Source: Candidatus Pelagibacter sp. IMCC9063 (GTDB lineage Bacteria; Pseudomonadota; Alphaproteobacteria; Pelagibacterales; Pelagibacteraceae). Taken from it: a DNA stretch of 64,000 bases. How positions within the stretch are numbered: the first letter of the stretch is position 1; each line of letters begins with the position of its first letter. The position numbers were made by a program, and so were the translations under genes. The stretch spans positions 606,001-670,000 of the forward strand of contig NC_015380.1 of assembly GCF_000195085.1 (NCBI RefSeq), written 5' to 3'. The notes under the pieces were generated by a model. It did not search any database. It was not told the origin of the DNA and worked only from the letters and a program-made list of their open reading frames with translations. Positions 1 to 64,000 of the stretch are shown piece after piece.

Positions 1-558
1 AACTTATTAGAAAAGTGTTTAAGTACAGGATTGTATCAACCTTCCAAAGTGAACCCCTCCGTTTCACCTAGTATGGACATTCAAGTGGCGAGCAATTTTG
101 AAAGAATATTATTTGAAATATGCAATCAAGATGAATCTAGAGTAGTAGCTCTGATGAAAAACTTAAAAAATAAAAAAGAATTTCAATTGAATAAAACTGA
201 ACTTTCTAACCTTCAGGAAAATTTTTTAGCGCACAGTGTATCTGAAGAAGAAACATTACAAACAATTAAACAGGTTTATCAAGAACACAATTCTGTTTTA
301 GATCCACATTCAGCCATCGGATTTAAAGCATTAAAAAAGTTAAGTAGTTTATCTAATAATTTTTCATATTTTTGCTTTGAAACAGCCCATCCTTGCAAAT
401 TTCCTGATGCAATCGTGAGTGCTATAGGCAAGGAACCACCCATGCCAGATTTTGTGAAAAAAATATTTTCAAAAGAAGAGAGTTTTGTAGTCTTGGACGG
501 TAATTTAGAAATATTAAAAAGTTATATAGAAAAAAAAGTTAGCAACAACTCTAGCTGA
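1..558 (+). CDS. thrC: Threonine synthase, C-terminal part (runs off the left edge)
   Basis: The frame is open from base 1 to the stop at 556-558, so this is the 3' part of a longer gene, about 185 residues. The sequence matches the C-terminal half of PLP-dependent threonine synthase: SPSMDIQVASNFERILFE near the start, then DPHSAIGFKAL and the TAHPCKFPDAI stretch near the end. The enzyme converts O-phosphohomoserine to threonine and phosphate in the cytoplasm. The PLP-binding lysine lies outside the window. It converges on rnhA and overlaps its end by 8 bp. thrB, the preceding pathway step, is two genes away on the opposite strand, so threonine genes cluster here but are not co-transcribed. 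Confidence 0.9.
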   Translation, partial: NLLEKCLSTGLYQPSKVNPSVSPSMDIQVASNFERILFEICNQDESRVVALMKNLKNKKEFQLNKTELSNLQENFLAHSVSEEETLQTIKQVYQEHNSVLDPHSAIGFKALKKLSSLSNNFSYFCFETAHPCKFPDAIVSAIGKEPPMPDFVKKIFSKEESFVVLDGNLEILKSYIEKKVSNNSS

Positions 559-976
559 TAGCTTTTCTAGCCGCTTCATCCACAATAGTATTGTAGTGGT
601 CGTTAGAATGACCCTTGACCCACTTCCATCCAATTGCCTTTTCGCTTACCAGAGTGTCTAGTTCAAGCCACAAATCTTTGTTTTTTACAGGTTGTTTTGC
701 AGCTGTCATCCATCCATTTATTTTCCAATTTTTAATCCAGCTTTCAATTCCATTTTTTACATACTTCGAATCTGTATAGATATCGAGTTCAGCTGAGGCA
801 ACTTCTCTTAAGGCATTAATAACAGCGGATAATTCCATGCGATTATTGGTAGTTAGCTGTTCAGACCCAGAGATAGTCTTTTCGTTTTTGTCTTCTATAA
901 TCACAGCTGCCCACCCACCCTTACCCGGGTTTCCAGAGCATGCCCCGTCTGTATAAATAGTAATTTTTTTTCCCAT
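551..976 (-). CDS. rnhA: Ribonuclease HI
   Basis: A 141-residue protein of normal RNase HI length. It degrades the RNA strand of RNA-DNA hybrids in the cytoplasm. All four catalytic carboxylates are visible: D10 in YTDGACSGNPG, E48 in NNRMELSAV, D69 in IYTDSKYV and D133 in IVDEAARKA, with the catalytic histidine H123 in KGHSNDHYN. Its ATG overlaps the thrB stop by one base (TAATG), so it is probably translationally coupled as the last gene of the crtI-to-rnhA operon. The second RNase H of the cell, rnhB, also lies in this window. Confidence 0.95.
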   Translation of the reverse strand: MGKKITIYTDGACSGNPGKGGWAAVIIEDKNEKTISGSEQLTTNNRMELSAVINALREVASAELDIYTDSKYVKNGIESWIKNWKINGWMTAAKQPVKNKDLWLELDTLVSEKAIGWKWVKGHSNDHYNTIVDEAARKAIS

Positions 977-1935
977 TAATAAAATAATTTATTCACACTA
1001 TTTGTATTAATGTAAAATTGTATTCTCTTTAAGAATTCTTTTGGGTTTTTAACTTTAACAATGGCACTTTTTTGCCTATTAATAGAATCGTGTAATCTCG
1101 TTAGAAAAAATCTAATCGACGCTCCCAATAATAGCTGAGGTAAAGCAGTAAATTCTTTTTTCGAAATTTTTCTTTGTGAAGAGTATCCTTTAAGTAAAGC
1201 GTTTGCTTTTAATTTATTAAACTTAATTTTTTTATTAAAGCACATGGCATTTATACAAATTGCAATATCGTAGATTAAAAAGTCTGAGCAGGAGAAGTAG
1301 AAGTCAATAAAACCAGCAAATTTTGTTTTATTAAAAAAAATGTTATCAGGAAAAAGATCACCATGAATAATTCCTGTAGGAAGTTGAGACGGCCATTTTT
1401 TTTTCAAATCCAATAAAAGAGTATTGATAAAACCATAAATATTTGGAATTTTTTTATTAGCTTTAGTTTTGATAGATTGATTAAGAGCAATCCACGATTT
1501 TATGGAAAGATTATTTACTCTGTGTAATTTTATTTTTCTCCCAACCATATGTAGTTTAGCTATATTTTTTCCAATTAACCGACATTCAGAAAGTGTGTGA
1601 TTGGTTTTTTCTTTGCCATAAACAAAGCTACAAATAGCTGCTTGTCTGTTTTTAATTTGAAATAAAGTTTTTTTATTTTTATTTTTTATAGGCTTTGGAC
1701 AAAGAATTTTTCTATCATTCAAGCTAAGCATTAAGTTCATAAAAAAAGGGAGTTCTTTTGTTTTAACTCTTTTTTCAAATAGTGTGAGAATGAATTTTCC
1801 AGTAGTAGTAATTAATAAGTAGTTTGTATTTTCAATACCTTTCTTGATTCCTTGAATTTTTTTCAATTCCCCAAGATTAAAATTTTCAAGAATAGATTTA
1901 GCCTCATGAGTATCGACTTTAGTATAAATGGCCAT
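976..1935 (-). CDS. thrB: Homoserine kinase, choline-kinase-like (ThrB type II)
   Basis: A 319-residue kinase of the aminoglycoside-phosphotransferase/choline-kinase fold, the form of homoserine kinase used by many alphaproteobacteria in place of the GHMP enzyme. The Brenner-type motif HGDLFPDN (H191-N198) and the metal-binding D211 in GFIDFYFS are intact. It phosphorylates homoserine for threonine synthase, whose gene ends at the left of the window. It sits between ispH and rnhA with one-base overlaps on both sides, which points to a single polycistronic message. The ispH-thrB-rnhA order is a recurring alphaproteobacterial arrangement, which supports ThrB over another APH-family kinase. Confidence 0.9.
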   Translation of the reverse strand: MAIYTKVDTHEAKSILENFNLGELKKIQGIKKGIENTNYLLITTTGKFILTLFEKRVKTKELPFFMNLMLSLNDRKILCPKPIKNKNKKTLFQIKNRQAAICSFVYGKEKTNHTLSECRLIGKNIAKLHMVGRKIKLHRVNNLSIKSWIALNQSIKTKANKKIPNIYGFINTLLLDLKKKWPSQLPTGIIHGDLFPDNIFFNKTKFAGFIDFYFSCSDFLIYDIAICINAMCFNKKIKFNKLKANALLKGYSSQRKISKKEFTALPQLLLGASIRFFLTRLHDSINRQKSAIVKVKNPKEFLKRIQFYINTNSVNKLFY

Positions 1936-2897
1936 TACTGCAGATCTCTTGGAAGTTTAAATGATACATTTTCTTCAACGGTAGAAATCTCCTCTACCTT
2001 TGTGCCCCTTACTTTGTTAATCTGGACAATAACATTCTCGACTAAAATTTCAGGCGCAGACGCTCCTGAAGATAATCCAAGTTGTTTACATGTCAAAATT
2101 TTATCAATAGGTAGGTCGGCATTTTCATGCATCAAAAAACTATTGGTGCAGCCACTTTTTTTTGCCACCTCCACCAATCTTTGTGAATTTGATGAATTTT
2201 CACTTCCTATAACCAGAAATAAATCACATTTTTTCGCAATGGCTTTCACCACATTTTGTCTATTGGTTGTTGCGTAACAAATATCTTCTTTAATAGGACC
2301 TTTTATGTTCGGTATTTTGGTTTTAATTTCTTTGATTATTTCAGCAGTGTCATCTACTGATAGAGTTGTCTGTGTGATGTATGCAAATTTTTGCTCGTTG
2401 TTGGGTAGGACGATATTATAAACGTCTTTCTTAGTTTGAATTAGGTCTATACTGCCATCATCTAACTGACCCATGGTACCAATTACTTCTGGGTGGTTCT
2501 CGTGACCAATGAGATAGATATGGTAGCCCTGCTTATTAAGCATTTCAGCTTCTCTGTGAACTTTGGATACTAGTGGACAGGTAGCGTCGATAAAAGTGAG
2601 GTTTTGTAACTGAGCGTTTTTAACAACCTCTTTAGAGACACCATGGGCTGAAAAAATCACAGGTCTTGTTTTGTCTTTAATCTCATCTAGCTCTCCAACA
2701 AAAATAGTTCCAATTTTTTCTAGCTCTTTTACTACATGTTTATTGTGGACAATTTCATGACGCACATAAACAGGGGTTCCAAATTTTTTTATACTTTTCT
2801 TTACAATCTCAACTGCACGATCCACTCCAGCACAGAATCCTCTTGGGCTAGCCAATAAAATAGTTAAAGGATTGTTTGATTTATTTGTATTTTCCAT
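1935..2897 (-). CDS. ispH: 4-hydroxy-3-methylbut-2-enyl diphosphate reductase (IspH/LytB)
   Basis: A 320-residue Fe-S enzyme making IPP and DMAPP in the last step of the MEP pathway. The three cysteine ligands of its cluster are present at about C22 (PRGFCAGVDRA), C107 (IDATCPLVSKVH) and C207 (EDICYATTNR). HGVSKE and HENHPEVIGT are also family-typical. I chose the ATG at 2897; an upstream in-frame TTG at 2909 is possible but less likely. The start lies inside the end of blh (17 bp overlap), so the isoprenoid-precursor enzyme is coupled to the retinal-forming genes above it. ispE, another MEP gene, is at about 19.9 kb. Confidence 0.95.
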   Translation of the reverse strand: MENTNKSNNPLTILLASPRGFCAGVDRAVEIVKKSIKKFGTPVYVRHEIVHNKHVVKELEKIGTIFVGELDEIKDKTRPVIFSAHGVSKEVVKNAQLQNLTFIDATCPLVSKVHREAEMLNKQGYHIYLIGHENHPEVIGTMGQLDDGSIDLIQTKKDVYNIVLPNNEQKFAYITQTTLSVDDTAEIIKEIKTKIPNIKGPIKEDICYATTNRQNVVKAIAKKCDLFLVIGSENSSNSQRLVEVAKKSGCTNSFLMHENADLPIDKILTCKQLGLSSGASAPEILVENVIVQINKVRGTKVEEISTVEENVSFKLPRDLQ

Positions 2898-3837
2898 AAA
2901 TATATTCAAGTATTATGTGTGGCAATGTGAGAGCAGCCAAGCCAATAAAAATTATTTTTAATATTGATTTATCAACTGAAAACTCTTTGCTTAAATAAAA
3001 TAACATTATTAAAGACATTGCAAAAGTAATAATTGTTAGTGGGGCAGCTTTTTTGGCAAACGACTTTATCCCCGCATAGACATTACTGCCATTCAGCTCT
3101 ACTGCTAATGATAAAATGTGTTTAGTGGAGTGCATAAAGCAAAAATACATTGTAAAAGCTAATATTAGAGGTAAATATTTAAAAACAATCACTATAGAAA
3201 AAACCTCAAAACTTATAATAAAAAAATCTTTAAGATTAATATTTTTTATAATCCAAAATAGTAAAGTCAGAAAAAAAATTAACACTAGGTTAAAATAAAA
3301 AATATAAGCGTAAATAGTAGTTTCTAGATTTATCCATTGTTCTCCTAATAATAAAATATTAATAAAATTGACCGTCTCTACATTGTTCAAATACAAAGGG
3401 GCTGAAATAATAATTAGGCCACGAAGAAAATAAAGAGGAGTCTCTAAAATAAAATTTTGACTAAAAAACATTTCTAAATCTTCGTACCCAAAATGAAATG
3501 AGGCTACTAAAAAAAATATACATAGGCTTATTAGGGGCGAATATATCCATACCAACAAAACAAATGCAGAGGTAAGTAGGTAAGTCACATAAAATACAAA
3601 AGACCAATACCTTGGAAAATACTTTTTAAAGATGAGTTCCCCCTTGTGATTATCTAAAGAGCCATGCGAAATACCTACTGTAGCAATGATAAAAAAACAG
3701 AAGAATAAATATTGTTGTTCTATTAAAAAATTTTGATGGTGCAAGCCAATAAAGCATGTACTTAAAAATAAATAAAAAAATAACTGAATCATGTATATTT
3801 TTTTATACGGGCTATTTTGTGTAGAAAACTTGCTCAT
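2881..3837 (-). CDS. blh: Brp/Blh-family beta-carotene 15,15'-dioxygenase (retinal synthesis)
   Basis: A 318-residue polytopic membrane protein that cleaves beta-carotene into two retinals. The iron-ligand histidines proposed for the family are all visible: H58 in GISHGSLDN, H115 in ASFHFGYED, and H236/H240 in FMHSTKH. Between them are several strongly hydrophobic, Phe- and Leu-rich membrane segments. It directly follows crtY with 2 bp between the genes. Retinal is the cofactor of proteorhodopsin, so an opsin is expected elsewhere in the genome; none is in this window. The ATG at 3837 is taken; a second ATG at codon 16 would also give a complete protein. Confidence 0.9.
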   Translation of the reverse strand: MSKFSTQNSPYKKIYMIQLFFYLFLSTCFIGLHHQNFLIEQQYLFFCFFIIATVGISHGSLDNHKGELIFKKYFPRYWSFVFYVTYLLTSAFVLLVWIYSPLISLCIFFLVASFHFGYEDLEMFFSQNFILETPLYFLRGLIIISAPLYLNNVETVNFINILLLGEQWINLETTIYAYIFYFNLVLIFFLTLLFWIIKNINLKDFFIISFEVFSIVIVFKYLPLILAFTMYFCFMHSTKHILSLAVELNGSNVYAGIKSFAKKAAPLTIITFAMSLIMLFYLSKEFSVDKSILKIIFIGLAALTLPHIILEYIYGKYK

Positions 3838-3839
3838 TA

Positions 3840-4976
3840 TTATTTAATAATTTTTTTATATATATTTAGTATTAAGGTTTTTATAAATATTAATTTTGGC
3901 ATTGAAAGAATTACTTTCAGGTCTTGAATCCAATTGCTTCGGTCTGATAAGAAACTAATAGTAGTAATGCTATCGCTATTTTTAAATAAGTTAAAAAAAA
4001 TAATTGGCATACTTTTATGCTCATACTCCATAACTGATAAAAAAATTTCATCTAGAAAATCATATTTTTTATGCCTTATATTTGGAACTGTTAACTTACG
4101 ATCTAATTTAAGGTTACTCGCCAATTGTTCGCTGAAGCTTTGAATGGCCTGAAATGTGTACCCAGTGCTAGCTCTAGTAAGTCCACCAGCTGACCCTATT
4201 TTGATATAATCTTTTGATGAACTGCTTTCTTTGTTATTTTTCGTTAGGTTTAGAGGAATAGCTCCGTACTCAGAGTAAGTAATATTTCCTTTGATATTTT
4301 TCTCTCTTAAATAATGATCAATCTCATTTTGGTACTCACTTTGTTTTTTTATTGTTTTAGAATACCAGGTTGTTTCAATAAGAGCTTTATTCTTTGAAAA
4401 TGGCAGTGTGTAAAAAAAATGCAAACCTCCATCTTGGGGACAATCAAAATTCATTAAATCTACGATATTTTCATTAAAACAATCGCTATCTGTTTCTACT
4501 TCGCATCCCAAAAAGTGCTGATACATAGTTGGAGTTTGATAACTTAAATCAATAAGGCTATCGTAAATAACCTTGCCAATATAACCTCCTTTGTTTGTGC
4601 GGATAACATGACTCTCAATAGTTTGAATGTCACAATTCATAATTGTTGTAATGTTATTATTGTTTCTGAGCTGCTCAGTTACAAAGTCATAAAATTTTTT
4701 TGAATCAATAGTTCTATAGGGACTTTGAGGGCAGGTAATATTTATTGTTTTTTGATTAAGCGTAATAGAAAAGCTATCCCAACTTCCAATCACACAACTT
4801 GGAAATTTATTATTTTCAAAGTCCCAGTAAGACCAGCTTTTGTCCCTAGAGTATTCTTTCCTTTTTTCTAGAATACATAATGTTTTATTTTCTAGACAGC
4901 CCTGTTTGTTTAGCTCGTAGGCCAAAGTTAGTCCTGACAAGCCACCTCCTAATATAATGTAATCAAATTCTTTCAT
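3840..4976 (-). CDS. crtY: Lycopene beta-cyclase (CrtY type)
   Basis: A 378-residue flavoprotein-like cyclase turning lycopene into beta-carotene, the substrate of the Blh enzyme encoded next. The N-terminal dinucleotide-binding motif is ILGGGLSGL (residues 8-16). Other family stretches are SWSYWDFENN, FLGCEVETD, FFYTLPF, ETTWYS and GSAGGLTRASTGYTFQ. The start was set at the ATG at 4976, immediately before MKEFDYIILGGG; the frame stays open upstream but adds only lysine-rich sequence lying inside crtB. The start overlaps the end of crtB by 14 bp, typical of a coupled operon. Confidence 0.92.
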   Translation of the reverse strand: MKEFDYIILGGGLSGLTLAYELNKQGCLENKTLCILEKRKEYSRDKSWSYWDFENNKFPSCVIGSWDSFSITLNQKTINITCPQSPYRTIDSKKFYDFVTEQLRNNNNITTIMNCDIQTIESHVIRTNKGGYIGKVIYDSLIDLSYQTPTMYQHFLGCEVETDSDCFNENIVDLMNFDCPQDGGLHFFYTLPFSKNKALIETTWYSKTIKKQSEYQNEIDHYLREKNIKGNITYSEYGAIPLNLTKNNKESSSSKDYIKIGSAGGLTRASTGYTFQAIQSFSEQLASNLKLDRKLTVPNIRHKKYDFLDEIFLSVMEYEHKSMPIIFFNLFKNSDSITTISFLSDRSNWIQDLKVILSMPKLIFIKTLILNIYKKIIK

Positions 4977-5813
4977 ATAAATTAATTTTTTTTTTGATAA
5001 TTGAGTAAAGATTAGAATTTTTCTGCCTTTTTGTTTTTGTACAAAGTATTTGAACAAAATCTATAAGCGAGAAAAAAGTTTGAAAACATTTTTTTATTTT
5101 TGATACATAAATCTTACCAGCTTTGTTATAATTGTGAATATTTTTTTCTTTCAAGATTTCATATCCTATTTGCCTATAAATCCTTCTTGCCACTAAAATA
5201 GAAAAACGAAAACCTATTGGAATATTTCGAATTGAGTATAATGAATAGAGATAAAATTTATCTGCCATTTGAATATTTTTTTTAATCGAATTGAAGTCAT
5301 GGTTAATATAAAATCTTTTATTTTTTTTATCTTCAATCACATCTCTTGCAATATTGGTTAGTTGCATTGCTACGCCCAAATTAATAGCTCCTATTAGTGA
5401 ATATTTCTCTTTTACTTTTAGAATTTTTGCCATCATCAACCCTACAGTTCCAGCAACCCTATAAGAATATAAAAGTAAATTATTCTTACCTGTTACTCGA
5501 ACTGTTTTTTTTAAATCACTTTCTATTCCATCAAAAAGATCTAAAATAATTTTTTTAGAAATATTTTCTTTTTCAATGAGTCTCCATATATTTTTAATAA
5601 CGGGTAAAGAGCTATTTTTTTTTTAAATTTTGTTTTAAAAATTTTGAATTGTTTTTTTTTAAAGGACAACTCCTTTTTTTGATCAGCAATATCATCTAGT
5701 GTTCTACAAAAATCATATAAGTGAGAACATTTTTTTAAAGCATCCTTAGGCAGAAAAAGTCCAGCCCAGTAGAAGGTTTTTGCGTGCTTAGATAGTAAAC
5801 TATCTTTTCTCAT
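4963..5813 (-). CDS. crtB: Phytoene synthase, interrupted by a single-base frameshift
   Basis: Two open frames together make one phytoene synthase, which condenses two GGPP into phytoene. The first part (from ATG 5813) carries KHAKTFYWAGLFLP and the first Asp-rich motif LYDFCRTLDDIAD. The second part, readable from about 5622 to 4963, carries YRVAGTVGLMMA and the second Asp-rich motif LTNIARDVIEDKK. The frames meet at a run of ten A on the coding strand (T run 5615-5624). One extra A, or two fewer, gives a continuous reading through KNSSLPVIKNIW and a protein of about 283 residues, normal for the family. As written the gene would give only a 90-residue fragment. It is the second gene of the crtI-crtB-crtY-blh series. 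Confidence 0.88.
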
Positions 5814-5815
5814 GA

Positions 5816-7282
5816 TTATAAAAGCTCATCTAGTACTTTTGCAGAAGACAACACTCCAGGCATACCAGCCCCAGGATGAGTTCCCGCTCCTACAAAATAA
5901 AGATTCTCAAAAATTTCTGATTGGTTATGAAAACGAAAATACGCAGATTGAGTAAATTTTGGTTGGATAGAAAAACCAGATCCGTGCAATGTCGATAGTT
6001 CTTTCTCAAAGTAATCAGGAGTTAGGTAAAAATCATTTACTATATTTTCCCTTAAGCCAGGTAAGGTAGTCTTCTCCATATTATCAATGACAAGATCTCT
6101 AAATCGGTCTCCTTCTTTAGACCAGTCAATTCCAGATAAATTATTTGGTACTGGGACTAGCACATAAAATGCATCGTGGTCTTTTGGGGCCATAGATGGA
6201 TCAGTCGCTGAAGGTCTATGCAAATAATAACTGATATCATCTGATAGTGTTTTTTCTTCAAAAATCTTATTTAGATGTTCTTCGTATGATTTTCCAAATG
6301 AAATCGTATGATGAGCAACTGTCTCATATTTTTTTTTAGACCCAAAATAATAAACAAACAAACCCATAGAATAATTCATACGCTTAACTTTTTGATTAAA
6401 TAAAAAACCAAATTTTTTCTTTGTTTTAATTAAATTTTTATAAACGTTAGGAGGGTCTGAATTGCAAATTACATAGTCAGAATTAATTATGGATCCATTT
6501 TTTAATTTTACGCCTGTAATTTTTGAATGTTCACTTAGAAACTCAATAACTTCTGCATCTTTTATAATCTGGACACCTTCTTCTTTCATTAATTTTTCAA
6601 GAGCCTTCACTACATTCCCAGTTCCTCCCATAGCATAGTGAATGCCCCATTTTTTTTCTAGGAATAGAATTAAAGCGTAAATTGAAGTTGTGGAAAATGG
6701 ATTGCCACCAACCAACAGCGGGTGCATACTAAACACTCTTCTTAGTTTTTCATTTGAGATATAATTGCACACTAAGCTATATACAGATTGATAACTCTTC
6801 AGTTTGAATAAAGCAGGTATTTGCCTTATCATGAAAAGAATACTATGGAATGGTTTTGCTGCAAGGTCAGTAAAGCCTTTATCAAAAATTTTTTCAGTAA
6901 ATTTAACTAGCTTTGTGTACCCTAAAAAATCTTTGTTAGAAAATTTTTTAATTTCCGATTCCATTTTATTTGGACTACCCGAGTAATCAAAAGTTGAACC
7001 ATCTTCAAAAACAAACCGATACCACAAATCCAAAGGAACAATTTTTACATAGTTAGCAATGTCTTTGTTAAATAAGGAAAATAGTTCCTCAAATAGATAG
7101 GGCGCTGTTATAACAGTTGGTCCAGCATCGTAAATAAAATCGCCCTTTTTAAACACTCTAGCTCGACCACCTAGATCGGGATGTTTTTCAAGCAAGGTTA
7201 CTTCGTATCCTTTAGAGCGCATTCTGAGTGCAGCAGCCATTCCTCCGAATCCAGAACCTATAACAATTAATTTTTTCTTCAT
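5816..7282 (-). CDS. crtI: Phytoene desaturase (CrtI type)
   Basis: A 488-residue FAD enzyme that introduces the double bonds turning phytoene into lycopene. The N-terminal FAD motif is VIGSGFGGMAAA (residues 7-18), followed by LLEKHPDLGGRARVF. The C-terminal signature LYFVGAGTHPGAGMPGVL is intact, and length is normal. It is the first gene of the leftward carotenoid-retinal operon, with 2 bp between its stop and the crtB start. The 32 bp between it and the divergent CDGSH gene must hold both promoters, unless these lie within coding sequence. Confidence 0.95.
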   Translation of the reverse strand: MKKKLIVIGSGFGGMAAALRMRSKGYEVTLLEKHPDLGGRARVFKKGDFIYDAGPTVITAPYLFEELFSLFNKDIANYVKIVPLDLWYRFVFEDGSTFDYSGSPNKMESEIKKFSNKDFLGYTKLVKFTEKIFDKGFTDLAAKPFHSILFMIRQIPALFKLKSYQSVYSLVCNYISNEKLRRVFSMHPLLVGGNPFSTTSIYALILFLEKKWGIHYAMGGTGNVVKALEKLMKEEGVQIIKDAEVIEFLSEHSKITGVKLKNGSIINSDYVICNSDPPNVYKNLIKTKKKFGFLFNQKVKRMNYSMGLFVYYFGSKKKYETVAHHTISFGKSYEEHLNKIFEEKTLSDDISYYLHRPSATDPSMAPKDHDAFYVLVPVPNNLSGIDWSKEGDRFRDLVIDNMEKTTLPGLRENIVNDFYLTPDYFEKELSTLHGSGFSIQPKFTQSAYFRFHNQSEIFENLYFVGAGTHPGAGMPGVLSSAKVLDELL

Positions 7283-7314
7283 TTTTTTCTCAATTTAAAG
7301 TAAATACTTTTACT

Positions 7315-7551
7315 ATGAATCAAGTAAAAACAACAAAAAATTATCCGGAAAAAGTATCTTTAGAAAAAGACAAAAAATATTTCTGGTGTACCTGCGGTCT
7401 TTCCGGGAACCAACCATTTTGTGATGGAGCGCATAAGTCTTCCAACGAATTTAAACCCCATCATTTTGAAGTCAAGGAAACAAAAGAGTATTATTTATGT
7501 AATTGCAAAAAAACTAAAAATTCACCTTTTTGCGACGGATCTCACAATTAA
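7315..7551 (+). CDS. Small CDGSH-type iron-sulfur protein with two cluster sites
   Basis: A 78-residue protein with two CDGSH (mitoNEET-like) motifs in tandem. Each has the three-Cys one-His ligand pattern: C25, C27, C36 and H40 (ending CDGAH), then C62, C64, C73 and H77 (ending CDGSH). Each site would bind a 2Fe-2S cluster. No membrane segment is visible, so it is probably soluble. Such tandem-motif proteins are common and small in proteobacteria, but their exact electron-transfer role is not settled. It is transcribed alone, divergent from crtI, and ends 4 bp before the convergent atpF. Confidence 0.85.
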   Translation: MNQVKTTKNYPEKVSLEKDKKYFWCTCGLSGNQPFCDGAHKSSNEFKPHHFEVKETKEYYLCNCKKTKNSPFCDGSHN

Positions 7552-7555
7552 GTCG

Positions 7556-8044
7556 TTAAATATCTTTTTTTAAACTTTCTAAATTTTCCTGAATGCTTGT
7601 GTAGTTTATGGAGTCTATTTTTTCCTTATCGATAGTTTGAGTGATAATTTTTTTAGCACTCTCTACAGCTATTATAGTAGCTATTTTTTTCATTTCTTTA
7701 ATTGCCCCATTTTTTGCTTGATTAACTTTTTCATTAATATTTTTTTCTTTTAAAGCCATCATAGAATTCATTTTTTCTTTCATTGTAGAGCTCTCACTCT
7801 CATTAATCTTTGATGCCCTTTGTAAAATTTCTTCACATTCTTTTTTTGATTCGTCTAATTGCTTTTGGTACTTTCCAAGAAGATGATTGCTTTCTTTTTT
7901 TAAATTTTCGGCATCTTCTAATTTATTTTTGATTTCTTTAATTTTGCCTTCGAGGACATTGTTGATAATTCCCGGTACTTTTTTATAAACTAACAAAAGT
8001 ACAAATAAACAAAAAGATATACCTACCCAAAATGTTGAATCCAT
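7556..8044 (-). CDS. atpF: F0F1 ATP synthase subunit b
   Basis: A 162-residue peripheral-stalk subunit. It has one N-terminal membrane segment (WVGISFCLFVLLLVY) followed by a long charged Lys/Glu helix, the standard b-subunit plan. It overlaps the end of the b' gene by one base (stop/start TAATG) and is the last gene of the F0 set. Alphaproteobacteria usually have separate b and b' genes. The one closer to the end is normally called b; the b/b' assignment here follows gene order. The F1 genes are not in the window. Confidence 0.85.
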   Translation of the reverse strand: MDSTFWVGISFCLFVLLLVYKKVPGIINNVLEGKIKEIKNKLEDAENLKKESNHLLGKYQKQLDESKKECEEILQRASKINESESSTMKEKMNSMMALKEKNINEKVNQAKNGAIKEMKKIATIIAVESAKKIITQTIDKEKIDSINYTSIQENLESLKKDI

Positions 8045-8616
8045 TAGTTTAAGCCTTTCAAGTATTTTTTAGATACCTCTTCTACTATGCTACTTGCGCT
8101 AGCATTGTTGGTATCAATTTTAGAAACTGTTTTAACCAATTCTTTTGCGATTTCTGTTGAAATACTACCCATCTTACTGGCAGCACTCTTTTTAAAGTCC
8201 TCAATTTCTTTACTCACTTGCTTCATTTTTTCTTCTAATTTTTTATCAATTTCTTTTTTTTTATTTTCAAAATTGTTTTGTAAATTTTGTTTATTGACAT
8301 TAATTAAGTTTTGAGCTTCTCTTTTGGAATTAGATATGAGGCTTAGGTATTCTTGGTATTTTTTTTCTGCCTGATCTTTTATAGAATTTGCTTCATCAAT
8401 GTTGTCACTTACATGATCATTTCTTTGTTCAATGCTATCAGATAGTCTTGGAAAAACTATTTTTTCTACAATCAAATACAAAAAACCAAAAGTTATAAGT
8501 AGCCAAAAAACTTGCGGAAACCAAGTTGTAGGATCCAATTGAGGCATTCCCACTTTCTCTGCTGCTTGTGCAGCAGAGGTAAAAAAAATAGATAATGATA
8601 ATAAAAATTTAACCAT
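8044..8616 (-). CDS. atpF': F0F1 ATP synthase subunit b'
   Basis: A 190-residue second b-type stalk subunit. It begins with a hydrophobic signal-like segment, then GMPQLDPTTWFPQVFWLLITFGFLYL, the membrane anchor typical of b' (AtpG) proteins, and a long Lys/Glu coiled-coil. It lies between atpE (9 bp upstream) and atpF (one-base overlap). With atpF it forms the b/b' heterodimer that connects F0 to F1. Confidence 0.85.
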   Translation of the reverse strand: MVKFLLSLSIFFTSAAQAAEKVGMPQLDPTTWFPQVFWLLITFGFLYLIVEKIVFPRLSDSIEQRNDHVSDNIDEANSIKDQAEKKYQEYLSLISNSKREAQNLINVNKQNLQNNFENKKKEIDKKLEEKMKQVSKEIEDFKKSAASKMGSISTEIAKELVKTVSKIDTNNASASSIVEEVSKKYLKGLN

Positions 8617-8625
8617 TTTCTAAAA

Positions 8626-8853
8626 TTAAAAAGCGAAAAGTATAATTAATGCAACAACCAAACCAAATAGGCCAGTTGCTTCAGCAAGTGCAAATCCCAA
8701 CAATAAATTAGGGAATTGTTTTTGTGCTGCAGATGGGTTTCTCATTGCTGCAGATAGATAGCTACCAAAAATATTTCCGATACCCAATCCAGCTCCCGCC
8801 AATGCTATGCAGGCTATTCCTGCCCCGATCATTTTTGCTGCTTCTACTTCCAT
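8626..8853 (-). CDS. atpE: F0F1 ATP synthase subunit c
   Basis: A 75-residue proteolipid hairpin of two membrane helices. The glycine-rich first helix (GAGLGIGNIFG), the polar loop with RNPSA, and the ion-binding carboxylate E58 in FALAEATGLFG are present. The residue after the glutamate is Ala rather than Ser/Thr, which favours a proton-driven rather than sodium-driven ring; this is an inference. A full-strength Shine-Dalgarno (AAGGAGG on the coding strand, just before the ATG) stands out in a region where most genes have weak ones. That fits the high c-subunit copy number. Confidence 0.95.
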   Translation of the reverse strand: MEVEAAKMIGAGIACIALAGAGLGIGNIFGSYLSAAMRNPSAAQKQFPNLLLGFALAEATGLFGLVVALIILFAF

Positions 8854-8867
8854 TGTTTCCTCCTTTG

Positions 8868-9602
8868 TTAATGATGTAAATTGAGTGCATCATTTAAATA
8901 AATGCACGTTAATATTGCAAAAACATAAGCTTGAATAAACGCAACTAGTAATTCCAAGCCAGTCAAAGCAACCGCAAAACCTAGTGGCAACCAGCCACCA
9001 AGAATACCTAAGCTAACAACAAACCCTCCAAACACTTTAAGCATGGTATGGCCTGCCATCATATTTGCAAACAATCGAACGGATAAACTCACTGGTCTAC
9101 TTAGATACGAAATCACTTCGATCACTATAATCAGTGGTAGTAAAAAAATAGGAACTCCAGAAGGTACAAAAAGTTTCAAGTAGGAAATCCCATGTTTTGC
9201 AAATCCAACTACTGTCACTCCTATGAAAATAAAAAAAGCTAAAGCAAAAGTTACTATAATGTGACTTGTTACAGTAAAAGAGTAGGGTAGCATTCCTAGC
9301 AAATTTGCAACCAAAACAAATAAAAACAAACTTAAAATGAAAGGAAAGTATGGTCTGGCATCTTTTCCAGCGGTTTCGCTTATCATTTTGGAAACAAACT
9401 CAAATGCTATCTCTGCAATAAGCTGCATTTTATTTGGTACCAAGGATTTTTTTTGAGTAGCCACGATGAAAAACAGAGATATTACTGTTACGGTGAGGAC
9501 CATAAATAGGCTTGAATTAGTAAAAGAAAGATCAAAGCTTCCTATTTGAATTTTGGGACCAATTGAATAAACTTCAAATTGGCTCATTGGGTTTGCGGCC
9601 AT
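8868..9602 (-). CDS. atpB: F0F1 ATP synthase subunit a
   Basis: A 244-residue polytopic membrane protein forming the ion half-channels facing the c ring. The conserved arginine region SLSVRLFANMMAGHTML is present. So are ANLLGMLPYSFT and the C-terminal helix LLVAFIQAYVFAILTCIYL. It sits between atpI and atpE in the usual alphaproteobacterial order atpI-atpB-atpE-atpF'-atpF. Confidence 0.95.
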   Translation of the reverse strand: MAANPMSQFEVYSIGPKIQIGSFDLSFTNSSLFMVLTVTVISLFFIVATQKKSLVPNKMQLIAEIAFEFVSKMISETAGKDARPYFPFILSLFLFVLVANLLGMLPYSFTVTSHIIVTFALAFFIFIGVTVVGFAKHGISYLKLFVPSGVPIFLLPLIIVIEVISYLSRPVSLSVRLFANMMAGHTMLKVFGGFVVSLGILGGWLPLGFAVALTGLELLVAFIQAYVFAILTCIYLNDALNLHH

Positions 9603-9615
9603 AAATATAAAAAAT

Positions 9616-9903
9616 TTACTCTTTATTAATCATTTTAGAAGTTCGTACAACATTTAAAATTCCAGTAACTGCACCTAGAAAAAAAAGAAAAATTAAGAAA
9701 AATGGCTCTGTTTCTAGCCATTTGTCCAAGTAATAACCAATCAAACTTGCGACAAAAACAGCAGCAACCATTTCACTACTTAATTTCATTGCCATACCAA
9801 GAGAAGAGTTGGAGGATGGCTCAGATTCAACTTTTCTTGTTTTTTCGCTCAAGTCTTTAATTTTTGAATCTAACTCTTTGATGTCTTTCATCTTAAAAGC
9901 CAT
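9616..9903 (-). CDS. atpI: AtpI/AtpZ-family ATP synthase assembly protein
   Basis: A 95-residue protein with a charged N-terminus (KELDSKIKDLSEKTRK) and two hydrophobic helices (MVAAVFVASLIGYYLD and FFLIFLFFLGAVTGILNVV). This is the layout of AtpI/AtpZ-type proteins linked to c-ring assembly or divalent-cation uptake. Position directly upstream of atpB supports the call. It begins only 8 bp after the smc stop, so the ATP synthase genes are probably transcribed with smc. Confidence 0.8.
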   Translation of the reverse strand: MAFKMKDIKELDSKIKDLSEKTRKVESEPSSNSSLGMAMKLSSEMVAAVFVASLIGYYLDKWLETEPFFLIFLFFLGAVTGILNVVRTSKMINKE

Positions 9904-9911
9904 TGAATGGC

Positions 9912-12557
9912 CTAAGCTACCATTCCTTCTGCTTTTTCAAGATCCACAGCTACTAATTGGCTTACGCCTCTTTCAGCCATAGTAACACCGTACAATCTAT
10001 TCATCCTAGACATTGTAAGAGCGTGGTGAGTGATTACTACAAACTTTGTATCAGTAACACTTGATAGCTCATCTAGAAGAGAACAGAATCTAGTTACGTT
10101 TGCATCATCCAATGGAGCATCTACCTCATCTAAAATACAAATTGGAGAAGGGTTAATTAAAAAAACAGCAAATATTAAAGCCATTGCAGTAAGTGCTTGC
10201 TCACCTCCAGAAAGCAAGGTGATAGACTGTAGTTTTTTACCAGGAGGGCTCACAAGCAATTCCAACCCAGCTTCTAAAGGATCGTCAGATTCTATCAATT
10301 CTAATCTTGCATTTCCTCCGGCAAAAAGCTTTGTATACACATCATTAAATTTTCTACTTACTTTTTCAAAAGCATCTAACAATCTTTCTCTTCCTTTTTC
10401 ATTTAAGTCATTAATAGAGCTTTTGAGTTTTTGAATACCTTGAACTAAATCTTTTCGGTCGTTCATCATTCTATCTATTTGATCTTGTAGTTCTTGTGTC
10501 TCATTGTCAGCTCTTAGATTAACAGCACCCATCCTTTCTCTTCGATCTTTTAACTTTTGAATTTGATTCTCAATTTCGCTAGTTTTGACTTTCTCATCGA
10601 CATCAATCTCCGCAAAAGTAGACAGTTCTGCAATTGGGTGTTTAAAATCAGTTAAAGATTTTAGCTCTATTTCTTTTTTCTTTTCCTTAAGCCCCTCAAT
10701 AATTGTTTGAGCTCTAACTTTTCTTTCCGTAATTCCTAGGACAGTAGTATTGATATCATATAACTTTTGATTAATAGATTGAACAGAATCTTCTTTAGAA
10801 ATCAGCTTTTCATTTATTTGTAGAACATCTTCTTCAATGTTTTTAATATTCTGAACGTAGGTACCTTTTTTTTCAGCAATACTTCCTGGCTTTGCCTCTT
10901 CCTGACTTAAGGCATTTTCATTTTCTTTAAATCGTTCATTTAATTCTAAAAATTTTTTTTCAGAGTTTTCTTTTAGGTCAATCCAGTTTTTTATTTCACT
11001 TTCAATAATGCTTAGTCGTTCTTTTCTTTTTGTTACCTCTTGCTTAATAGATTCGTATTTACTTAATCTAGAAGCATACTTTTCCTGCAGCTCAGAAATA
11101 GTTTTTATTTTTTCAATAAATTCATTTTTAAGAGCATTTGTTGTGTCTGAATTTAAGTTAGCTTGTGGAGCTGCTGCCTCAAGATCAAAATTAATTTTAT
11201 CTGCCAAATCTTCCATTTTTATAAATTCATTTTGAATTTCATCAATACGATTTTTTATCGCCCCAGAATCTAACTCGTCATTTTCTCCTGATAGCTTTTT
11301 CAATCTTAGGGCCACCTCTTTAATGGAAGAGGAAAGTTGATCTGTTTTGTTTTTAATAAGGTTAAAATCAAACCCACCAATTTGGGAAAAAATTTTATCT
11401 GACAGCTTGTTTAAAAGATCTTGCTCTTGGTTAAGTTCTTTTAAAGATTCTTGATAGGAGTTATTTGCTTTTTCCTCTATTTCAGAAGAATTTTGATTTA
11501 TCTCCAAGATGTCATTTTTCTCAGCCGACAATCTTTTTTCATTAGAGGTCGCGTCATTTACAATTTGTTTTTCTCTATCAATATCAATATTAATCTGCTT
11601 AATTTCTTTCTTAATTTTCTCTATTTCATTTTTAGCCCTATTTTCCTCTTCACTAATTTGTTCAAACTCTAAATTTAGTCTTTGAAGTTTTGAATTAAGT
11701 TCAGCATTTTCATCTCGCAGAGGCTTAATTTCTTTACCCTCTTCTTTAAGGGCATTTTCATTAAAGTTTTTATCAATATTAACAGCACTGATTTCATCTT
11801 CTACTTCACTAAGCTCTTCTTGTGCTCCAAGAATTGAACCCTCAATTTCTTGAGACTGAAAGTAAACTAATTTTGCTTCCAGACTTCGAATATTATTGGA
11901 CATATCCTTATATTTGGTAGCCTCCTCAGCTTGTTTTAATAAGTTCTTAAGCTGGTTTTCAATTTGCTTCATAATGTCATCAGCTTTTTTTAAATTATTT
12001 TCTGCTGCAGTAAGCCTAAGCTCTGCTTCATGCCTTCTGACATGCAGACCGCCGATTCCAGCAGCTTCCTCTAAAATTGCTCTTCGATCTGTTGGCTTTG
12101 CTGTAACCAAGGAGCCAACTCTTCCTTGACTAACCATGGAAGGAGAGTGGGGCCCTGTTGAAAGATCTGCAAAAAGAATTTGCACGTCTTTTGCCCTAAC
12201 CTCTCTTCCGTTCAAAAAATATTTTGAACCCTTGTCTTTTTCTATTTTTCTCCTAACCTCAATTTCGGGCATATCTTTAAATTGAGGAAGTCTATTGTCA
12301 TTTTCTAGTTTTAAAGCTACTTCACTCAAGTTTTTAGATGGCCTAGAAGTAGTTCCAGAGAAGATGACATCTTCCATGCCAGAACCCCGCAAACTTTTTG
12401 CGGAAGTTTCTCCCATGCACCACCTTAAAGCCTCAACTATATTTGATTTTCCACAACCATTTGGTCCTACTATTCCGGTTAGACCATCCTCAAAGTAAAA
12501 AGAAGTTTTATCCGCAAAAGACTTAAAACCTACCACCTCGAGCTGTTTAAATTTCAT
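9912..12557 (-). CDS. smc: Chromosome segregation ATPase SMC, short form without a visible hinge
   Basis: An 881-residue SMC. The N-terminal head has Walker A GPNGCGKSN (residues 31-39) and MVSQGRVGSL. The C-terminal head has the signature LLSGGEQALTA, Walker B ICILDEVDAPLDD and the ITHH switch. Both heads are complete. The middle, about residues 170-690, is almost entirely charged coiled-coil, and I cannot find the glycine-rich globular hinge that bacterial SMCs carry. Bacterial SMCs are usually about 1150-1200 residues, so about 300 are missing. ScpA/ScpB are not in the window. It lies between a DsbA-like gene and atpI, all leftward with minimal gaps. Confidence 0.92.
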   Translation of the reverse strand: MKFKQLEVVGFKSFADKTSFYFEDGLTGIVGPNGCGKSNIVEALRWCMGETSAKSLRGSGMEDVIFSGTTSRPSKNLSEVALKLENDNRLPQFKDMPEIEVRRKIEKDKGSKYFLNGREVRAKDVQILFADLSTGPHSPSMVSQGRVGSLVTAKPTDRRAILEEAAGIGGLHVRRHEAELRLTAAENNLKKADDIMKQIENQLKNLLKQAEEATKYKDMSNNIRSLEAKLVYFQSQEIEGSILGAQEELSEVEDEISAVNIDKNFNENALKEEGKEIKPLRDENAELNSKLQRLNLEFEQISEEENRAKNEIEKIKKEIKQINIDIDREKQIVNDATSNEKRLSAEKNDILEINQNSSEIEEKANNSYQESLKELNQEQDLLNKLSDKIFSQIGGFDFNLIKNKTDQLSSSIKEVALRLKKLSGENDELDSGAIKNRIDEIQNEFIKMEDLADKINFDLEAAAPQANLNSDTTNALKNEFIEKIKTISELQEKYASRLSKYESIKQEVTKRKERLSIIESEIKNWIDLKENSEKKFLELNERFKENENALSQEEAKPGSIAEKKGTYVQNIKNIEEDVLQINEKLISKEDSVQSINQKLYDINTTVLGITERKVRAQTIIEGLKEKKKEIELKSLTDFKHPIAELSTFAEIDVDEKVKTSEIENQIQKLKDRRERMGAVNLRADNETQELQDQIDRMMNDRKDLVQGIQKLKSSINDLNEKGRERLLDAFEKVSRKFNDVYTKLFAGGNARLELIESDDPLEAGLELLVSPPGKKLQSITLLSGGEQALTAMALIFAVFLINPSPICILDEVDAPLDDANVTRFCSLLDELSSVTDTKFVVITHHALTMSRMNRLYGVTMAERGVSQLVAVDLEKAEGMVA

Positions 12558-12561
12558 CTTT

Positions 12562-13149
12562 TTATTTTATTTTATTTATATATTTGGAAATATCTTTAAC
12601 AGAGAAATTTCCAGTGTATTTTTTATTATTAATTATAATAGTTGGAGTTGAATCAATGTCGTGAAGATTTTTTGCTTCAATTCGACTTTTTAAAACCATT
12701 TCCTCATTATCTTTATTGGCCAAACAAGAATCAAATTGCTTGTCGTCAATTCCAAAACTAGAAGCAATTTTTTTTATTTTCAGATTAACTTCATCGATGT
12801 TATTACCGCGCATCCATTCTGATTGCTTAGAATAAATATCATCATGAAATTTAAGCACGCTATCAGTTGCAATGCATTTTGATATTTTGGCGGCATTTAA
12901 AGCAGCAATATCTAGTGGAAAATCTTTCAAAATAACTTTGGCTTTTCCATTCTTAGTAAAATTATCAATGATACCCGGAAGAACCTCTAAATGTACTTTT
13001 GCACAATGCGGGCATGTCATTGATGCAAATATTTCAATTGTTATATTCGCATTTCTTTCCCCAATTACATGACCCGAATCTTGTTTCGCTAATACGGGAT
13101 TTGAAAAGGCAAACAAAACCAATGCAATTTTGAGTAATTTATTTATCAT
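12562..13149 (-). CDS. DsbA-family thioredoxin-fold protein (exported)
   Basis: A 195-residue protein beginning at ATG 13149 with a signal peptide (KLLKIALVLFAFSNPVLA). A thioredoxin fold follows, with CPHC in FASMTCPHCAKVH and a cis-Pro region DSTPTIIINN. It is most like the DsbA/BdbD group of disulfide oxidoreductases and would act on periplasmic proteins. A longer reading from 13188 is open, but it removes the signal-peptide layout and runs into the previous gene. The ATG used overlaps the DUF721 gene by 11 bp. No DsbB partner is visible nearby. Confidence 0.85.
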   Translation of the reverse strand: MINKLLKIALVLFAFSNPVLAKQDSGHVIGERNANITIEIFASMTCPHCAKVHLEVLPGIIDNFTKNGKAKVILKDFPLDIAALNAAKISKCIATDSVLKFHDDIYSKQSEWMRGNNIDEVNLKIKKIASSFGIDDKQFDSCLANKDNEEMVLKSRIEAKNLHDIDSTPTIIINNKKYTGNFSVKDISKYINKIK

Positions 13150-13603
13150 TTTTAAAAAATTCATTAAACGCATTTTGAAGTTTTTCATTTTTTATTAATT
13201 TTATTTTTTTTGACAATTCTTCATTTAAGATAGGGGCTTTGTTTACAGTATCATTTTTTGCTTTACTAACCTTAAAAGAGTTAATAATTACCTTGTTAAT
13301 AAAGCTATAGCCAAAATATGAATTAGTTTTTTCAACAATATAGTCTCTAGAATAGTCAATTTCGATAATATGCTCTTTTGGAACGTTTAAAAATAAGACC
13401 TTTTCATTGTTTATAGAACTTTGCTTTAATTTATCAGGCTTGCAAAGCAGGGCTATTTCATTGCCAACAATGGTATTCCATTTTGACTTAAGATCATCAA
13501 AAGAATTTTGGTGAGAAGAAATTAATTTACGAACATCTTTTGGAAGAAGCGATTTGATTGGCTTTAATCCTTGATATACTTTGTATTGATTAAATTTATT
13601 CAT
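13139..13603 (-). CDS. DUF721 protein, possibly DciA-like helicase loader
   Basis: A 154-residue protein whose middle (LKSKWNTIVGNEIALLCKPDKL, then LFLNVPKEHIIEIDY) fits the DUF721 pattern. DUF721 includes DciA, the ancestral loader of the replicative helicase in bacteria lacking DnaC. The function for this alphaproteobacterial member is inferred from family only. The ATG at 13603 was chosen; the frame is open further, but only into mutY. The start is 2 bp from the divergent mutY start. The DUF721-dsbA-smc order next to mutY is common in alphaproteobacteria. Confidence 0.75.
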   Translation of the reverse strand: MNKFNQYKVYQGLKPIKSLLPKDVRKLISSHQNSFDDLKSKWNTIVGNEIALLCKPDKLKQSSINNEKVLFLNVPKEHIIEIDYSRDYIVEKTNSYFGYSFINKVIINSFKVSKAKNDTVNKAPILNEELSKKIKLIKNEKLQNAFNEFFKNDK

Positions 13604-13605
13604 GA

Positions 13606-14643
13606 ATGGATATGGGCCAAACAATATCAAAAAAAATTATCACTTGGTATAAAAAACACCAAAGAAGCCTACCTTGGAGAAGCTATACTAGCAGTTCAGA
13701 TAGGGATTATAAGGTGTTGTTGAGCGAGTTTATGCTTCAACAAACCAAAGTATCCACAGTCGTACCCTATTTTAATAAGTTCTATAAAAAATTTAGAACT
13801 ATTAGGGCTCTTTCAAAATCTCGTATTACGAGTGTGCTGAAGTTATGGGAGGGCCTTGGTTATTATCGTAGAGCGAGAAATTTACACCAAACTGCAAAAT
13901 TAGTGCTCCAAAAACATAATGGCAAGCTGCCAGATTCTTTTTTAGATCTAAAGAATTTGCCAGGGATAGGGGATTACACAGCGTCCGCTATTCTTTCAAT
14001 AGCAAAAGACCAACCTTTTATTGGAATAGATGGGAATGTAAAAAGGGTTATTTCTAGAGTTTTTAATTTGAAGCACAATAAAAAATTGCTTCTTAGTATT
14101 GAAAAAAAATTAAACTCAATGAAGGTAAAAAAGGGTTCTAGTGAATTAATGCAAGGAATTATGGAGTTGGGCGCATTATTGTGTCTTCCTATAAGACCAG
14201 GTTGCACAAAATGTCCAATTAAATCACATTGCATATCTTTTAAAAAAAATACATTTAAGGATCGGGCTAAAAAAAAATCTTATCAAATAAAATATTTTAA
14301 TGCTTTTTTTATTACCAAAAACAACAAAATTTTATTTTCATTCAATAAAAAATTTAATTTTCTTCAAGGACTTGTGAACTTACCCTTGGTGGAAGTTGCT
14401 ACCAACAAGCATAATGTTACTATAAATAAAGTTTTTAAAAAAGCCCTGATCGGCTCATCATCGGTACCTTTGGTGAAGTATAAAATGTCTAATTTTTTAA
14501 TGCATATAAAAGTTATTTCATTGAGTAATGTTATTTTTAATAAAACAAAGTATTTTTGGTTGGGGCAGAAAGATATTAAAAAATTTACTATTTCCACTTT
14601 AGCTAAAAAACTTTTACAAGTATCTAGCAATCATGAAAAATAA
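13606..14643 (+). CDS. mutY: A/G-specific adenine DNA glycosylase MutY
   Basis: A 345-residue base-excision enzyme that removes adenine paired with 8-oxoguanine. The catalytic glutamate is E41 in LSEFMLQQTKVS. The helix-hairpin-helix is LPGIGDYTASA, with the active aspartate D142 in GIDGNVKRV. The 4Fe-4S ligands C193, C200, C203 and C209 keep the C-x6-C-x2-C-x5-C spacing. The C-terminal NUDIX-like 8-oxoG recognition domain is present but short and divergent. It diverges from DUF721 and overlaps the next gene by 11 bp. Confidence 0.95.
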   Translation: MDMGQTISKKIITWYKKHQRSLPWRSYTSSSDRDYKVLLSEFMLQQTKVSTVVPYFNKFYKKFRTIRALSKSRITSVLKLWEGLGYYRRARNLHQTAKLVLQKHNGKLPDSFLDLKNLPGIGDYTASAILSIAKDQPFIGIDGNVKRVISRVFNLKHNKKLLLSIEKKLNSMKVKKGSSELMQGIMELGALLCLPIRPGCTKCPIKSHCISFKKNTFKDRAKKKSYQIKYFNAFFITKNNKILFSFNKKFNFLQGLVNLPLVEVATNKHNVTINKVFKKALIGSSSVPLVKYKMSNFLMHIKVISLSNVIFNKTKYFWLGQKDIKKFTISTLAKKLLQVSSNHEK

Positions 14644-15767
14644 AATTACAATTGGAATTATTGGTGGAGGAATTGGAGGATTAGTTTTTGCTAACTTTTT
14701 AAAAGATAGCAGTAAATTTAAAATAAAAATTTTCGAAAAAAAAGAATTCATCATCAGGCCTGTAACAGGCATTCAGATTTCTAATAATGCAAGAAGAATT
14801 TTGAATAAAATTAACTTCAACCAGATAGATGCAGGGCAGTTCAGCGAAGTGCACAAAGTAAATATTTTTCAGTATGAAAACAAAAACAAAATTGCTGAAC
14901 TAAATATAAACTATTTTAACAACGATAAAGAAGAATATGTTTCCCTGGATAGAAACTATCTAATTACTTTTTTATTAAGTGAGTTGAAGGAAAAAATAGA
15001 AGTATGTTATGAAGAGGTTATTTCAATACAAAACAATACAATTCATTGTGCAAATAAATTAGATGAAAAGTTTGATGTTATCATAGTTGCGGATGGTATT
15101 TTTTCAAAATTTGGAAATAAGGTATGGGAGAGCTCATTAAAAAAAATAAATGCACTAGCTTATCGTGGCGTTATTAAGGGGTACGACTCAGGCAGAACTA
15201 CAAATGTTGATCTTTTTTTAGGAAACAATAAGCATTTTGTTTTTTATCCTATTAACAAAAGTGGTGATTTTAGTTTTACTTCAATATTTGCAAGTAATTC
15301 CAATTCTTTATCTGCTGATTACAGCTCCGCTTCTAGTTCGGAAGAGCTTTTGAGCATCTCTAACAATGCAAATGACGAAATAAAGAAAATAATTTCTTCT
15401 GCAAGTAATGTTTATAAATGGCCCATTTACCATCGTCCAACCATTAACTTCGGACAAGACCAGGTTTTTATAATAGGGGATGCCTCTCATGCTATGCCTC
15501 CCTTTCAAGCGCAGGGTGCAGCCCAAGCTATAGAAGACTCTTTTTGCCTTGCTCAAATGTTTGAAAAAAACATTTTAAACATTAGCCATTTTAAATCTAT
15601 TAGAGCTAGCAGGGTAGAAATGATTTCATCCAAATCCTACAGAAATTTATTTATTTATCACTTAAGCAATTCTTTTTTAAAGACAGTGAGAAATATTTTA
15701 ATTAAAATTATTTGCAAGTACCCAATGTTAAGTAAATTTTATTTTGGAAAAATTTATAATTACAAAT

Positions 15768-15778
<11 letters not shown>
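14633..15778 (+). CDS. FAD-dependent aromatic-ring monooxygenase (UbiH/salicylate-hydroxylase type)
   Basis: A 381-residue group A flavin monooxygenase. The N-terminal FAD motif is IGIIGGGIGGLVFA, the middle DG motif is IIVADGIFSKFG, and the C-terminal flavin-binding stretch is IIGDASHAMPPFQAQGAAQA. The substrate cannot be read from the sequence; ubiquinone-ring hydroxylation or an aromatic-acid hydroxylation are both plausible. It overlaps mutY by 11 bp on the same strand. Its end overlaps the restored end of the convergent ccrM by 11 bp. Confidence 0.8.
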
Positions 15779-16858
<1,080 letters not shown>

Positions 16859-16926
16859 CTATAAGTAGAATAGACTCCAAAGTCCAAATAAAGTCAATTT
16901 GCTAATGGGTACAATTAGTGTCTTTT

Positions 16927-17526
16927 TTATTTATTTAACAACATCTTGTGGACAGGTGCAAAATTTTTTCTATGAAGTGGTGTAAGACCAAATTTTTTCA
17001 TGGCCCCCATGTGTTCTGAAGTTCCGTATCCTGAGTTTTTTTCCCATCCATACCCTTTGTATTTTTTTGCAAGAATGCACATATAGTTATCTCTGAGCAC
17101 TTTTGCCAAAATTGATGCTGCTGCAATAGATGGAAATTGCTCATCTCCTTTTACAAATGTTAGAATTTTTTTATTTTTCTTATCAAAGCTATGAATACCA
17201 TCTACCAATATAGTTGATTTCAATGTACCCAAACTAGTCACAGCTCTTTTCATTGCCGTTAAAGATGCTTGTAAAATGTTATATTTTTCAATTTCTTCAA
17301 CACTAGAAAACCCTATCGCAAATTTTGAATGATTTATTATTTTAAAAAATACATTATTTCTTTTTTTCTTTGAAATTTTTTTTGAATCGTTAATTTCTTT
17401 TAAGCAAATATCTGGGTTAAGTATTACAGCTGCGGCAACCACAGGACCAGCCAATGGACCTCTCCCAACTTCATCTACTCCTATAATATTGTTAGAAATT
17501 TGAAGCTCTCTTTTAAAATTAAGCAT
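16927..17526 (-). CDS. rnhB: Ribonuclease HII
   Basis: A 199-residue enzyme removing single ribonucleotides and primers from DNA-RNA hybrids. The catalytic D18/E19 are in GVDEVGRGPLAGP. The further signature stretches ILVDGIHSF and SIAAASILAKVLRD are intact, and length is normal. It follows the UDG-like gene with an 8-bp overlap and lies upstream of ccrM. The ccrM-rnhB association is typical of alphaproteobacteria. Confidence 0.95.
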   Translation of the reverse strand: MLNFKRELQISNNIIGVDEVGRGPLAGPVVAAAVILNPDICLKEINDSKKISKKKRNNVFFKIINHSKFAIGFSSVEEIEKYNILQASLTAMKRAVTSLGTLKSTILVDGIHSFDKKNKKILTFVKGDEQFPSIAAASILAKVLRDNYMCILAKKYKGYGWEKNSGYGTSEHMGAMKKFGLTPLHRKNFAPVHKMLLNK

Positions 17527-18202
17527 TATTTAATTTTTTTTGAAGCTTCTGCAAATCTTCCCAGGATTTTTTCTTTTGACTTGGTTGTTTAAGTAAAAAA
17601 GTAGGATGAAACGAAGGAATGATGTTAATAGAATTATTTGCAGCAGAGTAAGAAAGCCACTGGCCACGATTTTTTGCAATAGAATACTCTTCTCCAAATA
17701 AAGTTTGTAGAGCGAATGAGCCAAGCAACAATATCGTTCCAGGGTTAATGGTAGAAATATGCTCATGTACAATTTTTCTCAAAAGAGAATTATATTTTTT
17801 TATATTTTTACCTTCTTCTTTTGTTAAGTAAAAAGGAATGATATTTGCTAAATATACTTGACTGGAATCAATAGAAATTGCACCTAACATTTTTGTAAGA
17901 AGTTCTCCAGAATCGTCAGAAAATAATTCATTATTATCTATATCTTTCTGGCTAGGCATGTCCCCCAAAACCATGATTTTAGATTTGTAATTTTTATTTG
18001 ATAAAATAATTTTTTTATTAGTTCCAGTAACTTTATTAGAAAGCTTTTTATTTTTGAGTAGAAGGCTTTCAATTACCTCCTCTTTTGATAGGTTTTGATT
18101 GGTTGTATTTTTTTTATAAATTATACTGTCATACAGTCCTGTTGAGTGGTAATATTCTTTAACACTTTCGTTAGAGTAGTTTTTTGAATTTTTGGTAGAC
18201 AT
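17519..18202 (-). CDS. Family-4-like uracil-DNA glycosylase, divergent and cysteine-free
   Basis: A 227-residue member of the uracil-DNA glycosylase superfamily. The core fits family 4: GELLTKMLGAISI, VYLANIIPF, ILLLGSFALQTLFG and the closing HPTFLLKQPSQKK. Family-4 enzymes normally hold a 4Fe-4S cluster through four cysteines and carry a GEAPG-type active-site loop. Here there is no cysteine at all, and the loop reads GDMPSQKD. The N-terminal 70 residues are lysine/asparagine-rich and not conserved. It may be an active variant, a DNA-binding relative without glycosylase activity, or a degenerate copy. Its start codon overlaps that of the divergent TPR gene. Confidence 0.75.
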   Translation of the reverse strand: MSTKNSKNYSNESVKEYYHSTGLYDSIIYKKNTTNQNLSKEEVIESLLLKNKKLSNKVTGTNKKIILSNKNYKSKIMVLGDMPSQKDIDNNELFSDDSGELLTKMLGAISIDSSQVYLANIIPFYLTKEEGKNIKKYNSLLRKIVHEHISTINPGTILLLGSFALQTLFGEEYSIAKNRGQWLSYSAANNSINIIPSFHPTFLLKQPSQKKKSWEDLQKLQKKLNNA

Positions 18203-19910
18203 GACTTATAGATTAAATAATTTATTCATATTTTTAATAATTTGTATTGTATTTAACCCTACTTCTCTTAATGCATCAATATATTCTGCTACAAGTGGGT
18301 ATATAACGAATGATAAAATTTCGTCCTACTTAAAAGGATCGATAATGCTAAATAGTGACAAATTTAGCGAGGCTAATAAACACTTTTCTAAAGCTCAATC
18401 ACTTTCTGCAGTGCATGCAGACTATAATTCACAATACATCTTTTCTCTGGTTGCTGATGGAAAAATAGACAGCGCCAATAAATTGATTGCTAGACTCGAT
18501 CCTTCTCAAAAAGAAACTTTTTTATTTCAATTTATAGAAGGTGTTCATTTAATTAATAATAGAAATTATTTTCTCGCTAAAAAAAAATTTAAATCAATTA
18601 AAACAAATAATGTTTTATTTAAAGAGCTGAAGAACTATGTCCAGTTATGGCTTAATGTGTCACTATCCAATGAAACTGATCAAGAAAAAAAAATTAATAG
18701 TTTTGAGACATCATTTCCAAATATAAAGCTAATTCAAAGCTTACTTCTGTATGGGCATGTTCAAAACAATGACTTGTATTTAAAAGCAAGTAAAGAAATT
18801 CTAAGCAAAAACCAGTTAGGCCGTTATCATTTTTTTCATGTCATTTATCTTGTAGAAAAAAATAAAATTGATGAAGCTAAGCGAGTAATTGAAAATCAAT
18901 TAAAAATTAATCCCAATAATTTATTAACCAAGCAGAGTTATATGGCCTTAACAGACAACAATTTGTCTTTTTTCAAAGGTTTTTATGAATCGGTAAATAT
19001 TAACCATGGAATTTCTGAACTTTTGTATTTATTTTCAAATTTATTTCAACAGCAGGATCGAACAAACCTGTCTAAATTATTTTTTTCTTTATCTAATTAT
19101 TTAAACCCATCTTTTATTTCAAACAAATTGTTAATTTTTGAAAATCAGCTTATTTCAAAGCAGAGCTTAGGCTTTGATGAAAAGCTTTCTCAAAGCATTT
19201 CTAATTTGGGTGGAGAATTTTATTGGTATGTAAATTTTAATAAATTATCCTTTGATAAGAACAATTTGACAGAAAAAAATGAGCCTGTACTTAAAAATTT
19301 AATAAAATACTTGTCTGAAAATAAGTACTTTCATTTTTCTAAGTTAATGAATATGGGAGACTACTACCGATCAATCAAGGATTATAACCAAGCCATTAGT
19401 TATTACGATCAAGCAGAAAAGTATGCAAGTCAAAAAGATTTGGATTGGAGGTTTTATTACTCAAGAGGTATTTGCAAGGAACGCTTGAAGCAATGGTCTC
19501 TTGCAGATAAGGATTTTATCTTAGCTTTAAAGCAGTCACCAAAAGAATATCGTGTAATGAATTATATGGCATACAGCTGGCTGGAAAGAGGTATTTATTA
19601 TAACAAGGCGCTTCAACTATTAGAAGAAGCTGTTGATGTAAGTAAATGGGAGCATGGATATGTAATAGACTCTTTGGGTTGGGCTCATTATTTACTAAAT
19701 AATTTTGAAAAAGCAGAGTCGTTATTGGAATTGGCTTATACGAAAGCCCCCAATGAAGCCGAAGTTTATGATCATTATGGAGATGTACTCTGGAAGAATA
19801 ATAAAAAAATACAAGCAAAGTATGTCTGGAGCAATGCCCTTAAATTGCAGTCTCTTGAAAAAGACAGAAAGGTTAAAATAAAAGAAAAAATATTAAATGG
19901 CATTAATTAA
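18201..19910 (+). CDS. Exported tetratricopeptide-repeat protein
   Basis: A 569-residue protein with an N-terminal signal sequence (LFIFLIICIVFNPTSLNA). It continues with tetratricopeptide-like repeats, clearest in the C-terminal third: DYYRSIKDYNQAISYYDQAE, ICKERLKQWSLADKDFILAL, VDSLGWAHYLL-like segments, and AEVYDHYGDVLWKNNKKIQA. This is the TPR protein often found upstream of ispE in alphaproteobacteria; no specific function is known. It probably scaffolds protein complexes in the periplasm. The ATG at 18201 is used; it shares two bases with the start codon of the UDG-like gene on the other strand. It overlaps ispE by 14 bp. Confidence 0.8.
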   Translation: MTYRLNNLFIFLIICIVFNPTSLNASIYSATSGYITNDKISSYLKGSIMLNSDKFSEANKHFSKAQSLSAVHADYNSQYIFSLVADGKIDSANKLIARLDPSQKETFLFQFIEGVHLINNRNYFLAKKKFKSIKTNNVLFKELKNYVQLWLNVSLSNETDQEKKINSFETSFPNIKLIQSLLLYGHVQNNDLYLKASKEILSKNQLGRYHFFHVIYLVEKNKIDEAKRVIENQLKINPNNLLTKQSYMALTDNNLSFFKGFYESVNINHGISELLYLFSNLFQQQDRTNLSKLFFSLSNYLNPSFISNKLLIFENQLISKQSLGFDEKLSQSISNLGGEFYWYVNFNKLSFDKNNLTEKNEPVLKNLIKYLSENKYFHFSKLMNMGDYYRSIKDYNQAISYYDQAEKYASQKDLDWRFYYSRGICKERLKQWSLADKDFILALKQSPKEYRVMNYMAYSWLERGIYYNKALQLLEEAVDVSKWEHGYVIDSLGWAHYLLNNFEKAESLLELAYTKAPNEAEVYDHYGDVLWKNNKKIQAKYVWSNALKLQSLEKDRKVKIKEKILNGIN

Positions 19911-20775
19911 AAAAACCACACTAAAATCTCCTGCTAAAATAAATCTTCATCTCAGAGTTCTTAAAAAAGTGCCAAATAAATACCATTTAATTGAAAGCCT
20001 TATTTCATTGATTGGTCTATATGACGAAATTACTATTAACGAAACCTTGGCTAAAAAAACAAAAATAACTTTTTTGGGAAAATTTTCTAAAACAATAACT
20101 TCACATGATAATTCAATAGTTACCGCCTTATCATCATTGCAAAATATTAATGAAAAAATAAGAAATAAAAATTTTATTATTAAGGTGAAAAAAAATATTC
20201 CCGTAGGATCTGGACTGGGCGGGGGGTCGTCCAATGCTGTTACTGTACTATTATTTCTGATAAAAAAATTTAATTTAAATGTTAAAAAAAAAAATTTATT
20301 AGAAATTCTAAATAAAATAGGATTCGATTCTAGTATATTTTTAAATAAATATCCTAAATTTATTTCACATTATGGTGAGAGAATAAATATTTTTAAACAC
20401 AAATTTAGGTTGAACGTTTTATTGATCTATCCAAATAAACCTAATTTTACAAAAATTATTTATCAAAAAAATAAATCATTTAGCAAAACATTTAGTATTA
20501 AAAAAACTCAACAAACAATTAAAAAAAATATTCATGAATATTTTCATACTGCAAACAATGATCTTGTGCATACTGCCAAAAAAATTAATCCTAGAATAGG
20601 ATATATAATTGAATATTTAAAAAAACAAAAAATATGTGATTTTGTGCAAATGACAGGTAGCGGGTCTTGTTGTTTTGCTATTTTCAAGAGTAAAAAAACC
20701 CTTTTAAAATGTGAAAAATTGGTTAAAACCCATTACAGAAGTTATTGGACAGCAAAGACGAAAACAATTACATAA
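19897..20775 (+). CDS. ispE: 4-diphosphocytidyl-2-C-methyl-D-erythritol kinase
   Basis: A 292-residue GHMP kinase of the MEP isoprenoid pathway. It has SPAKINLHLRV with the catalytic lysine near the N-terminus, the ATP-binding loop VGSGLGGGSSNAV, and the late motif TGSGSCCFAIF. The usual GAD near the active site reads GFDSSIF, with the aspartate kept. An intact run of eleven A lies in frame at about 20284-20294, a useful control for the homopolymer frameshifts elsewhere in this window. Its start lies inside the end of the TPR gene. Confidence 0.92.
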   Translation: MALIKKTTLKSPAKINLHLRVLKKVPNKYHLIESLISLIGLYDEITINETLAKKTKITFLGKFSKTITSHDNSIVTALSSLQNINEKIRNKNFIIKVKKNIPVGSGLGGGSSNAVTVLLFLIKKFNLNVKKKNLLEILNKIGFDSSIFLNKYPKFISHYGERINIFKHKFRLNVLLIYPNKPNFTKIIYQKNKSFSKTFSIKKTQQTIKKNIHEYFHTANNDLVHTAKKINPRIGYIIEYLKKQKICDFVQMTGSGSCCFAIFKSKKTLLKCEKLVKTHYRSYWTAKTKTIT

Positions 20776-20785
20776 CTAGATATAT

Positions 20786-20859
20786 TGGGGCTTAGCCAAG
20801 CGGTAAGGCAGCGGTTTTTGATACCGCCATCCCAGGTTCGATCCCTGGAGCCCCAGCCA
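20786..20859 (+). tRNA. tRNA-Gln (anticodon TTG)
   Basis: A 74-nt cloverleaf. The acceptor stem TGGGGCT pairs with AGCCCCA, the anticodon stem GCGGT pairs with ACCGC around the loop TTTTGAT, and the T-arm is CCAGGTTCGATCCCTGG. The anticodon is TTG. The 3' CCA is encoded. It lies 10 bp after ispE and 6 bp before the CCA-adding enzyme gene. Confidence 0.93.
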
Positions 20860-20865
20860 TTTTGT

Positions 20866-21624
20866 ATGCTAAATATTATAAGCAACATTCCAGAAGCAGT
20901 TAAAATTTACAAACTCCTAAATCCATTGGGTAGCGAAGAAAATACTCCCACAAAGTTTGTCGGTGGATGTGTGCGCGATTTAATTTTAGGTCATAAAATA
21001 AAAGACATAGACTTAGCAACCAGTTTCCCACCTCAAAAAATTGTTAAGATATTAGAAAATGAAAACATTAAAATTAATATTAAAGCAATTAATTTTGGAG
21101 TTGTAACTGCCTATATTAATAATTATTTATTTGAAATTACGACTCTTAGAAAAGATTTCTTGCAGGATGGAAGATATGCTAAAATAGAATTTACCAAAGA
21201 TTGGAAGCTGGATTCTCAACGAAGAGATTTCACAATAAATGCTATTTATTGTGAATTAAATACAAAAAGCAACGAAAGTTTCCAATTATTCGATCCACAT
21301 AATGGGAAAGAAGATTTAATAAATGGTAAAATTAAATTTATAAAAAATGCCAAAACTAGTATTAATGAAGATTATGTCAGGGCCTTAAGATATTTGAGGT
21401 TTTTTTATTCCTACTCTAATTACGAACATGATCCTTATGTCTTGGAGCAGATTTTTGAAAATAAAAATAATATTAAAAATTTATCCCAAAATAGATTAAA
21501 AACTGAATTAAAAAAAATAATTATAATCAATCCAAAGTTAAAAATTGAAAAAAACTTACTGATTAAGGATTTTTTTTCATACATTTATCCAGACTTTAAC
21601 AGCATTGCGAATTTAAATGGTTAA
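20866..21624 (+). CDS. cca: CCA tRNA nucleotidyltransferase, unusually short
   Basis: A 252-residue class II nucleotidyltransferase. The head domain has FVGGCVRDLILG and the metal-binding aspartates in KDIDLAT. The neck has RRDFTINAI and EDYVRALRYLRFF. Family members are usually near 400 residues; here the C-terminal body and tail are absent. The next 27 bp before greA hold no continuation in any frame, so a simple frameshift does not explain it. The ATG at 20866 is used because upstream frame lies in the tRNA gene. Both tRNAs in the window encode CCA, so the enzyme may only repair ends. Confidence 0.85.
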   Translation: MLNIISNIPEAVKIYKLLNPLGSEENTPTKFVGGCVRDLILGHKIKDIDLATSFPPQKIVKILENENIKINIKAINFGVVTAYINNYLFEITTLRKDFLQDGRYAKIEFTKDWKLDSQRRDFTINAIYCELNTKSNESFQLFDPHNGKEDLINGKIKFIKNAKTSINEDYVRALRYLRFFYSYSNYEHDPYVLEQIFENKNNIKNLSQNRLKTELKKIIIINPKLKIEKNLLIKDFFSYIYPDFNSIANLNG

Positions 21625-21651
21625 GAGTGGAATAAAAAATTCTCAAAATAA

Positions 21652-22128
21652 TTAAATATATTTAACATCCAAAATTTCAAAGTTTTTCTCACCAGAAGGG
21701 GTTTCTATAACAACAAAATCTTCTTTATTTTTTCCTATAAAGCCACGACCAAGAGGAGACTTGTAATAGATTAGACCATTTTTTACATCGGCCTCATCTC
21801 TACCAACTATCTTGTAGGTATTTTTTTTATCACCATCTAAATCTTTGACTATGATTGTACTGGAAAAAATAACCTTATTATCATTTGGAATTTTTCTAAT
21901 ATCTATGACTTCAGCCATAGCAATCGAAGTTTCTAATTCTTGAATTCTTTTTTCATTTAAACCTTGCTCTTCTTTTGCAGCATGATACTCAGCATTTTCT
22001 TTTAAATCTCCGTGAGATCTTGCTTCTGAAATTGCCATAACTATTTTAGATCTAGTCGTGTGCTTTCTGTCATCAAGTTCAGACTTAATCTTTTCAAGTC
22101 CTTGTATGGTAATAGGTTCTTTTTCCAT
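21652..22128 (-). CDS. greA: Transcription elongation factor GreA
   Basis: A 158-residue factor that rescues backtracked RNA polymerase by stimulating transcript cleavage. The N-terminal coiled-coil carries the acidic tip sequence GDLKENAEYHAAKEEQG. The C-terminal FKBP-like domain ends with SPLGRGFIGKNKED and ETPSGEKNFEILDV. Length and order are standard. It lies 12 bp downstream of hemF on the same strand. Confidence 0.95.
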   Translation of the reverse strand: MEKEPITIQGLEKIKSELDDRKHTTRSKIVMAISEARSHGDLKENAEYHAAKEEQGLNEKRIQELETSIAMAEVIDIRKIPNDNKVIFSSTIIVKDLDGDKKNTYKIVGRDEADVKNGLIYYKSPLGRGFIGKNKEDFVVIETPSGEKNFEILDVKYI

Positions 22129-22140
22129 TGTATCTAATTA

Positions 22141-22980
22141 TTACCACGAAGCTAGAGGCGGTAAAGACATAAATATAGCCTCAATGTTTCCACCCGTAGA
22201 CAAACCAAATTTTGTGCCACGGTCGTGCAACAAATTAAATTCTGCGTATCTTGCTCTTTTTACAAGCTGTTTTTTCCTGTCTTTCTTTGTCCATTTTTGT
22301 TTCATTTTCTTTTTAATAATATTCTTGGCTATTTTTAAAAAAACCTCACCTACATCTTTTGTATATAGAAAATCTTTTTCCCAGTCAGAATTTAGATAAT
22401 CGTAAAAAATTCCACCGTCACCTCTAGGCTCATTTCTGTGAGGTAAAAAAAAGTATTTGTCACAATTTAGTTTATGAAGTTTGTAATAATTCTTATTATG
22501 ATTGGAGCACATTTTTTTTAATTCTTGATGAAAATATTTTTTTTGCTTATCGTCTTTTATGCATGGTGTAACATCCATACCTCCCCCAAACCATTCTTTA
22601 GATGTAATAATGTAACGAGTATTAAAATGTAAAGAAGGTATTTTGGGATTTTGAAAATGGGCAACAACCGAAATTCCCGACGCCCAAAATTTAGAACTTT
22701 TTTTAGTTCCTGGAATTCTGTTTTTAAAATTTTTATCAAAGCGACCATTAACTGCAGAAATATTAACACCCACTTTTTCAAAAATTTTTCCATTTCTGAG
22801 TATTGATATTTCCCCCCCACCCTCGGATTTGGTCTTAGATTTATTCCATTTAGACCTAGTAAATTTCACTTTCTTTTTTGAATTGTTATTTTCAAAATAT
22901 TCAAAATCTTTGCAAATTAAATTTCTCAAGTCCCTAAACCATTTGGAGGTATTTTTTTTTCTTAAATGAATAGAGTTCAT
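22141..22980 (-). CDS. hemF: Oxygen-dependent coproporphyrinogen III oxidase
   Basis: A 279-residue aerobic haem-biosynthesis enzyme converting coproporphyrinogen III to protoporphyrinogen IX. Family stretches are GVNISAVNG, PKIPSLHFNTRYI, WFGGGMDVTPC, HRNEPRGDGGIFYD and RYAEFNLLHDRGTKFGL. Length is close to normal. It sits between trmL and greA, all leftward with gaps of 2 to 12 bp. It supplies haem for the cytochrome bc1 genes that diverge from this group. Confidence 0.95.
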   Translation of the reverse strand: MNSIHLRKKNTSKWFRDLRNLICKDFEYFENNNSKKKVKFTRSKWNKSKTKSEGGGEISILRNGKIFEKVGVNISAVNGRFDKNFKNRIPGTKKSSKFWASGISVVAHFQNPKIPSLHFNTRYIITSKEWFGGGMDVTPCIKDDKQKKYFHQELKKMCSNHNKNYYKLHKLNCDKYFFLPHRNEPRGDGGIFYDYLNSDWEKDFLYTKDVGEVFLKIAKNIIKKKMKQKWTKKDRKKQLVKRARYAEFNLLHDRGTKFGLSTGGNIEAIFMSLPPLASW

Positions 22981-22982
22981 TT

Positions 22983-23429
22983 TTATAAATTAATTTGCCT
23001 TAAAGCTTCTGAGGCTACAATTGCAACAGATGACGCTATATTAAATGATCTTGTTTTTTTATTCATTTTTATTGTAAGTTTATTTTGAATACTATTATGT
23101 ATTTCCTCTGGAACTCCAGCACTTTCTTTTCCAAAAACCAACGTATCGTTTTTTTTATATAAAAATTTTGTATAATTGCTATCAGATTTGGTTGTTAATA
23201 AAATTAACCTAGTATCCTTTTTTTTTGAAAAAAAATCATCATACGATTCATAAAATCGTAGGTTGCAAATATCCAAATAATCTAAATAAATTCTATCTAG
23301 TTTTTTTTTGTCAAAAAAATAGCCACACGGTTTTATAATTTCTAGATTGATATCAAAACAAGCGCAGATTCGGATGATCGCAGCAGTATTTTGTGGTATA
23401 TCTGGTTGATAAAGAGCAATATTAATCAT
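22983..23429 (-). CDS. trmL: tRNA (cytidine/uridine-34 2'-O)-methyltransferase TrmL
   Basis: A 148-residue SPOUT methyltransferase. It has NIALYQPDIPQNTAAIIRICACF at the N-terminus (first conserved motif), LVFGKESAGVPEEI in the middle, and MNKKTRSFNIASSVAIVASEA forming the knotted AdoMet site. It methylates the wobble base of tRNA-Leu isoacceptors. It is the first gene of the trmL-hemF-greA group and diverges from petA, with about 80 bp between. Confidence 0.92.
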   Translation of the reverse strand: MINIALYQPDIPQNTAAIIRICACFDINLEIIKPCGYFFDKKKLDRIYLDYLDICNLRFYESYDDFFSKKKDTRLILLTTKSDSNYTKFLYKKNDTLVFGKESAGVPEEIHNSIQNKLTIKMNKKTRSFNIASSVAIVASEALRQINL

Positions 23430-23510
23430 TATTTTTGTTATTATGCGTCATCGTGGCTGTAGAACTATATTGTTAATTTTTCATATATACATGAATTATA
23501 CTATTTAAAA

Positions 23511-24032
23511 ATGAGCAATAATAACAATAAAGATAAGTCTACAAGAAGAGATTTTTTAACAACTGTAACCGCAACTGTTGGGGCGGTGGGAGTAGGGGCT
23601 GCTGTGCTGCCTATTATATCTCAAATGAATCCGGACTCTTCTGTGAAGGCACTCGCCTCTATAGAAGTTGATATTTCAAATATACAAGAGGGTAAAGAAA
23701 TAACAGTCCTTTGGAGAGGAAAGCCAGTATTTATTAAGAGAAGAACCAAAGAGGAAATTCAAAAAGCTGAACAAACAAGTATGAAGGATTTAATGGATCC
23801 TCAAGAAGATAAAGATAGAGTTAAAAAGTCAGAGTGGTTAGTTGTTGTTGGGGTGTGCACGCACCTTGGGTGTGTTCCTATTGGAGGCAAAGGAGAGTAT
23901 GATGGATGGTTCTGTCCATGCCATGGATCGCATTACGATACCTCAGGAAGAATTAGAAAAGGCCCCGCTCCGACCAATTTAGAAATTCCTAAATACGAAT
24001 TTGTTAGTAACAATAAGATAAAAATAGGTTAA
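23511..24032 (+). CDS. petA: Cytochrome bc1 complex Rieske iron-sulfur subunit
   Basis: A 173-residue Rieske protein. The N-terminus has a twin-arginine motif (STRRDFLTT) and a hydrophobic anchor ([13 protein letters not shown]), so it is Tat-exported and stays membrane-attached. The 2Fe-2S ligands are C116 and H118 (CTHLGC) and C135 and H138 (CPCHGSH), with the structural disulfide partners C121 and C137. A TATACT box lies 8 bp upstream of the ATG and no clear Shine-Dalgarno is present, which may mean a nearly leaderless message. It starts the petABC operon. Confidence 0.95.
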
Positions 24033-24042
24033 TACTTTTTTA

Positions 24043-25341
24043 ATGAGCTCTGAAAAACCGAATCAACAATACAAGCCGGTTCATACGAACAAAGTTGGTG
24101 GTTCACCCTATACTGGTGTTACAGGCTGGATAGACAATAGACTTCCTATCATTAGAATGTTTAAACACGAATATTTAGATTTCCAAGTTCCAAAATCCTT
24201 GAGTTATTTTTGGAGTTTCGGTGGCATTCTAACGATTTGTTTAATACTTTTGATAGTGACGGGTTTAAGTTTGGGAATGCATTATAAGCCCGATGCAAAA
24301 TATGCCTTTGATTCTGTAGAAAAGATAATGAGAGATGTAAATTTCGGATGGCTAATTCGTTATGCCCACATGAACCTAGCTTCCTTTGTCTTTATCGCTT
24401 TGTATCTTCATATTTTTAGAGGATTGTACTACGGATCTTATAAAGAGCCACGCCAGCTAATGTGGTTAATTGGAATTGTCATATTTTTTTTAATGATGGC
24501 GACAGCTTTTCTTGGATATACTTTGCCGTGGGGACAAATGAGTTATTGGGGGGCTACCGTTATAACAAACCTTTTCTCCGCAATTCCTCTGGTAGGTGAG
24601 TCAGTAGTCACGTGGTTATGGGGAGACTACTCTGTTGGAGACGCTGCATTAAATAGATTTTATGTGCTACATTGGTTAATCGCATTTTTAATAGTTGGTA
24701 TAGTTGTCTTTCATGTAATTGCTCTTCACATTGTTGGTTCTAACAATCCATCAGGAATAGAACCGAAGGACACAAGAGATACCGTTTCTTTTTCTCCATT
24801 TACGACGAGCAAGGATCTAGTTGGAATGCTAGTGTTTTTATTAATATTTGTTGCAGTCATGATGTACGCACCAAATTATTTAGGCCATCCAGATAATTAT
24901 ATACCCGCCAATCCATTGGTGACTCCAGCCCACATTGTACCAGAATGGTATTTTCTACCTTTTTATGCAATTTTAAGAAGTATACCTGACAAGCTGATGG
25001 GAGTTATTGCGATGGTGAGTAGCATTGCAATACTAGGATTATTACCATGGTTAGATTTTAGCAAAGTTAGATCTAGTGTTTTTAGACCCATATGGAAACA
25101 GTGTGTATTTTTGTTTGTTCTAGATTTTTTTGTCCTTATGTATATTGGGGGAGCGCCAGCAGATGGAATTTATTTAGTTATAGGAAGAATAGGAACTGCT
25201 TTTTGGTTTGCATTCTTTTTAATATTAGCACCCCTTGTTTCCCTAATTGAAAAACCGTTGCCAATGCCAGACAGTATTCATGAGTTTGAAGAGTGGAAGA
25301 GGCAGGGAAAGATAAAGACTATTAAATTATTCAATAAATAG
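24043..25341 (+). CDS. petB: Cytochrome b of the bc1 complex
   Basis: A 432-residue polytopic membrane protein oxidising ubiquinol. Haem-ligand histidines are visible in [22 protein letters not shown] and in [20 protein letters not shown]. The Qo-site PEWY signature is in [15 protein letters not shown]. The glycine-rich [14 protein letters not shown] segment is also standard. It lies between petA and petC with gaps of 10 and 3 bp. Confidence 0.96.
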
Positions 25342-25344
25342 GTT

Positions 25345-26139
25345 ATGAAATTATTTTACTTAAAATTTAAGTCAATTGCTTTTATTGCAATTTTCGTTTT
25401 AACTACAGATGTTTCTTTTTCTAAAGAATCTAACGTTCAGCTTTTAAAGCCTAACTGGTCGTTCGATGGTTTTTTTGGTAAATTTGATAGAGCTTCCCTT
25501 CAAAGAGGTTATCAAGTCTACAAAGAAGTCTGTGCCTCTTGTCACTCAATGAGTCTGTTGAGCTATAGAAATTTGGCAGAAGAAGGTGGTCCAGAGTTTA
25601 CAGTAGAAGAGGTAAAAGCTGTTGCCTCACAATTTGAAGTTACAGACGGCCCAAACAATGATGGAGAAATGTTCCAAAGATCTGGAAAGCCATCTGATAG
25701 GTTCGTAAGTCCTTATCCTAATCAGAATGCTTCCCGAGCTGCTAATGGCGGCGCATATCCACCGGACATGTCTGTTTTAGTAAAAGCTAGACCAGGAGGG
25801 TCTGATTATATCTACTCTGTATTAATGGGCTATGAAGAAATAACTCCAGAAAATATCAAGCTAGAAGAGGGTGTGTATTATAATAAATACATGACAGGTA
25901 ACAAAATACGAATGGCAAGCCCCTTAAGCGAGGGAGTTATTGAATATACTGATGGGACCAAAGCTAGCCAAGAACAAATGGCAAAAGATGTTGTTAGTTT
26001 TCTTACTTGGGCAGCCGAACCCCATTTGGAAGCAAGAAAAGAATTGGGATTTAAATCTGTAATTTATTTATTAATTTTAACTATTTTAGTATATTTAATT
26101 AAAAAGAAGATTTGGTTACGTATTGAACCTAAAGTGTAA
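25345..26139 (+). CDS. petC: Cytochrome c1 of the bc1 complex
   Basis: A 264-residue exported c-type cytochrome. It has a signal peptide (FIAIFVLTTDVSFS), the haem-binding CASCH (C63, C66, H67) and an axial methionine region (KIRMASPLS). A C-terminal membrane anchor (SVIYLLILTILVYLI) follows. It passes electrons from the Rieske protein to soluble cytochrome c. Its last 24 bp overlap the end of the convergent ychF. Confidence 0.95.
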   Translation: MKLFYLKFKSIAFIAIFVLTTDVSFSKESNVQLLKPNWSFDGFFGKFDRASLQRGYQVYKEVCASCHSMSLLSYRNLAEEGGPEFTVEEVKAVASQFEVTDGPNNDGEMFQRSGKPSDRFVSPYPNQNASRAANGGAYPPDMSVLVKARPGGSDYIYSVLMGYEEITPENIKLEEGVYYNKYMTGNKIRMASPLSEGVIEYTDGTKASQEQMAKDVVSFLTWAAEPHLEARKELGFKSVIYLLILTILVYLIKKKIWLRIEPKV

Positions 26140-27192
26140 AACATCTCCATCTTTGACCAAGTAGTCTTTTCCTTCAATTCTTAATTTACCTTTATCTCTA
26201 GCCCCAGATTCTCCTTTACATTGTATAAAGTCTTCATAGGCAATAGTTTCTACTTTAATAAAACCCTTTTTAAAATCGGTATGTATAACTTCAGCAGCAT
26301 CAGGAGCTTTGCAGACAGTAGGAATGGTCCACGCACGAGTTTCTTCTGGTCCCGCAGTAAAATAGGTACTTAGGTCGAGAGCTTTATAGCTTGATCTAAT
26401 TACTCGATCCAATCCTGTTTCTTGAATATTCAAATCTCTCATAAATTCTGATGCTTCCGAATCTCCAAGCTCCGTGATTTGCTGTTCAATCTCTGCAGAT
26501 ATATTCACAATCTGCTCTCCTTTAAAATGTTCTTCAATTAATTTTGTATATTGATTTCCACTTTCAATGCTTTCTTCTCCAGTGTTACAAACAATTATTT
26601 TTGGTTTTAGGGTTAAGATAGAAGCGCTATTAATAATTTTAGAGTCAAAATCATTCCTTAGGCTATAGGGATTTTTTCCGTCTTTTAGTAATGCATAAGC
26701 TTGTTCAAGCAATTTATTAAGATCTTCATTTTCAACAACGTTTTTATTTTTCTTTCCAATCCTTTTTTCTAAAGATTCTAAATCTGCCAACATTAATTCT
26801 GTTTCAATAATTTCAAAATCTCTAACAGGATCTACTGTTTTGTTAACATTTTGAATTTCATCTGATTCAAAGCAGCGTAGAAGATGAACTATGGCATCCA
26901 CCTCTCTAATGTGAGATAAAAATTTGTTACCTAGGCCCTCGCCTTTAGAGGCGCCAGCTACTAACCCTGCAATATCAACAAAGGTAATAAGTGTTGGTAT
27001 AGTTTTTTTAGAGATTGCAATTTTGCTTATTTTTTCAATACGCTCATCAGGGACAGAAACCACTCCAACATTTGGTTCTATTGTACAAAAAGGAAAGTTT
27101 GCAGCCTCTGCATTTTTTGATTTAGTAAGAGCATTAAACATGGTTGACTTACCAACATTTGGAAGACCTACGATGCCAACTTTAAAACTCAT
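26116..27192 (-). CDS. ychF: Ribosome-binding ATPase YchF (Obg family)
   Basis: A 358-residue P-loop protein. It has GLPNVGKSTMFNALT at the N-terminus, VDIAGLVAGASKGEGLGNKFL (the switch region), and a C-terminal TGS domain with the DAAEVIHTDFKKGFIKVE motif. YchF prefers ATP over GTP and binds ribosomes; it is linked to translation and oxidative-stress control. It is the last gene of the prs-rplY-pth-ychF series and overlaps the pth stop by one base. Confidence 0.95.
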   Translation of the reverse strand: MSFKVGIVGLPNVGKSTMFNALTKSKNAEAANFPFCTIEPNVGVVSVPDERIEKISKIAISKKTIPTLITFVDIAGLVAGASKGEGLGNKFLSHIREVDAIVHLLRCFESDEIQNVNKTVDPVRDFEIIETELMLADLESLEKRIGKKNKNVVENEDLNKLLEQAYALLKDGKNPYSLRNDFDSKIINSASILTLKPKIIVCNTGEESIESGNQYTKLIEEHFKGEQIVNISAEIEQQITELGDSEASEFMRDLNIQETGLDRVIRSSYKALDLSTYFTAGPEETRAWTIPTVCKAPDAAEVIHTDFKKGFIKVETIAYEDFIQCKGESGARDKGKLRIEGKDYLVKDGDVLHFRFNT

Positions 27193-27749
27193 TAAATATT
27201 ACTTTTGCTCGAAAAGTTATCTAGATCTCTTTCAATTAAGAGATGCACATTATCTAAAAGTTTTTGAACAGATATGTCAATAACTTCAGTTTCTTCATCA
27301 GTAAAATCGTTAAGAACATGACTATCCACTAATTTTTTTTCACCTGGATGTCCAATGCCCACTCTAATTCTATAAAAATTAGGACCTATGGCATCTTCAA
27401 TAGATTTAATGCCATTGTGCCCACCACTCGAACCTCCAACTTTGCATCTTATTTTTCCAATTTCTAAATCTAAATCGTCATGAAATACAAAAACATTTTT
27501 TGGAATAATTTTGTAGTAATCTTGAATTTCTCGGATGCAGGTTCCTGAATTGTTCATAAAAGTTAATGGCTTTACTAAAATTAATTTTTGATTATTTATT
27601 TCACCATTTGTTAGCAGGCCTTTAAACTTTGGTTTTTGTTTAGAGAGATTGAATCTTTTGTTTAAGCTGTCTATAATTATAAAGCCAATATTGTGACGAT
27701 TGTTTTTATGTTTGGGATCCGGATTTCCTAGACCTACAAATAAGAACAT
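27192..27749 (-). CDS. pth: Peptidyl-tRNA hydrolase
   Basis: A 185-residue enzyme that frees tRNA from stalled peptidyl-tRNA. The N-terminus LFVGLGNPDPKHKNNRHNIGF carries the catalytic histidine. LVKPLTFMNNSG, HDDLDLEIGKIRCKVGGSSGGHNG and RIRVGIGHP are also typical. It lies 3 bp downstream of rplY, the classic rplY-pth-ychF arrangement. Confidence 0.96.
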   Translation of the reverse strand: MFLFVGLGNPDPKHKNNRHNIGFIIIDSLNKRFNLSKQKPKFKGLLTNGEINNQKLILVKPLTFMNNSGTCIREIQDYYKIIPKNVFVFHDDLDLEIGKIRCKVGGSSGGHNGIKSIEDAIGPNFYRIRVGIGHPGEKKLVDSHVLNDFTDEETEVIDISVQKLLDNVHLLIERDLDNFSSKSNI

Positions 27750-27752
27750 CTA

Positions 27753-28466
27753 CTACTTCTTTTTGTCGGCAGGAGCTTTTGCTTTGTCTTCTTCTGGTTT
27801 TGCATCTTTATTTTCATCAGTACCTTCAGCCGCCGCTGCCTCACCTTCAGTCGCTGCCTCATCTGCTGCTGTTGCTCCTGGTTCAGGTTCTTTAACAACC
27901 GTAGGAGCGGCTACAGTTGCAATAGTGAAATCTCTATCTAAGATTGTTGGCTTTACATTTTCTGGTAGTTTGATGGATGAGATATGAATACTTTCATTAA
28001 GTTGTTTTTCCCCAAGATCGCAAACTAGTTCTGCAGGAATCTGATCTGCTGGACAATTTAATTCAACTTTTCTTCTTACTATATTTAGAACACCACCCAT
28101 TTTTAAACCTGGGCAAATACTCTCATTTATAAATTTTACTGGTATCCAAACAACAACTTTTGTTCCAGCAGATATTTTTTGAAAATCTACATGAATAGGC
28201 TGATTGGTCAATTTATTAAATTCTATGTCCCTCGGCAAAACTTTGTATTCCTTACCAGCTACTTTAATGTCAATAACTGTGCTCATAAAGTTACCTATTT
28301 TTAATAACTTTTCTAAAGCATTTTTTTTAACCGCTAATTTAAAATTTGTTTCAACATCCCCATAAAGAACTCCAGGTACAAAGCCATCAATTCTTAGTTT
28401 TTTTATATCAGATTTTGTTTTTGTTTCTCTGATATTAGCTTCGAGACTGGTTAAATTGTTTTCCAT
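27753..28466 (-). CDS. rplY: 50S ribosomal protein L25/general stress protein Ctc
   Basis: A 237-residue long-form L25 (CTC type). The N-terminal L25 domain binds 5S rRNA and includes GFVPGVLYG and PIHVDFQKI. The TL5-like beta domain follows, then a low-complexity Ala/Glu/Lys tail of about 45 residues. The ATG at 28466 before ENNLTSLEANIRE was chosen; the frame is open to 28520 but the extra residues do not fit the family. It is followed by pth and ychF and preceded by prs. Confidence 0.92.
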   Translation of the reverse strand: MENNLTSLEANIRETKTKSDIKKLRIDGFVPGVLYGDVETNFKLAVKKNALEKLLKIGNFMSTVIDIKVAGKEYKVLPRDIEFNKLTNQPIHVDFQKISAGTKVVVWIPVKFINESICPGLKMGGVLNIVRRKVELNCPADQIPAELVCDLGEKQLNESIHISSIKLPENVKPTILDRDFTIATVAAPTVVKEPEPGATAADEAATEGEAAAAEGTDENKDAKPEEDKAKAPADKKK

Positions 28467-28535
28467 AAGAAAACAGGTTGTATAACAATGGGGGAATAAA
28501 CTCAAGATTTGTTTATTCAAATATTGTCTTTTATA

Positions 28536-29465
28536 TTATTTAAATAACTTAGAAACAGACTTGGATTCAGATATTCTGTTGATAGCCTCTCCTAACAGTG
28601 AGGCAACACTTATAATCTTGATTTTAGAGCCCTTTGTTTTTTGCTTATTATCAATAGAATTTGTAACTACAAATTGCTTTATTTTTGATTTTTGTATTTT
28701 TTTAACCGCATCCCCACTTAAAACTGCATGAACAACATAGGCATATACTTCTTTTGCGCCCTTTTCCATCAGAGCCGCAGCTGCATTACAAATTGTACCT
28801 CCGCTATCGACAAGATCATCTATGATAATGCAAGTTTTGCCTTTTACTTCTCCTATGACATTCATAACTTGAGACTTTCCTGGTCCAGACCTTCTTTTAT
28901 CTATAATTGCAAGTTCTGCATTCAGTCTTTTACCCAAAGCCCTTGCTCTCTCTACTCCTCCAACATCTGGAGCTACACACACTAGGCTTTTAGATTTAAT
29001 ATTTTTTTTAATATCTTTAACAAAAATAGGAGCCGCAAAAAGATTATCTACCGGGATATCAAAAAAACCTTGTATTTGATTTGCGTGAAGATCAAGAGTT
29101 AAAACTCTATTGGCTCCTGCATTTGTAATTAAGTTTGCAACAAGTTTTGCACTAATAGGTGATCGTGGTGTTACTTTTCGGTCTTGTCTTGCGTATCCAA
29201 AGTAGGGCAGGACAGCAGTTATGTTTTTTGCAGAAGCTCTTCTTAGCGCATCTATACAAACCAGCAGTTCCATGATGTTGTCATTCGCTGGATAAGAAGT
29301 TCCTTGAATCACAAACACTTCAGAACCTCTCATATTTTCATTGATTTCAATATAGACTTCTGAATCGGCAAACCTTCTAATATTAGTATTAACAAGTTTA
29401 GTCTTAAGGTGTTTTGAAATTTCTTTGCTTAAAATAGGGTTGTTAGTTCCTGATACAATTTTCAT
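28536..29465 (-). CDS. prs: Ribose-phosphate pyrophosphokinase (PRPP synthetase)
   Basis: A 309-residue enzyme making PRPP for nucleotides, histidine and tryptophan. It has the ATP-binding segment YFGYARQDRKVTPRSPISAK, the flexible RRSGPG loop and the PRPP-binding motif IIDDLVDSGGTI. Length is standard. It begins a four-gene series with rplY, pth and ychF. 33 bp separate it from the end of pgeF. Confidence 0.96.
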   Translation of the reverse strand: MKIVSGTNNPILSKEISKHLKTKLVNTNIRRFADSEVYIEINENMRGSEVFVIQGTSYPANDNIMELLVCIDALRRASAKNITAVLPYFGYARQDRKVTPRSPISAKLVANLITNAGANRVLTLDLHANQIQGFFDIPVDNLFAAPIFVKDIKKNIKSKSLVCVAPDVGGVERARALGKRLNAELAIIDKRRSGPGKSQVMNVIGEVKGKTCIIIDDLVDSGGTICNAAAALMEKGAKEVYAYVVHAVLSGDAVKKIQKSKIKQFVVTNSIDNKQKTKGSKIKIISVASLLGEAINRISESKSVSKLFK

Positions 29466-29498
29466 CAGATTTTTTTATACACTTATTGTTCAGCTCGT

Positions 29499-30268
29499 TC
29501 AATCAGATTTTGTGATTATGGATAAGTTTCTACCATAGTCCTTCTCTAATTTTGCAACAGATCTTCTGTGGCTAAAAAATAAAGATTTATTTGCGAAGGT
29601 ATCCTTCATAATATGAGAAATATTTGATTTTGGTATTCTGGCTTTTAATATTTGGTCAATTATAAAAGATCTTAAATCAAAAAAAATTTTGTTTCTTTTG
29701 AAGGAAAAATGATCGTGGTATTTTTTGTTATTAGAAATAAATTTATTATAAAAATCTAACTTAACTTCATATTTCTCTTTAGAAATGCAAGGACCTACGC
29801 ACACCCTAATATCTTTTGCTTTTATTTTTTTTTTTTAAATAATGTCGAGGCATTTTTAATAATACCGCTAAAAGCTCCTTTCCACCCAGCATGGACGCAA
29901 CAAATGTACTTATTTGTTTTTTCTGTCAATAGAATAGGAGCACAATCAGCTGTAAGAATTCCTATCGCAACTTTTTTAAGATCAGTAAATATGCCATCGG
30001 CATATCCAATTTTTATTTTATTTTTTGATGGTATTTTTTTAAGAGTTATTATTTTATTGCCATGCTGTTGGTGAAGTAAGAATAAAAACTTTGTTTTAAT
30101 TTTTTTTTTGACAATTTCAATATTTTGATAAACGTATTTTTTTTTATCTTTAGATCCCAATCCACAATTTAATGTTCCATAAATTCCTTTGGAAGCTCCA
30201 TTCTTTCTAGAAAAAAAAGCATGATGAACATTGTTGTTTTTGGAAAATAATTTTGATTTAAATATCAT
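29499..30268 (-). CDS. pgeF: PgeF/YfiH-family laccase-domain protein, interrupted by a frameshift
   Basis: Two frames make one peptidoglycan-editing purine-nucleoside phosphorylase (multicopper-oxidase-like, YfiH family). The first part has HHAFFSRKNG, the Zn-site residues in LHQQHGN, ILTADCAPILL and CVHAGWKGA. The second has VGPCISKEKYEV and the closing FFSHRR. They join at a run of twelve A on the coding strand (T run 29825-29836). One more A, or two fewer, reads through KIKAKDIRVCVGPC and gives about 256 residues, normal for the family. As written the protein stops right after the LysLysLysLys of the run. It overlaps the end of midA by 11 bp. Confidence 0.87.
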
Positions 30269-31320
30269 ATTTAAAGTCAGTATTGTATTGGTTGGATATT
30301 ATCAAAACTTTAAATAGACTTCCCATCTCTAAGGGGTGCAAAAGTCTTTTTAATGCAGTGTCTAAAAGCAACTGTTGATTTTTTTTTAGGTTCTTTTTTG
30401 CGTTGATAGCCCTCTCTTTAATCCCTAGTTTTTGCAAGAAGTTTGATTGGGTGGTAAATTCAACTAGATGCAATTTGTTTTTTTTAAATAATTTTATTAA
30501 GTGAAAAAAGTTTACCTGGTATGTAATATCACTTTCGCCTACATTTTGTAAAATATTAGATTTATTATTCTTATAAATAGCCTGAACGGTATCATTGCAA
30601 ATTCTAGAGTCTTCTCCGTAGTCAATGGTTAAAAAAATAGAATTTTTATTTTTTAAAAGATCGGAAATCCTCTTTATAAGCTTTTCTAAAATTAGAGGAT
30701 ATTCAATAAATTTATTTATTTTTAAATTATAAATTTTTTCAATTTTTTTAATAGATTTTAACTTTGCTTTTTTAAATACGAAACTAAGCTGCTTTTTATC
30801 ATTGAAAAACACATATTTTTCAAACCAAGAATCTCCACTTTTGCTAAATTGTTTAACGGGCAGAGCATCAAAAAACTCATTGCCAAGAATAATCAAATTA
30901 TCTTTTTTTTTAAAGTCTTTAAGATTATCAATCCAGTAAATATTTTTTTCATTTTTAAGGTTTTTCTTTTGAATTTTTTTTAAACTTTTACTCTTTTCTA
31001 AAAAATAGTAATTAACCTTAGATTTAAAGAAATTTATTTTACCTAAACTTGAAATTATATCCTTTCCCATGGTTCCGTCTCCAGGGCCTAGCTCTAAGAT
31101 ATTGAGAGTTTTTGGTTTCTTAATTTTATTCCAAAAAAGAACAATCCAAATAGCTATCATTTCAGAAAATATGCTAGATACTTGTGGGGAAGTTACAAAA
31201 TCTCCACCATGTCCGAATTTGGTTTTTTTTTGATAATAGCTATCTTTAAATTTGTAGAGACAAAAATCTATATATTGATCTAGAGGAAGAATTTTTTTTT
31301 TTAATTTTATCTAAAATCAT
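30258..31320 (-). CDS. SAM-dependent methyltransferase, MidA/NDUFAF7 family, frameshifted near the start
   Basis: A class I methyltransferase of the MidA (DUF185) family. The mitochondrial relative NDUFAF7 methylates an arginine of respiratory complex I; the bacterial substrate is not known. The AdoMet motif is LNILELGPGDGTMG, and GHGGDFVTSPQVSSIFSEM precedes it. The long open frame starts only at 31160. The true ATG is probably at 31318-31320, and a run of eleven A (T run 31292-31302) breaks the frame; removing one A gives a continuous protein of about 353 residues. That start overlaps the end of lgt by 14 bp, the common lgt-midA-pgeF order. Confidence 0.82.
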
Positions 31321-32095
31321 TTTTTGACTTCCATATTATAAAAAAGATTCCGAAAAAAATTGTTATAAGACTCAGTAGTGTTCCCATGCTAAGTCCAAAG
31401 TACAAATAGCCTAAATGCTGATCTGGTTCTCGGAAAATTTCCGCAATGATTCTAAAAAAAGAATAGCTCATTAAAAAAACAATAGATAGGTAACCATTTT
31501 TTTTACTTAACCTCTTAACCAAAGAATTCATAATAAAAAACAATAATAGCCCCTCTAGTAATGCCTCATATAGTTGAGATGGGTGTCTTGCTATCTGATC
31601 GTAATTTGGAAAAATAAATGACCAGGAAACATCCGTTGCCTTTCCTACCAACTCACCATTAATAAAATTTGAAATTCTTCCTAAGAAAATCCCAATGGGA
31701 GATATGCATGCCAAAACATCTGTTAATGACCAAAATGAGATTTTATTTTTTTTAGAAAAAATAAAAGATGATATTACTATACCCATCAAACCTCCATGGA
31801 ATGACATTCCGCCATTCCAGACTTTTGCTATCTCCGCCAAATTCGACAAATAAAAATTAAAATCATAAAAGAAAACATATCCAAGCCTACCACCAAAGAT
31901 GATTCCCAAGACCGCCCACACGACGTAATCATCAAGATTTTGTGCAGATAAATTCGCATTTGAAAAGTTTTTTTTAATTAAGTATTTTCCCCAATAAACA
32001 CCAAAAAAAATTCCAAAAATATATGCTAGTGAATACCATCGTATAGAAAGAAACCCCAAGTTTATTAAGACAGGATCAAAATTATGAACTATCAT
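31307..32095 (-). CDS. lgt: Prolipoprotein diacylglyceryl transferase
   Basis: A 262-residue inner-membrane enzyme moving diacylglycerol from phosphatidylglycerol onto the lipobox cysteine of prolipoproteins. Signatures are GGMSFHGGLMG, the catalytic region GRISNFINGELVG, and HPSQLYEALLEGL. Several membrane helices flank these. It overlaps the stop of the sensor kinase by one base, so it is translationally coupled to it. Confidence 0.95.
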   Translation of the reverse strand: MIVHNFDPVLINLGFLSIRWYSLAYIFGIFFGVYWGKYLIKKNFSNANLSAQNLDDYVVWAVLGIIFGGRLGYVFFYDFNFYLSNLAEIAKVWNGGMSFHGGLMGIVISSFIFSKKNKISFWSLTDVLACISPIGIFLGRISNFINGELVGKATDVSWSFIFPNYDQIARHPSQLYEALLEGLLLFFIMNSLVKRLSKKNGYLSIVFLMSYSFFRIIAEIFREPDQHLGYLYFGLSMGTLLSLITIFFGIFFIIWKSKNDFR

Positions 32096-33399
32096 TAGGC
32101 AGGAAATGTTAGGGTCGCTCTTAGACCTGATTTATTTTTGCCTTCGGTAAATTTAATAGTTCCACCATGAGAGTTAACTATATCTTGGACTATTGATAAG
32201 CCCAAGCCAACACTGCCTTCAGACATATGTCTGCTTTTATCCAATCTATAGAAAGGTCTTAATACTCTTTCTCTTTCATTTTCAGGTATACCTGGTCCCT
32301 TATCTTCAACTGTAATTTCTATTTGTGATTTTGTTTTTTTTATTCCAACATCAGCATTGCCAGCATATTTTAAAGAGTTATCGATCAGATTGTATATACA
32401 TCTCTTTATTAAGTGTTGTCTTCCAGTCATAAATATCTTTTCATTACACTGCAGAGTAAGAGATTTGTTGGAATATTTGTGAATGATTTCAGTTATTAAG
32501 TTTGAAAGATTAAATTGTATAGAATTGACAGATTCTTGCGTAGTCGAAAAGTCTAAATATTCAGAGATCATTTTTTCCATTTCTAGAATATCATCTTTAA
32601 TTTTGTCTAAAGAATTATTTTTATTTAAAATTTCAATTTGTAATTTTAATCTAGTCAAGGGTGTTTTTAGGTCATGACTAATACCTGAAAGCATGGCTGT
32701 TCTTTGACTGATGTGTCGTAAAATTCTTCTTTTCATTTTTTCAAATTCAATGATTGCTTTTCTGACCTCCACTGCCCCAGTTGGTTTTAATTCTGCAACA
32801 TATTGGCCTTTACCAAATTTTTCAGCAGAATCTGCAAGGATAGAAAAAGGTCTCACTTGGTTTCTTAAAAACAAAATAGATATTAGGAGCAAAAAGAAAG
32901 ATGGAATGGTGATCCATAAAATAAAAATTCTTGCAGAAGAGTTTCTAATTCTAGACTTTAAAACAATAAATTGAATTACGTCTTTGTTAGTACTAATTCT
33001 AATATCAACGACATCTTTTTTGCTTTTGGTGTCATACCAAAATGGTACTCGCAGATCTTTACTTAACCGTTCTTCCAAAAGCTGATCATGCAAGCTATAT
33101 GTAAATACATCTTTAAATTTAGGAAGCTTATGATTTTTTTTAACATTAATTTTTAAAATCAATTTTTTTTCTAAAACTTTTTTAATGAAATTAAAATCTT
33201 TTCTTGTTTCTGGATCTATATAAACCTCCGTTACTGCATTGATTTCGCCAGCCAAAGTTCTTACTAGCTCTTTATTAGTTTTAATCCATAGACTGTCAAA
33301 AAAAACCACAATTAGAATCAGCTGCAATAGTGCAATGGGAGTGATTATAATAAATAAATATCGAAAAAAAATAGTTTTAGGTAAAATTTTTTTTAACAT
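32095..33399 (-). CDS. EnvZ-like sensor histidine kinase
   Basis: A 434-residue membrane sensor. It has two membrane helices (about residues 11-35 and 158-178) bounding a small periplasmic domain, then a HAMP linker. The phospho-accepting H242 is in SGISHDLKTPLTRL. The ATPase domain has an N-box with NLIDNSLKYA, plus the G-boxes DKGPGIP and GLGLSIV. It belongs with the response regulator encoded 2 bp upstream. EnvZ/OmpR-type pairs usually respond to osmotic or envelope conditions; the signal here is unknown. Confidence 0.9.
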   Translation of the reverse strand: MLKKILPKTIFFRYLFIIITPIALLQLILIVVFFDSLWIKTNKELVRTLAGEINAVTEVYIDPETRKDFNFIKKVLEKKLILKINVKKNHKLPKFKDVFTYSLHDQLLEERLSKDLRVPFWYDTKSKKDVVDIRISTNKDVIQFIVLKSRIRNSSARIFILWITIPSFFLLLISILFLRNQVRPFSILADSAEKFGKGQYVAELKPTGAVEVRKAIIEFEKMKRRILRHISQRTAMLSGISHDLKTPLTRLKLQIEILNKNNSLDKIKDDILEMEKMISEYLDFSTTQESVNSIQFNLSNLITEIIHKYSNKSLTLQCNEKIFMTGRQHLIKRCIYNLIDNSLKYAGNADVGIKKTKSQIEITVEDKGPGIPENERERVLRPFYRLDKSRHMSEGSVGLGLSIVQDIVNSHGGTIKFTEGKNKSGLRATLTFPA

Positions 33400-33401
33400 G
33401 T

Positions 33402-34085
33402 TTAATCAGTCCAAAGAATATAACCATTGCCCCGAACAGTTTGTAAATACTTTGGATTTTTTGGATCTGGCTCTATTTTTTGTCTTAATCTTGTAATCAT
33501 AACATCGACAGCTCTTTCTTTAGTTAAATGAACTATTCTAGATATTTGTTCTCTATGAAAAATCTGTCCCACTGACAAAATCATATTTTCTAAAAGAGAT
33601 TTTTCTGCAGCATTTAGTTTTGCCTCACCAGATTTTGATTTGATAGACATTTTTTCTAAATCAACTCTTATATCTCCAAACTTTAGTATGGGATTTAAAT
33701 GTTTATTTTTTTGAACTCTCTTGAGTATATTTTTTATTCTTAAAAGAAGCTCTTTGGGCTCAAATGGTTTGGGTAGGTAATCATCAGCACCTGTCTCTAG
33801 TCCGTAAATCCTATCAGAAGTGCCTCCCATTGCAGTAAGTAGGATGATAGGCTGATCACTGCTTGTTTTGATTTCTTTTGTTAGCTCTAGCCCGCTTTGA
33901 CCTGGCATCATAATATCCAAAATAATTAAATCAAATTTGATTAATTTTATTTTATTTTTTGCATCGTCAGAATTTTTGGCAGTAGTCGTATAAAAATTGT
34001 TACCTTGAAGATATTCTTTTGTAAGTTCTCTTATCCTGTCATCATCATCTACAATTAAAATATGTTTTTTTTCTTCTATTTTCAT
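33402..34085 (-). CDS. OmpR-family response regulator
   Basis: A 227-residue regulator. The receiver domain has the acidic pocket in IVDDDDRIRE, phospho-accepting D57 in LIILDIMMPG, and the signalling lysine in YLPKPFEPKELL. The C-terminal winged-helix OmpR/PhoB domain ends with VRGNGYILW. It is paired with the EnvZ-like kinase downstream. It begins right after the marR stop, so the three regulators appear to be co-transcribed. Confidence 0.92.
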   Translation of the reverse strand: MKIEEKKHILIVDDDDRIRELTKEYLQGNNFYTTTAKNSDDAKNKIKLIKFDLIILDIMMPGQSGLELTKEIKTSSDQPIILLTAMGGTSDRIYGLETGADDYLPKPFEPKELLLRIKNILKRVQKNKHLNPILKFGDIRVDLEKMSIKSKSGEAKLNAAEKSLLENMILSVGQIFHREQISRIVHLTKERAVDVMITRLRQKIEPDPKNPKYLQTVRGNGYILWTD

Positions 34086-34523
34086 TTAATTATTAACAAT
34101 TTTCTTTAATACCTTTTTAAAGTTAAGTACCTCTTGAGAATCACACTCTTTAAACGCTTCGAGTATCCTCTTTTTTTGAATATTAAATATTTCTTCACTA
34201 ATTCTCCCTCCCTTTTCTGTAAGATGAAGCAATCTTTGTCTACCATCAATATCACCTTTGGACTGTGAAATAATCTTATCTTTAATCAACTCTTGTAACA
34301 CACGACTTAAGCTTTGTTTTGTAATTTTTAATTTTTTGATTAAATCAGCAACTTTTATTCCAGGATTTGCATTCACAGTACAAATGAGCCTATGGTGGGC
34401 CCTACCAAAAGAATTTTTTTTCAAAATTTCATAAGGATCCGAGTAAGATTCAGTGTAAGCCTCAAGCATTAATTCAATAATTTCCTTGATGTTGTTTTCT
34501 CTTAAATATAAAAAATCATTCAT
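34086..34523 (-). CDS. MarR-family transcriptional regulator
   Basis: A 145-residue winged-helix regulator. It has GRAHHRLICTVNANPGIKVADLIKKL (helix-turn-helix entry), KQSLSRVLQELIKDKII (recognition helix), and the wing DGRQRLLHLTEKG. The ATG at 34523 was chosen; the open frame reaches further upstream but crosses the promoter region of ilvE. It diverges from ilvE with about 73 bp between starts, a marR-ilvE pairing seen in other alphaproteobacteria. It could regulate ilvE or itself; no operator palindrome was clear to me. Confidence 0.85.
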   Translation of the reverse strand: MNDFLYLRENNIKEIIELMLEAYTESYSDPYEILKKNSFGRAHHRLICTVNANPGIKVADLIKKLKITKQSLSRVLQELIKDKIISQSKGDIDGRQRLLHLTEKGGRISEEIFNIQKKRILEAFKECDSQEVLNFKKVLKKIVNN

Positions 34524-34596
34524 AAATTTATTTATGTAGTCAGTATTGCTGACATATATTATATTAAAATTAAAATTAATTGAAAACAATTTATAC

Positions 34597-35487
34597 ATGA
34601 GCAGCATACCCTACGATCAAATGACTGGAAAAATATGGCTTGATGGCAGTCTTGTAGATTGGAATCAGGCAAAGCTGCACGTCCTAACGCATGGCCTTCA
34701 CTATGCTAGCTCAGTTTTTGAAGGAGAGCGCGTATATGATGGTGAGATATTTAAATTAACAGAACATACTGAAAGACTCATTTATTCTGCAAGCAGACTC
34801 GGTTTTGAAATACCTTATTCAATTGAGGAAATTAATTCTTTTTGTAGAGAAGTTGTTAAAGTTCAAAAAATTGAAAATGGATATGTAAGACCCGTTGCAT
34901 GGAGAGGTAGTGAGATGATGGCAGTGTCGGCACAAAATAGCACTATTCATTTTGCAATAGCTGCTTGGGTATGGGGATCTTATTTTGATCCAAAAATTAA
35001 ATTGAACGGCATTAAATTGGATATTTCTAAATGGAAAAAGCCAGCTCCCGATTCCATACCATGGGATGCTAAAGCTGCAGGAAATTATATGATTAACACA
35101 CTATCTAAACATGAGGCTGAAAAAAATGGATTTAACGATTCTATGATGCTTGATTATCAGGGAAATATTGCCGAAGCTACTGGAGCAAATGTTTTTTTTA
35201 TTAATCAGGAACAAACAGAAATATACACACCTATTGCTGATAGCTTTTTAGATGGGATTACAAGAAGAACGGTTATTGAAATAGCAAAAAAATTAAAATT
35301 AAAAATTACTGAAAAAAAAATTAAGCCAGATGATTTAAAAAGTTATACAGGATGTTTTCTAACTGGATCTGCAGCAGAGGTAACGCCTGTATCGCAAATT
35401 GGAATTTATTCCTTTAAGGTGTTGGACATAATTGGAAAATTGTCAGAGGAGTATCAGTTGCTAGTAAGAAAAAAAATAGTTACTTAA
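34597..35487 (+). CDS. ilvE: Branched-chain amino acid aminotransferase
   Basis: A 296-residue fold-type IV PLP enzyme interconverting Leu, Ile and Val with their keto acids. Signatures are GKIWLDGSLVDW, HGLHYASSVFEGERVYDG, the lysine-bearing PWDAKAAGNYMINTL, NIAEATGANVFFI and CFLTGSAAEVTPV. The ATG at 34597 was chosen because the protein then begins with the usual short N-terminus. The end overlaps the convergent pgsA by 4 bp. Confidence 0.93.
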   Translation: MSSIPYDQMTGKIWLDGSLVDWNQAKLHVLTHGLHYASSVFEGERVYDGEIFKLTEHTERLIYSASRLGFEIPYSIEEINSFCREVVKVQKIENGYVRPVAWRGSEMMAVSAQNSTIHFAIAAWVWGSYFDPKIKLNGIKLDISKWKKPAPDSIPWDAKAAGNYMINTLSKHEAEKNGFNDSMMLDYQGNIAEATGANVFFINQEQTEIYTPIADSFLDGITRRTVIEIAKKLKLKITEKKIKPDDLKSYTGCFLTGSAAEVTPVSQIGIYSFKVLDIIGKLSEEYQLLVRKKIVT

Positions 35488-36044
35488 TCAATTGCGTGAT
35501 TTATTCCTTTTTTAATATACGAATATCCAGTAATTAAAGTTAAAAAAGCTGAAAACCAAAGCAACGCAATTCCTATTTCAGATCCATAGTTAAAAAGCAA
35601 TTTATCTCCTGAGGATCCGGTAAGCAAAACAGAAATAGCGAACATTTGAAAAAAAGTTTTTATTTTTGCCATATTGGATACTGGCATTTTCAATCTGAAT
35701 TTCGCTAAGTATTCTCTTAAACCAGATACTAAAATTTCTCTAGAAACTATAATTATTGCAGCAATTACTTCTTGTCCTTCTATCTGTTTGCTTGAAACCA
35801 GAAGCACAAGGGCAGTAACAACAATAATTTTATCTGCAATAGGATCTAGCAATTCTCCAAGTTTAGATTGTTGCTTTAGTAATCTTGCAAAAAAGCCATC
35901 TAAAAAATCGGTAAAACTTGCAATTACAAAAATTGAAAAAGATAGCCAATTGCCCAAACTTCCAGGAAGAAAAAATGCAAATACTAGAAAAGGAACTAAA
36001 ATTAACCGTCCAATCGTTAGAATATTAGGTATTTTAAAAATCAT
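35484..36044 (-). CDS. pgsA: CDP-diacylglycerol-glycerol-3-phosphate 3-phosphatidyltransferase
   Basis: A 186-residue membrane enzyme of phosphatidylglycerol synthesis. The CDP-alcohol phosphotransferase signature is present: TDFLDGFFARLLKQQSKLGELLDPIADK, giving the D-G-x2-A-R-x8-G-x3-D-x3-D pattern. Several membrane helices follow. It overlaps uvrC by 4 bp, as is common in alphaproteobacteria (uvrC-pgsA). Confidence 0.95.
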   Translation of the reverse strand: MIFKIPNILTIGRLILVPFLVFAFFLPGSLGNWLSFSIFVIASFTDFLDGFFARLLKQQSKLGELLDPIADKIIVVTALVLLVSSKQIEGQEVIAAIIIVSREILVSGLREYLAKFRLKMPVSNMAKIKTFFQMFAISVLLTGSSGDKLLFNYGSEIGIALLWFSAFLTLITGYSYIKKGINHAID

Positions 36045-37890
36045 AAAAAATTCTTATTAAGATGAAAATAATTATATATTTTTTTTGCAATTAATTCACT
36101 AATTCCGTCCACTTTCTTTAAATCTTCAAGACTAGCTCCTTCGATAGTTTTTGCCGAACCAAAATGATTTAGTAATGTTTTTTTTCTATTACGTCCGATT
36201 CCGGGTATCTCATCCAATGGAGATACTAAAAAAGATTTTTTCCTTTTTTTTCTATGAGTGAATATTGCAAATCTATGAGCCTCATCCCTGAGTCTTTGCA
36301 TAAAAAAAAGTAGTGGATTGTTTTTTTCTAATTTAATTATTTTATTATTGTAGATGAATGTTTCATTTCCATCATTTCTATTTTTTCCTTTAGCGATAGC
36401 AATAATTGGCAACTGGTGAAAACCTAATTGATCTAGTTTGCTTCTTACCACGGAATATTGACCCTTACCCCCATCAATAAGAAGAAGGTCAGGGACATTG
36501 TCACCTTCAGATTGCTTTACTAGTTTAGAAAATCTTCTTTCTATTACTTCATTCATCATGCCGTAGTCATCACCAGGATTAATATTTTTATTTTTTATAT
36601 CAAATTTTCTATATCTATTTTTTAAAAATCCTTCTTTGCCAAAGCTTACAAAACTTCCGATAGCATTTGTTCCTTGAGTATGGCTGTTGTCATAAATTTC
36701 AATTAGAGTTGGCACAAAGCCTAAGTTAAACTTTTCTCTAAGCAGTGTTAACGAATTATTATTTTGGTCTGAGTCAAATATTTTTCTTTGCAAACTCTCT
36801 TTAGCATTTTTAACTGCCATATTGATAATGGCTAGCTCACTTTTCTTTTTTGGTATTTTAAAACTTATTTTTTTTTATTTTTTCTCTCTAGGGCTTTTTG
36901 CAAAAGGTCTAAATTCTTAGGCTTGATATTTAATACAATTTGCCTTGGTGGAATTTTATTTTCATAAAATTGAGCTAAAAAAGCATCCATAACTTCAGAT
37001 TCGCTATTTTCCGAATCGTGTTTGGGAAAAAAACATTGATTACCCCAGTTTTGTTTTGATCTATAAAAAAAAACTACAATACATGAAATATTAGAACTTC
37101 TATAAGAAACCACTACATCAGCATCTATAAAATTATCTTTATTAATTTGTTGGGAGGATTGAATGTAGGTTAAGGATTTAATTCTATCTCTAAATATCGC
37201 TGCTTTTTCAAAATCAAGATTTTTACTAGCCACTTCCATCTCTTTTGAAAATTTTTGTTGTATAGACCTTGATTTTCCATTTAAAAAATCAATACAGTTT
37301 TGAACAGATATTTTGTAATTTATTTTTTCAATTTCATTCGTGCAGGGAGCTGAGCATCTTTTAATTTGATATAGCATGCAGGGGCGTGTCCTGTTTTTAA
37401 AAGTGTGATCATCACAAACTCTTATTTGAAAAACCTTTTGAAGCATTTTAATAGTCCAATTGGCCGAAGCAACAGAAGCAAAGGGACCAAAATATAAATC
37501 TTGGTCGTTATGCTTACCTCTAAATTTTGTCAGCTGTGGCCAGGAGTCACTCATGCGTATTTGTATATAGGGAAAGGATTTGTCATCCTTTAGTAGGACA
37601 TTATATCTTGGTTTAAATTTTTTAATTAAGTTAGCTTCGAGGAGCAAAGCCTCCGACTCATTGCTAGTAGTTATTATTTCTAACTCTTTAATAGAGGAAA
37701 TAAGCCGTTGAGTTCTAACCGCTAATCCAGAACTAGATGTATAGTTTTGAAGTCTCTTTGGCAGATTTTTTGCTTTACCAATATAAATAATTTTATTTTT
37801 ATTATCTAAAAATTTATAGATACCTGGACTATTAGGAATATTTTTGATCTTTGATTTAACTAATAATTTACCACTTTCTAGTAGATCCAT
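36041..37890 (-). CDS. uvrC: UvrABC excinuclease subunit C, interrupted by a frameshift
   Basis: Two frames together form one UvrC. The first carries the GIY-YIG nuclease (SPGIYKFLDNKNKIIYIGKAKNL) and the UvrB-binding region (EMEVASKNLDFEKAAIFRDRI). The second carries the RNase H-like nuclease (IEIYDNSHTQGTNAIGS, LLIDGGKGQ) and the C-terminal helix-hairpin-helix (IPGIGRNRKKTLLNHFG). They meet at a run of nine A on the coding strand (T run 36868-36876). One more A reads KISFKIPKKKSELAIINMAVKNA without a break and yields about 616 residues, normal for UvrC. The start is ATG 37890 (GTG 37893 also possible), fused to the folB stop. Confidence 0.9.
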
Positions 37891-38303
37891 CACTTTTTAC
37901 GCTTACTGATTTGAAATCCTACTGAAGCTCCTTTTTTTAAAATATCTAATTTTTCTATTTCCAGCTCAATAGCAGTAATTTTTTTATTTTTTAAAATATC
38001 TTTGACTACCAATTCTCCTAAAATTTCTAAAAAATTAATTTTTTTATCTAAAATGTTATTTATAATTCTCATGATGTCATCGTAGTCCACTATTGTATTT
38101 AGATTGTTATCATTAAATTTTATTTTGCGATCAATCTCTAGCTTAATATTAAATTTCAATTTTTGTTTTCGGACTTTTTCTTTAGGGTAGTATCCAAAAA
38201 TTGTATTTATAATAAGATTTTTAATAAGAATTTTTTTGACAAGTTTTGAAGAAACAGGCTTTTCAATAATTTGCATTAGAGTATTATCTTTGAGATTTTT
38301 CAT
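37890..38303 (-). CDS. folB: Dihydroneopterin aldolase-like protein
   Basis: A 137-residue protein of the FolB tunnelling fold. It has ILIKNLIINTIFGYYPKEKVRKQ near the N-terminus and the family stretch NLNTIVDYDDIMRIINNIL. LEILGELVVKDIL and VGFQIS follow. FolB acts on dihydroneopterin in folate synthesis. It is encoded between a pteridine-reductase-like SDR and uvrC, with a gap of 3 bp upstream and an end fused to uvrC. The SDR neighbour supports a pterin role. Confidence 0.82.
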   Translation of the reverse strand: MKNLKDNTLMQIIEKPVSSKLVKKILIKNLIINTIFGYYPKEKVRKQKLKFNIKLEIDRKIKFNDNNLNTIVDYDDIMRIINNILDKKINFLEILGELVVKDILKNKKITAIELEIEKLDILKKGASVGFQISKRKK

Positions 38304-38306
38304 TTT

Positions 38307-39059
38307 CTATTCTTTTACATTGATAAGGTCTGGAGTTTTCCAGGCGAGATTTTGACCGCTATCTACTGGAATGGTTAATCCAGTAATAGAATCATTTCCC
38401 AAAATAAATTCTATTGTTTTGCAAATATTTATGACTTTTGTTTGTTTTTTTAAAATTGTATTTTTAAATTGTTTTTCAAAATGTTTTTGGGATTGTCTTT
38501 TATTTTTCATCACTGGGCCCGGGGCTATTGCATTGACTCTAATTTTTGGAGCAAATTTCATAGCAAGCGTCTTGGTTAGTGTTTCCAAGCCAGCTTTACT
38601 AAGAGTATAAGATAAAAAATAGGGAGTTAGCTTGAAGACTCTTTGATCTATAATATTAATAATATTGCCCTGAATATCTTTTTTTTGCTTCGCGAATTCA
38701 CCAGAAAGTATAGCGGGTGCTTTTAAGTTAACATCAAAGTGTGACTGCCACTTTTGATTGTTAAAATCTAAGATATCGTCATTTTCAAAAATTGAAGCAC
38801 AATTGACAAGGCAATCTATTGCTCCCATTTTTTTCTTTGCTACTTTTAATATGGATCTTGTCTCATTGGGCTTTGAAAGGTCTCCCTTCACAATAACACA
38901 CAATACCCCCATAGAAATAATTTTCTTTTTAAGAGCAGTTGCCTCCTTTTTAGATTTGTGAAAATGAATTACTATATTCCATCCTTTTTTTGCAAAAAAA
39001 ATAGAGATTTCCTTCCCAATTCTTTGTGCCCCTCCAGTAATTAAAATATTTTTTTTCAT
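38307..39059 (-). CDS. SDR oxidoreductase, pteridine-reductase-like
   Basis: A 250-residue short-chain dehydrogenase. The NADP motif is TGGAQRIG (residues 8-15), matching the TGxxxRxG form of pteridine reductases rather than the usual TGxxxGxG. The catalytic set is D138, Y151 and K155, with aspartate in place of serine and a D-to-Y distance of 13, as in PTR1. Substrate is inferred: dihydropteridine, such as dihydrofolate or dihydromonapterin (FolM role). The folB gene beside it fits. The assignment is by motif; an ordinary SDR function is not excluded. Confidence 0.8.
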   Translation of the reverse strand: MKKNILITGGAQRIGKEISIFFAKKGWNIVIHFHKSKKEATALKKKIISMGVLCVIVKGDLSKPNETRSILKVAKKKMGAIDCLVNCASIFENDDILDFNNQKWQSHFDVNLKAPAILSGEFAKQKKDIQGNIINIIDQRVFKLTPYFLSYTLSKAGLETLTKTLAMKFAPKIRVNAIAPGPVMKNKRQSQKHFEKQFKNTILKKQTKVINICKTIEFILGNDSITGLTIPVDSGQNLAWKTPDLINVKE

Positions 39060-41204
39060 TTATCTTTTTTTCTTTACTTTTGAACCTGCTTTGCCCTGAG
39101 TTGACCTTCCATATAATGAGTTATTGGGTCCATATTTTTTTATACTTGAGTTAATAGCCAATCCTAAATCCGAATTTTCTAATTTTTTTATTTCATCTCT
39201 TATTTTTGCAGCCTTTTCAAATTCTAGATTGTCTGCTGAAATATGCATGTCTTTTTTCAGAGATTTTAAGTGCTTTTTTAAATTGCCACCAATTTCTATA
39301 TTTTTTTCAGCATTCAAGTAATCTTTTTCATAGACGCTTTCAAGAATATCTCCAATATTCTTCTGAATGCTCTGAGGTGTAATATTGTTTTTTTTATTAA
39401 AAAGTTCCTGCCTAGATCTTCTTCTGTCAGTTTCTTCAATCGCTTTTTTTATGCTTTTGGTTTCTTTATCGGCATATAAAATGACTTTTCCTTCCACATT
39501 TCTTGCTGCCCTACCAATTGTTTGTATTAACGATGTTTCCGATCTCAGAAAGCCTTCTTTATCAGCATCTAGAATTGCTACTAATGCGCATTCAGGAATA
39601 TCTAAGCCTTCTCGTAAAAGATTTATACCTACCAGAACATCAAAAACCCCTAGTCTTAGGTCTCTAATAATCTCAATTCTTTCCAGAGTGTCAATTTCTG
39701 AGTGCATGTATCTTACCTTAATTCCATTTTCATCTAAATATTCAGTAAGATCTTCAGCCATTTTTTTAGTTAATGTAGTTGCTAAAACTCTTTGTTTTTT
39801 TTTAACAATTTTTAAACATTCTGAAAGTAAGTCATCTACTTGATTTTTTGCAGGACGAATAAGAATATCTGGGTCTGTTAATCCTGTAGGTCTTATAACT
39901 TGTTCTGCAAATACACCCTTAGACTGATCTAGCTCCCAGTTTCCAGGAGTGGCTGAAACAAATATAGTTTCAGACCTCATCATGTCCCATTCTTCAAATT
40001 TCAAAGGCCTGTTATCCATGCAGGAAGGCAATCTAAATCCATAGTCAGAAAGAGTTTTTTTTCTTGTATGGTCGCCTTTATACATTCCGTTCAGTTGAGG
40101 TACGGTTACATGACTTTCATCTACAAAAATAATTGCATTGTCAGGCAAATATTCAAATAATGTTGGTGGGGGTTCACCAGGACTTCTACCTGATAGAAAT
40201 CTTGAATAATTTTCAATTCCTGCACATGTTCCAGTAGCCTCAATCATCTCTAAATCGAATCTTGTTCTTTCGTCTATTCTTTGTGCTTCGAGTAATTTAT
40301 TTTCTTTTCTGAATTTTTTTAAAGTTGTAACGAGTTCTGCTTTAATTTCTTTTATGGCTTGCTGTACGGTTGGTCGGGGAGTGATATAATGGCTATTAGC
40401 ATAAATCTTTATAATATTTAAATCTTCCGTCTTGTCTCCTGTCAAAGGATCAAACTCTTTTAAGCTTACTATCTTTTCATCATCCAATGAAATTCGCCAT
40501 GCTCTATCTTCTAAATGAGATGGAAAAATTTCTATATTTTCTCCACGCACTCTAAACGATCCTCTGTAAAAATTTTGATCATTTCTTTTGTATTGCAACT
40601 CAACAAGACCTTTAATTATTTTTTCTCTATTATAAGAATTGTTTTTTTCAAACGTAAATGTCATTTTTGAGTAAGAATCGGGAGATCCTAAACCATAGAT
40701 ACAAGAAACACTTGCTACAATTATAACATCATCTTTTTCAAATAAAGATCTTGTAGCTGAATGTCTCATTCTATCTATTTGTTCATTGATAGCAGATTCT
40801 TTTTCAATAAATGTATCAGATCTTGGTACATATGCTTCGGGAGTATAATAATCATAATAAGAGACGAAATATTCAACTGCATTCTCATTAAAAAAACTTT
40901 TCATCTCACCATACAGTTGAGCAGCTAACGTTTTGTTGGGAGCCAAAATTATTGCAGGTCTATTTAGTTCTTCAATAATCTTTGCCATAGTGAAGGTTTT
41001 TCCAGATCCAGTCACTCCAAGCAAAACCTGATCTTTTTGGTTAGTGAGCAAACCTTCACGAAGTTGTTTTATTGCGGTGGGTTGATCACCAGCGGGGGTG
41101 AACGATGAAGTTAGTTTGAATTTTTTTCCACCTTCTAATTTTTTTAAAAAATTTTCTTTTTTGTTGTTCGCTTCTGGAGTATTAACAATTGATAATTTAG
41201 ACAT
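39060..41204 (-). CDS. uvrB: UvrABC excinuclease subunit B
   Basis: A 714-residue DNA helicase-like damage-recognition protein. Walker A is [14 protein letters not shown], the beta-hairpin region is [12 protein letters not shown], and the DEAD-like motif is [10 protein letters not shown]. Helicase motifs V and VI are [13 protein letters not shown] and QTIGRAARN. The C-terminal UvrC-binding motif is [15 protein letters not shown]. With uvrC nearby, two of the three subunits are in this window; uvrA is not. It diverges from the aminotransferase gene with a gap of only 17 bp. Confidence 0.96.
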
Positions 41205-41221
41205 TTATATAAAATATTTTA

Positions 41222-42421
41222 ATGAGCATACTATCAGAATCTTTATCTAGAATAAAACCATCTCCTACTATGGCTGTGGTTAAAAAAGCCACAGAGTTAA
41301 GATCTGCTGGAAAAGACATAATATCATTAGGAGCAGGAGAGCCAGATTTTGATACTCCTGAAAATATTAAGCAGGCTGCTATTGAGGCCATCAAAGATGG
41401 AAAAACAAAATACACAGTAGTAGATGGCACTATCGAGCTCAAGAGAGCTGTAATTGGAAAATTTAAAAGAGAAAATAACTTAATTTACAATGAAAAGCAG
41501 GTGACTGTAGGCGTTGGTGGGAAACATGTTATTTTTAACGCAATTTTAGCAACTATCAATCCAGGAGATGAGGTTTTGATACCGGCTCCTTACTGGGTGT
41601 CCTATCCCGATATTGTATTGTTGGCCGGAGGCACTCCTGTAATAGTTGAGTGTGAGGAAAGTGCTGACTTTAAGATTCTACCAGAACAAATAGAAAAGAA
41701 TGTTACCAAAAATACAAAATGGATTATTTTAAACTCGCCTTCTAATCCAACCGGTTCTGTTTATTCGGAACAAGAGCTAAAAGATATTGGAGAAGTTTTA
41801 AAAAAATTTCCAAATGTTCATATTATGTCTGATGATATCTATGAGCATGTTCTTTATACGAAAAATAAATTCTTCACCATTGCCCAAATTCCAGAATTGT
41901 TTTCTAGAACGCTTACCATTAATGGATTGAGCAAATCATATGCTATGACAGGATGGAGAGTTGGCTATGCAGGTGGACCAGAAAATATCATTCAAGGTAT
42001 CGCAAAGATTCAATCTCAATCTACAACCAATACCTCATCCATTAGCCAAGCAGCTGCAGAAGAAGCTTTGAATGGAACGCAGGATTTTATAAAAAAACGA
42101 TCAGATGCATTTAAAGAGAGGAGGGATTTTGTTGTAAAAAAACTTAATTCCATAGAAGGTCTTTCTTGCAAAAATCCAGAAGGTGCATTTTATGTTTTTC
42201 CTAATTGCAAAGACTGCATTGGAAAAAAAGACATTAATAAAAAAGAAATTGTAAATGATGCAGATTTTGTCACTTCGTTGTTGGAAAACACAGGCGTGGC
42301 TGTTGTTCAAGGATCTGCTTTTGGAAAGGAGGGGTATTTTAGAATTTCTTATGCGACTTCTATGAAGAACCTTTCTGAGGCTTTAGATAAAATAGAAGAG
42401 TATTGTAAGCAACTATCTTAG
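41222..42421 (+). CDS. aspC: Class I aminotransferase, aspartate aminotransferase type
   Basis: A 399-residue fold-type I PLP enzyme. Signatures are SLGAGEPDFDTPENIK, LNSPSNPTGSVY, DDIYEHVLY, and the PLP lysine in NGLSKSYAMTGWRVGY. It most resembles the bacterial aspartate/prephenate aminotransferase (AspC/AatA, class Ib). It converges with trxB with a 4-bp overlap. Its promoter must lie inside the 5' end of uvrB or in the 17-bp gap. Confidence 0.9.
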   Translation: MSILSESLSRIKPSPTMAVVKKATELRSAGKDIISLGAGEPDFDTPENIKQAAIEAIKDGKTKYTVVDGTIELKRAVIGKFKRENNLIYNEKQVTVGVGGKHVIFNAILATINPGDEVLIPAPYWVSYPDIVLLAGGTPVIVECEESADFKILPEQIEKNVTKNTKWIILNSPSNPTGSVYSEQELKDIGEVLKKFPNVHIMSDDIYEHVLYTKNKFFTIAQIPELFSRTLTINGLSKSYAMTGWRVGYAGGPENIIQGIAKIQSQSTTNTSSISQAAAEEALNGTQDFIKKRSDAFKERRDFVVKKLNSIEGLSCKNPEGAFYVFPNCKDCIGKKDINKKEIVNDADFVTSLLENTGVAVVQGSAFGKEGYFRISYATSMKNLSEALDKIEEYCKQLS

Positions 42422-43368
42422 TTTTTTTCAGATAGTAATTTTTCAGCTTCCAAGGCTGCCATGCATCCCATACCTGCTGCAGTCACCGCCTGTCGAAACG
42501 TTTTATCTTTTACATCCCCAGCTGCAAAAATTCCCTTTATATTTGTTTTGGTAGAGTCGGGATCTGTGAGAATATATCCTTCGGTATCCATTTTAATTTG
42601 ATCTTTAAAAATTTTAGTTGCTGGATCATGACCAATTGCCACAAAAACACCATGAGTATTTAATTGTTTGGTAGTTTTGTCTTTTGTGTTTTCTAACAAT
42701 ACTCCGGTAACTCCCTTTGGGTTATCAGTTCCAATTATTTCTTTTACTGCACTATCCCAAATAATATTAATTTTCGGATGGGAAAGAATCTTTTGTTGTA
42801 AAAGCTTTTCTGCCCTTAGGGTGTCTCGTCGATGAACTAGCGTTACCTTCGATGCAAATTTAGTTAAAAATAAAGCCTCTTCAACTGCTGCATTACCACC
42901 ACCCACAACCATTACTTCTTTATCTTTGTAAAAAAAACCATCGCAAGTAGCACACGCGGAAACTCCAAATCCTCTAAACTTAGTTTCACTTTCTAAATTA
43001 AGCCAGCGAGCTTGTGCCCCTGTAGATATGATAACAGAATCGGCTGTATAGGTAGTTCCACTTTCTCCAATTAATATAAATGGATTGCTGGTAAAATTTA
43101 CCTCTTTGATCATATCATTTTCAAAAATCGTACCCACAGCTTCTGCTTGTTTTTGCATTTCCTCCATTAACCAAGGACCTTGTATTACATCAGAAAATCC
43201 AGGATAGTTTTCTACATCAGTAGTAGTAGTTAGCTGACCTCCGGGCTCCATTCCAGAAATAAGAGTTGGTTTAAGCATGGCTCTAGCAGCATATATTGCA
43301 GCAGTATATCCAGCTGGACCCGACCCTATGATTAATACTTTTGAATGTGATTCTTTATTTTGACTCAT
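42418..43368 (-). CDS. trxB: Thioredoxin-disulfide reductase
   Basis: A 316-residue flavoprotein that reduces thioredoxin with NADPH. It has the FAD motif IIGSGPAGYTAAIYAARA, the redox-active CATCDGFFY, the NADPH motif VVGGGNAAVEEA, and the C-terminal FAD stretch GIFAAGDVKDK. It overlaps the end of the aminotransferase gene by 4 bp and diverges from the ELM1-like gene with 47 bp between. Confidence 0.96.
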   Translation of the reverse strand: MSQNKESHSKVLIIGSGPAGYTAAIYAARAMLKPTLISGMEPGGQLTTTTDVENYPGFSDVIQGPWLMEEMQKQAEAVGTIFENDMIKEVNFTSNPFILIGESGTTYTADSVIISTGAQARWLNLESETKFRGFGVSACATCDGFFYKDKEVMVVGGGNAAVEEALFLTKFASKVTLVHRRDTLRAEKLLQQKILSHPKINIIWDSAVKEIIGTDNPKGVTGVLLENTKDKTTKQLNTHGVFVAIGHDPATKIFKDQIKMDTEGYILTDPDSTKTNIKGIFAAGDVKDKTFRQAVTAAGMGCMAALEAEKLLSEKN

Positions 43369-43415
43369 TTATTAAGTTTATTATCAGTAAAATTAATTTA
43401 GGTATATATATCTTG

Positions 43416-44384
43416 ATGAAAAATATTAATGCTTGGTTATTAACAGAGGGTGCCCATGGCATGATCAGTCAAGTTGAAGGATTGGCAAAAGCGCTCAACG
43501 TAAATTTTATTCATAAAAAAATAGTTTACAACTCTTTCTGGAGTTTGATCCCACCTTCAATATCCCCCACAAGCAGGAATACTTTTAATTTTTCTAATAT
43601 TATTGAGTACAATTCAGCAAACAAAAGGCCAACCCTTTTGATTTCATGCGGAAGAAAAAGTGTTATTCCATCTATAGTCCTTAAAAATTATTTACATACA
43701 AAAAATAATATGGAAGTTTATAATATTCATATTCAAGATCCAAAAGTACAAATTAACAATTTTAATTTTATTGTTGTTCCTGAACACGATCGATTAGAAG
43801 GAGAGAATGTTATTAAATCTAAGGGAGCTATTCATTATATTACAGACGAAGAAATTCAGGGCGCTAAAGCTCTGGCCTTAAGTAAAAATGTTTTAACCGT
43901 AATTCTTGGTGGCCCAACTAAACATTATTCTTTTTCATTAGGAGAATTAAAACAATTGTTTCATAAAATAGAACTACTTTTCCTTCACAAGGTTGAAGAA
44001 GTTAAAATTGTTTCCTCAAGACGTACACCGGAACTAGTAGTGAGTTTTTTACAAGATAGGTATAAGGATAATGCAAGAGTCGTTGTAGATTCTTCACTTT
44101 CCAGAAAAAACTATATTGAGGCCCTTGCCCAGGCTAAAAAAATTATTGTCACTTCCGATTCTATTTCCATGCTATCCGAGGCAGCCACTACAGGAGTGCC
44201 AATCTATTTAGCTAAATTAAAATCTTATAAAAATGATCATCGTTTTGATAGTTTTTTAAAATCATTTAAAAAACTTAATATAATTAAAGATTTAGAAACA
44301 AATGAAGATAGCTGGACTTATGATAAGCTTTATGAGACTAAAAGAATTGCTGAATTGTTAAAAAATAAAATTATATTGTCATGA
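43416..44384 (+). CDS. ELM1-like (mitochondrial-fission ELM1 family) protein
   Basis: A 322-residue protein of the family named after plant ELM1, whose bacterial members have no established role. The fold suggestion is GT-B glycosyltransferase-like: the N-terminus reads WLLTEGAHGMISQVEGLAKAL and the C-terminal half has LGGPTKHYSFS and IIVTSDSISMLSEAATTGVPIYL. The last stretch looks like a nucleotide-sugar binding site; this is an inference. The ATG at 43416 is used. It overlaps the next gene, a 2OG-oxygenase, by 4 bp, so the two are likely expressed together. Confidence 0.75.
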   Translation: MKNINAWLLTEGAHGMISQVEGLAKALNVNFIHKKIVYNSFWSLIPPSISPTSRNTFNFSNIIEYNSANKRPTLLISCGRKSVIPSIVLKNYLHTKNNMEVYNIHIQDPKVQINNFNFIVVPEHDRLEGENVIKSKGAIHYITDEEIQGAKALALSKNVLTVILGGPTKHYSFSLGELKQLFHKIELLFLHKVEEVKIVSSRRTPELVVSFLQDRYKDNARVVVDSSLSRKNYIEALAQAKKIIVTSDSISMLSEAATTGVPIYLAKLKSYKNDHRFDSFLKSFKKLNIIKDLETNEDSWTYDKLYETKRIAELLKNKIILS

Positions 44385-45043
44385 GCTTTTTAAATTCTGT
44401 TAAAAATCAATCAAATAAATTAAGCGATCCTTTTGTTCACTGGGAATTTAATAACCCTCTTACAGAAAAGATGATTGATGAAATTTATAATACCGAAATA
44501 GACGATCCTACTAGATATGAAATTAACTATGATGGAACCAGAGCTATAGATGGAGGAGACGGAAATTTTAGGGAAGGAATTTCTGATGGTGGAAAGGCAT
44601 TAAAATTTAGATGTTTTTTAGAAAAACATAACACCCAAGAATTTCCGGAGTTGTTCAGCCTAGTTCAGGAGCTACAATCAAAAAAAACACACGAGCATAT
44701 CGGTTCTTTAATTGGTAAGGATTTGTCAAAATCCTATGTAAGACTTGAGGTAATTTGTGATCGAAAAGGTTTTTGGCTAAAACCTCATTGTGATATTAAG
44801 GAAAAATTGCTTTCTTGCCTCCTGTTTGTAAATCGTTTTGGAGAGTCTGAAGATCTTGGAACAGACTTTTATAGTTCCAAATTAAAATTGGTAAAAACAG
44901 TTCCTTACAAAAATAACTATGGTTACTTTTTTAGTAGTGACAAAAATAGTTGGCATGGCATGGAAAAAAAAGTGATTCAAAAAGACAGAAGATGTATACA
45001 AATAAATTACGTTACTTTTAAAACTGATTGGCCCGTTTTGTAG
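44381..45043 (+). CDS. 2-oxoglutarate/Fe(II)-dependent oxygenase-like protein
   Basis: A 220-residue protein with a 2OG-Fe(II) oxygenase layout. The iron ligands would be the H and D of LKPHCDIKEK, plus the H of SWHGMEKK about 60 residues later. The 2OG-binding arginine would lie in DRRCIQINYV. Substrate is unknown. It begins ATGA-style inside the end of the ELM1-like gene. Only 2 bp separate its end from the convergent carB. Confidence 0.75.
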   Translation: MSFLNSVKNQSNKLSDPFVHWEFNNPLTEKMIDEIYNTEIDDPTRYEINYDGTRAIDGGDGNFREGISDGGKALKFRCFLEKHNTQEFPELFSLVQELQSKKTHEHIGSLIGKDLSKSYVRLEVICDRKGFWLKPHCDIKEKLLSCLLFVNRFGESEDLGTDFYSSKLKLVKTVPYKNNYGYFFSSDKNSWHGMEKKVIQKDRRCIQINYVTFKTDWPVL

Positions 45044-45045
45044 GA

Positions 45046-48000
45046 CTATAAATCCTGAATGGGCATAACTCCCATTTTTTTATTTTTCATTGATATAATC
45101 GCTTCAGTGCAAGCAATCGCTCCTGCTAATGTGGTGAAGTAAGGAATACCATTATTCAGTGCTGACCTTCTCAAAGACTTTGAATCCTCTATAGATTTTT
45201 TCCCAGAAGTTGTATTGATCACAATTGATATTTTTTTATCATCCAAATATTCTACTACGTGAGGGGACCCTTGAGTGGCTTTGTTGATTTTTTTACAAAT
45301 AATGCTTTCAGAATTTAAAATCTCAGCAGTGCTATTGGTTGCCAGTAGGTTGAATCCAAGATCTAATAATTTTTTTGCAAAATTTTTAATGTGAGGTTTG
45401 TCTTTGTCATTTACAGATATAAACACCGTCCCTTCTTTTGGTAGTGTATTACCTGCAGAGATCTGGCTTTTGGCATAAGCCATACCAAAGTCAGTGTCTA
45501 TTCCCATAGATTCTCCTGTTGATTTCATTTCAGGACCCAGGATTGTGTCAACCTCTGGAAATTTATTAAAAGGGAAGACTGCTTCTTTTACAGAAAAGGT
45601 TTTCAATTGTTTATTTGGTATGTTTAGGTCCTTAAGCTGCAAACCTGACATTACTTTAGTTGCTATTTTTGCTACGGAAATATTAGAAGCTTTCGAAACA
45701 AAAGGAACGGTTCTACTAGCTCTTGGGTTTACTTCTAAAACATAAATATTCTTATCCTGTATGGCAAATTGTATGTTGATTAACCCCACAACTCCAATGC
45801 TAGTAGCTAATTTTTTAGTTTGTTTTTTTACTTCATTAATTATTTCTTCAGAGAGAGAGTAGGGCGGTATACAGCAAGCAGAATCTCCAGAATGAATACC
45901 TGCTTCTTCTATATGCTCCATGACACCTGAAACAAAAACATTCTCTCCATCGCAAATAGCATCCACATCCACTTCAATTGCATCATTCAAAAAACGGTCT
46001 AATAAAACTGGATTATTTCCAGAAACTTTCACGGCTTCTTGTATGTATCTTGTGAGCTGTTCATCGTCATGAATAATTTCCATAGCTCTACCGCCAAGAA
46101 CGTATGAGGGCCTAATAACGAGAGGATATTTAATTTTTTTTGCAATCTCAAAAGCTTCCTCCTTAGATCTAGCCAAACCATTCTCAGCTTGTTTTAAGCC
46201 AAGCTCGTTTATTAAATTACTAAATCTTTCCCTATCCTCAGTTAGATCAATAGAATCTAGAGGGGTTCCAAGGATTGGATAGCCATTATCATGAATAGCT
46301 TTTGCCAACTTTAAAGGTGTCTGGCCGCCAAACTGAACAATTACTCCTTTTAATTTTCCCTTTAAACTTTCTTTCTTTAAGATTTCTAAAACAAACTCTT
46401 CAATCAATGGCTCAAAATAAAGCCTGTCACTTGTATCATAATCTGTAGATACAGTTTCGGGATTACAATTGATCATAATGGTTTCGTAATCTAATTCACT
46501 CAATGCATAACTTGCCTGACAACAACAGTAATCAAATTCAATTCCTTGCCCTATTCTGTTAGGACCGCCTCCAATAATTACTACTTTTTCTTTTGTAGTA
46601 GGATTAGATTCACAATCGTTGGCATCATCAATTCCAGTGTCGTATGTTGAATACATATAGGGAGTTTGAGAATCAAATTCAGCAGCGCACGTATCAACTT
46701 TTTTATAGACAGGAACAATTCCCAACACATTCCTTTTTAAAGTAATTTCAGATAGTGGCTTATTCGTTAATGTAGATATTTGCTTATCACTAAATCCAGA
46801 TGATTTAATAAATTTAAAAAAACCCCTATTTTCTAAAGCATCGGCTTTGACTATTTCTTTTTCAATACCAGTGATTTCCTTAACCTGCTTTAAAAACCAA
46901 GGATCAATTTTAGTTATTTCGTATAACTCTTCTAATGAAAAATTCATTCTAAAAGCTTCTGCTACATAAAGTATTTTTTGAGGGATGTTTTCACTAAGTT
47001 TTTTTTTCAACTCCTCTTTATTGATAGAAATTGAATCTAGGCCATCCAACCCAACCTCCAGAGAGACTAATGCTTTTTGTAAAGATTCTTTAAAATTCCT
47101 TCCAATAGCCATTGTTTCACCAACTGACTTCATGGCAGTGCCAAGCACTGCTTTTGATTTTTGAAATTTTTCAAAAGCAAATCTTGGTATTTTGGTTACA
47201 ACATAATCAATAGTTGGCTCAAATGATGCAGGAGTATTTCCAGTAATATCATTTGTAATTTCATCTAGCGTATAACCTATGGCTAGCTTTGCGGCCACTT
47301 TTGCTATTGGAAAACCAGTAGCTTTAGATGCTAATGCGGAAGATCGAGATACTCTTGGGTTCATTTCAATAACAATCATTCTTCCGTCCTTAGGATTGAT
47401 TGCAAACTGAACATTAGAACCACCTGTCTCAACACCTATTTTTCTCAGGCAATCAATAGATGCGTTTCGCATAACCTGGTACTCTTTGTCGGTTAAAGTT
47501 AAAGCGGGAGCGACTGTCATGGAGTCCCCAGTGTGAATGCCCATCGGGTCTATATTTTCAATACTACAAATAATAATACAATTATCTTTTTTATCTCGAA
47601 CCACTTCCATCTCAAACTCTTTCCAACCCACTAAAGACTCTTCTACGAGGACTTCGTGTGTAGGGGATAAAGACAGGCCATTTTTTAATATTTTTAAATA
47701 TTCCTCCTCTGTATTTGCAACTCCTCCGCCAGTCCCACCCAAAGTAAATGAAGGTCTGATAATTACGGGGAGATTTATTTCTTCTAATATTTTTTTGGCC
47801 TGATCAATAGAGGTGCAAATCAAAGATCTTGCAGATTCCAAGCCTATTTCATTCATGTGTTTTTTAAATTTTTGTCTATCCTCTGCTTTATCAATTGCCT
47901 CTGCATTGGCTCCAATGAGCTCTATATTGTATTTTTTTAATATGCCGTTTTTGTGAAGCAGCATGGCTGCATTCAAACCTGTCTGACCACCCATAGTTGG

Positions 48001-48261
48001 CAGAATTGCATCTGGCTTTTCTATCTTGATAATCTCTTCTAAAATTTCAGATGTAATTGGCTCAATATAGGTTTTATCAGCAACATTAGGGTCGGTCATA
48101 ATAGTTGCTGGATTAGAATTAATTAAAATAACTTTATAACCCTCTTTCTTCAGCGCTTTACAGGCTTGAGTTCCAGAGTAATCAAATTCGCAAGCCTGCC
48201 CAATAACAATAGGACCAGCACCAATAATTAATATAGTTTTAATGTCAGTTCTTTTTGGCAT
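45046..48261 (-). CDS. carB: Carbamoyl-phosphate synthase large subunit
   Basis: A 1071-residue enzyme of two fused homologous halves, each an ATP-grasp domain, with a C-terminal MGS-like allosteric domain. Motifs are [17 protein letters not shown] and [12 protein letters not shown] in the first half, then [19 protein letters not shown] and [13 protein letters not shown] in the second. The allosteric region has [10 protein letters not shown]. It makes carbamoyl phosphate for pyrimidine and arginine synthesis. It overlaps the carA stop by 17 bp. Confidence 0.97.
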
Positions 48262-49438
48262 TGGATTTTATTATTTCTATAAATTGTTTAAATAAATAAT
48301 TGCTATCGTGAGGACCTGGGCTTGCTTCTGGATGATATTGCACAGAGAAAGCAGATTTGTCGCTAGAAGAAATCCCTTCAATACTACCGTCAAATAAAGA
48401 TACGTGAGTTATGTCGATGTCTTTAGGTAAGGTAGATTTGTCAATTTCAAAACCATGGTTTTGAGAAGTGATTTCTACTTTTTCAGTAAGTAAATTTTTG
48501 ACTGGATGATTTGCACCTCGATGTCCTTGATGCATTTTTTTAGTCGTGCAGCCTAGTGCGTGACCAAGCAACTGATGTCCCAAGCATATTCCAAAAAGAG
48601 GAATCTTTTTCTCTAATATTTTTTGTATGCAAATTTTTGCAAAATTAGATGTTGCAGCAGGGTCACCTGGACCATTTGATAAAAAAATACCATCTGGGCT
48701 AAGTTCTAAAATTGTCTCAAAAGAACTATCAGCAGGAACAACTGTTACTTTACATTCTAAATTAGAAAAATTTCTTAAGATGTTTTTTTTAATTCCATAA
48801 TCAATGGCTACAATATGAATCGAATGCTGGTTATTTTTTTTGTATCCTAATTTTTTATCCCAAAGAGCCACATCTTCCCATTGATAGGTTTTTTTACAGC
48901 AAACCTTCAGCGTTAAATCCAAACCTTTTAGACCCCCCCATTGCTTACATTGTTCTAAATAAAAATCTTTAGTTTTGGTATTGGCTTTGTCATGTACAAT
49001 AGTTCCTTTTAAGGAGCCTTTTTTTCTAATCAAATTAGTTAATGCTCTAGTATCTATTCCTGAAATTCCAACAGTATTATTTTTTTTAAGCCATTCATTT
49101 AAATTTTCTAAAGAGCGGTAGTTAGACGGATCGGTAACTTCTTTTCCAAAAATTACGCCCTTTAACCATATTTTATTAGACTCAGTATCTTCCAAGTTGG
49201 TGCCAACATTACCAATATGAGGGAAGGTAAAATTAATAATTTGATCTGAATAAGAGGGGTCTGTAATAATTTCTTGGTAGCCTGTCATGGAGGTGTTAAA
49301 ACAAACCTCACCCACAGCATACGACTCCGTACCCAGTCCAAAACCTTGAAAAGAGGTTCCGTCTTCTAAAATTAAAATACCTGTAGATTGCTGATTATAT
49401 AAATATTCTGATTCTGCCGTTATTTCTTTATTTAACAA
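48245..49438 (-). CDS. carA: Carbamoyl-phosphate synthase small subunit
   Basis: A 397-residue glutamine amidotransferase subunit that feeds ammonia to CarB. The N-terminal domain has [14 protein letters not shown] and the class I amidotransferase domain has the nucleophile cysteine in [14 protein letters not shown] and the closing HPEASPGP. The start appears to be TTG at 49438; an in-frame stop lies three codons upstream and no ATG precedes the conserved region. Start confidence is therefore moderate. It diverges from yqeY with a 116-bp gap. Confidence 0.93.
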
Positions 49439-49554
49439 AAATACAACTCATAGGTTAAAGAATCATTCGTATAAAAAAAACTTGGGCGGAACATATGAAA
49501 AAGACTTAAACTCGTCAAGCAAGTAAAGTAGAATAGTGTATAAAAAAAATTCCA

Positions 49555-50016
49555 ATGTCAGAAATATTTAAAAAAATAAACCTATCTCTCAACGATGCAA
49601 TTAAAGCAAAAAATTCTGATCGAGTTTTAACATTAAGATCCATAGTGTCTCAAAAAAAAGACAAAGAAATTGAGCTTAGAACAGAAGATCAAAAAGAAGT
49701 TTCAGATGCAGATATAACAAATATTCTAAATAAGATGATGAAGCAAAGAAAAGAATCTATTGAAATGTATGAAAAGGGAGCAAGGAAGGATCTAATAGAA
49801 AAAGAAAAATCAGAAATTGCAATTATAGAAGAATTTTTACCTGAGCAAATGGGTGATGACGAAGTTATAAAAGTTTGCAAAGAAGCCATTGCAGAATCTT
49901 CCGCTCAAAGCATAAGAGACATGGGAAAAGTAATGCAGGTTTTGAAAAGTAAGTATTTAGGAAAAATGGACTTTGCAAAAGCAGGAAAGATTTTAAAAGA
50001 ACAGCTACAAGGATAA
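49555..50016 (+). CDS. yqeY: GatB/YqeY-domain protein
   Basis: A 153-residue protein of the GatB/YqeY family: DAIKAKNSDRVLTLRSIVSQKKDKEIE at the N-terminus, then RKESIEMYEKGARKDLIEKEKSEIAIIEEFLPEQM. The fold is shared with the tail of the tRNA amidotransferase GatB, and a tRNA-related role is suspected but not shown. Its stop overlaps the dnaG start by one base (TAATG). The yqeY-dnaG-rpoD order is conserved in many bacteria. Confidence 0.9.
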   Translation: MSEIFKKINLSLNDAIKAKNSDRVLTLRSIVSQKKDKEIELRTEDQKEVSDADITNILNKMMKQRKESIEMYEKGARKDLIEKEKSEIAIIEEFLPEQMGDDEVIKVCKEAIAESSAQSIRDMGKVMQVLKSKYLGKMDFAKAGKILKEQLQG

Positions 50017-51773
50017 TGAAGTATCCAAAATCATATCTTGAAGAAATTAGACAAAGACTAAAAGTATCAGATGTTGTTGGGTCTACAGTTAAGCTCACGA
50101 AGAGAGGCAAGGAATTTGTAGGATTGTCTCCGTTCACCAATGAAAAAACACCTTCCTTCACAGTTAATGATGAAAAAGGTTTTTATCATTGTTTCAGCAG
50201 TGGTGAACATGGAGGTATTTTTGATTTTTTAACAAAAATTGAAAAACTTACTTTTGGTGACGCAGTCAGAAGATTGGCTTCCAAAGCAGGAATGTCAGAA
50301 TATAAATTTTCAAAATTAGATGTGGAAACTGAAAAAAAAGTAAAACGATCTGAAAAAATTTTTCAATTATTTTTCAATTATTGCCACAAAAATATTTTTA
50401 CAGAAGAAAACAAAAATCATTTAGATTATCTATTAAATAGATCTTTAAAAAAAGCTACTATAGAAAATTTTCAATTAGGTTTTTGTGATGATGGCAGTCG
50501 TGCAAGTAATCATTTTTTAAAACTTGGATATCACGAAAAGGAATTGATTGAGACAGGGTTATTTTATTTACACGAGCAAAAAAATATTTTAATTCCAAGG
50601 TTTAAAAATAGAATTATTTTTCCTATCAAGAATTTATTTGGAGAGTTTATTGGTTGCGGTGGAAGAACAGTGCTGTCTTCAGTTCCAGCAAAATATATCA
50701 ATTCTCCAGAAACTATTTTTTTTAAAAAAGGAAATAACCTATACAATTTTAATAATGCTAAAAGTGAAAATAAAAATACAGATTATCTTTTAATCGTCGA
50801 AGGATATATGGATGTAGTTAGTCTATACAATCATGATATCAAAAATGTTTGTGCATCCTTGGGAACTGCCATTACTGACAACCAGATAAACCTAGCATGG
50901 AGAAACTTTAAAAATATAATTATTTGCTTTGATGGAGATAAGAGTGGTTTTGCTGCTGCTTACCGCGCAGCAGAAAAGCTTATCAAAATATCAAAAGCAA
51001 ATCATACGGTTTCATTTATGATCATGCCCCAAGGTCTAGATCCAGATGACTATGTTGGTAAGTTTGGAAAAGATGGCTTTACCAGTTTAGTTAAGAAAAA
51101 AAAAGACATTACAGAATTTGTATTTGAATATGCCACTAAACAACTACAAGATTACAGCGCCTCCTCACTTGCGGATTTAGAAAAAAGACTAATGGATATT
51201 GCAGATACAATTGAAGATGTGATTATCAAAAAGTACTATAAAGGCTTTTTCAAAAATAAAATTTTTGAAAATCTAATTAAAAAAAATAAAAACAAGCTCA
51301 ATAAGTTTCAGCTCTCTAGTAAGTTTGATATTGATAGATTGGAAATGTCGGAGTTAGAAGTGAAGGAATTTTCTTTATGCCAGCTATTAATTAAATTTCC
51401 AGAAATGTCGGAAAAAAATATAGAAAGAATATCAGAAATAGATCTCAGTCTAGAGCTTACTAAAAAAATCCGTACCGCTCTTCTGGATATTTCTCTCAAT
51501 GGAGATAATTGCAATTATGAAAAAATAAAAGAAATTTTGCTTGGTGCTAATATTCAAAATATAGACACTTTTTTGAAATTTGTGGATGCAAATTCTTTTA
51601 TGACCAATGTTGATTCTGATACATTTGTAAGCCTAATTGAAGACTATGAGCTACAATTGAAAAAAATTCAAAAAGATAAGAAAATAGAGGAATTGGAAAA
51701 ATCATTTTCTTCCAATATGAGCGAACAGGCTTTGAATGAGCTAATTTCACTTAAAAACAGCAATAATTTATAG
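50016..51773 (+). CDS. dnaG: DNA primase DnaG with an altered zinc-binding domain
   Basis: A 585-residue primase that lays RNA primers at the replication fork. The TOPRIM catalytic core is intact: LLIVEGYMDVVSLY and IICFDGDKSGFAAA carry the metal-binding acidic residues. The zinc-binding domain normally reads C-PF-H near position 40 and C-F-x-C near position 60. Here these are S38-P-F-T41 and C59-F-S-S62, so three of the four expected ligands are missing. The rest of the domain (EKTPSFTVNDEKGFYHCF) is well conserved, so this is not decay. It is coupled to yqeY upstream; rpoD follows after about 50 bp. Confidence 0.95.
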   Translation: MKYPKSYLEEIRQRLKVSDVVGSTVKLTKRGKEFVGLSPFTNEKTPSFTVNDEKGFYHCFSSGEHGGIFDFLTKIEKLTFGDAVRRLASKAGMSEYKFSKLDVETEKKVKRSEKIFQLFFNYCHKNIFTEENKNHLDYLLNRSLKKATIENFQLGFCDDGSRASNHFLKLGYHEKELIETGLFYLHEQKNILIPRFKNRIIFPIKNLFGEFIGCGGRTVLSSVPAKYINSPETIFFKKGNNLYNFNNAKSENKNTDYLLIVEGYMDVVSLYNHDIKNVCASLGTAITDNQINLAWRNFKNIIICFDGDKSGFAAAYRAAEKLIKISKANHTVSFMIMPQGLDPDDYVGKFGKDGFTSLVKKKKDITEFVFEYATKQLQDYSASSLADLEKRLMDIADTIEDVIIKKYYKGFFKNKIFENLIKKNKNKLNKFQLSSKFDIDRLEMSELEVKEFSLCQLLIKFPEMSEKNIERISEIDLSLELTKKIRTALLDISLNGDNCNYEKIKEILLGANIQNIDTFLKFVDANSFMTNVDSDTFVSLIEDYELQLKKIQKDKKIEELEKSFSSNMSEQALNELISLKNSNNL

Positions 51774-51824
51774 ATTTATCTTTTCAAATTTTGAAAAAAA
51801 AATATAAGTTCCCAAAGGAAAAAC

Positions 51825-53690
51825 GTGGAAAAATTAATATCCAAATCATTTGAACGACTAATGGAAAAAGGCCTTAGCAGGGGCTTTATTACCTATGAGG
51901 AATTGCAAAAATCTTTAGGTAAAAGAAATGCAAATGTTGAAAGTTTAGAAAAATCTGTTTTACATATATTTGATCAAGCAATTTGTTTTGTTAAGAAAAA
52001 ATCGGATTTTAAAGTTAAAAAACTAGAATCTGAGACATCTAAGCAGCCAAAAAATCAAGATAGAAGTGACGACCCTATTAGAATGTATCTTCGTGAAATG
52101 GGTGGAGTGGAATTATTATCGAGAGAAGGTGAGATTGCAATTGCAAAAAGAATAGAGTCTGGAAAATATGTAATGGTGAGCTCTTTGTCAGAAAGTCCGG
52201 TTACAGCTAAAAAAATATTTGAGTGGGAAGAAAGACTAATCAATAACGAGATGTTAGTCAGGGATATTATTGATCTTGACACCAATTTTCTAGATGATGA
52301 TAAATTAAAAAAATCAATTAAAGAAAAAAAAGAAAAAGAAGAGAAATTAAAGAAAAAAGAATCTAAGGAAAAAGGTGAAGAAACCAATACTACGACCGCT
52401 GATATTGTAGATGATGATGATGAGTTCAATATTTCTTTAGCTTCTTTAGAAATTGAACTAAAACCAAAGATTTTAAAAACTTTTGAAAATATCTCAAAAA
52501 ATTATAGAAAATTAATAGCCTATCAAGAAGAGAGCTTGCAATGCATATTAAGCAGTCAAAAATTTTCCGACAGCAAGAAGAAAAATTACGAAAAAATTAA
52601 AAAAGAAATTATGGAAGAGATGCTTGGTTTGCAATTCAATCAAGTAACCCAAGAAGATCTCGTCGCTTTAAATTATAATGAAAACAAAAAAGCAATCAAT
52701 TTAGACGGGGATTTAATGCGTGCGGCTCTTAAATATGGAATTTCAAGAGATGATTTTATTAAATTTTATGTTGGCAACGAACTAAATCCTAATTTTGAAT
52801 CTTTTTTAAGTGGAGATAAAAATTGGTCTAAATTTTTTAAGAACGAACAAAAATTATTTAAGATTTCAAGAGAAAAACTCACCGACTTAAGTAAAAATAT
52901 TGGAATTTCTATTTCAGATTTTAAAATTTTAGTAAATAAAATTAAAAAAGGTGAAAGAGAGTCGAGAATTGCAAAGAAAGAAATGATCGAAGCCAATTTG
53001 AGATTGGTAATTTCTATTGCAAAAAAATATACTAATCGAGGACTTCAATTTCTAGACTTAATTCAAGAAGGAAATATTGGTTTAATGAAAGCCGTTGATA
53101 AATTTGAGTATAGAAGGGGTTATAAATTTTCAACTTATGCAACTTGGTGGATTAGACAGGCAATAACTAGATCCATTGCTGATCAAGCACGAACGATCAG
53201 GATTCCAGTTCACATGATAGAAACAATTAATAAAATTGTAAGAACTTCTAGACAAATGATGAGCGAATATGGAAGAGAGCCTACACCAGAAGAGCTATCT
53301 AAAAAATTAGCAATGCCTTTGGAAAAAGTTAGAAAAGTTCTTAAAATTGCAAAAGAGCCAATTTCACTAGAAACTCCAGTAGGAGATGAGGATGATAGTA
53401 GTTTAGGAGATTTTATTGAGGATACCAATGCCTTGATTCCTGTAGACGCAGCAATTCAAACAGGATTAAAAAATTCAACCACAAAAGTTTTGGCATCTCT
53501 TACTCCAAGAGAAGAGAGGGTATTGAGGATGAGATTTGGTATTGGAATGAATACTGACCACACCTTGGAAGAAGTTGGGCAACAATTCTCTGTTACCCGA
53601 GAGCGAATTAGACAAATCGAAGCTAAGGCTCTTAGAAAGCTTAAGCATCCAAGCAGATCAAGACAGCTAAAAAGTTTTTTAGATAATTAA
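51825..53690 (+). CDS. rpoD: RNA polymerase primary sigma factor (sigma-70)
   Basis: A 621-residue housekeeping sigma factor. Region 1.2 is [11 protein letters not shown]; region 2 has [31 protein letters not shown] and [15 protein letters not shown] (core and -10 binding). Region 4 has [20 protein letters not shown] (-35 binding helix). A lysine/glutamate-rich stretch around residues 163-190 is a lineage-specific insert in the non-conserved region. The start is GTG at 51825, with AAGGA a few bases upstream. It closes the yqeY-dnaG-rpoD group. Confidence 0.96.
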
Positions 53691-53731
53691 TCTGTTTTTC
53701 TTTTTTTTAAGAGGTGGTATAAAAAATTTAA

Positions 53732-53808
53732 GGGCCTGTAGCTCAGTTGGTTAGAGCCCCCCGCTCATAACGGGGTTGTCCGGGGTTCAAATCCCTGCGG
53801 GCCCACCA
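53732..53808 (+). tRNA. tRNA-Ile2 (anticodon CAT, probable lysidine-modified)
   Basis: A 77-nt cloverleaf 41 bp after rpoD. The acceptor GGGCCTG pairs with CGGGCCC and the anticodon stem CCCCG pairs with CGGGG around the loop CTCATAA. A 3' CCA is encoded. Anticodon CAT could mean Met or Ile2. The acceptor has C4-G69 and C5-G68, the pairs TilS recognises, and the body resembles alphaproteobacterial tRNA-Ile, so Ile2 is preferred. Elongator tRNA-Met cannot be fully excluded. Confidence 0.8.
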
Positions 53809-53814
53809 AAGTTC

Positions 53815-54717
53815 ATGAAGAAACCTAATTTTCAAAGCTATTTATTACTTTTCATTCTTGCTGCCATATGGGGGTCAGCTTTTTTTAACTACAAAATCGT
53901 CCTAAGAAGTTTTGATATTTTTATTTTAGCTTCCGGAAGGTTGTTTTTTGCAAGTATATTTTCCATTGCTATTTCAGTATTTTTTTTAAGTTCTGTAAAA
54001 TTAAAAGATTTTTATTCCAGAGATTTTTATTGGTTTTTGTTAATTGGATTAATAAATTACGCTATTCCTTTTGTGTTCATTGCGATCGGTATTGATAAAA
54101 TGAGCAGTGGGTTGGCTGCATTGCTTATGTCGGCCGGACCTTTTTATGCGATAATCCTGTCCCATTTTCTTACTGATGATAAGTTTAATAGATTTAAATT
54201 TATAGGAACTTGTATTGGTTTTTTGAGTGTTTCAATTTTAGTCTACGACCAAATATATATTACTGAAAATACTAATTTAATTTCTGTTTTGTTTGTGATG
54301 GGGGCGTCATTTTTTTATATTATTGGAGGCCTGATCATAAAAAAAATTACTACCAGATATAACAATGAAACCATAACTTGCTTTTCTATGATATGGGCAA
54401 CTTTATTATTAGCTCCGCTTACTTTTTATTTTAACCCCAATCTAATTGGAATGACATTTCATATAGAAAGTTTTTATAGCCTAATTTATCTGGGAATTGT
54501 TTCAACTGCGATTGCTTTTTACATAAGAGCAAAACTAATTATTAATAATGGATTAGTGTTTATGTCCCAAGTTTCACTACTTCTACCAATTTTCGGTGTT
54601 TTTTTTAGCTATCTTTTTTTAAAAGAAGCATTTTACCCAAGCATGGCAATCTCATTGGTATTTTTGATTATGGGCCTATTTATTTTGCAAAAAGGATATA
54701 AAAAAACTAAGCCTTAG
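53815..54717 (+). CDS. EamA-family drug/metabolite transporter
   Basis: A 300-residue inner-membrane carrier of two EamA repeats with about ten helices. The opening LLLFILAAIWGSAFFNYKI and the ends of each repeat (AALLMSAGPFYAIILSHF; SQVSLLLPIFGVFFSYLFL) fit the DMT superfamily. Substrate cannot be told. The ATG at 53815 is used; the frame upstream reads through the tRNA. It starts 6 bp after the tRNA and overlaps the end of the convergent mlaC by 4 bp. Confidence 0.88.
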   Translation: MKKPNFQSYLLLFILAAIWGSAFFNYKIVLRSFDIFILASGRLFFASIFSIAISVFFLSSVKLKDFYSRDFYWFLLIGLINYAIPFVFIAIGIDKMSSGLAALLMSAGPFYAIILSHFLTDDKFNRFKFIGTCIGFLSVSILVYDQIYITENTNLISVLFVMGASFFYIIGGLIIKKITTRYNNETITCFSMIWATLLLAPLTFYFNPNLIGMTFHIESFYSLIYLGIVSTAIAFYIRAKLIINNGLVFMSQVSLLLPIFGVFFSYLFLKEAFYPSMAISLVFLIMGLFILQKGYKKTKP

Positions 54718-55304
54718 TTATTCGTAATATATTCATTTAGACTTTGAATCAGTCCTTCAAACTTTTTATTAGCAATAATGGAAGCAAATTCTTCTCTTTG
54801 GGTTCTGGCCAAGCTCAATCCTTCCACAACTAAGTCTCGTATAATTAAATTACCATCCACTAAAAAAACTCTCCAATTAACAGCAATTTCCTGCTTATCT
54901 TTTAAAGATACAATTTTAGAGTTAACCAGAACGTAATTATCGCTAATTTTTTTAGAACCCGTTACTTTCACTTCTTGGTCTGAGTAATCCTTAAGTTTAT
55001 TGGATAGGTTTTTGGAAAAAAAAACTTTAAAAGTAGAGACAAATTCAGAAATTTGCTTATCAGAAAGATTTTTTCTCTCCTGCCCAAGCGTGTATTTTGC
55101 TAGACCTGCCACATCAACTGCATTGAGGGCTAATTTTTCTAACTGTTCTCTCTTATCTTTATCGCTAATAGCATTATTAAGAATGATTTTTTTTGCATTT
55201 TGGGTTGTTTCTAAAATAAAATTTTCAGCATTCTTTTCAAAAGCAAAACTGATATTTGAAAAAAATAAAATTAATGTAAATGATAATGCTATTTTTTTTA
55301 TCAT
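54714..55304 (-). CDS. mlaC: MlaC-family phospholipid-binding periplasmic protein
   Basis: A 196-residue exported protein with a signal peptide (ALSFTLILFFSNISFA). An MlaC/Ttg2D-type domain follows, with LAKYTLGQERKNLSD, VKVTGSKKISDNYVLVNSKI, VNWRVFLVDGNLIIRDLVVEGLSL and TQREEFASII. It would ferry phospholipids between the outer-membrane MlaA and the inner-membrane Mla transporter, which is not in this window. It follows mlaA with an 18-bp gap on the same strand. Confidence 0.88.
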   Translation of the reverse strand: MIKKIALSFTLILFFSNISFAFEKNAENFILETTQNAKKIILNNAISDKDKREQLEKLALNAVDVAGLAKYTLGQERKNLSDKQISEFVSTFKVFFSKNLSNKLKDYSDQEVKVTGSKKISDNYVLVNSKIVSLKDKQEIAVNWRVFLVDGNLIIRDLVVEGLSLARTQREEFASIIANKKFEGLIQSLNEYITNN

Positions 55305-55322
55305 ATATTGAAATTAGTTTTT

Positions 55323-56057
55323 TTATTTAAAATTTTTCCACTCATCTTCTGATCCGGATGAATTGGAAATAAGATTTTCTCTTTTTTGTAAATATAAACT
55401 TCTAACAGTAGAATACAAATCTACAGAATTTTTTTCTAAGCTTTCGAAATTTTTTAAATTTTTCGCTCTAAAATCTACGTTATCAAATCCTCTTTCCACG
55501 TAATAAGTGCTATCTCCAAAATTCTCATCTAAAACTGTCTGGTCCCCAACTGTTGTTAAGTAAAAAGGATCAAGTAATGAATTGGCAACTTTTCCCATGG
55601 CATCTCTAGTTGTGCTTGGCCCAAAAAGAGGAAGCATTAGATAGCAACCACTTCCTACGCCCCAAAAGCCCAAGGTTTGTCCATAGTCTTCTTGGTCAAT
55701 TTTTTTAAATCCTAATTTTTCAGCCGGGTCAAATATTCCTAAAATTCCAACCGTTGTATTTATTAAAAACCGCCCACTATCATTGTAGAAATTTTTATAA
55801 TTTCCTTGCAATAAGTGATTTGGAATAGTTACAGTATGCGAAACATTAGACGTTACGTTTCTTACTCCCTTTTGAATTACATTCGGAAGGTAGGAGTATC
55901 CTTTCGCAACTGGTTTAAATATAGTTCTATCTAGTCCCTGATTAAGAGAAAAAACAGCCCTATTGATTTTTTCAAAACAATCCTTAGTTTCTGCAAATGA
56001 ATCATTTGCAGATGTTAGAATAAAAGCTGACAATAGTATTTTAGTTAATAATTTCAT
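55323..56057 (-). CDS. mlaA: MlaA/VacJ-family phospholipid-trafficking protein
   Basis: A 244-residue outer-membrane-associated protein. It has a signal peptide, then CFEKINRAVFSLNQGLDRTIFKPVAKGY, the MlaA core GRFLINTTVGILGIFDPAEKLG, YGQTLGFWGVGSGCYLMLPLFGPSTTRDAMG and DPFYLTTV. It keeps the outer leaflet free of phospholipids, in partnership with MlaC. The signal peptide ends SFAETK with no lipobox cysteine, so it appears not to be a lipoprotein, unlike E. coli MlaA. It diverges from ampD. Confidence 0.9.
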   Translation of the reverse strand: MKLLTKILLSAFILTSANDSFAETKDCFEKINRAVFSLNQGLDRTIFKPVAKGYSYLPNVIQKGVRNVTSNVSHTVTIPNHLLQGNYKNFYNDSGRFLINTTVGILGIFDPAEKLGFKKIDQEDYGQTLGFWGVGSGCYLMLPLFGPSTTRDAMGKVANSLLDPFYLTTVGDQTVLDENFGDSTYYVERGFDNVDFRAKNLKNFESLEKNSVDLYSTVRSLYLQKRENLISNSSGSEDEWKNFK

Positions 56058-56120
56058 TTTTTCTTATGTTTTTTTTAACTATATAGGTATTTATAAATTA
56101 ATTTAAACATATAAATTATA

Positions 56121-56594
56121 ATGAAATTTGTAAAAATTCCATCTTTTAACTTTGATAAAATGCAGGCAAGGCCCTTGAAGTATATAATTATTCATTATAC
56201 TGGAATGAAATCTCAAAAAGTAGCTATAAAAAGATTACAATCAAAGGTTGCAAAAGTCAGCACTCATTATTTAATATCCAAAAGAGGAGTTACTTACCAA
56301 ATGGTTAGGGACCAACACGTAGCTTGGCATGCTGGAAAATCAAAATGGGGGAATGATAAAAATTTAAATTTAAACTCCATAGGAATTGAGTTGGTCAATA
56401 AGGGAGATGAAAAATTCCCATTTTTGCAGATAAAAAGTTTATGCATGCTCATAAAATACCTAAAAAATAAGCATAAAATTCACAAAAAATACGTTCTTGG
56501 ACATTCCCACATTGCCCCAGGAAGAAAGGCCGATCCAGGCATTCATTTTCCTTGGAAAAAATTAGCTAATCAAAAATTATCTAACAACCATTGA
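56121..56594 (+). CDS. ampD: N-acetylmuramoyl-L-alanine amidase, AmpD type
   Basis: A 157-residue zinc amidase of the Amidase_2 family. Zinc ligands and signature are in YIIIHYTGM, HYLISKRGVTYQMV, HVAWHAGKS and VLGHSHIAPGRKADPG. It recycles anhydro-muropeptides in peptidoglycan turnover. No signal peptide is seen, so it is cytoplasmic. Its end holds the -35 element of the probable rnpB promoter. Confidence 0.93.
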   Translation: MKFVKIPSFNFDKMQARPLKYIIIHYTGMKSQKVAIKRLQSKVAKVSTHYLISKRGVTYQMVRDQHVAWHAGKSKWGNDKNLNLNSIGIELVNKGDEKFPFLQIKSLCMLIKYLKNKHKIHKKYVLGHSHIAPGRKADPGIHFPWKKLANQKLSNNH

Positions 56595-56619
56595 ATTTAT
56601 TAATTTTTTTGACTATATA
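56591..56619 (+). promoter_or_regulatory. Probable rnpB promoter
   Basis: TTGAAT (56591-56596) and TATATA (56614-56619) are spaced by exactly 17 bp. The predicted start, about 7 bp downstream, coincides with the first base pair region of RNase P RNA near 56624-56626. The -35 box overlaps the ampD stop codon. Confidence 0.6.
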
Positions 56620-56623
56620 ACAA

Positions 56624-56984
56624 TTGCTAGTTGGTTGAATGATAGCTTTTAACTTAGGTTAAAAGAGGAAAGTCTGGGCTCCATAGGAAAAAGTACCAGG
56701 TAATTCCTGGCAAGAGTGATCTTAGGGATAGTGCCACAGAAAATAAACCGCCTAATCAAGGCAAGGGTGAAAAGGTGAGGTAAGAGCTTACCGGTTTTTT
56801 AGCAATAAAAAACGCATGGAAAACCCTACTTGGAGCAAGACCAAATAGGAGTAGCGTAGTTAATTTATTAACTAAATTTCCTAAATTAGCTACTCGGGTT
56901 GGTTGCTTGAGCTACTTGGTGACAAGTAGCCTAGAGAAATTATCATTTTAAATGACAAAACCCAGCTTACAGGCCAACTAGCAA
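56624..56984 (+). ncRNA. rnpB: RNase P RNA (type A)
   Basis: The catalytic RNA of RNase P, about 361 nt. The ends pair as helix P1 (TTGCTAGTTGG with CCAACTAGCAA). Conserved regions are GAGGAAAGTCTGGGCT near the 5' end, GGTGAAAAGGTGAGGTAAGAG in the middle, AAACCCTACTTGGAGCAAGA, and the 3' ACAAAACCCAGCTTACAGG. In helix P4 the usual GTCCGGGCT/ACCCGGCTTA reads GTCTGGGCT/ACCCAGCTTA, a matched C-G to U-A change. It lies upstream of mraZ, its usual alphaproteobacterial place. The exact ends are estimated from P1 pairing. Confidence 0.93.
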
Positions 56985-57064
56985 AAAACTCAATATTTTT
57001 TCAAAATAAGAACAAAAATAGAACAACTTGCAATTGAATTAATCCAATTGACTATTTTTAAAAA

Positions 57065-57089
57065 TACCATACAAACCCATAATATCCCA
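57065..57089 (+). promoter_or_regulatory. MraZ operator: three 10-bp-spaced repeats
   Basis: TACCA (57065-57069), ACCCA (57075-57079) and TCCCA (57085-57089) repeat with exact 10-bp period. On the other strand this reads TGGGA-5nt-TGGGT-5nt-TGGTA, the known MraZ box of TGGGN repeats separated by 5 nt, with one degenerate copy. A perfect CCCATATGGG palindrome covers 57086-57095, and a -10-like CATAAT lies at 57078-57083. The site ends 27 bp before the mraZ ATG, so autorepression of the dcw cluster is likely. Confidence 0.75.
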
Positions 57090-57115
57090 TATGGGAATAA
57101 AAATGAAATTTAAAA

Positions 57116-57565
57116 ATGTTTATTTCTACATTCGAAAACAGATTAGACAAAAAAGGAAGGGTATCCGTGCCTGCAACATTTAGATCTCATTTATCAAGCC
57201 TGGGTTATAACGGTGTGGTTTGCTACCCATCTTTTACAAACTCTTCAATTGAATTTTGTCCGCAGAGTAGAATCGAAAAGATTATGGAAACTATCGACAA
57301 TCTGAATCCTTTTGAAGAAAATAGAGATGTTTTTTCAACTTCTATTTTGGCAAACAGTCACCAATTAAATTTTGATACTGAAGGAAGAGTTACGTTAACA
57401 GAAAAATTAATCAAACATACAGGTGTGAAGGAAAAAGTTTTATTTGTAGGTCAGGGAAAAACTTTTCAGATGTGGGAACCTTTGCAATTTAGAAAGTTTA
57501 GCGATGAAGCTAGAAAAAAAGCAAAATCTGAAAGATCTAGCTTGAAATGGAATCAAAACAATTAA
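57116..57565 (+). CDS. mraZ: Division/cell-wall cluster transcriptional regulator MraZ
   Basis: A 149-residue AbrB-like DNA-binding protein with two MraZ domains: STFENRLDKKGRVSVPATFR and NSHQLNFDTEGRVTLTEKL. It represses the dcw cluster by binding TGGGN repeats, which are visible just upstream (57065-57089). It is the first gene of the cluster and is followed 17 bp later by ftsZ, rather than by rsmH as in most bacteria. Confidence 0.95.
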   Translation: MFISTFENRLDKKGRVSVPATFRSHLSSLGYNGVVCYPSFTNSSIEFCPQSRIEKIMETIDNLNPFEENRDVFSTSILANSHQLNFDTEGRVTLTEKLIKHTGVKEKVLFVGQGKTFQMWEPLQFRKFSDEARKKAKSERSSLKWNQNN

Positions 57566-57582
57566 ACCAAGGGAGATAAAAC

Positions 57583-59103
57583 ATGACAATTAATATAACA
57601 GCGCCAGAATTAAGAGAGTTAAAGCCAAGAATCGTAGTGTTGGGGGTTGGTGGAGCAGGAGGAAATGCAATTAACAATATGCTTGATGCTCAAATCGAGG
57701 GTGTAGAATTTTTTGCAGCCAACACAGATGCCCAGGCTTTAAAAAGTAATTTTGCAGAATGTAAAATTCAACTTGGAGCAAATTTAACTCGTGGTTTAGG
57801 TGCTGGCGCTAAGGCAGATATTGGACAAGCTGCAGCAGATGAATCAATGAATGAAATTATAAATTTATTACAAGGTGCAAATATGGTTTTTGTAACTGCT
57901 GGCATGGGAGGTGGAACAGGAACTGGAGCCGCTCCTGTGATTGCTAAAGCTGCAAAAGATTTAAATATTTTGACAGTTGGAGTTGTTACAAAACCTTTTA
58001 TGTTCGAAGGACCCGGAAGAATTAGAGTTGCAGAGAGAGGCTTGGAAGAACTAAGAAAATATTGTGATACTATGATTGTAATTCCAAATCAAAATCTTTT
58101 TAAAGTTGCAAATGAAAAAACGACTTTTCCAGATGCTTTCAAAATGGCAGACAATGTTTTGATGCAAGGCGTAAAAGGAATAACAGACTTAATTGTAAAA
58201 CCAGGTCTAATTAATTTAGATTTTGCTGATATCGAAACAGTAATGAGCGGCATGGGTAAAGCAATGATGGGAATGGGAGAGGCAGAAGGAGAAAAAAGAG
58301 CAGTAGAAGCTGCGGAAGCTGCAGTCGCAAATCCATTAATTGATGAGTATTCTCTTAAAGGAGCCAGAGGACTATTAATTAATATAACTGGAGGCAACGA
58401 CATCACTTTATTTGAAGTTGATGAAGCTGCTAACAAAATTAGAGCTGAAGTTGATCCGTCAGCTGAGATTTTAGTTGGAACAACTTTTGATGAAAATCTT
58501 GCAGGCAAATTAAGAGTGTCTATTGTTGCAACTGGTCTTAATGGAGAGGTAGCTTCAGGAAAGCCAGTAGTTAGTATGATCAGACACATACAAAATAGAA
58601 ATAATGGCTATTCAAGACCGTCTACTTTTTCCGGAAGTTATTCTTCACTCCAAACTTCCTCACTACAACCAACAACAAACGGACCTACTGCTCACATGGC
58701 AACAGAAGGTGCGACTGCATTAGACATGAATAGCTATTCAAATCAAGAGATGCAGGAAACCACCGATTCTCAAATAAACAATCAACAAGTAATTCATGAA
58801 GATGCTCAAACTGAAATTACCCCCCAAGAAAATCAGCCTGAGCATTCAGAAATGAACATAGGCGAAGATTCTCTTTTTAATGAAGAGGCTCCTACTGATT
58901 TTGTGGAAGAAAGTTTTGAAAAAGTGGAGGAAGAAACTCAGCTTTTTACAAGCGACCAAGAAGTAAACAATTCAATTTCGATAGAAGAATCGTCGAATTC
59001 AGAATCTCCAGAACAATCAATGAATGAAAATTTTTCTGAATTAAATTCTGAAGATAAAAATGATTTAGAAATACCTGCTTTTTTAAGAAGACAGACAAAC
59101 TAA
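57583..59103 (+). CDS. ftsZ: Cell division protein FtsZ
   Basis: A 506-residue tubulin-like GTPase forming the division ring. [13 protein letters not shown] begins the GTPase domain, the tubulin signature [11 protein letters not shown] is at about residues 109-119, and the T7 loop region [13 protein letters not shown] is intact. The polymerising core ends near residue 330. A Glu/Gln/Ser-rich disordered linker of about 150 residues follows, then the conserved C-terminal peptide [11 protein letters not shown] that binds FtsA/ZipA-type anchors. A clear Shine-Dalgarno (AGGGAGAT) precedes it. Position between mraZ and rsmH is unusual; ftsZ normally closes the dcw cluster. Confidence 0.97.
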
Positions 59104-59119
59104 TCATTATTGAAAATTA

Positions 59120-60133
59120 ATGTCACTGGATATGAATCCCCACTATCCAGTGATGTTAAACGAAGTCATCACCTCACTAGAGCCAAGAAGCAAAACAACC
59201 ATTGTAGATTGTACCTTTGGTTGCGGTGGGTATAGCCAAAAAATATTAGAGACCTTTCCTGACTGCAAGGTCGTTGGAATTGATAGAGATCCATCTGTAC
59301 AAGAATTTGCGACCATCTTAGAAAAAAAATTTAAAAATAGATTTTTTTTTATTAACGATAAGTTTAGCAACCTTGAAGAAATTATTAACAAACATAAAGA
59401 TGAGATTGGGTCTTTTGTGTTTGATTTTGGAATATCTTCCTTTCAATTGGATAATCATGATAGAGGATTTTCTTTTAATTCTAACATAAAGTTAGATATG
59501 AGAATGGGTAAAAACAAAATTAGTGCTTATGAGCTTTTAAATGAAGCTTCCCTAGAAGATCTTAATAGTATCATTAAGATATTTGGAGAGGATAAAGATC
59601 ACAAAAAAATTGCAAAAGAAATTGTTAGGACAAGAGATATAAAGCCAATTCATTCAACCCAAGATTTATGCAATGCAATTTTAAAAGCCAAAGGAAATAA
59701 GTATTTCAAAAAAAACCCATCTACCAAAACATTTCAGGCTATTAGAATGATTGTTAATCAGGAGCTTTCAGAAATATTTAATTCATTAACGAGAGTTATT
59801 AAAATTTGCAATCCAGACACTATAGTAACTGCGGTAACCTTCCATTCTCTTGAAGACCGAATTGTAAAAAAAATTTTTAATATCAGTAAAGATTCAGATC
59901 AAAATCCTTCTCGATACATTCCAACTACTCATCAGGAAAAAAAAGAAACATTCATTCAAAGAGTTAACAATAGGGCCTTAAAACCATCTGAGCAAGAAAT
60001 CGTATCTAACCCAAGATCAAGGTCTGCCAAGTTAAGGTCTGCTACTAAAATTGGCAAGGGTACTATAAGTATGGATAGAAAGGCATTAAAAATGGAAAGA
60101 CTTTTTCAATTAGAGGAAAAATACAATGCCTAA
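59120..60133 (+). CDS. rsmH: 16S rRNA (cytosine-1402-N4)-methyltransferase RsmH
   Basis: A 337-residue methyltransferase acting on the ribosomal P site. It has HYPVMLNEVI at the N-terminus, AdoMet motifs VDCTFGCGGYSQKIL and VVGIDRDPSVQEFA, VFDFGISSFQLD, and the closing VTFHSLEDRIVKK. It follows ftsZ by 16 bp and overlaps ftsL by 8 bp. Confidence 0.96.
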   Translation: MSLDMNPHYPVMLNEVITSLEPRSKTTIVDCTFGCGGYSQKILETFPDCKVVGIDRDPSVQEFATILEKKFKNRFFFINDKFSNLEEIINKHKDEIGSFVFDFGISSFQLDNHDRGFSFNSNIKLDMRMGKNKISAYELLNEASLEDLNSIIKIFGEDKDHKKIAKEIVRTRDIKPIHSTQDLCNAILKAKGNKYFKKNPSTKTFQAIRMIVNQELSEIFNSLTRVIKICNPDTIVTAVTFHSLEDRIVKKIFNISKDSDQNPSRYIPTTHQEKKETFIQRVNNRALKPSEQEIVSNPRSRSAKLRSATKIGKGTISMDRKALKMERLFQLEEKYNA

Positions 60134-60395
60134 AAAATATGTAGCTAGTTTATTTTTCCTATTTCTGGGCCTCATAAGTATTCATTTTTTGAAAAATGAA
60201 ACTAGAGAAATGGAGGTAAAAATAGAAAAGCTTTCTAAAAATATTTCTTATTTAAAGCAAGATTTGGAAGTGGAAAAGTTAGAGTTTTATTATCTGTCCA
60301 ACCCGGAAAGAGTATCTAAATTAGCCCAAGAGTATTTACCGAAAGATTATATCTCCTTATTCCCCAATCAATTAACTATTAATGAAAAAAAATAA
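60126..60395 (+). CDS. ftsL: FtsL-like cell division protein
   Basis: An 89-residue bitopic membrane protein. It has a short cytoplasmic start, one membrane helix (VASLFFLFLGLISIHF) and a coiled-coil (TREMEVKIEKLSKNISYLKQDL), then YLSNPERVSKLAQEYL. Primary sequence of FtsL is poorly conserved; the call relies on this layout and on position between rsmH and ftsI. It would link FtsB/FtsQ and activate FtsI/FtsW. It overlaps ftsI by 14 bp. Confidence 0.85.
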   Translation: MPKKYVASLFFLFLGLISIHFLKNETREMEVKIEKLSKNISYLKQDLEVEKLEFYYLSNPERVSKLAQEYLPKDYISLFPNQLTINEKK

Positions 60396-62064
60396 ACAAC
60401 TAAATTTGTATTTTAGTGAGCAGCCCGAGCTTGCAAAAAAAAAGAATGACGATGGCAGAAATAATATTATTATTTCTTTTTTTATTATTTTTTTTCTTAT
60501 CATTTGTCTTAGATTAGTTTTTTTAGGATTTGAAAGAAAAGCTTTTGCAGGAACAAAAAATTACGAAGGCTTATTTTATGAACGCAGAGACATTGTTGAT
60601 AACCAGGGGTCTATATTAGCAAAAAATATCAATACTTTTGACCTTGTTTTGAGAAAAAATAAAGTAAAAAATTTTGATAATGTCTTATTAAAAGTAAAAT
60701 TAAATTTTCCAGAAGTTAATATCAAATACATAAAATCAAATTACAAAGAGAAAAATACTTTAGTTTTAAAAAAAAATCTTTCTCCATCAGATTATAATAA
60801 AATAATAAACCTAGGGGAACCCTCTTTGGAGTTATTTAAGAGAGAAATAAGAATCTACCCTCATAAAAATTTATTTGCGCATATTTTGGGAAAAACAGAC
60901 TCTGATAACTATGGAATTTCCGGAATAGAAATGCATATGGATGAGCGATTAAGAGATAAATCAAAAGTAAATGTTCCTGTCGAATTGTCGTTAAATGCCA
61001 ATATTCAGTATTCAATTCATGAGGAATTAACGAAAGGGGTAAATAATTTTTCAGCTATTGGCGCAGCAGCTATTTTGATGGATGCGAATACTGGAAAGAT
61101 AATTTCTATAGTCTCCCTACCAGATGCAGATAACAATTTAAGAAATAGCAATGAGTTAAAAAATAATTTAAGTAGAGCCACCAAGGGTTTATATGAGCTG
61201 GGTTCTGTTTTTAAAACTTTTGCTATAGCAAGTGCATTAGAAAATAAAGCAATTGGTAAAGACACGATTTTTTTAAATCTCAGAAACAGAGTATATTGTG
61301 GTAAATTTCCCATTGATGAATATCGATGGGATAAGTCTAAGAAAGAACTTACAGTTCAACAAATATTAGTAAAGTCATCTAATATTGGAACAATCGAAAT
61401 TGTAAAAAAGAATGGATTAGAAAATCAACAAAATTTTTTAGAAAATTTAGAAATTTTTGACATGCCCAGACTCGAGATACCGGAGTTATCCAAATCTAAT
61501 AAAAATAGATGGGGTAAATGTAACACTTTAACCTCAGCCTATGGTCATGGGGTAAGTACAACATTATTACAATTAACAAGAGCTTATGCAGCAATTGTAA
61601 ATGGAGGGGTGCTTCTAGATTCATCAATACTTTTAAATAGCAAATTAAATAAGAAAAGAGTGATTAGTAAAGAAACAAGTGTAATTATGAATCAAATGCT
61701 AAGGGCAAACGTCGATAGAAAGAACAAAACATCAGGGAGTGGGAGAAAAGCAGATATCGTCGGATATGATGTGTTGGGTAAAACTGGAACTGCACAGAAG
61801 CCATCCAAAAAAGAAAAAGGATATTCAAAAGAAATTTTAAATGTATTTGCATCAGCTTTTCCAAGCAAAAAACCCAAATACGTATTAACTGTATTGATAG
61901 ATGAGCCAAAGGGGGCACCTCAAATTTGGAAGCATTCTAGAAGAGAGGCTGGATGGAACGCAGTTTATATAGCAGGTAAAATTATTCAAAAAATTGGCCC
62001 CAGTTTAGCCATAAACGATCTAGATTTACTTAACAATTATGCAAGTCATACAAAAAATAATTAA
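60382..62064 (+). CDS. ftsI: Peptidoglycan transpeptidase FtsI (PBP3)
   Basis: A 560-residue class B penicillin-binding protein of the septum. It has a membrane anchor (about residues 28-50, IIISFFIIFFLIICLRLVFLG), then the dimerisation domain with YERRDIVDNQGSILA. The transpeptidase domain has the catalytic serine in ELGSVFKTFAIA (SxxK), SSN in KSSNIGTIE, and KTGTAQKP. It overlaps ftsL and murE on either side. Confidence 0.96.
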   Translation: MKKNKQLNLYFSEQPELAKKKNDDGRNNIIISFFIIFFLIICLRLVFLGFERKAFAGTKNYEGLFYERRDIVDNQGSILAKNINTFDLVLRKNKVKNFDNVLLKVKLNFPEVNIKYIKSNYKEKNTLVLKKNLSPSDYNKIINLGEPSLELFKREIRIYPHKNLFAHILGKTDSDNYGISGIEMHMDERLRDKSKVNVPVELSLNANIQYSIHEELTKGVNNFSAIGAAAILMDANTGKIISIVSLPDADNNLRNSNELKNNLSRATKGLYELGSVFKTFAIASALENKAIGKDTIFLNLRNRVYCGKFPIDEYRWDKSKKELTVQQILVKSSNIGTIEIVKKNGLENQQNFLENLEIFDMPRLEIPELSKSNKNRWGKCNTLTSAYGHGVSTTLLQLTRAYAAIVNGGVLLDSSILLNSKLNKKRVISKETSVIMNQMLRANVDRKNKTSGSGRKADIVGYDVLGKTGTAQKPSKKEKGYSKEILNVFASAFPSKKPKYVLTVLIDEPKGAPQIWKHSRREAGWNAVYIAGKIIQKIGPSLAINDLDLLNNYASHTKNN

Positions 62065-63433
62065 TTCCAATAATTGCTCCGCAGATACCAGGACTCTGAG
62101 AAAAAGTGAAATTTTTTTTGATTTAGGAAGTAAAAGCAATAAAGACGGAGATTATTTTTTTAAAGCCTTAAAAAAAAAGCCATTATTTATTATAACTCAA
62201 AATCAAAAACGAAACCTATCTGGTAAAAATTTTATTATTGTAAAAAATATTTACTCTTTTTACGTTAAAAGCATTAGTCTGAAATTTAAAAAAAAGCCTA
62301 AGTATAAAATTGCAGTCACAGGTACTAATGGAAAAACGTCAGTAGCATTTTTTTATTATAAAATACTTAATCTACTTGGAATAAAAGTTGGTTCCATAGG
62401 AACTTTAGGAGTATTTGAGAACACAAAAAAAAGTAAAGGAAATTTAACCACTCCAGATTTTTTTTCTAATCACAAAAATCTAAATCATTTCTACAAAAAG
62501 AGAATTAACCATTCAATAATTGAAGCTTCCAGTCACGGCTTAAAACAAAATAGGTTAGAAAAGATTAATTTTGACTGTGGTATTTTCACAAATTTAACAC
62601 ACGATCATTTGGACTACCATCGGACTATGAAAGATTATCTAAATTCTAAATTAATCCTTTTTAAAAAACTAATTAAAAAAAATGGATTTTTAGTAACAGG
62701 GAGTGAAGTATTGGAATTTTCCCTATTGAATAAAATTTCAAAAAATAAAAAATTAAATTTATTATCTTACGGTAGAAAAGGAAATATTATAAAAATAATA
62801 TCTAGTAAGCCTAATGGTCAATTTACAAAATTAAAAATAAATATTTTGGGAAAAGTCCATACCTTGAAATTAAAGTTGATTGGAAATTTTCAAATTGAAA
62901 ATTTTTTAGCTGCCACACTTGCTTGCTATTCATCTGGTATTAGTTTTGAAAAAATATTTAGAATATGCTCTAGAATTGACAATCCTCCCGGCAGATTGCA
63001 GTTATTTAAAAAACAAAACAAAACTGTTATTATTGATTATGCACACACACCAGATGCCTTAGAAAAAACAATTATTGAAATTCAAAAATTTTTTAACAAA
63101 AAAATAAATATTGTCTTTGGTTGTGGTGGGGACAGGGATCATCAAAAAAGAAAAGCAATGGGAAAAATTGCATACAAATTATGTAACAAAATATATATAA
63201 CCGATGATAATCCGAGGTATGAAAATGCAAGAAAAATAAGAATGCAAATTAAAGCAGGGTGCCCCAACGCAATTGTAGTTCCATCTAGAAAGCAGGCAAT
63301 TAAAAGCTCTATCTCTATGCTAAATGAAGAAATCTTATTAATTGCTGGAAAAGGACACGAGGAGTTTCAGTTAATTAAGAACAAAAAAATAGCTTTTTCT
63401 GACCATCATTGCGTAACAAGATACTTAAAGTAA
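62039..63433 (+). CDS. murE: UDP-N-acetylmuramoyl-tripeptide synthetase MurE
   Basis: A 464-residue Mur ligase adding the third amino acid to the peptidoglycan stem. The ATP-binding P-loop is AVTGTNGKTSVAFFYYK, EASSHGLKQNRL and FTNLTHDHLDYHRTM follow, and the C-terminal domain has IDYAHTPDALEKT and the substrate motif DDNPRYENA. The DNPR form indicates meso-diaminopimelate as substrate. It overlaps ftsI by 26 bp; murF begins on the next base. Confidence 0.95.
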   Translation: MQVIQKIINSNNCSADTRTLRKSEIFFDLGSKSNKDGDYFFKALKKKPLFIITQNQKRNLSGKNFIIVKNIYSFYVKSISLKFKKKPKYKIAVTGTNGKTSVAFFYYKILNLLGIKVGSIGTLGVFENTKKSKGNLTTPDFFSNHKNLNHFYKKRINHSIIEASSHGLKQNRLEKINFDCGIFTNLTHDHLDYHRTMKDYLNSKLILFKKLIKKNGFLVTGSEVLEFSLLNKISKNKKLNLLSYGRKGNIIKIISSKPNGQFTKLKINILGKVHTLKLKLIGNFQIENFLAATLACYSSGISFEKIFRICSRIDNPPGRLQLFKKQNKTVIIDYAHTPDALEKTIIEIQKFFNKKINIVFGCGGDRDHQKRKAMGKIAYKLCNKIYITDDNPRYENARKIRMQIKAGCPNAIVVPSRKQAIKSSISMLNEEILLIAGKGHEEFQLIKNKKIAFSDHHCVTRYLK

Positions 63434-64000
63434 ATGAATATTAACAGTATAGATCTTCAAAAAATTTTTAATAAAGAAATTCTTAATAAAAAAATAAATA
63501 TAAATAATGTTACTATTAATAGCAAGGAGGTAACTGCCAAGTCTATTTTTTTTGCGATTAAGGGAAAAAATACTGATGGCCATTATTTTGTAAAAGAAGT
63601 AATAAAAAAAAGATCCAAAGTCATTGTTGTAAAAAATAATTTTAAAGTACCTAAAAATAATTTACATAAATTTATAAAGGTACGATCACCAATTAGATCT
63701 CTAGAAAATTTTGCAAAGTATCAAAGGCTAACATCACAAGGTAAGTTTGTGGGTATTACAGGAAGTTTTGGAAAAACAACTTTAAAATATATGCTGTCTT
63801 TTTTTCTAGAGCAATATGGGAAAACTTTCAGTTCTCCAAAATCTTTTAATAATCACTTTGGATTACCACTTTCTCTTTCCAATACTCCAAAAAATAGTCA
63901 ATTTAATATTTTTGAACTAGGTATGAGCAGTTCAAGAGAAATTGATAAATTATCTCAGATATTAAGACCAGACATTGGAGTTATTACCAACATCGGTCCA
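63434..64000 (+). CDS. murF: MurF, N-terminal part (runs off the right edge)
   Basis: The ATG at 63434 directly follows the murE stop and the frame is open to the end of the window, at least 189 residues. The N-terminus has INSKEVTAKSIFFAIKGKNTDGH, typical of the MurF UDP-MurNAc-peptide binding domain. The ATP-binding loop VGITGSFGKTTLKYML and NNHFGLPLSL follow. The last gene of peptidoglycan precursor assembly in the dcw series, it adds D-Ala-D-Ala. The rest lies outside the window. Confidence 0.92.
   Translation, partial: MNINSIDLQKIFNKEILNKKININNVTINSKEVTAKSIFFAIKGKNTDGHYFVKEVIKKRSKVIVVKNNFKVPKNNLHKFIKVRSPIRSLENFAKYQRLTSQGKFVGITGSFGKTTLKYMLSFFLEQYGKTFSSPKSFNNHFGLPLSLSNTPKNSQFNIFELGMSSSREIDKLSQILRPDIGVITNIGP

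Follow-up and report, generated by a model that had tools for sequence, protein, structure and literature searches.

The window analysed here is a stretch of 64,000 nucleotides (positions 606001-670000) from the complete genome, of 1,284,727 bases, of Candidatus Pelagibacter sp. IMCC9063. On its plus strand lies a gene for an ELM1-family (PF06258), KdoT-like GT-B glycosyltransferase of 322 aa (43416..44384, from the ATG at 43416 to the TGA at 44384), directly followed on the same strand by a gene for a 2OG/Fe(II) oxygenase of 220 aa (44381..45043, ATG at 44381 to TAG at 45043). As the preliminary description had stated, both genes overlap by 4 bp (plus strand, 44381..44384) in an ATGA stop-start arrangement, which we regard as a sign of translational coupling. 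An alternative upstream start of ELM1, a TTG at 43341, appears in the ORF listing. The pair is flanked by a divergently transcribed trxB gene for thioredoxin reductase (42418..43368, minus strand), which scores over the cut-off of TIGR01292. Neither NCBIfam nor PHROGs provided a name for the ELM1 protein or the oxygenase.

Within the Pelagibacterales, ELM1 is present in 269 of 297 genomes and the oxygenase in 258. In all 106 genomes of the order that were compared, a subset of the 297 derived from 113 oxygenase and 108 ELM1 rows among the matches listed, ELM1 is located directly upstream of the oxygenase on one strand, and the match ends are separated by -1 to 19 bases. These frequencies, together with the constant adjacency, confirm that the pair is not a product of chance. 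Among the matches listed, genomes lacking one gene mostly lack both; 12 genomes, several of them incomplete and including all four genomes of genus g9 listed with ELM1, carry ELM1 and no detected oxygenase, and one genome (G105) carries the oxygenase and no ELM1, many of these genomes being incomplete.

The assignment of the first protein as ELM1-like stood up in the Pfam comparison, where it matched PF06258 (Mito_fiss_Elm1) with an E-value of 2.8e-78 and 263.6 bits against a cut-off of 27. Its AlphaFold2 model (pLDDT 82.0, built from 7 sequences) has the GT-B architecture of two Rossmann-like domains and yielded a list of structural matches filled with GT-B enzymes, among them MGD1 (Z 18.2, rmsd 4.5, 276 residues aligned) and MurG (Z 16.9, rmsd 5.1, 287 aligned). 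The predicted GT-B fold suggested beforehand was hence found; its restriction to the C-terminal half was not, since it spans model residues 2-322.

One member of this family has been characterised. The main text of a study from 2025 (PMC12856342; precursor paper PMC10936431) reports that KdoT (GtrOC1) of Acinetobacter baumannii adds a third Kdo to Kdo2-lipid A in vitro and in vivo, that homologues from other Acinetobacter species restore the core in a deletion mutant, that a Rickettsia homologue partially rescues the barrier, and that R180 is critical and R179 dispensable. Window ELM1 and KdoT are matched by BLASTP with an E-value of 2e-15 (173 columns, 27% identity). They share PF06258, the GT-B fold, the S-R-R-T motif with the critical second arginine and the equivalents of H109/D110, but only 22% identity over the alignment. 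The SRRT of the window protein (residues 201-204; a PEHD is found at 122-125) aligns with S178-T181 of KdoT, and R203 corresponds to R180. Among 127 distinct ELM1 proteins, a set of proteins of 280-430 aa with matches at E 1e-20 or stronger, the R180 position is kept in all 127 and R179 in 121, some SAR11-type proteins having M or I at the latter; the equivalents of H109 and D110 are invariant. A second Acinetobacter ELM1 protein, encoded in the same locus, carries SRRT as well, so that the motif marks the family rather than Kdo as donor.

For these comparisons, KdoT was represented by the product of a DUF1022 gene in record CAKLQH020000002, which we took as KdoT because D8, H13, H109, D110, R179 and R180 are those given for KdoT in PMC12856342. 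The gene follows glnE-ilvE, the position described for gtrOC1 in an excerpt of PMC4172580. In Acinetobacter, KdoT differs from window ELM1 in its setting, an outer-core locus after ilvE, where it works with GnaT according to the main text of PMC12856342; no gene annotated as oxygenase lies within about 8 kb of it in the record. The locus itself (L416, CAKLQH020000002.1:20547-37038) is filed as Acinetobacter phage MD-2021a. It contains queA, glnE, ilvE and the LOS outer-core locus, and looks like a bacterial chromosome contig under a phage name.

Since Acinetobacter KdoT has been shown to transfer Kdo, bacterial ELM1 is not a fission protein. Homology to this tested enzyme lends good support to its probable role as a Kdo-type transferase of the inner core. 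The pair had been put forward as the best candidate for an undescribed small system; for the glycosyltransferase half this no longer holds, Kdo transfer by KdoT having been demonstrated in 2025 (PMC12856342, main text). The IMCC9063 genome encodes both WaaA (PF04413) and KdsB (TIGR00466), each over its cut-off. Further KdsB-like matches below the cut-off, one of them in two pieces, lie at G000:C1:65040-65734 and 79487-79687 and perhaps represent a second CMP-ulosonate synthetase. A co-loss test started from the expectation that MAGs with neither gene would also be devoid of WaaA, had the pathway disappeared; of 53 chosen genomes, 46 have WaaA and all 53 a KdsB-like match (48 over the cut-off). 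Where the pair is missing, WaaA is mostly retained, and the test therefore revealed no informative co-loss with the Kdo pathway.

The oxygenase is less readily classified by sequence. It matches PF13640 (2OG-FeII_Oxy_3) with 20.6 bits and an E-value of 9.1e-4, not reaching the cut-off of 27, and an hmmscan against all of Pfam up to E 1 returned only PF13640 and BRICHOS and no Kdo-hydroxylase family (for KdoO the family Kdo_hydroxy, which we take to be PF11004). Its iron ligands are H136, D138 and H192 (H-x-D...H), with R203 as the probable 2OG-binding arginine. None of these four residues varies among the 161 distinct relatives compared, which had been pre-filtered by profile and length (alphaproteobacterial proteins of 180-340 aa, viral ones above 180 aa, none weaker than E 1e-20), so that the iron site, whose absence from relatives would have spoken against the preliminary description, is intact throughout.

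The AlphaFold2 model of the oxygenase (pLDDT 85.7, 43 sequences) adopts a double-stranded beta-helix fold. Top-ranked by both Foldseek and VIA are the sugar-nucleoside oxygenases PasI (9ei6, 9ei7; Z 18.9, rmsd 2.7, 188 aligned) and PolD (9blq; Z 18.1, rmsd 3.0, 188 aligned); by sequence, too, 9ei6 is the only noteworthy match in the PDB (E 5.9e-4). According to its title, entry 9ei7 holds octosyl-acid phosphate, and an excerpt of PMC5365060 proposes octosyl acid as the substrate of PolD. Both enzymes differ from the window oxygenase in belonging to antibiotic-type pathways, in sharing only about 16-21% identity with it and in having a nucleoside octosyl acid as substrate. The prolyl hydroxylases OGFOD1 (Z 16.4) and Tpa1 (Z 16.1), only about 2.5 Z below PasI, and the P4H of P. 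putida (Z 15.4) share the same fold at lower Z and act on proteins. PasI and PolD function in pathways of eight-carbon sugar acids, and Kdo is itself such an acid; the resemblance is therefore suggestive, if no proof. No KdoO structure was among the best 50 structural matches, which excludes nothing.

Moving beyond the order, a profile built from 15 close oxygenases found matches in 42 of 385 alphaproteobacteria. Full-length orthologues outside the order have ELM1 immediately upstream in five of five cases. In the four such loci printed (L092, L094, L095, L096), trxB adjoins the pair in all four, carB is nearby in all four and greA in three, where all names except those of ELM1 and the oxygenase were read by eye; several lineages have carB, greA, ELM1 and trxB as neighbours. 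Among more distant oxygenase loci, ELM1 is adjacent in one of 14 (Azospirillum cavernae). In a scan of named genomes, it lies directly upstream of the oxygenase in 7/7 Azospirillum loci, where the order is ELM1, type 1 oxygenase, type 2 oxygenase, and the other 16 of the 23 loci show no ELM1 inside the retrieved stretch. PF13640 is passed by all six tested members of type 2, a second oxygenase subfamily, and by none of the three type-1 relatives tested.

Seen from the side of the transferase, all 38 genomes considered (our own and 37 with the oxygenase) carry ELM1. Around the ELM1 gene of 33 oxygenase-bearing genomes other than our own, a set biased because its genomes were picked for having the oxygenase, a 2OG oxygenase is adjacent in 13; in G541, G311 and G339 the order of the two genes is reversed. 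ELM1 was detected in 318 of 387 alphaproteobacterial genomes in a search asking for at least 90% completeness. Sixty other alphaproteobacterial ELM1 loci, a non-random sample chosen by hand in score order from the matches listed and skipping loci already seen, have a same-strand 2OG oxygenase, mostly of type 2, less than 300 bases downstream in 18 cases and no oxygenase partner in 42. In the Acidocella family, which we take to be the Acetobacteraceae, 98 of 100 genomes encode ELM1, and 34 of 100 encode a relative of the Acidocella oxygenase. The two are decoupled there, with an oxygenase near ELM1 in none of 20 loci, and 7 of 20 oxygenase loci contain a type-2/type-1 tandem. Such overlapping or close tandems of both oxygenase subfamilies away from ELM1 were seen at L376-L384, L220 and L228 and have no constant neighbours; the genes around lone oxygenases likewise display no consistent theme.

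On a tree of 124 oxygenases (of a quick kind, with duplicates dropped and one very long branch), adjacency to ELM1 as a label requires 7 changes (39 in shuffles), and starred branches force 6 of these. The link is thus clustered on the tree, yet it was gained or lost several times. The conservation across alphaproteobacteria that the preliminary description had left to be checked is accordingly partial: the pair is kept in the order and recurs across the class, but is not universal, ELM1 standing alone in 42 of 60 loci. Rare adjacency in other genomes, named there as evidence against a joint system, is likewise seen only in some samples; the genes adjoin in 106/106, 5/5 and 7/7 cases, but in 18/60, mostly with a type-2 oxygenase, and 0/20 of the other sets.

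Kdo-synthesis genes were found near the oxygenase in one of 43 loci and in none of 20 further loci of the Acidocella family. The count of 43 includes L110 (the first 20 kb of G009), which was chosen without a target and enters no adjacency count. The single case is Acidocella aminolytica (L228:1667-6633), where a tandem of a type-2 and a type-1 oxygenase has kdsD and kdsA at a distance of about 1.8 kb. With these frequencies, the linkage was rejected as a functional sign and is treated as possible chance.

Relatives of the oxygenase extend to viruses. IMG/VR contains 54 loci with such relatives, 47 of which match the oxygenase profile strongly, and 26 aligned viral rows reveal 43-49% identity to the window oxygenase. 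Four viral rows placed on the oxygenase tree fall inside a clade of marine alphaproteobacterial oxygenases. Recurrent neighbours, in clusters named by eye, are an FkbM-type methyltransferase (40 loci), a ribonucleotide reductase subunit (35 loci) and a carbamoyltransferase (19 loci); in one representative contig, Pfam identified carbamoyltransferase, FkbM and UDP-sugar dehydrogenase domains. ELM1 was absent from the viral contigs apart from one fragment, and the INPHARED phages contain no oxygenase relative at the limits used. A block common to the ocean viral contigs (L112-L158), e.g., at L114:1303-10402, comprises ribonucleotide reductase, a RuvC-like protein, a 300-aa protein, carbamoyltransferase, an SGNH-like protein, the 2OG oxygenase, FkbM methyltransferases, putative glycosyltransferases and a UDP-sugar dehydrogenase, where names without a Pfam match are our own reading. 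By its gene content, this block is a putative glycan-modifying viral cassette, a context that supports a glycan or sugar substrate of the oxygenase independently of ELM1.

We propose that the pair constitutes a small module for the inner core of the lipopolysaccharide. ELM1 would be a KdoT-like inverting GT-B enzyme that uses CMP-Kdo, or an eight-carbon ulosonic acid close to it, to add a sugar onto the Kdo-lipid A made by WaaA, and the co-translated Fe(II)/2OG oxygenase would then hydroxylate the glycan just extended. The donor and acceptor of ELM1 in IMCC9063 are what we infer here, as is the action of the oxygenase on a sugar, namely the one laid down by ELM1. An inner-core Kdo transferase with an oxygenase modifying the sugar that it adds is the best single reading of our data, and we rate its chances as about even. 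Of the possibly envelope-located glycosyltransferase and product-hydroxylating oxygenase suggested in the preliminary description, the envelope glycan has become the best-supported site of action, and the hydroxylation of the product is a deduction only. The proposal is supported by the Kdo transfer shown for KdoT, the retention of its critical R180, the WaaA and KdsB genes of the genome, the invariant iron and 2OG residues, the structural matches to PasI and PolD, the viral relatives among glycan genes, the recurrent pairing, the occurrence of both gene orders, the several changes of the adjacency label on the tree and the chemical evidence for Ko in some alphaproteobacterial LPS (PMC8036547, in part). 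Against it count the SRRT of the second Acinetobacter protein, the ELM1 genes without partner, the decoupling in the Acidocella family, the missing Pfam match to a Kdo-hydroxylase family, the closeness in Z of the prolyl hydroxylases, the uninformative co-loss test and the rarity of Kdo-synthesis genes near the oxygenase, as well as the fact that a limited literature search found no Kdo/Ko analysis of SAR11 LPS.

The same envelope module could serve a sugar other than Kdo. ELM1 would then transfer a sugar from some other CMP- or NDP-linked donor; the target that the oxygenase hydroxylates or oxidatively rearranges would be this sugar or else an acyl chain of lipid A. This agrees with the presence in the ELM1 family of other predicted Acinetobacter outer-core transferases, one with SRRT (excerpt of PMC4172580), with PasI and PolD, which do not act on Kdo, with the carbamoyl- and methyltransferases around the viral relatives, accompanied by ELM1 only as one fragment, and with the additional KdsB-like matches in our own genome. 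On the other hand, the ELM1 proteins found to have been tested biochemically or by complementation all serve Kdo transfer (PMC12856342, main text), and WaaA and KdsB occur in most genomes tested; we regard a different sugar as possible, if rather doubtful.

Two further explanations dispense with a shared glycan. That the oxygenase is a protein hydroxylase, of the type acting on prolyl residues of a ribosomal protein or EF-Tu, and merely shares an operon with ELM1 appears quite improbable to us: PasI and PolD rank first with both structural search methods, the pairing with a GT-B enzyme recurs in both gene orders, and the viral relatives reside within glycan cassettes, even if the fold also matches OGFOD1, Tpa1 and the P. 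putida P4H and many distant relatives stand alone without sugar genes. Similarly, we deem it unlikely that the adjacency only reflects inherited carB-greA-ELM1-trxB synteny, with the oxygenase having an unrelated small-molecule role. The shared neighbours in several lineages, the separation of both genes in the presumed Acetobacteraceae and the frequent lone oxygenases would fit such a case, but it is at odds with the occurrence beside ELM1 of oxygenases from two subfamilies and in either gene order, with the several label changes forced by the tree and with the tight pairing that all 106 compared genomes of the order retain.

Returning to the inner-core module, its most specific form would be the 3-hydroxylation of Kdo to Ko, a reaction carried out elsewhere by KdoO of another sequence family; as the boldest version of the oxygenase reading, we put it forward tentatively. 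KdoO, the Kdo-3-hydroxylase of Burkholderia and Yersinia, would be the functional analogue and is likewise of the Fe(II)/2OG-dependent kind; it differs in having no family-level sequence match to the window oxygenase, and the literature examined describes no KdoT-type gene next to it. In Yersinia, it converts Kdo to Ko after the Kdo transferase has acted (excerpt of PMC8533242). The discussion section of PMC8036547 gives Granulibacter bethesdensis, Acetobacter pasteurianus and Brevundimonas diminuta as species with Ko in their LPS and names no gene for its formation. Our literature search yielded no paper on the ELM1-oxygenase pair, and the words 'oxygenase' and 'hydroxylase' are both absent from the main text of PMC12856342. 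More speculatively, and with rather low confidence, the oxygenase may be the first member of a novel sugar-acid hydroxylase family (e.g., for Kdo to Ko) whose sequences differ from KdoO and which works closely with KdoT-type transferases in a highly abundant group of marine bacteria and in numerous further alphaproteobacteria. Such a family would explain the orphan Ko of alphaproteobacterial LPS and would have been acquired by ocean viruses for glycan-remodelling cassettes of their own, perhaps altering the host surface.

Read as a Kdo-type transferase, ELM1 would place a conserved core gene of highly abundant marine bacteria in a pathway. If the proposal is true, its oxygenase partner would tie one step in building their outer membrane to O2, iron and 2-oxoglutarate. 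It would also be a candidate for the Ko hydroxylase that alphaproteobacteria are missing, and would direct attention to a surface sugar which viruses of the ocean may copy or alter. As to the wider family, the ELM1 model also matches two chains of the Tetrahymena respiratory complex (8gym_T1 and 8b6f_A0, E 3e-6 to 5e-6), which perhaps represent a GT-B-derived mitochondrial subunit, and plant ELM1, the namesake of the family, may have descended from a Kdo-type transferase.
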